Part shown: positions 1-21,185 of the stretch, piece by piece | How positions within the stretch are numbered: the stretch's first letter is position 1 | How the letters are laid out: every line of letters begins with the position of its first letter | IMG/VR virus record: IMGVR_UViG_3300030518_000032 | Span: 1-21,185 of that record | Strand: one strand, 5' to 3' | Source of the DNA: a virus | DNA length: 21,185 bases | Notes under the pieces: model-generated | The model's input: only the letters and a program-made list of their open reading frames with translations | What the model was told of the DNA's origin: nothing | Database searches by the model: none | Made by a program: the position numbers and the translations under genes

Positions 1-281
1 CGGCTCCCCCGGCTCCCCCGGCTCCCCCGGTCGCGACGGTCATCCCCACGCCCCCGGCTCCCCCGGCTCCCCCGGCTCCCCCGGCTCCCCCGGCTCCCCC
101 GGTCGCGTCGGGCGTCAGCGCGGCGGACATCATCGCCGTCGGTAAGGCCCTCCCCCCGGGGAAGTTCAACGAGGCGCTTAATGCCTTCGGCATTGCCAAC
201 CTTGTCGCTCTGTTCCCTCCAGCGCCCCCGCGGGACCCCGCCGTTTTGACGGCGCTCCTCGCTTACCTCAAGACCCTGTGA
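1..281 (+). CDS. C-terminal part of an unknown protein with Ala-Pro-Pro repeat linker (5' end outside window)
   Basis: The frame whose codons begin at position 3 is open from the window edge to a TGA at 279-281, giving about 92 residues. It starts with APP repeats, then a short VATVIPTP spacer, then five more APP units, and ends in a helical-looking domain of about 55 residues (from VASGVSAADII to LAYLKTL). The Pro-rich part looks like a flexible linker that tethers the small C-terminal domain to an unseen N-terminal body. The DUF2815-like protein two genes downstream has the same layout: globular domain, Pro-rich linker, short helical tail. The stop overlaps the GTG start of the next gene (GTGA), so it belongs to the same operon. 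I do not recognise the family; a replication or recombination role is suggested only by position. The reading frame is firm, the function is unknown. Confidence 0.75.
   Translation, partial: APPAPPAPPVATVIPTPPAPPAPPAPPAPPAPPVASGVSAADIIAVGKALPPGKFNEALNAFGIANLVALFPPAPPRDPAVLTALLAYLKTL
2..100 (+). repeat. GGCTCCCCC 9-bp tandem repeat (3 + 5 units)
   Basis: Three perfect units of GGCTCCCCC occupy 2-28 and five perfect units occupy 56-100. Between them lies a 27-base degenerate stretch that still keeps the three-codon phase. Each unit encodes Ala-Pro-Pro in the upstream partial gene. The array runs into the window edge, so the total copy number is unknown. Nine-base units can change number without breaking the frame. 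Confidence 0.95.
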
Positions 282-1318
282 CAGTACAGCTCTGGCCCTC
301 GACGGCCGACCGTTGGCGGGTTTGCCCCGCTTCGGCGGTCTTCAAGGGCCAATTCCCCCAGGCCCAGACGGAGTCGGAGCGCTGGGGGAAAATAGCTCAC
401 GGAGTGGCTTCGTCCCGCCTCACGGCGATGTTGAGCCCGATTAACGGCGTCCGTGGCTCAGTCGAGGCGGAGGACGCCGAGATGGAAGAGACGATCCAGA
501 CGTACGTCGATGCCGTTCTGGCTCTTCCGCCCGCCGCGCTCGCCTGCGTCCAGATCGAAACCCCGCACGTCACCCATTTCGGGGTGCCCGTTCGACCCGA
601 CCTCGTCGCTCATGACAAGGCTGCTGGTACCCTTCACGTCGTGGAGTTCAAAACGGGGCATCGGCTCGTCGAGGCGTATCGAAACGCTCAGGCGGTCTGT
701 GCGGCGTCAGCGTGTTGGGAGTATGGGAACTTCGTTTTCCACCTCGTCCAACCTCGGGGGTTTCATCGCCATGGCCCGGTCCGGACGTGGGCTTTCACCA
801 AGGCCGAGATGGAGGTTGAGGAGGCCATCTTACGTGAAGCCGCAGACGCGGCCCGCCGCCCCGACCCGCCTTTCGTACCAACCCCTGACGGGTGTGAACT
901 TTGCGCGGGCCGTCATGCTTGCGAGGCCCTCCACCGATCCGTTTTGGCCGCTGTTGAAGTGGCTGGGTCGGTGGTTCCCCTGGACCTGACCGGCGTTGCC
1001 CTGGCCCGCCAACTCGATCAACTCGAAACGGCCGGGGCTCTGATCGACGCCCGTCTGACCGGCCTGAAGGTTCAGGCTGAAACGGCGATCCGAGAAGGCG
1101 GCAGTGTGCCTGGGTGGGTAATGGCGCCGGGGCGCGGAAGTACCGCCTGGACGGGCACGGACGCGGAAATCATTGCCATGCTCGGTCTGACCGTCCAGGC
1201 ACCAGCCAAAGCCATCACCCCGACGCAGGCGGGTAAGCTCGGGCTGCCGGCCGAACTACTCACCTGCATCACCCAGCGCCAGCCCGGCGCCCTGAAACTG
1301 GAGCGATACAAGCCATGA
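278..1318 (+). CDS. Cas4/RecB-like PD-(D/E)XK nuclease, DUF2800 type
   Basis: This 346-residue protein resembles the phage DUF2800 family, which are Cas4/RecB-like exonucleases found beside DUF2815 single-strand DNA-binding proteins and family A polymerases. Visible signatures are an N-terminal Cys16 in RVCPAS, His41 in GKIAHG, Asp108 in RPDLV, and the core Glu123-x-Lys125 in VVEFKTG followed by Gln138. A C-terminal cluster of Cys206, Cys209 and Cys215 (GCELCAGRHAC) could join Cys16 in binding an iron-sulfur cluster, as in Cas4 and AddB. The likely role is end processing of phage DNA during recombination or replication. The GTG start overlaps the preceding stop and puts the first Cys motif at the expected distance from the N terminus. 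The end overlaps the next gene by ATGA. The family call is from motif recognition; activity is inferred. Confidence 0.85.
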   Translation: MTVQLWPSTADRWRVCPASAVFKGQFPQAQTESERWGKIAHGVASSRLTAMLSPINGVRGSVEAEDAEMEETIQTYVDAVLALPPAALACVQIETPHVTHFGVPVRPDLVAHDKAAGTLHVVEFKTGHRLVEAYRNAQAVCAASACWEYGNFVFHLVQPRGFHRHGPVRTWAFTKAEMEVEEAILREAADAARRPDPPFVPTPDGCELCAGRHACEALHRSVLAAVEVAGSVVPLDLTGVALARQLDQLETAGALIDARLTGLKVQAETAIREGGSVPGWVMAPGRGSTAWTGTDAEIIAMLGLTVQAPAKAITPTQAGKLGLPAELLTCITQRQPGALKLERYKP

Positions 1319-2223
1319 GCATCGAAGTCACTCTCCCCGTAGCCCGATTGGTCCAGGGTTCTGTCTGGAAAGGCAACTCGAAAGACGCCAAGGGTAACCC
1401 CATTGTCTGGAAGACCGGAGCCGACGCCGGTAAGCCCCGCCAGGACTACTATATGGCGGTCGCTATCCCAAAAGGTACCGAGACCCATTGGGCTCAGACG
1501 CCGTGGGGCCAGGTGATCTGGAGCGGCGTCTGCGTGTTGTACCCGAACGCGGCCAATCTCGGACCGAATTTCGCCTGGAAGATTGAGGACGGCGACTCCC
1601 AGGTACCCAACAAGAAAGGCAAAAAGCCTTGCGACCAGGAAGGCTTTACGCGCCACTGGGTCGTTCGCCTGGGCGGCGCATTCGCTCCCCAGGTCGGGAC
1701 GTTGCGCGGCGGCGTGTGGACCCCTTTGACTGATGCGGGCGGCCCGCCGAAACGTGGCGATTATGTGCAAGTCAGCATCGAGGTCGATTTCAACAAGTCG
1801 ACCGAGAGCCCGGGGGCCTTCCTCAACCACCGGGGCGTCAAATTCCACGCAGCCGGAGAGGAGATCAAGGGCGGCGAGTTTGACGCCCGTGCGGCCGGGT
1901 TTGCCGAGAGCCAGGAGGGGCCAACCGCCCCCGCCGGGTTTGCACACCAAGGGCCATCCCCGGGCGTCGGTCTGCCATATGCTCCTCCGCAGCAGGCGGG
2001 GTTCAGCGCTCCGCCCCCCGGCGTGGCCACGCCACCGGTGACGCCGCACACGGCCTTTGTCGCCAACGCGGCCGTTCCTCCGCCCCCACCGGCAGCGCCG
2101 GTGCCTCAGGGGCCGCCGATGACCTCACTGGCTGCCTCGCAGGGCCTGACCTACTCGGCTCTGCTCGCCGCCGGCTGGACGCCGATGCAGATGTTCCAGG
2201 CCGGGTACACCACGCAACCGTAA
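1315..2223 (+). CDS. DUF2815-like single-strand DNA-binding protein with Pro-rich C-terminal tail
   Basis: The 302-residue product resembles DUF2815 proteins, which are phage SSB-like proteins of the T7 gp2.5 type. Family-like features are the N-terminal LPVARLVQGSVW strand, the YYMAVAIPKG segment, and the STESPGAFLNHRGVKF segment that closes the OB-like core at about residues 160-180. After about residue 200 the protein becomes a Pro/Ala/Gly-rich linker with runs such as PPPPPAAP. It ends in a small helical module (TYSALLAAGWTPMQMFQAGY) of a kind I recall from other phage SSB-like proteins, where the tail probably contacts partners. It starts inside the stop of the nuclease gene (ATGA), consistent with a nuclease-SSB pair in recombination. 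The tail is longer than the core needs. Single-strand DNA binding is inferred from the family. Confidence 0.82.
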   Translation: MSIEVTLPVARLVQGSVWKGNSKDAKGNPIVWKTGADAGKPRQDYYMAVAIPKGTETHWAQTPWGQVIWSGVCVLYPNAANLGPNFAWKIEDGDSQVPNKKGKKPCDQEGFTRHWVVRLGGAFAPQVGTLRGGVWTPLTDAGGPPKRGDYVQVSIEVDFNKSTESPGAFLNHRGVKFHAAGEEIKGGEFDARAAGFAESQEGPTAPAGFAHQGPSPGVGLPYAPPQQAGFSAPPPGVATPPVTPHTAFVANAAVPPPPPAAPVPQGPPMTSLAASQGLTYSALLAAGWTPMQMFQAGYTTQP

Positions 2224-2231
2224 AGGCAACA

Positions 2232-2256
2232 GCCGGTCCGCACGGTGCGGACCGGC
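2232..2256. promoter_or_regulatory. 11-bp perfect inverted repeat in the only sizeable gap of the operon
   Basis: GCCGGTCCGCA at 2232-2242 and its reverse complement at 2246-2256 flank a 3-base CGG loop, predicting a very stable RNA hairpin. It lies 8 bases after the stop of the SSB-like gene and ends 22 bases before the next ATG, which has a good AAGGGGA Shine-Dalgarno sequence at 2266-2272. No T-tract follows, so it is not a standard intrinsic terminator. It could be an attenuator, an RNA-processing or 3'-end stabilising element, or an operator. The palindrome is certain, its role is not. Confidence 0.6.
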
Positions 2257-2278
2257 GCCTAACCCAAGGGGAAGTGAC

Positions 2279-2737
2279 ATGAAGCGACCTGCTGACGAGC
2301 AACGCCTGCTGGATTTGGGGCTGTCCGAGATAGTGTGCGACGGCGGGGTGCGCGAGTGGTTCGACCCGCACGAGCCCGACGTGGTGCAGGCACGGACCGA
2401 CGCGAATGGGCGGCTGACGCCGGGCGGTCGTCCACAGGCGATGGGACTGCGAGTCACTGCCGGAACCGTCCTCCAGGCCGCGCTCGCCCACCTCGGCGAT
2501 CGAGCTGTGACCTACGACTCTCCCGCCGGTGAGCGTTCGATGGGGCGCGCCGTAGTGGCGTTCAACGTCCTGACTGGGCACGCGCTGACCGAGGAGGACG
2601 GTTGGCTCCTGCTCGAAGTGCTCAAGATCGTGCGCGGTCGGGCCGCACCCGGGTACCACGCTGATAGCTACGAGGACCGCGTTAGCTACGCCGCGTTGGG
2701 TGCCGAGGCTCGTGCTCGTGCAGCGGGAGGCGTCTGA
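2279..2737 (+). CDS. DUF6378-like phage protein
   Basis: The 152-residue protein has a C-terminal half of the type seen in phage DUF6378 proteins: the pattern YDSPAGERSMG, then FNVLTGHALTEEDGWLLLEVLKIVR, then a HADSYEDRVSYAALGAEA ending, about residues 78-148. That family is typically a small helical protein in phage replication or nucleotide-metabolism clusters, and its biochemical role is not established as far as I know. The first 70 residues are less familiar and may be a separate small module. The start has a strong AAGGGGA leader. The stop shares one base with the thyX start (TGATG), so expression is probably coupled to thymidylate synthesis. Family call moderate, function unknown. Confidence 0.75.
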   Translation: MKRPADEQRLLDLGLSEIVCDGGVREWFDPHEPDVVQARTDANGRLTPGGRPQAMGLRVTAGTVLQAALAHLGDRAVTYDSPAGERSMGRAVVAFNVLTGHALTEEDGWLLLEVLKIVRGRAAPGYHADSYEDRVSYAALGAEARARAAGGV

Positions 2738-4533
2738 TGGCAATCACAGCAACGGTTATTCTCGACAGCATCGCCCCCGGCGCGCCCCGCCTGACCACCG
2801 TCCAGTACCGGGCGCCGCGTTCGATCCTGGCCGAGATCAACACGCACCGGACGTTTTGCTTGGCCGGGGACACCGTTCTGACTTTCGACCTTCCGGCAGG
2901 AAGCAAGGACGGTAAGTACCGTCGCGGGTTTACTATGCGGCTGGACGAGTTCGTGGACAAATGGTACAACGGCGCCGCACCCCGGCTCAACAACCCTCGG
3001 GTCAAGCTCGACTTCGGCTTGCTCGATCAGGAGAAGGCGTACTCCGCCCGTGAGCTGGCGGAAATCTTCGGGGTATCCAAAACCAACATCAACCGCGCTT
3101 GTGCCCTTGGGATACTCGCCGGGTCTAAAGAAAAGCCCTGGGGGTGGCTCATTAAGGGCCGCGACTTCATGGCATACCGTGACTCCCTTCCGGTGAGTAA
3201 TCGGCAGCCCATGCGCGAGCGCCTTGAGGCCATGCAGATACGGCAGTTCAACGAGGATACCGGCCGCATACAAACGAGCACGGTCAAGAACTGCTTCCTG
3301 TCAGGGGTCAAAGACCTCTTCGTGGTGTCCGCTGGTAAGTTTCGGGTCGTGGGCTCCGCCGATCACTTGGTGAACACGACCGAAGGCTGGCTCCGGATCG
3401 CAGACATCGCCCCAGGGGTCACAGAGGTTCTGGTTCAGCGCCGTGGTAAGTTGGGCCGCGATGAGGTAGACCCTGTTCGGCTCAAGAAGATAGACGGGCG
3501 TTGGAGGAGCACTTGGCAGAAGGGCATACGCCTGGAGTTACAAGCGAAGCACGAGGGCTGTCAGAAGTGCGCCAGTACGGAGGCGCTGGAGGTCCACCAT
3601 GTCATCCCCGTACACGTTGATCCAAGCAAAGCCTTCGAAGAATCCAACGCCCAACTGCTCTGCCGGGCCTGCCATAAAAAGGAGCACGCGGTTCAAGGTT
3701 GGCAGGGCGACACCTACCTGTACGCGGACTCAGTTGTCGTGGACTCTATCGACTACCGTGGGCAAGAGCAGACCTATGACTTGGAGATTGCTGGCAAGTA
3801 CCCAAACTTCCTGGCTAACGGAGTCGTGGTCCATAACTCACGCAACGCCCGCTCCAGCCGGGCCGTGCCGACCGATCGTCTGCTTGAGGAGGTCTGCAAC
3901 GACACGTTCATCCCGATCTGGACGCGCAACCAGCCGGGCATGCAGGGCCGCGAGGTCATTACGGGCGGCGAAGCGGATGACCTGACCGCATGGTGGCTGT
4001 CCACGCGCGACGAGGTGCTCTATGCGGCTAACCGCATGTTAAAGCATCGCCCCCATAAGCAGAACATCAACCGCCTGCTCGAACCATGGATGTGGGTGGA
4101 CGGCCTGATCAGCGCGACTGAGTGGGATAACTTCTTCGCCCTCCGCTGCCACCCGGACGCCGAGCCGCACATGCAACTGCTGGCCGAAGCGATCCGGACG
4201 GCCCTGGCGGAGAGCGCGCCGACTGAGTGCCCAGCAGGGCACTGGCGCATCCCCTATATCGGCCGTTCTGACGCGACGGAGGCGGAAGCCGTTGGGCCGA
4301 GCTACTGGCCGCTGGCCTCTGCGGCCCGTTGCGCCAGGGTGTCCTACCGGCCTTTTGACGGGGCGACCAGCGTTCATGACGACTACCTCAAGGGCCTTGC
4401 CATGTCGCAAGCTCGCCCGCTCCACGCCAGCCCGTTCGAGCACGTCGCTCGGCCGATGCTGCCCGGCGAGCGGCAACTGGGGAACCTGATTGGCTGGCGG
4501 CAGTACCGGCACGAGTTGGAGGGCGCGGTATGA
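2737..4533 (+). CDS. thyX: Flavin-dependent thymidylate synthase ThyX, precursor with intein
   Basis: ThyX makes dTMP from dUMP with methylene-tetrahydrofolate, FAD and NADPH. The 598-residue precursor consists of extein residues 1-40, an intein at 41-367, and extein 368-598, so the spliced enzyme would be 271 residues. Joining the exteins restores THRTF-SRNARSSR, which matches the ThyX signature RHRxxSxNxxSxR except that the first Arg is Thr, a change I recall in other phage ThyX proteins. The intein sits immediately before the conserved Ser of the motif. The C-extein keeps further phage-ThyX features: WDNFFALRCHPDAEPHMQ, CARVSY, HASPFEH and GWRQYRHE. The gene follows the DUF6378-like gene with a 1-base overlap and a GGGAGG leader, and works with the dCMP deaminase encoded at 6920. 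Activity depends on splicing, because the motif is broken without it. Confidence 0.92.
   Translation: MAITATVILDSIAPGAPRLTTVQYRAPRSILAEINTHRTFCLAGDTVLTFDLPAGSKDGKYRRGFTMRLDEFVDKWYNGAAPRLNNPRVKLDFGLLDQEKAYSARELAEIFGVSKTNINRACALGILAGSKEKPWGWLIKGRDFMAYRDSLPVSNRQPMRERLEAMQIRQFNEDTGRIQTSTVKNCFLSGVKDLFVVSAGKFRVVGSADHLVNTTEGWLRIADIAPGVTEVLVQRRGKLGRDEVDPVRLKKIDGRWRSTWQKGIRLELQAKHEGCQKCASTEALEVHHVIPVHVDPSKAFEESNAQLLCRACHKKEHAVQGWQGDTYLYADSVVVDSIDYRGQEQTYDLEIAGKYPNFLANGVVVHNSRNARSSRAVPTDRLLEEVCNDTFIPIWTRNQPGMQGREVITGGEADDLTAWWLSTRDEVLYAANRMLKHRPHKQNINRLLEPWMWVDGLISATEWDNFFALRCHPDAEPHMQLLAEAIRTALAESAPTECPAGHWRIPYIGRSDATEAEAVGPSYWPLASAARCARVSYRPFDGATSVHDDYLKGLAMSQARPLHASPFEHVARPMLPGERQLGNLIGWRQYRHELEGAV
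2857..3837 (+). mobile_element. ThyX intein with helix-turn-helix and HNH homing endonuclease domains
   Basis: The 327-residue insertion begins at precursor Cys41 (CLAGDTVLTF, splicing block A) and ends at His366-Asn367 (NFLANGVVVHN, block G), followed by Ser368 as the +1 nucleophile. Block B is around GSADHLVNTTEGW with His210. Block F is around QTYDLEIAG (345-353). An HNH endonuclease lies between B and F at about 271-317: CQKC (Cys275, Cys278), VHH (His287, His288), Asn304, and CRACHKKEH (Cys309, Cys312, His317). Between blocks A and B, at about residues 101-150, is a MerR/excisionase-like helix-turn-helix (SARELAEIFGVSKTNINRA, then a basic wing and FMAYRDSLP). All residues needed for protein splicing appear intact, so the intein is probably active. 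The HNH domain would cut intein-free thyX alleles to promote homing. The boundaries are fixed by the restored ThyX motif. Confidence 0.93.
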
Positions 4534-4697
4534 AGGTAGTCCAGGTTAACGGCGCCCGTTGGGCCGTCCAACGGCGATGGGGGCATTGGGTGGCGACGCG
4601 GCAGAACGCAAGGTGCCTTGCTTCCATTCGTGCTGCGTCCCTTAAAGACCTTCGTTCCGAGATGCACGTCCTCTCCTGCCGCGCAGGTGCCGTATGA
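4530..4697 (+). CDS. Small basic unknown protein (55 aa)
   Basis: ATG at 4530 overlaps the thyX stop (ATGA) and has a GGAGGG leader at 4517-4522. The frame ends at TGA 4695-4697, giving 55 residues that start MKVVQVNGARWAVQRRWGHW. The peptide is basic (many Arg), Trp-rich at the N terminus, and has three Cys. I recognise no family. The start/stop overlaps on both sides and the good leader support real translation within the operon. It could be a small nucleic-acid-binding or host-takeover protein, but the sequence shows nothing that proves this. Confidence 0.6.
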   Translation: MKVVQVNGARWAVQRRWGHWVATRQNARCLASIRAASLKDLRSEMHVLSCRAGAV

Positions 4698-4870
4698 ACG
4701 GCGGTCATCGCACTCTCGGAGGAATGGTTCTGGCACGGATCGGGTGCTGGCGTAACCTTCTCGAACGGGCGGCCGAGTGCGCAGCGGAGTCTGGAGACCC
4801 TGAGGCCGTCGCGTACTACTCGGAAGAGTTGGAGGAGCTGAACGCTGTCGAAGCGGCGTGCCGGGAATGA
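4694..4870 (+). CDS. Small helical unknown protein (58 aa)
   Basis: ATG at 4694 overlaps the preceding stop by ATGA, and the TGA at 4868-4870 overlaps the start of the exonuclease gene, giving 58 residues. After a Gly-rich start (MNGGHRTLGG) it reads as two amphipathic helices, one around VLARIGCWRNLLERAAECA and an acidic one around AVAYYSEELEELNAVEAA, that is, a probable helical hairpin. No family is recognised. The leader is weak, so translation probably depends on coupling to the upstream gene. Support comes from the overlaps on both sides and the absence of any other frame that fills this interval. Confidence 0.58.
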   Translation: MNGGHRTLGGMVLARIGCWRNLLERAAECAAESGDPEAVAYYSEELEELNAVEAACRE

Positions 4871-5427
4871 TCCTCTTCATCGACACCGAGACCACGGGCC
4901 TGCCGGATTACCGGCTCCCCGTGGACGCGCCGAGCCAGCCGAGTGTTCTTCAGCTGTCCGTCCTCACGGAGACGGAGGTGGCGATGAACAGCTACGTCGT
5001 CCCGATGCAGCCCGTACCCGCCGACGTGGTAGCGATTCACGGCATTACGACCGAGATCGCCACTCTCGCCGGCCGCCCCCGGGTCGAGGTCGCCTTGTAC
5101 TTACTCGGGTGGTTGCACTTGGCGACGGAGGTGGTGGCCTTCAACGCGGAGTTCGATTGGTTCCTGATCCAGACAATGTTCGCCCGGTCGGGGATATCCC
5201 GAGAGTCTTGGCCGCCACGGTTCTGCTGCATGAAGGCCAGTCGCGACATCGCCTGCATCCCGCCGACCGACAGGCAGGTGGCGGCAGGCTACGGCAACGA
5301 GTGGAAAACGCCATCGCTGGCCGAGGCGTACCGGATCATCTGCGGCAAGGAAATACGCTGCGCCCATGACGCTTTGGCCGACGCCGAGGCGTGCCGAGAA
5401 CTCTACTACGCATTGAGGGGACGATGA
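4867..5427 (+). CDS. DnaQ-like DEDDh 3'-5' exonuclease
   Basis: The 186-residue protein has the full DEDDh set of the DnaQ/RNase T superfamily: Asp6 and Glu8 in FIDTETTGLP (Exo I), HGIT around His58, Asn93 and Asp97 in AFNAEFDW (Exo II), and His167 and Asp172 in AHDALADAEA (Exo III). It should remove nucleotides from 3' ends of DNA or RNA using two metal ions. I chose ATG 4867 over an in-frame GTG three codons upstream because it overlaps the previous stop (ATGA) like its neighbours and puts Exo I at the very N terminus, as is normal. The phage polymerase at 7488 carries its own exonuclease domain, so this protein may act as separate proofreading, in nucleotide recycling or in recombination. 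Single-domain length fits the family. Confidence 0.88.
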   Translation: MILFIDTETTGLPDYRLPVDAPSQPSVLQLSVLTETEVAMNSYVVPMQPVPADVVAIHGITTEIATLAGRPRVEVALYLLGWLHLATEVVAFNAEFDWFLIQTMFARSGISRESWPPRFCCMKASRDIACIPPTDRQVAAGYGNEWKTPSLAEAYRIICGKEIRCAHDALADAEACRELYYALRGR

Positions 5428-5630
5428 CGCGATTCGCGGACGGTTCGGGCTGTCGGCGGACGTGCCGGAGGCGGTTAAAACGGTCGATCCTTGCCGACGA
5501 GTGGGCCGCGCTGATGCCCGGCGCATGCTACCGCGACCTCGGGACACCGCTCGGCATCACGATCGAATACCAGTACCCGCCTTGTGCCGAGGCCTGCTTC
5601 CTGGCTCGTTTTAAGGAGTTGGCATGGTAA
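5424..5630 (+). CDS. Small Cys/Arg-rich unknown protein (68 aa)
   Basis: ATG at 5424 overlaps the exonuclease stop and has a GAGGGG leader at 5415-5420; the TAA at 5628-5630 lies inside the next gene. The 68 residues have a very basic N terminus (CRRTCRRRLKR) and five Cys spread over the chain (positions 10, 14, 35, 54, 58). Two of these form C-x3-C pairs (CRRTC and CAEAC), so metal binding is possible. A frame four codons to eleven codons longer upstream exists, but the overlapping ATG with its leader is the better start. No family recognised. Confidence 0.58.
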   Translation: MTRFADGSGCRRTCRRRLKRSILADEWAALMPGACYRDLGTPLGITIEYQYPPCAEACFLARFKELAW

Positions 5631-6775
5631 CCGCGATCCCCGGCGACTCTTGGGACGTCCTGCCGCTGTTGGCCGGCACCCGCATCGATGCGATCGTGAC
5701 AGACCCGCCGTACCATCTGCTCAGCACGGTCAAGCGGTTCGGCAGTCCGACGGCGGCACCCGCATCGTCAGCGCTTGGCCGCCGCATCTCGACCGGCTTC
5801 ATGGGCAAAACTTGGGACGGAGGCGACATCGCCCAAGACCCGGCGTTCTGGCGGCTCTGTTACGACCTGCTGCCGCCGGGCGGCCACCTCGCGGCATTCA
5901 GCTCGCCCCGGACGGTCCATCGGATGACCTGCGCGATCGAGGACGCGGGGTTTGAGATACGGGACTCGCTGATGTGGCTGTACGGAACGGGCTTCCCTAA
6001 GAGCCATGACGTGTCGAAGGCTATCGACAAGGCGGCCGACTTCGCAGGCGGGGAGTACCTGGAGACTGCGCCAGCCACCGACGCCGCCAAGCAATGGGCC
6101 GGTTGGGGCAGCGCTCTGAAGCCGGCTTACGAGCCGATCGTGCTGGCCCGTAAGCCGCTCGACGGCACGCTCGCCAGTAACGCCCTCGCCCACGGGGTCG
6201 GCGGCCTGAATATCGACGCCTGCCGAGTTCCACTCACTGGTGGGGAAGCTCCGGCCGAACGTGAGGGCGAGGCAAGCCAGGACAAACAATACGGCGACTC
6301 TCGCACCGTGTCGTTCACTCAAACGCCCGGCCGGCGACTGGTCGTGAGTAACCGTCGGCTCGATACCAACACGTACGCTCCCGGTCTCGGCGGGTCGGTC
6401 AGTGCAGGCGAGACAACGCTCGGCAGATGGCCCGCCAACGTCCTGCACGACGGGTCCGACGAGGTTCTGTCGTGCTTCCCGACCGCGCCGGGCCAGCAGG
6501 GGCAGACGACCGGCAAGGAGCCTTCGGCCGCTCGATTTTTCTACTCAAGTAAGGCTTCGAAGGCCGATAGGTGCGAGTCCAAGCATCCAACGGTCAAACC
6601 GATCGCCCTCATGGAATGGCTGATCAAACTCATCACCCCACCAGGCGGCACCGTACTCGACCCCTTCGCCGGCAGCGGAACAACAGGCGCCGCGGCACGT
6701 AACACCGGCCACCACGCAATTCTGATCGAACGAGAGGAGCAATACTATGCCGACATCATCAGACGCCTCGGTTGA
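5624..6775 (+). CDS. Phage DNA adenine/cytosine amino-methyltransferase (beta-type motif order)
   Basis: This 383-residue S-adenosylmethionine-dependent enzyme has the catalytic motif DPPY at residues 27-30 (AIVTDPPYH) near the N terminus. The cofactor motif DPFAGSGTT begins at about 346 near the C terminus, preceded by KHPTVKP. Catalytic motif before cofactor motif is the beta-class order of N6-adenine and N4-cytosine methyltransferases. The segment FSSPRTVHRM...WLYGTGFPKSHDVSKAID is typical of orphan phage methyltransferases. A middle region of about residues 190-320 probably holds the target-recognition part. No restriction enzyme partner is nearby, so it most likely protects phage DNA from host restriction or marks it for regulation. 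An AAGGAG leader precedes ATG 5624 inside the previous gene. Base specificity cannot be read from the sequence. Confidence 0.9.
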   Translation: MVTAIPGDSWDVLPLLAGTRIDAIVTDPPYHLLSTVKRFGSPTAAPASSALGRRISTGFMGKTWDGGDIAQDPAFWRLCYDLLPPGGHLAAFSSPRTVHRMTCAIEDAGFEIRDSLMWLYGTGFPKSHDVSKAIDKAADFAGGEYLETAPATDAAKQWAGWGSALKPAYEPIVLARKPLDGTLASNALAHGVGGLNIDACRVPLTGGEAPAEREGEASQDKQYGDSRTVSFTQTPGRRLVVSNRRLDTNTYAPGLGGSVSAGETTLGRWPANVLHDGSDEVLSCFPTAPGQQGQTTGKEPSAARFFYSSKASKADRCESKHPTVKPIALMEWLIKLITPPGGTVLDPFAGSGTTGAAARNTGHHAILIEREEQYYADIIRRLG

Positions 6776-6923
6776 CCTCGACGCCGCGCGGCCCGTCACC
6801 TGCCCCGTCTGGCCGCCGGCTTGCGGCATGCGCGTGGAGGACCAGCGGTCTCCCGAAGGGCAACGGCTGTGCCGTGCCTGCCAGGACTTGCCGCCCGCTC
6901 TCCTCCGGGAGAACGACCGATGA
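6747..6923 (+). CDS. Small Cys-pair protein (58 aa), possible zinc ribbon
   Basis: ATG 6747 lies inside the end of the methyltransferase gene (29-base overlap) behind a GAGAGGAG leader at 6732-6739. The TGA at 6921-6923 overlaps the dCMP deaminase start. The 58-residue product has two Cys pairs, CPVWPPAC and CRAC, spaced by about 17 residues, which could hold one zinc ion. The N-terminal 15 residues are Ser/Asp-rich and the C terminus is a short helix (LPPALLREN). No family is recognised. The strong leader and start/stop overlap favour a real gene. Confidence 0.6.
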   Translation: MPTSSDASVDLDAARPVTCPVWPPACGMRVEDQRSPEGQRLCRACQDLPPALLRENDR

Positions 6924-7351
6924 CCAACTGGGACCAACGCTTCCTCGAACTCGCTGCGCTGATCGCCGGTTGGTCGAAGGACAGCACCAAGGTCGGTGCC
7001 GTCGCCGTCAGCCCCGACCGGGCGATCGTCAGCACCGGCTATAATGGGCCACCCCGTGGCGTCCAGGATATGCCCGATCGGGTAGGCACTTCGGGATCGA
7101 GTAACCCTGAGAAGTACCTCTGGTGCGCCCATGCCGAGGAGAACCTCGTGGCGCAGGCCGCACGGATCGGCGTCTCCCTGCTCGGGACCACGGTCTATGC
7201 GACCCACGCGCCGTGCGCGCCATGCGCCCGGATGCTGATCCAAGCCGGCGTCGCCCGCATCGTCTGGGCGGACGGAACGACGAGTATGGGCTCACGGACT
7301 TTTGAAGTGGCGGCAGAGATGCTGGCCGAAGCGGGGGTGGTGACGAAATGA
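6920..7351 (+). CDS. dCMP deaminase (cytidine/deoxycytidylate deaminase family)
   Basis: The enzyme deaminates dCMP to dUMP, the substrate of ThyX. The 143-residue protein shows the zinc and catalytic signature His71-Ala-Glu73 (CAHAEEN) and Pro98-Cys99-x2-Cys102 (APCAPC). It also shows the substrate-side GYNGPPRG at about residues 40-47 that is typical of phage and bacterial dCMP deaminases. I chose ATG 6920 (ATGA overlap, MTNWDQRFLELA start) over a longer in-frame extension to 6821, because homologues begin at this WDxRF-like helix and the extension overlaps the small upstream gene. Lack of a long allosteric insertion and the 143-residue size fit small phage forms. Confidence 0.92.
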   Translation: MTNWDQRFLELAALIAGWSKDSTKVGAVAVSPDRAIVSTGYNGPPRGVQDMPDRVGTSGSSNPEKYLWCAHAEENLVAQAARIGVSLLGTTVYATHAPCAPCARMLIQAGVARIVWADGTTSMGSRTFEVAAEMLAEAGVVTK

Positions 7352-7491
7352 TCTTCGGTTACGCTTGGAGCTTCCTCGGGTCCTACTGGTGTATGGGGTA
7401 CTGGTACGGGCTCGATTCCTGCGCCGGCAGGAGCGATCGGGAGCGCGCTGTCCTGTGCATCACGGGTAACCTGGACTCGGGGCTCCTATGA
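7348..7491 (+). CDS. Tiny aromatic-rich unknown protein (47 aa)
   Basis: The frame runs from ATG 7348, overlapping the deaminase stop, to TGA 7489-7491, overlapping the polymerase start. The 47-residue peptide opens with a hydrophobic, Trp/Tyr/Gly-rich stretch (MIFGYAWSFLGSYWCMGYWY) that could lie in a membrane, followed by a short polar tail. A GGGGGTGG leader lies 8-15 bases upstream. No family is recognised. ATGA overlap on both sides is the main support. Confidence 0.55.
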   Translation: MIFGYAWSFLGSYWCMGYWYGLDSCAGRSDRERAVLCITGNLDSGLL

Positions 7492-9959
7492 CCCTTTACG
7501 GCGCTCAACGCCCCGCCGACATGGGCGTCTCGACCGTTCTGGCCTGCATGGACTTCGAGACCTACTCCCCCGCCGGCTACGTCTGGGACGAGAGCGCCGG
7601 CAAGTGGCGCGGGCCTCCCAACGCCAGCCAGGGGCGCAAGGGCCTCTCGGTAGTGGGAGCGGCCGTCTATGCCGAGCGTCCAGAGACCGAGGTGCTGTCG
7701 CTCGCCTACGACCTCCACGACGGCGCAGGCCCCCGTACATGGCGGCCCGGCCAGCCTAACCCGCAGCCGTTGTTCGACCACCTGGCCGCCGGGCGGCTGG
7801 TCGAGGCGTGGAACGCGCCCTTCGAAATTTGGATTTGGGGTCGGGTCTGCACGAGGCTCTATGGTTGGCCTGAGCTACCTGTTCGGCAGGTGCGCTGCAC
7901 GATGGCCAAGGCCCGCGCCGCCGGGTACCCTGGCAGCCTGGACGCGGCAGGCGAAGCGATGCAGCTCACGCTCCGCAAGGATAAGGACGGCAAGCGACTG
8001 CTGGACAAGTTCAGCGTCCCACGGAATCCAACCAAGGCCGACCCGCGCCGCCGCATCCGGCCCGAGGATGACCCGGAGGACTTCGCCCGGCTGGTCTCCT
8101 ACAACATCCGGGATATTGAAACGGAGGCCGAGGCGAGCCACCGGCTGCCCGACTTGTCCGATCGGGAGCAAGAAGTCTGGTACCTCGATCACGATATCAA
8201 CAGCCGTGGCATCGCGATCGATCAGGACGGCATGGCGGATTGCATTGCCGTGATCGAGCAGGCGTTCGAACGGTATAACGGCGAGCTGCAAGCGCTTGCC
8301 GGCTGCAACGCCTCCGAGACGGCACGGTTGCGTCTCTGGCTGCTTTCGTGCGGCGTCGACATGGAGTCCCTGGACGAGGAGCACGTTGAGAATACGCTCG
8401 CGGCGATGGGGCGGCCCGAATGGGTGCGGGAGCGGGTCGAGGAATTGGGAGAGCCCGAGTACCGGCGGCGGACATACGAAGCGTGGGCGGCGTCCGAGAA
8501 CCGCCTGAACGCAGTCGAGAAGCCCGATACCGCCCTTCGGAACGTCACCAAGGAAGCGGTCGCCCGCCTCGTTGCGGTCAATCTCGATCCGACAGTGCCA
8601 CCCGACGGCCTCGACGCGCGTCTGGCCACCACCGCACCCAACCTCCACGACCACATCGTCATGCGCCTGGGCGATGCCCGCCGCGCCCTCGAACTGCGGG
8701 CGCTGATCGGGTCGGCCAGCGTCAAGAAGCTTTACGCGATTCGGAACATGCTGGCCGCCGACGGCCGGCTGCACGACCTGTTCACCTACCACGGCGCCCG
8801 CACGGGGCGTTGGACCGGAGGCGGCCCGCAGCCTACCAATCTGCCCACCTCGGGGCCGCCGGTCGTGCGGTGTGGATGCGGGCGGCATTACGCGGTGGGA
8901 CTGACGGTGTGCCCGTGGTGCGGCTCGACGGCGGCGGCCTACGCGACCGACTGGTGCGCCGCCGCCGCTCAGGATGCGCTGGACGCCATTGCGACGCGCT
9001 GCCTGGACGTGGTGGAGGCCATCTTCGGAGACGCCCTGCACGCCGTCGCAGGGTGCCTGAGAGGGCTGTTCGTCGCGGCGCTCGGTCACGAGCTGGTCAG
9101 CTCGGACTACAGCGCGATCGAGGCGGTGGGGCTGGCGGAACTGGCCGGCGAGGAATGGCGGCGGGAGGTGTTCCGAACGCACGGTAAGATTTACGAGATG
9201 TCGGCCGCGAAGATATCGGGCGTGCCATTCGAGACCTTCATGTCGCATCGCAAGGAGACCGGCCAGCACCATCCGCTCCGGAAGAGGCTCGGAAAAGTTG
9301 CAGAACTCGCCTCAGGCTATCAGGGTTGGATCGGCGCCTGGAAGGCGTTCGGTGCTGACGAGCACATGGACGACGAGGAGATAAAGGCCGCCATCCTGGC
9401 GTGGCGGGCCGCCTCCCCCGCCGTCGTTGCGCTGTGGGGCGGGCAGGTGCCGCAGCTCCACGGCCTCGAAGGCATGGCGATCCTGGCCGTGCAGAACCCC
9501 GAGCGGTGGACACAGTACCGGGGCATCTACTTCATCCGTCATGGCGATGCGCTGTTCATGCGCCTGCCGTCTGGCCGGTTCCTGACGTACCGGCACCCCG
9601 AGCTGCACCCGTCCGAGAAGCGCCCCGGTCAACTCCAGCTCAGTTACATGACCCACAACTCGAACCCAAAGATGGGTCCGATGGGGTGGCAACGAATGGG
9701 CACCTACGGCGGCCGACTGACCGAGAACCTCGATCAAGCGGCCTGCCGGGACGTGTTCGTCAACGGCATGCTGGCGGTCGCCGCCGCAGGCTACCGGCCG
9801 GTCCAGCACGTCTATGACGAGATCGCCGCAGAGGTGCCCATCGGCTGGGGCTCGGTCGAGGAGTTCGAGCGCTTGATCTCCCAGACCGAGCCCTGGTCGG
9901 CGGAGTGGCCGGTCAGAGCGTCGGGAGGCTGGCGGGGCCGGCGGTACCGAAAGGATTAA
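7488..9959 (+). CDS. Family A (Pol I-like) phage DNA polymerase with 3'-5' exonuclease domain
   Basis: This 823-residue replicative polymerase has an N-terminal DnaQ-like exonuclease domain: DFETYS with Asp22 and Glu24; WNAPFE at 108-113; YNIRD with Tyr205 and Asp209. The polymerase domain follows. RTGRWTGGGPQPTNLP at about 438-453 is the primer/template motif. Motif A is SSDYSAIEA with Asp540. Motif B is KRLGKVAELASGYQG at about 599-613 (Lys603, Tyr611). Motif C is QHVYDEI with Asp777 and Glu778. Two oddities: motif C has Tyr776 where Pol I enzymes have His, and Exo II has Glu113 where Asp is usual, though I recall phage relatives with Glu. A four-Cys module (Cys462, 464, 475, 478; RCGCG and CPWCG) is inserted just after the primer/template motif and probably binds zinc. 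This polymerase type is commonly linked to DUF2800 and DUF2815 genes, as here. It starts by ATGA overlap and ends the plus-strand operon. Confidence 0.93.
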   Translation: MTLYGAQRPADMGVSTVLACMDFETYSPAGYVWDESAGKWRGPPNASQGRKGLSVVGAAVYAERPETEVLSLAYDLHDGAGPRTWRPGQPNPQPLFDHLAAGRLVEAWNAPFEIWIWGRVCTRLYGWPELPVRQVRCTMAKARAAGYPGSLDAAGEAMQLTLRKDKDGKRLLDKFSVPRNPTKADPRRRIRPEDDPEDFARLVSYNIRDIETEAEASHRLPDLSDREQEVWYLDHDINSRGIAIDQDGMADCIAVIEQAFERYNGELQALAGCNASETARLRLWLLSCGVDMESLDEEHVENTLAAMGRPEWVRERVEELGEPEYRRRTYEAWAASENRLNAVEKPDTALRNVTKEAVARLVAVNLDPTVPPDGLDARLATTAPNLHDHIVMRLGDARRALELRALIGSASVKKLYAIRNMLAADGRLHDLFTYHGARTGRWTGGGPQPTNLPTSGPPVVRCGCGRHYAVGLTVCPWCGSTAAAYATDWCAAAAQDALDAIATRCLDVVEAIFGDALHAVAGCLRGLFVAALGHELVSSDYSAIEAVGLAELAGEEWRREVFRTHGKIYEMSAAKISGVPFETFMSHRKETGQHHPLRKRLGKVAELASGYQGWIGAWKAFGADEHMDDEEIKAAILAWRAASPAVVALWGGQVPQLHGLEGMAILAVQNPERWTQYRGIYFIRHGDALFMRLPSGRFLTYRHPELHPSEKRPGQLQLSYMTHNSNPKMGPMGWQRMGTYGGRLTENLDQAACRDVFVNGMLAVAAAGYRPVQHVYDEIAAEVPIGWGSVEEFERLISQTEPWSAEWPVRASGGWRGRRYRKD

Positions 9960-9962
9960 TCC

Positions 9963-10059
9963 GAGCCGTGGTGGTGATGGCGACCCAGACAGTCTGTGCG
10001 GCCAGAGCGCAATCGTTACGACCAGTTGGCGGCATCAATCTGAGCCGTGGTGGTGATGG
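9963..10059. repeat. Pair of 18-bp direct repeats at the operon convergence point
   Basis: GAGCCGTGGTGGTGATGG occurs at 9963-9980, just after the polymerase stop, and again at 10042-10059, inside the 3' end of the minus-strand DUF4376-like gene. Similarity continues about 10 bases upstream of each copy (ATTAATCC versus ATCAATCT). In the minus-strand frame the inner copy encodes TITTTAQID and the outer copy would encode ITTTARIN, beyond the stop. This looks like a remnant of a duplicated gene end, or a recombination junction that joined the two operons. Confidence 0.7.
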
Positions 10060-10597
10060 TGCCGCCGTTGATCGCGGCCACGACGGTGGCCAAGTCCGTG
10101 TAAAGCGCCTGCACATGCGCCCCGATGGCCGCGGCGAACTCGGCCATTTGGGCGGGGGTGACGGTGTGCGGGGACCAGTCCACGTTGTAGTAGACCCTCG
10201 TCCCGACGCTGGCGTTGAGGGCTGGCGTGGTTGCCCATTGGGTTAGGCTGTTCAATCCGGTCAAACTCACCGGATCGCAGGCTGTGGTCAGCGTAGCGCT
10301 GCCGTCTGCCAGCGGGTGACTGAACACCGCAGCCAACAACGCCTGTTGTTTGCCGATGGCATAGGCGGCCAGATTGGCCTTCACCACGGCAGCATAGGCG
10401 GCTGGGTCGCGCACCTGTACCGTTACACCATCGGCTGCCACCACAAGCCCGACCTGGCACGCGATCGGGTCTTGTGCCAGAGCGTCCGGCACCGTCACCC
10501 ATTTGATACTGGGCGCGAACCTGTCCACGGGATCGACGGTGGTCAAATCCGCCAGAACCAGGTTGTTGTTTGCGCCGATGCTTGCCCAAGTCGTCAT
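10016..10597 (-). CDS. DUF4376-like tail-fibre-associated protein
   Basis: The 193-residue protein begins MTTWASIGANNNLVL and carries a DRFAPSIKWVTVPD segment typical of small phage proteins encoded just after tail fibres. Its C-terminal 90 residues (SLTQWATTPAL, NVDWSPHTVTPAQMAEFAAAIGAHV, ending TTTAQIDAANWS) match the DUF4376 pattern as I remember it. Such proteins are found with tail fibres and may assist fibre assembly or form part of the fibre tip. It follows the glycine-rich fibre gene by 15 bases, with a strong GGGGAGGA leader at 10605-10612. It is the last gene of the tail operon; its stop is TAA at 10018-10016. The role is inferred from position and family. Confidence 0.78.
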   Translation of the reverse strand: MTTWASIGANNNLVLADLTTVDPVDRFAPSIKWVTVPDALAQDPIACQVGLVVAADGVTVQVRDPAAYAAVVKANLAAYAIGKQQALLAAVFSHPLADGSATLTTACDPVSLTGLNSLTQWATTPALNASVGTRVYYNVDWSPHTVTPAQMAEFAAAIGAHVQALYTDLATVVAAINGGTITTTAQIDAANWS

Positions 10598-10612
10598 GAC
10601 TAAGTCCTCCCC

Positions 10613-11902
10613 TTACCATTCAACATAAACGGCACCCTGGGCGCCGTTCCCACCACTGGCACCCACGGCATTCAGATGATTGGCACCACCACCTGCACCG
10701 GCACCAAAGCCCGTTCCTCCGCTCCCGCCTAAATAGCCATCTATATTACCGCCGTTGCCTCCGGACGGGTTAGCCACGCCTGGCAACAGCAAGCCTGCCG
10801 CGCCGCCTCCGCCATAGTACCCACTGTTGGATCCTTGAGCGGTTCCGATGGCCCCGGCAGCGATTGACGCCCTTATAAGTATGCTAAGAGCGGATACGTT
10901 TGGCGACGCCCCGTTGGACGCAGGCGAGCCACCGGCTGCGGCTCCCGTTCCGGCTGAGGTAAATGAGCTGCCGGTACCGCTGGAGCTTGATTGTAAAGCC
11001 CCGAAAGATGTCGTTCCGCCCGTAAGCCCAGCGACTGCGGGACCTGTGCCTGCGGCTCCACCGACGCCCACTGATATGGTTATGGGAGTCCCTGGCGTGA
11101 CCGAGTACGTTCCAACAGCGAAGTTACCTGACGACGAACCGTAGGATGGGCCGACTGGATACCAGCCCGATCCTGATCCCGGTGCCCCCGAGATAGTCAA
11201 CACCCGAACGGTAGTCACTCCGGCCGGGACTACCCAAGTGGTGCTTCCTGTGAATATTCCATATCCGGAGGCGGTAGTTGCGCCTAACTGCGCCCAGGTA
11301 CCCGCCGCTGTCGTATTTGCGGTCAAGACGAGCGCATACATGGATGACGCTGACGCCGACGCTACAACAGTTCCTCCGGAAGAATCCAAAATGGAAAAAC
11401 CGTTACCCCCGGATGTTCTATAAATGTATCGTATGACACCCAAAGGAAGTGTTCTGGCATCCGGTAAGGTGAGGGTTTGACTTGACGAATCCATTGTAGC
11501 GATAGTTAAAGGGGAGCAAATCGGGGACAGCGTTGTTGTGGCAGTCACGGTAGTAGGGAGGAGGTCGATTGTGTCTTGGATTGCCGGATTGGCATTCGTG
11601 ACGGTAACAACCCCGGTGAAATTTACCAACACTCCTGCCCCGTTCGTTCCGGACGTGACGTTCCCAGCGGAACGTGCCAAAACATCTGTTCCCCCAGTTG
11701 TCGTAACCGTCCCGTATCCTTGCTCGAACAGCGTACCGTCTATGGACTTTATGCAGTACGAAACATAGCTTCCGCTATTAAATTGCGATACAAAGGACCG
11801 CATCGGCGCCACCGGGGCGTTCATATAGACACTCCCGGTATTCGGGGCCGGAGCGGTCTGGTAGACGAAGGGCGATCTGAAGAAGGCCGTGGGCACAGTC
11901 AT
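10613..11902 (-). CDS. Tail fibre protein with C-terminal glycine-rich domain
   Basis: The 429-residue protein has an N-terminal part of about 210 residues rich in Thr, Ser and beta-strand patterns. After it comes the start of a glycine-rich domain at STTWVVPAGVTTVRV, the usual opening of such domains in phage fibres and adhesins. The C-terminal region from about residue 250 is dominated by Gly, Ser and Ala (for example YYGGGGAAGLLLPG and FGAGAGGGANH) and closes with GAQGAVYVEW, matching the common ending of this domain. It probably contacts the host surface. A GAAAGGA leader lies 8 bases before the ATG. It sits between a tail-tip gene and the DUF4376-like gene, the usual place for a receptor-binding fibre. 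Confidence 0.85.
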   Translation of the reverse strand: MTVPTAFFRSPFVYQTAPAPNTGSVYMNAPVAPMRSFVSQFNSGSYVSYCIKSIDGTLFEQGYGTVTTTGGTDVLARSAGNVTSGTNGAGVLVNFTGVVTVTNANPAIQDTIDLLPTTVTATTTLSPICSPLTIATMDSSSQTLTLPDARTLPLGVIRYIYRTSGGNGFSILDSSGGTVVASASASSMYALVLTANTTAAGTWAQLGATTASGYGIFTGSTTWVVPAGVTTVRVLTISGAPGSGSGWYPVGPSYGSSSGNFAVGTYSVTPGTPITISVGVGGAAGTGPAVAGLTGGTTSFGALQSSSSGTGSSFTSAGTGAAAGGSPASNGASPNVSALSILIRASIAAGAIGTAQGSNSGYYGGGGAAGLLLPGVANPSGGNGGNIDGYLGGSGGTGFGAGAGGGANHLNAVGASGGNGAQGAVYVEW

Positions 11903-11915
11903 AGTATGGCTCCTT

Positions 11916-12764
11916 TCACAGAGTCTGGGTTATGGTAAAGGAGGTGGAGTAGAAAGCCGGATTTGACTGTGTTATTGGGTTGACCTGTTTTATACGACCG
12001 ATGATAGCTTGAGTCGGAGCGTATGTCGCATCGCTTGGGCTTATAATGCACATTACCTGACCGCCTATTCCGGCTATCCTAGTCAGCTCCTTGAAGGTAC
12101 CTTTGGCCTCTGATTCTGTTAGAGCGGGTAAGGAAAGGTCGAGCACCCTCCGGCGCATACCTAGGTCTACAAATTCGGCTCCAGACCTAGGTACAGATGT
12201 AACGATAGCCCCATCGTCCCACTGGTCTGACCAATTGTATCCTACGTCGTTTAGAACGGACAGTATTGGACCCGCCCACATCCGGCCGAGATCGATATAG
12301 TCGGGGGTAGAAGCAACTAAATCTGCTCTCCAATAGCGTGGGCTGACGGCCGTAGGTAGCACATTAACCGACAGTCCGTAACCCGCTGTCCATCCGCCAG
12401 CCAGCGCTGTGCTGTCGTATAGGTCACCGTCAGTCGGAGAAGACGTTGAAAGTCGGTGTCGGATCGTGTCGGTCGGAGCCATCCATCCATTGTAATGCCC
12501 CCTACCATCCTGGTAGTCCTGCACAAACAGCCCGGGGTCCGGTGGCTGCGCAACGGCGAGCACTCCAACCCCTACGGCTGCGGTGGTAGAGCCCCAGTCA
12601 GCAGTGAGGGTTGCCGTAGTCGACCCTGACCTCCAGATGCGTCGCAAATGTGGGTCTTGGAGGTTACCGACGGTCAGATTGCCTGGGGTCGCTGTTGATG
12701 ACGCAGACAGCGATGCCGACAGGAGGTCGAAGTAGTTTACGAACGAAAACAATGCCGTTGCCAT
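11916..12764 (-). CDS. Probable tail-tip structural protein
   Basis: The 282-residue protein follows the 606-residue tail protein directly and precedes the fibre gene. The N terminus (about residues 15-50) reads SASSTATPGNLTVGNLQDPHLRRIWRSG, and then a beta-rich region with WGSTTAAVGVGVLAVA. This resembles the discoidin-like or carbohydrate-binding-type folds found in phage tail proteins that start by describing positions along a column. The rest is beta-strand-like with many aromatic residues and ends TSFTITQTL. No catalytic motif is visible. Its place between the tape measure block and the fibre suggests a distal tail or adaptor role. Exact family not identified. The leader is GGTGGGG just before the ATG. 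Confidence 0.65.
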   Translation of the reverse strand: MATALFSFVNYFDLLSASLSASSTATPGNLTVGNLQDPHLRRIWRSGSTTATLTADWGSTTAAVGVGVLAVAQPPDPGLFVQDYQDGRGHYNGWMAPTDTIRHRLSTSSPTDGDLYDSTALAGGWTAGYGLSVNVLPTAVSPRYWRADLVASTPDYIDLGRMWAGPILSVLNDVGYNWSDQWDDGAIVTSVPRSGAEFVDLGMRRRVLDLSLPALTESEAKGTFKELTRIAGIGGQVMCIISPSDATYAPTQAIIGRIKQVNPITQSNPAFYSTSFTITQTL

Positions 12765-12765
12765 G

Positions 12766-14586
12766 CTACCCCACCACCGTCAGCAGCGCGTTGGTTCCCG
12801 TAATCTGTGCGCCAACGACTTTTACCCATTTTCCAGAGGAAAAGCCATACCGAGGGTAAACAAGAAATATGTTTTGGTACCGTTTGAGCGTTGTCCAGAC
12901 GGACCCGACCGGGACAGAATACGCGCATAGCCCCGGTTTCCAGATATTTAGTAGGTTTGATGCTATACCGTCCGCATCCGATTTATTGGCGAACAGGGTA
13001 TTTAGAATGGGAAGGGTTGTATTACTACCGATTTGACCAGCGTCGATGTTCATGACCTCCAGATTATGGGTGGGGTAATCGATAGCTTTCGGGTTTCTCA
13101 TGAGACGAGTTGGGGCGCTTTGGGACGTAACGAGATAAGGGGATTGCAGGTAGTTCCTCCGATCTACGGTTAGACTTCCAGATGGCTGAGCGACTTGGGC
13201 TCCCGACATAACCGTCCAGTTCTTTGCGTACCCACACCGTACACGCCAAATACAAGGGGATACCTCGGAGGGGAGGGATATCGGCTGTATTTCCCCCGTG
13301 ATGTGTCGATAATCTATTTGGGTTCCGCTCTGCACGGAGGACGCTTGGGTTAAGGGGAAAACGGAAATCAGGCCATTGCCAAAGTCTCCCCATACCCCGA
13401 GGCAGGACACCATGATCGTATCGGCGACGTCCGATAATGTGGTTTGAGTATCGACATATATCCCCATTGACCCTGGAGTCCCAACGGTGAACTGCCCGAT
13501 AGAAAGTAAGTCGAAATTAGATTGGCTAATAAAAGTGGATAGAGCATTGTAGAATACCGAAGCATGGTCGTCGTAATACTCACCTCTTGCGTCAAGTGCT
13601 CCATGGACATCGCAGGTAAACTGGCCGGATGCTGTCGGACTTCCTGGTTTTATATAGCTGCCCGATGTAGAGATCGACCAATCGTAGGTACCGGCCGCAG
13701 TTGTTGCGGATGCCAATGCCGCATACGAACCATATGAGTTTCCCGAAGTTGCCGGATATCCCATCCAATATGCGCCGTCAATTGACCGTATTGACCCGTC
13801 GTGAATTTGGTACACTCCATTAATCGGGTCAATCAAGACTGGAGAGATGTTTTCACAGATTCCGTAGCACTTCGGAATACCTTTTCCGGCTTGGTTCGAT
13901 AGCAGCGTGTAGGGGTCAGTGTAGCCATCCGCTCCACCCGTACCTCCATAGAGCCGTAAGAAGGGCGTTTGTGAGAGCTGCCACCCGATGTCGCTCACAG
14001 TAAGGTCAAGGGCTCCTCGTTCGACCACCCATGCCGTACCAACCCCTTTAAAAACAGGCAAGGCATCGGTGGTAGATGACCCTCTGGACGGCAACAAGGA
14101 GATCGTGACTGACTGCCCGTCAACCCCGTATGAAGCGGGTAAGTCGTCATAAACCCCGTCGTCGTTCGCCAGCCTAATCACGGCGGATGTGGCTACCACA
14201 CGGGCGGTTTGCGACGGAGACATAGGAATCGACCAATCTATCTGTGGTAGCTCCAGTCTTCCTTCAAAATCCGTATTTGGGATGGCGTCCGAGGGTTGAG
14301 TGCGCCAACCTTTATCAGAAACTCTAATTGTGGTCGAGTTGAGAGACGATAGAGTGCTACCGTAACCGACGGCCATACTCCCTATGACATCGCTTCCGAT
14401 GTAATCCGAAGCCAGGATAGAGGAAGCAACGGACCCGTCAGAATAGGATGCGGTACCCAGTACCACGTAGTCTGAGACAGAAGGCTGGTACCCAGGGTAA
14501 GCTACGATAGCAGGGTCCTGCACGATAAACCCGGCGTCGATTGGCCACTGGCTTACGTACTCGTCTCCGATAACCCCTGTGGTCAT
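12766..14586 (-). CDS. Phage tail protein, probable tail-tip hub
   Basis: This 606-residue protein starts inside the tape measure stop (ATGA on the minus strand) and is followed after one base by the 282-residue gene. I recognise the segment GIPKCYGICENISPVLIDP followed by YQIHDGSIRSIDGAYW (about residues 236-273). It recurs in tail proteins of proteobacterial phages encoded straight after the tape measure gene. The N-terminal third has the paired strands of a structural scaffold (IRVSDKGWRTQPSD, FEGRLELPQIDWS), and the C terminus is beta-rich. It probably forms the hub that closes the tail tube, in the position occupied by Dit/Tal proteins in other siphophages. No protease or lysozyme motif is visible. 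The codons use A/T more freely than the replication genes. Confidence 0.7.
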   Translation of the reverse strand: MTTGVIGDEYVSQWPIDAGFIVQDPAIVAYPGYQPSVSDYVVLGTASYSDGSVASSILASDYIGSDVIGSMAVGYGSTLSSLNSTTIRVSDKGWRTQPSDAIPNTDFEGRLELPQIDWSIPMSPSQTARVVATSAVIRLANDDGVYDDLPASYGVDGQSVTISLLPSRGSSTTDALPVFKGVGTAWVVERGALDLTVSDIGWQLSQTPFLRLYGGTGGADGYTDPYTLLSNQAGKGIPKCYGICENISPVLIDPINGVYQIHDGSIRSIDGAYWMGYPATSGNSYGSYAALASATTAAGTYDWSISTSGSYIKPGSPTASGQFTCDVHGALDARGEYYDDHASVFYNALSTFISQSNFDLLSIGQFTVGTPGSMGIYVDTQTTLSDVADTIMVSCLGVWGDFGNGLISVFPLTQASSVQSGTQIDYRHITGEIQPISLPSEVSPCIWRVRCGYAKNWTVMSGAQVAQPSGSLTVDRRNYLQSPYLVTSQSAPTRLMRNPKAIDYPTHNLEVMNIDAGQIGSNTTLPILNTLFANKSDADGIASNLLNIWKPGLCAYSVPVGSVWTTLKRYQNIFLVYPRYGFSSGKWVKVVGAQITGTNALLTVVG

Positions 14587-17500
14587 GTTGAACCTCTGAC
14601 CCTTCTCGCCGCTCGATCACGACGTGTTTCGGACGTGATTTCTTTGAGTGCTCCAGTGACCTCATTGATCCTTTCCGAAAGGGCCGTGATCTGAAGTGAC
14701 TGGTTACAAATAACGGCATCTAGGCGAGCAACAACGTCGCTGTTGTCGTTACCAGCGGCTGTCCCAGTAGCATAGCCGCGAGTCACTGGGCCGAACATCG
14801 CACGACTCTGTTCGGCGTTGTAGACCGTCTCGCCGCCGCGGAATTGGACTATCTCCGGCCCCTTCTCACCCACCCAGGCGAGGCCGGGAGCTGCTCCCGT
14901 GGTGCCGGTGGCGTAACCGGGGATTCCCAAGGCATGCCCAAGGGCCTTGAGGTCACTAGACTCCTTGGCAACAGCATCAGCATAAACTTCAGAGCCTGTT
15001 GAGTACAAGGTTCCTGTCATACTCAGCAAGGAATTAATAGACGCTATTGCAGAGCTTATGTCACCTGTGTTATATGCCTTAGAAACGGCTGCATCGGTCA
15101 AGGCCTGTTGAGCCGCGAGGTGCGTTACATCACTTCCCGTAGTTGCGTCTGAGACGCTAAGGTGGTCGAAAAAGTCTTGTATTGTTTGTCCGGCATTCGT
15201 ATATATCTCCGTAAGCTCGTCTTGTTGTGTCTCTACCAACTCATTGATATCGATGCCGCCCTGTTCTTTGGCGTTATATAGCTCTTGGTCCTGGTTTGCC
15301 TGCAATTGCAATAGCGTGGCTTTCCAGTTGTTCTGAAGCGCGATTTGGTCACGGGCCTCGATATCAGAGTTAGCCTTTTTCTGCGCCTGGATCGTATCGG
15401 CCAGCTGTTGGGCTTGCTGAGCTGCCAGCGCTGCCGTTTGCTCGGCGCCCACCTGAGCCGTCAACGCTTGGGTAGCGTCGTCGGTAGCGGACTGAAGCGC
15501 CTCTTGCGTCTGAAGCTGAAGCTGCATAGTCGCAGTTTGCTGTTGAGCCTCGATCGCCGCGATGCTGTTGGTCCCCGACGACAGCCCGACCATCGTGGCG
15601 TTGGCCGACGCACCTTGAATTTGCAGGCCCGCGTCGGTGTTCTGCTGCTGGTTTTGCGCCTGCTGAAGCTGATACGCTTGCTGAACCGCGGTCGCCTGGT
15701 TCTCTTGGGCCTGCGTTGCAACAATCAACGACCGGGTGTAATCGTCGGTGGCGGCGTTCAGTTCTTGCGCCTGTTTCAGCGCCGTCTGCATGTTGGCGAC
15801 TTGTTGCGCCTGTTGCACCGCCGCGACGCTGTTGGTCCCGAGATCGGTCGCGGTGATCGTCTGTTGCGCCTGCCCCTGGCGGATCGCGTAACTGGACGGC
15901 CCTTGCGCCATTCCGGCCCAGGTCGCGGCGACATCGCCGCCCTGTTGAGCGGCGAACGCGGAGGCGTTCGCGCTGTCCATGCCCGACAACAGCTTGGTCA
16001 GTTCCTCGGTCAGCAGCTGGTCGGCGGAGCCCGTCGATGCCCCGTTAGCGGTCAGAACATTGACGTTGGCCGCATGCTCGGCGCTCAACGCCTGCACCTG
16101 GGAGGCCGCCGCGTCGGTGCCGCCCAGCGCCTGGGTGATCTGACTTTGCAGCCACGTCACCAGTTGCGCGTTGATCGCCCCCTGGTCGAGCGTGACCCCG
16201 GCGGCGGCGGCGTTATCGTTGGCACCGGCGATCTGCCCTTGCAACGCCGCCAGGTTTTTCGACAAGCTGGTGGTCGGTGTGGCGTCGGTGGCGGTGGTGA
16301 TCTGGTTTTGCAGGCTCAGTTGTTCGGTGGACTGCCATTGGCCAAAGACACCGTTTTCCTTGGCGGTTGATCCTTGCACCCCAATATTGGCGTTATTGGC
16401 ATCGGCGGTGTTTTGGGCGGCGGCGGTTGCGCCTTTCAGCCCGGTCCCGAAATTGTTGGCGGCATCGGTGGCGGTTTGCAGCGCTGCGGAAAACTGCACG
16501 GCGGTTTGAAATTGTTGTAAGGTAACATCGTTGCCGTTGAGGGACTGCTGCTGCAAATAATCGAGAGATGTGCCAACGGCACCAGTAGCGCCAAATACCC
16601 CACCTCCGACCATGTTGTTGATAACTTGGTCTGCGGTCTGCCCTGTAGGAGCGTTGTTAGCCTTTGAGTTACCAGCATTCTGAATGTCTGCTTTTTGCCC
16701 CATAGCTACCAAGGCGCCCTGATCAACCTGAAGGTTGCCCAACGCCACCGTTTGATTAAGTTGTTGGGCAAGCTGACTGACCTGTCCTTTCAGTTGGGTC
16801 GGATCGAAACCATTGTCGCCGCCGGCCAATCCAACGCCAAATAGCCCGTTGTCTCCGAGCGCCAATCGCGCGCCGCCCACCGGGCCGTCGGAGGGCGCGC
16901 TGGAACCGAACATGCCCCCGAGCATGCCCCCGAGCATGCCGCCGATCGCCGTGCCGATGCCGGGCAGAATGGCGGTGCCGAGCGCCGCGCCCCCGAGCGT
17001 CCCGGCCCCGCCACCGATATTGCCGTTGGCGAAGTCCGTCCCCGCAGTGAATAGCGACCCGATGCCCGGCATGACGGAATTCGACATCGTTCCGCCGAGC
17101 AAACCCGCGCCACCGCCGCCAGAACCAATCAATCCGCCGAGTTCCAACGCGCCATTGGCGTCGACGGCATCGGCAGTGTTGCCAAACAGGTACGATCCGA
17201 GGCCGGTATAGCCTTCTCCGAAGATTGATGATCCGAGGCCGCTATCTAGCCCCCCCAGGCTTGTCGGCGCATAAGCCTGGCCACCAACTGTGATGACTTG
17301 ACCGCCCCCGGACACCCCCGTTCCGCCGACTACCCCCGATAGCAGGCTCCCCACACCCGAAAGCAACTGCGCGGCACCTTGCCCCGCCTGTGCCCCGCCT
17401 TGCGCCATTGCATCGGCGCCCCGGGCGGCAGCCATCGCCCCTCCGGACAACTCGGTCAATGCCCCGGAGAACTGGCGGAAGCTGTCCGTCGTCTGGGAAT

Positions 17501-20500
17501 CCCGGATAGCAACCGCCACCGGGTCGCCGGCAGCAAGCGCGGCATCGTACTGCCCGAGATTGCCCCTGACGCTGGCGACGTATGCCGGGTTCGATACCTG
17601 GCTGGCGTCCCCGGTGTTGTAGCCGTTCAACAGCGTATCGACCGATTTTGCGCGCCCGGCCGTTTCGTTTAGGTTCTGGAGAGCGGCGTCAAGATTCTGA
17701 CTGACATCCTTCAATTGTTCTGGCGATTTGCCGTAAGGATATGCTGAGTTGATTTGCCAAGTCCCGATGTCGTGGGTACCGTTGCGGTTCTGATTGTCGC
17801 GCGGATTGAGAGTTGCGTCGCTTTCCACTTTAGCAATAGCGTAAAGGACGTCATTGGCATTGCTGCTGCCGCCGTTGCTGGGATTGGTCAGTCCAGCGGC
17901 TTCAGGCGTTCCCGCAGAGGCGGTTGGGGTGCCCGGCATCGTCCAGTTAGTGACTTCAACCGGGAGTGGTTTCGTGCCATCAAAAGCCGACCTGACCGGG
18001 GCGCCGAGATCATTGGCCGACGCCACCGGTGTCCCGCTCCCCTTGGGCGGCTCGCCGCTCATGAGCTGGGTAAGACCGCCGGTCATCCAGTCCTTAAACG
18101 GCTTGACCACGGTCATTTCCGTGACTTGCTTCTGGATGTCCTTAAGCGCAGTATTCCAAGTATCACTGAACTTAGCGGCCGGATTGGTCAAAGACTCACC
18201 AAGCGCATTGCCGATAGTATCGGCAAAACCCTGAGCCGCTTGCTGAACTTCCGCTAACTTAGCCTTGTATTCAGCCATCGCCCCGACTTGAGCGATATAT
18301 TCTTTGGTACCTGCCGCCGCGAGATCGGCTCCCCGCGCCTGCAGGTCATTGGTCGTTTGCAGGATTGCCAACGCCTTGGCGCGCTCGGCATTGGACATCC
18401 CGAGCGTCTGGTATTCGGCGAGCGCCAGGACATTAGCCTGTTGCTGCTCCGCACCCATTTGTGCGAACTGCGCTTGCCTGGTCGCGGTGTCGCGATCGGA
18501 GACGCCTTGGGTGATTTGAGCGATGGCGGCTGGGTTGTTTTCGGCGTGCTGTTGTTGGATTTCTGCAACGGCCGCGTTCGCCAACGCCGCTTGCCGAGCC
18601 CCCTCGGCGCCCTTGGCCCAACCAGCCGCCAATCGCTCTTGATCGGCGATTTGGCCGCGCACATCGGCGGCGCGCATCGATGCATTAAGCTGGGTCTGGG
18701 CCGCGTCTTGAGCCAACATCGCTTGGCGGATGGCATTACGCTGGGCAGGGTCGGCCTTAAGCTGCTCCAACATAATCTGGTGTTCTAGCTGCGCACCGTG
18801 AACCGCCGCCATCGACACGCCGTAGGCTTGAGCCTCAGCGGCAAGGCCTTGGGTTTCCAGGCCCATAGTCGCGACGGTGGTCGTGGTGGCCGTGGCAAGA
18901 TCAAGCCGCCCTTTAGCCAGGGCGTCATCCTGAGCGTGCTGCGCAACTCCGTCTGATAGACCGCGCCGCTTCGCATCTTGATATGCGTTTTCGCCTTCAG
19001 CCGCGACCATCGACGCGGCGTTGAGCGAAGCGCGGGCAACCGCCAGCCGCTGGGCGTCCTCAAGTGCGTTTTGTGCTTGGATATGAGCGGCTTCGGCTTG
19101 AGCAGCGGTAACATCTCCCGCGCCCTTCTTTGCGTTATTAAGTTCGTCATCCGGAATATTGCTGCGTCCGGCATATTTCTGATCAAGAACTTGCAGCTGT
19201 GTTTCGAGAGTTTGTTGATAGCCGGGTTGAAGCTTAGCCACCGATAAGGCCCGAGCCGACTGCTCGGCGAATGCTTTAGCCGGGTTGACCGCCGATTCAA
19301 ATTGCTCTTTTAAGGCACTGAGCGCCTGCATCGCTTGGGCGCCGGTCATGTCCTTAAAGGAGGCATTAACCAGCTTCAAATTCTCATAGTATTTTATCGC
19401 TGCCGTTGACTGTAAATTCAGCGATTGCACCACTTCATCGCCGCGAGCAGCGAGTATGTTCTCTTGAGTAGACTTCCCTGCCGCTTCTGCTGCCGTGCGT
19501 TTACTCAGTTCCTCTTGGATAGAGGATGCGGTATTCCCGCGGGATTGCTCGGTGCGAGGATTGGTGTCAGACTTGAGCTTTTCGGGTTGGGCCGATAGCT
19601 CGGCCGTTGACTTGTAGACCTCAGGATGCAGGGCTTTATCGACAGAGGTCCCCAACCGGTCAAAAGCTAGAGACCAACCCTCAATGCTTTTTGTTAAAAG
19701 ACTAGAGTTGTCTTGGACACCCTGCAACCTTTTGCTTAAGGCGTCATAGAGGGCAGTAACAGCGCCAACCCGATCTCCGCTTAGCTCCAGCCAACGAATG
19801 TGCTCCGCTTCGGCTTGTGATACCAGCCCGATCTGTTGGCGATATTTTTCCATCGCCTGGACCGGATTACTATAAATATCTATGAGTTGCTTTTCGGCTG
19901 CGTCTTTATCACTGTCGGTGAACCCTTGCGCAAAGGGTCGAATGAGTTGCGTGGCTCGCTGAGCCACACCATCCGGCGCGCCCATACCGCCCAAACCGGC
20001 AGAAACCGAGAGCGCATCGGAAGACGAAACCCCCGCTTGCTTAGCCGCCGAGACGGATGATGCCCACTCTTGCCAGGCCGTCTTCGACGATCCAAGCGCC
20101 ACCAGCGAATTTTCCAGATCTTTCCGTTGTGAAGCCCCAGACGTTGCGGCGTAGGCGAAAGCCGCACCCATCGCGACTACTGCCGCTGTGACAAGGACGA
20201 TCGGGCTCAGTACGGTTGTCAGTAGCCCCGCAAACCCCTTCTCGCCCTGGGCGAAGGCGCCAATCACCTGGGCGCCTTCCATCATCGCGACTTGCTGGAC
20301 GTTCATGCCGGCCATCAGGGCCTGGAAGCTGTTGACGCCTGCCGCGTTCAACTCCAGCATCTGATTGCGGGAGAGATTGAGGGACTTCGTCGCCTCCTGA
20401 TTTCGCTTGATGCCCGCCGTCGTTTCTTCAAACCCGAGCGCGAGTTGCTTTTCCCTGGCTGCCAGCGCCACCGGGTCCGCGTCCGGCTGCGCCCGGAGGG

Positions 20501-21185
20501 TATCCAGTTCGGCGAGAGCCTGCTTATACTGCTTCTGGGCGGCGTACAGGGCGTCGTGCTTCATACGGAGAGCTTCAAGCTCGGCAGCGGCGCCCTTACC
20601 TGCGCGCGAAGCAAGCTCCTCTTGTGCCCCGTCCTGCTCCTGGAGGAGCTTACCCCACATGGCCTCGTACTCGGCCACCACCTCCTGGGACAGTGGTCCC
20701 CAATACTGGACTCCCAAAGCGGCCTCGACCGCCAAGTGGGCTTTGCCGGCGGCATTCGTGGCCGCCACGTCCATCTGGGTGTCAACGGCCTTCCAGAAGC
20801 TGGTGTAGTCGGCCACCACCTCCTGGGACAGTGGTCCCAAGTACTGGACTCCCAAAGCGGCCTCGACCGCCAAGTGGGCTTTGCCTGCGGCATTCGTGGC
20901 CGCCACGTCCATCTGGGTGTCAACGGCCTTCCAGAAGCTGGTGTAGTCAGCCACCACCTCCTGGGACAGCGGTCCCCAGTACTGGACTCCCAGGGCGGCC
21001 TCGACCGCCAAATGTGCTTTGCCTGCGGCATTCGTGGCCGCCACGTCCATCTGGGTGTCAACGGCCTTCCAGAAGCTGGTGTAGTCAGCCACCACCTCCT
21101 GGGACAGTGGTCCCCAATACTGGACTCCCAAAGCGGCCTCGACCGCCAAGTGGGCTTTGCCGGCGGCATTCGTGGCCGCCACGTC
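14583..21185 (-). CDS. Tape measure protein with embedded lysozyme/transglycosylase-like domain (5' end outside window)
   Basis: The minus-strand frame is open from the window edge to TGA at 14585-14583, at least 2200 residues; residue numbers below count from position 21182, which is not the true start. The protein sets tail length and helps DNA entry. In order it shows: 46-residue tandem repeats (1-170); a charged helical part; a TMP_2-like region with a hydrophobic segment LLTTVLSPIVLVTAAVVAMG (320-347); long Ala/Gln-rich helices; a soluble lytic transglycosylase/lysozyme-like domain near 1113-1200 with Glu1120 (IAKVESD), TWQINSAYP and a GYNTGD segment; a Gly-rich GGMLGGML segment (about 1395-1425) that may insert in membranes; coiled-coil Gln/Ala repeats; and a C-terminal AWVGEKGPEIVQF signature flanked by two GYATGT motifs. 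At about 1.5 angstroms per residue it implies a tail well over 300 nm long. The stop overlaps the tail-tip gene. Confidence 0.93.
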   Translation of the reverse strand, partial: DVAATNAAGKAHLAVEAALGVQYWGPLSQEVVADYTSFWKAVDTQMDVAATNAAGKAHLAVEAALGVQYWGPLSQEVVADYTSFWKAVDTQMDVAATNAAGKAHLAVEAALGVQYLGPLSQEVVADYTSFWKAVDTQMDVAATNAAGKAHLAVEAALGVQYWGPLSQEVVAEYEAMWGKLLQEQDGAQEELASRAGKGAAAELEALRMKHDALYAAQKQYKQALAELDTLRAQPDADPVALAAREKQLALGFEETTAGIKRNQEATKSLNLSRNQMLELNAAGVNSFQALMAGMNVQQVAMMEGAQVIGAFAQGEKGFAGLLTTVLSPIVLVTAAVVAMGAAFAYAATSGASQRKDLENSLVALGSSKTAWQEWASSVSAAKQAGVSSSDALSVSAGLGGMGAPDGVAQRATQLIRPFAQGFTDSDKDAAEKQLIDIYSNPVQAMEKYRQQIGLVSQAEAEHIRWLELSGDRVGAVTALYDALSKRLQGVQDNSSLLTKSIEGWSLAFDRLGTSVDKALHPEVYKSTAELSAQPEKLKSDTNPRTEQSRGNTASSIQEELSKRTAAEAAGKSTQENILAARGDEVVQSLNLQSTAAIKYYENLKLVNASFKDMTGAQAMQALSALKEQFESAVNPAKAFAEQSARALSVAKLQPGYQQTLETQLQVLDQKYAGRSNIPDDELNNAKKGAGDVTAAQAEAAHIQAQNALEDAQRLAVARASLNAASMVAAEGENAYQDAKRRGLSDGVAQHAQDDALAKGRLDLATATTTTVATMGLETQGLAAEAQAYGVSMAAVHGAQLEHQIMLEQLKADPAQRNAIRQAMLAQDAAQTQLNASMRAADVRGQIADQERLAAGWAKGAEGARQAALANAAVAEIQQQHAENNPAAIAQITQGVSDRDTATRQAQFAQMGAEQQQANVLALAEYQTLGMSNAERAKALAILQTTNDLQARGADLAAAGTKEYIAQVGAMAEYKAKLAEVQQAAQGFADTIGNALGESLTNPAAKFSDTWNTALKDIQKQVTEMTVVKPFKDWMTGGLTQLMSGEPPKGSGTPVASANDLGAPVRSAFDGTKPLPVEVTNWTMPGTPTASAGTPEAAGLTNPSNGGSSNANDVLYAIAKVESDATLNPRDNQNRNGTHDIGTWQINSAYPYGKSPEQLKDVSQNLDAALQNLNETAGRAKSVDTLLNGYNTGDASQVSNPAYVASVRGNLGQYDAALAAGDPVAVAIRDSQTTDSFRQFSGALTELSGGAMAAARGADAMAQGGAQAGQGAAQLLSGVGSLLSGVVGGTGVSGGGQVITVGGQAYAPTSLGGLDSGLGSSIFGEGYTGLGSYLFGNTADAVDANGALELGGLIGSGGGGAGLLGGTMSNSVMPGIGSLFTAGTDFANGNIGGGAGTLGGAALGTAILPGIGTAIGGMLGGMLGGMFGSSAPSDGPVGGARLALGDNGLFGVGLAGGDNGFDPTQLKGQVSQLAQQLNQTVALGNLQVDQGALVAMGQKADIQNAGNSKANNAPTGQTADQVINNMVGGGVFGATGAVGTSLDYLQQQSLNGNDVTLQQFQTAVQFSAALQTATDAANNFGTGLKGATAAAQNTADANNANIGVQGSTAKENGVFGQWQSTEQLSLQNQITTATDATPTTSLSKNLAALQGQIAGANDNAAAAGVTLDQGAINAQLVTWLQSQITQALGGTDAAASQVQALSAEHAANVNVLTANGASTGSADQLLTEELTKLLSGMDSANASAFAAQQGGDVAATWAGMAQGPSSYAIRQGQAQQTITATDLGTNSVAAVQQAQQVANMQTALKQAQELNAATDDYTRSLIVATQAQENQATAVQQAYQLQQAQNQQQNTDAGLQIQGASANATMVGLSSGTNSIAAIEAQQQTATMQLQLQTQEALQSATDDATQALTAQVGAEQTAALAAQQAQQLADTIQAQKKANSDIEARDQIALQNNWKATLLQLQANQDQELYNAKEQGGIDINELVETQQDELTEIYTNAGQTIQDFFDHLSVSDATTGSDVTHLAAQQALTDAAVSKAYNTGDISSAIASINSLLSMTGTLYSTGSEVYADAVAKESSDLKALGHALGIPGYATGTTGAAPGLAWVGEKGPEIVQFRGGETVYNAEQSRAMFGPVTRGYATGTAAGNDNSDVVARLDAVICNQSLQITALSERINEVTGALKEITSETRRDRAARRVRGST
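15313..15840 (-). repeat. Diverged 88-residue repeat pair in the tape measure C-terminal coil
   Basis: Two consecutive segments of 88 codons align without gaps over their first 65 or so residues. One begins LGTNSVAAVQQAQQ (15840 downward) and the other SGTNSIAAIEAQQQ (15576 downward). Both keep MQ at positions 18-19, ATDD at 31-34 and a QQA-QL pattern near 53-58. The DNA has drifted, though the 13-base core CTGTTGGTCCC-like block is still shared. This is an old internal duplication of a coiled-coil block. Confidence 0.75.
20674..21185 (-). repeat. 138-bp tandem repeats in the tape measure gene
   Basis: Units begin at 20674, 20812, 20950 and 21088, exactly 138 bases apart; the last is cut by the window edge. 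Each encodes 46 residues (AATNAAGKAHLAV...GPLSQEVVADYTSFWKAVDTQMDV), and the copies differ by only a few bases. The second unit from the gene-internal side changes YWGP to YLGP. The innermost homology continues into a diverged AEYEAMWGKLL segment. Near-identity at the DNA level, including third codon positions, indicates recent duplication or ongoing exchange. The unit length is a multiple of three, so copy number can change with the frame intact. Confidence 0.97.

Follow-up and report, generated by a model that had tools for sequence, protein, structure and literature searches.

A class 1 intein very probably occupies the TdS-a site in a phage gene for a rearranged ThyX protein, and this intein is predicted to splice itself out and to home with the help of an HNH and a helix-turn-helix (HTH) module. 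The gene was found on the plus strand of a window of 21,185 nucleotides, which is the whole stretch of DNA analysed here (IMG/VR record IMGVR_UViG_3300030518_000032). It extends from position 2737 to 4533 and encodes a precursor of 598 amino acids, with a start codon that overlaps the stop codon of the upstream gene (TGATG). The precursor consists of an N-extein of 40 residues ending with NTHRTF (2737-2856), an intein of 327 residues from Cys1 to Asn327 (precursor residues 41-367; 2857-3837) and a C-extein of 231 residues that starts with Ser+1 in SRNARSSRA (3838-4533). The GC content of the intein is 58.7%, compared to 65-67% in its exteins. A first-pass annotation of this DNA had placed an intein at 2857-3837, between Phe40 and the Ser of the H-R-x-x-S-x-N motif. 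The insertion position is correct, and the coordinates and residues are borne out by the fold, the splice residues and the seamless spliced product. The architecture of the intein, its splice residues, its fold, the junction, the HNH and HTH modules and the spread of the element were all read from sequence or from structural models.

The residues for protein splicing were located in the expected blocks. Cys1 is found in block A (CLAGDTVL, 2857-2880), His170 in the S-A-D-H of block B (3355-3366), and the blocks F and G (3772-3837) end with His326-Asn327. With S+1 in the C-extein, this confirms the earlier statement that Cys1, the block B His, the terminal His-Asn and the +1 Ser are all there. 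The splice residues are invariant across five divergent relatives of the same intein sub-family with 43-50% identity. A Pfam search with the precursor matched HNH (1.7e-10) and Intein_splicing (2.4e-5, under the curated cutoff), the NCBIfam model intein_Cterm was matched above its cutoff, and PHROG matches likewise support an intein. The AlphaFold2 (AF2) model of the insert has a pLDDT of 82 and was superimposed on the NpuDnaB intein 4o1r with a Z of 20.9 and an rmsd of 1.2 Å over 138 residues, the match spanning the model residues 1-327. When the intein was removed exactly, a protein of 271 residues was obtained, and in its alignment to 10 intein-free phage ThyX proteins the junction is free of gaps. 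This comparison had been proposed in the first-pass annotation, and the spliced form is continuous across the junction in all 10 relatives. An ordinary domain insertion in ThyX was also considered. It is ruled out by the end-to-end Hint fold, the splice residues and the intein-free relatives with a continuous motif, and we regard it as extremely improbable. From sequence and model the insert is a class 1 intein, for which splicing is predicted.

In the translated precursor, Cys1 would attack the Phe40-Cys1 bond. The ester would then pass to Ser+1, Asn327 would cyclise, and the joining of Phe40 to Ser would rebuild the H-R-x-x-S-x-N-x-x-S-x-R motif. Two residues deviate from the usual pattern. 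The block F His is replaced by Pro316 and the block B Thr by Ser167, and both replacements occur in 5 of 5 sub-family members. The His in block F and the Thr in block B are usual, not essential, for class 1 inteins. Having Pro316 and Ser167 throughout the sub-family could slow splicing, and since the insertion splits a functional motif, impaired or conditional splicing might regulate ThyX like a switch in the course of infection. We consider this very unlikely, since an adapted active site would account equally well for the conservation over five lineages and the present data give no sign of conditional splicing. The possible point of control raised in the first-pass annotation is neither backed nor contradicted by these data. 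That Pro316 and Ser167 are common to all five members fits an intein that is adapted rather than decayed. These two replacements and the HNH and HTH domains described next go beyond the first-pass annotation.

The predicted self-splicing intein contains two additional modules. An HNH endonuclease domain with CxxC...CxxC (3559-3690) lies between the blocks B and F and keeps the arrangement CxxC...HH...N...CxxCH with both cysteine pairs of the zinc site. The second module is set into the N-terminal half of the Hint domain between the blocks A and B, at about residues 48-118 of the intein (2998-3210, limits approximate). In the AF2 model it shows a helix at 64-71, a helix at 75-83, strands at 90-92 and 96-100 and a helix at 101-110; by this model, the order of its elements is that of a winged HTH. 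A match to HTH_17, which lies at 3040-3183 in the window, was obtained at the same place in four of the five sub-family inteins, every match being under the Pfam cutoff. Searching the PDB sequences with the HTH stretch gave nothing significant. We infer that the winged HTH binds DNA. The freed intein would act as a homing endonuclease whose HNH domain cuts intein-free thyX alleles, with the winged HTH aiding the reading of the target DNA, and the repair of the cut gene would copy the intein in.

The sub-family consists of five lineages: the window, L024, L129, L131 and Virus Rctr197k, which have the host family and the insertion residue in common. Single-sequence scans matched no contigs other than those of the window's own phage population, with an identity of 99.98% or higher, and the plasmid collection searched contained no match. 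In the intein tree, the five inteins form one clade (support 99/98) and within it L129 and L131 are grouped (95/91). The groups constrained on the extein tree were chosen from the intein data and not from the extein tree itself. Holding the five carriers together on the extein tree was rejected with an AU p of 6e-5 and grouping L129 with L131 with a p of 1e-33, with caution due to the long branches of the window and L129. Since the inteins form one clade and the exteins are scattered, the sequences give good support to horizontal movement of the intein between the thyX genes of phages, as mobility in the past. The earlier suggestion that the intein homes into a conserved site is thus supported by the HNH domain and by the conflict between the intein and extein trees, with cleavage of the target as the predicted step.

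Endonuclease decay is common among inteins, and the related L131 intein has lost one of the two cysteine pairs, the second, from its HNH site. Accordingly, the intein might still splice while homing is lost, with the HNH and HTH modules as relics and inheritance along with the phage. This is unlikely in our view, because the HNH of the window keeps its motif residues and the two trees strongly disagree, although the latter speaks for past and not for present mobility. A homing intein with working modules is the reading that we prefer.

The position between the blocks A and B was compared among the ThyX inteins. The Rctr197k intein is without the HTH module, and in the mycobacteriophage ThyX inteins the slot is empty. 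In the Streptomyces ThyX inteins and in L026 it is occupied by an AP2-like module (best E 3.1e-5, under the cutoff). With a winged HTH, an AP2-like module or nothing at this place, the slot appears, from these sequences, to take different DNA-binding modules. Beyond the slot, a NUMOD4 together with a different HNH type is present in L032, and an endonuclease is missing from L033. The insertion in vir335 (and L030), L026 and L033 lies two residues downstream of the site in the window. That one ThyX site holds different modules in one slot makes it testable whether a module swap changes the target choice of an HNH intein.

Several other inserts were seen in the course of this comparison. In the mycobacteriophage-like ThyX frame at L027:1609-4083, the known intein seems to be accompanied by a second one, a longer Hint-like insert upstream that sits inside the HGxPFEH segment. 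A ribonucleotide reductase-like frame at L031:1954-6276 apparently has three intein-like inserts. At L045 (from 1875), L053 (from 1815) and L056 (from 1818), an in-frame insertion of about 20 residues, which has no intein motifs, lies between THR and SRN at or adjoining the intein site.

The host protein is a ThyX by sequence homology, and Pfam places the intein domains within a ThyX-like protein. The usual order in a classical ThyX is the HxSxxEH segment first and the RHRxxSxNExSxRY motif after it. In the host this order is reversed and the HxSPxEH segment is found at the C-terminus, after the motif. In the window, the relocated segment SAARCARVSY...HASPFEH, which in classical ThyX is N-terminal of the RHR motif, is encoded at 4318-4443 (limits approximate). 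A classical ThyX profile was built from 14 sequences and run on 66 phage proteins. In about 45 of the 66, it matched in two swapped pieces: the profile positions ~68-224 fell on the residues ~20-173 and the positions ~30-67 on the residues ~205-245, the second piece reaching an E below 0.01 in 13 of these ~45 and being weak alone in the rest. Similarly, the NCBI thyX model matched with its positions 60-206 to the residues 20-170 of L057, an intein-free relative, and with its positions 17-58 to the residues 220-262 of L093 (weak, E 0.009).

Compared with ThyX and PolB chains by sequential aligners, the model of the L057 protein (pLDDT 95) reached a Z of up to 11.8, the matches spanning the model residues 1-171. 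Since residue 1 of the model already falls on the start of the solved ThyX chains, the first strand seems to be N-terminal still. With the first strand retained, the rearrangement in the model looks like the relocation of a single segment and not like a plain circular permutation. Among 50,697 phage records, 1004 contain 80% or more of the L057 protein in the rearranged order. One record of the rearranged ThyX-like family (window 4318-4443; L057:1881-2693; ~60 more loci) is annotated as N4 gp30-like. The C-extein gave nothing significant against the PDB sequences. We found no published description of a rearranged ThyX chain, which, with incomplete literature coverage, is weak evidence for novelty.

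The motif residues were numbered according to T. maritima ThyX (PMC11940539; PMC8316439), the numbering being transferred by the motif spacing. The first-pass annotation had noted that the conserved Ser of the ThyX motif doubles as the +1 splicing residue. This is supported, and it is the motif Ser, but it corresponds to position 83 and not to the functional S88, and a few relatives have a Gly instead. Gly is found at +1 in L106, L107 and L089 (THRVF followed by GRN), precluding intein splicing there, and the intein carrier L131 has Ser. The rearranged family keeps H79, R80, N85, S88 and R90. R78 is changed to Thr in 63 of 64 proteins, E86 to Ala or Ser in 62 of 64 and Y91 to Ala in all 64; a Y91A substitution slows a key step (PMC8316439). 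It had also been claimed that dTMP synthesis by the phage depends on prior splicing. The part that stands is that splicing must rebuild the motif. The remainder is less secure, because the family is without R78, E86 and Y91 and another thymidylate synthase may be encoded beyond the 21-kb record. We infer that the enzyme needs splicing, and with these residues gone, synthesis of dTMP after splicing is plausible rather than established.

A wider reading is possible, though we hold it tentatively and do not quite lean towards it. The rearranged phage family, with about 1000 records and with R78, E86 and Y91 gone, may modify dUMP differently; one intein sub-family would have spread through it, and same-site inteins with a winged HTH or an AP2-like module in one slot would lie on both sides of the rearrangement. 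About 1000 phage records of a rearranged ThyX without presumed catalytic residues make the minimal set for flavin-dependent thymidylate synthesis directly testable.

Inteins at the TdS-a site of ThyX and their horizontal transfer have already been published for mycobacteriophages and Streptomyces (PMC5050341). The TdS-a inteins of Gizmo/ZygoTaiga and Streptomyces resemble that of the window in the site, the splice residues, the HNH and the evidence for horizontal transfer. However, they have a classical ThyX host, an empty or AP2-like slot and a block F His that is kept, and they are only ~25-35% identical to the intein of the window. The ThyX intein of Virus Rctr197k (KX853510) is closer, with the same site, a rearranged host, an HNH, the block F Pro and ~49% identity, but lacks the HTH module and is annotated solely as a putative HNH endonuclease. 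The Ter ThyX intein likewise lies in ThyX but in a different organism, and was compared by its published description; a mini-intein derived from it undergoes almost complete splicing in E. coli (PMC3620165). A modular layout of Hint, endonuclease and DNA-binding parts is also known from TliVMA and PI-TkoII, both with an HTH accessory domain, and from PI-SceI with a DNA recognition region in the Hint domain (PMC8966425). These are archaeal or yeast inteins with LAGLIDADG endonucleases, whereas the window has an HNH and a winged HTH between the blocks A and B. Within the literature covered, four things appear to be new: a sub-family of HNH inteins whose Hint domain contains a winged HTH, the varied modules in the slot, the spread through a rearranged ThyX and the rearrangement itself.

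Two further features were observed elsewhere in the window. At 20529-21185, a tandem repeat with a spacing of 138 bases and copies up to 95% identical, which may be real or an assembly artefact, lies in a long ORF of 2199 aa on the minus strand, where the record ends. At 7488-9956, a Family A DNA polymerase with a zinc-ribbon-like CxC...CPWC stretch is encoded that shares ~40-48% identity with its counterparts in cultured phages of Shewanella, Stenotrophomonas, Vibrio and others.
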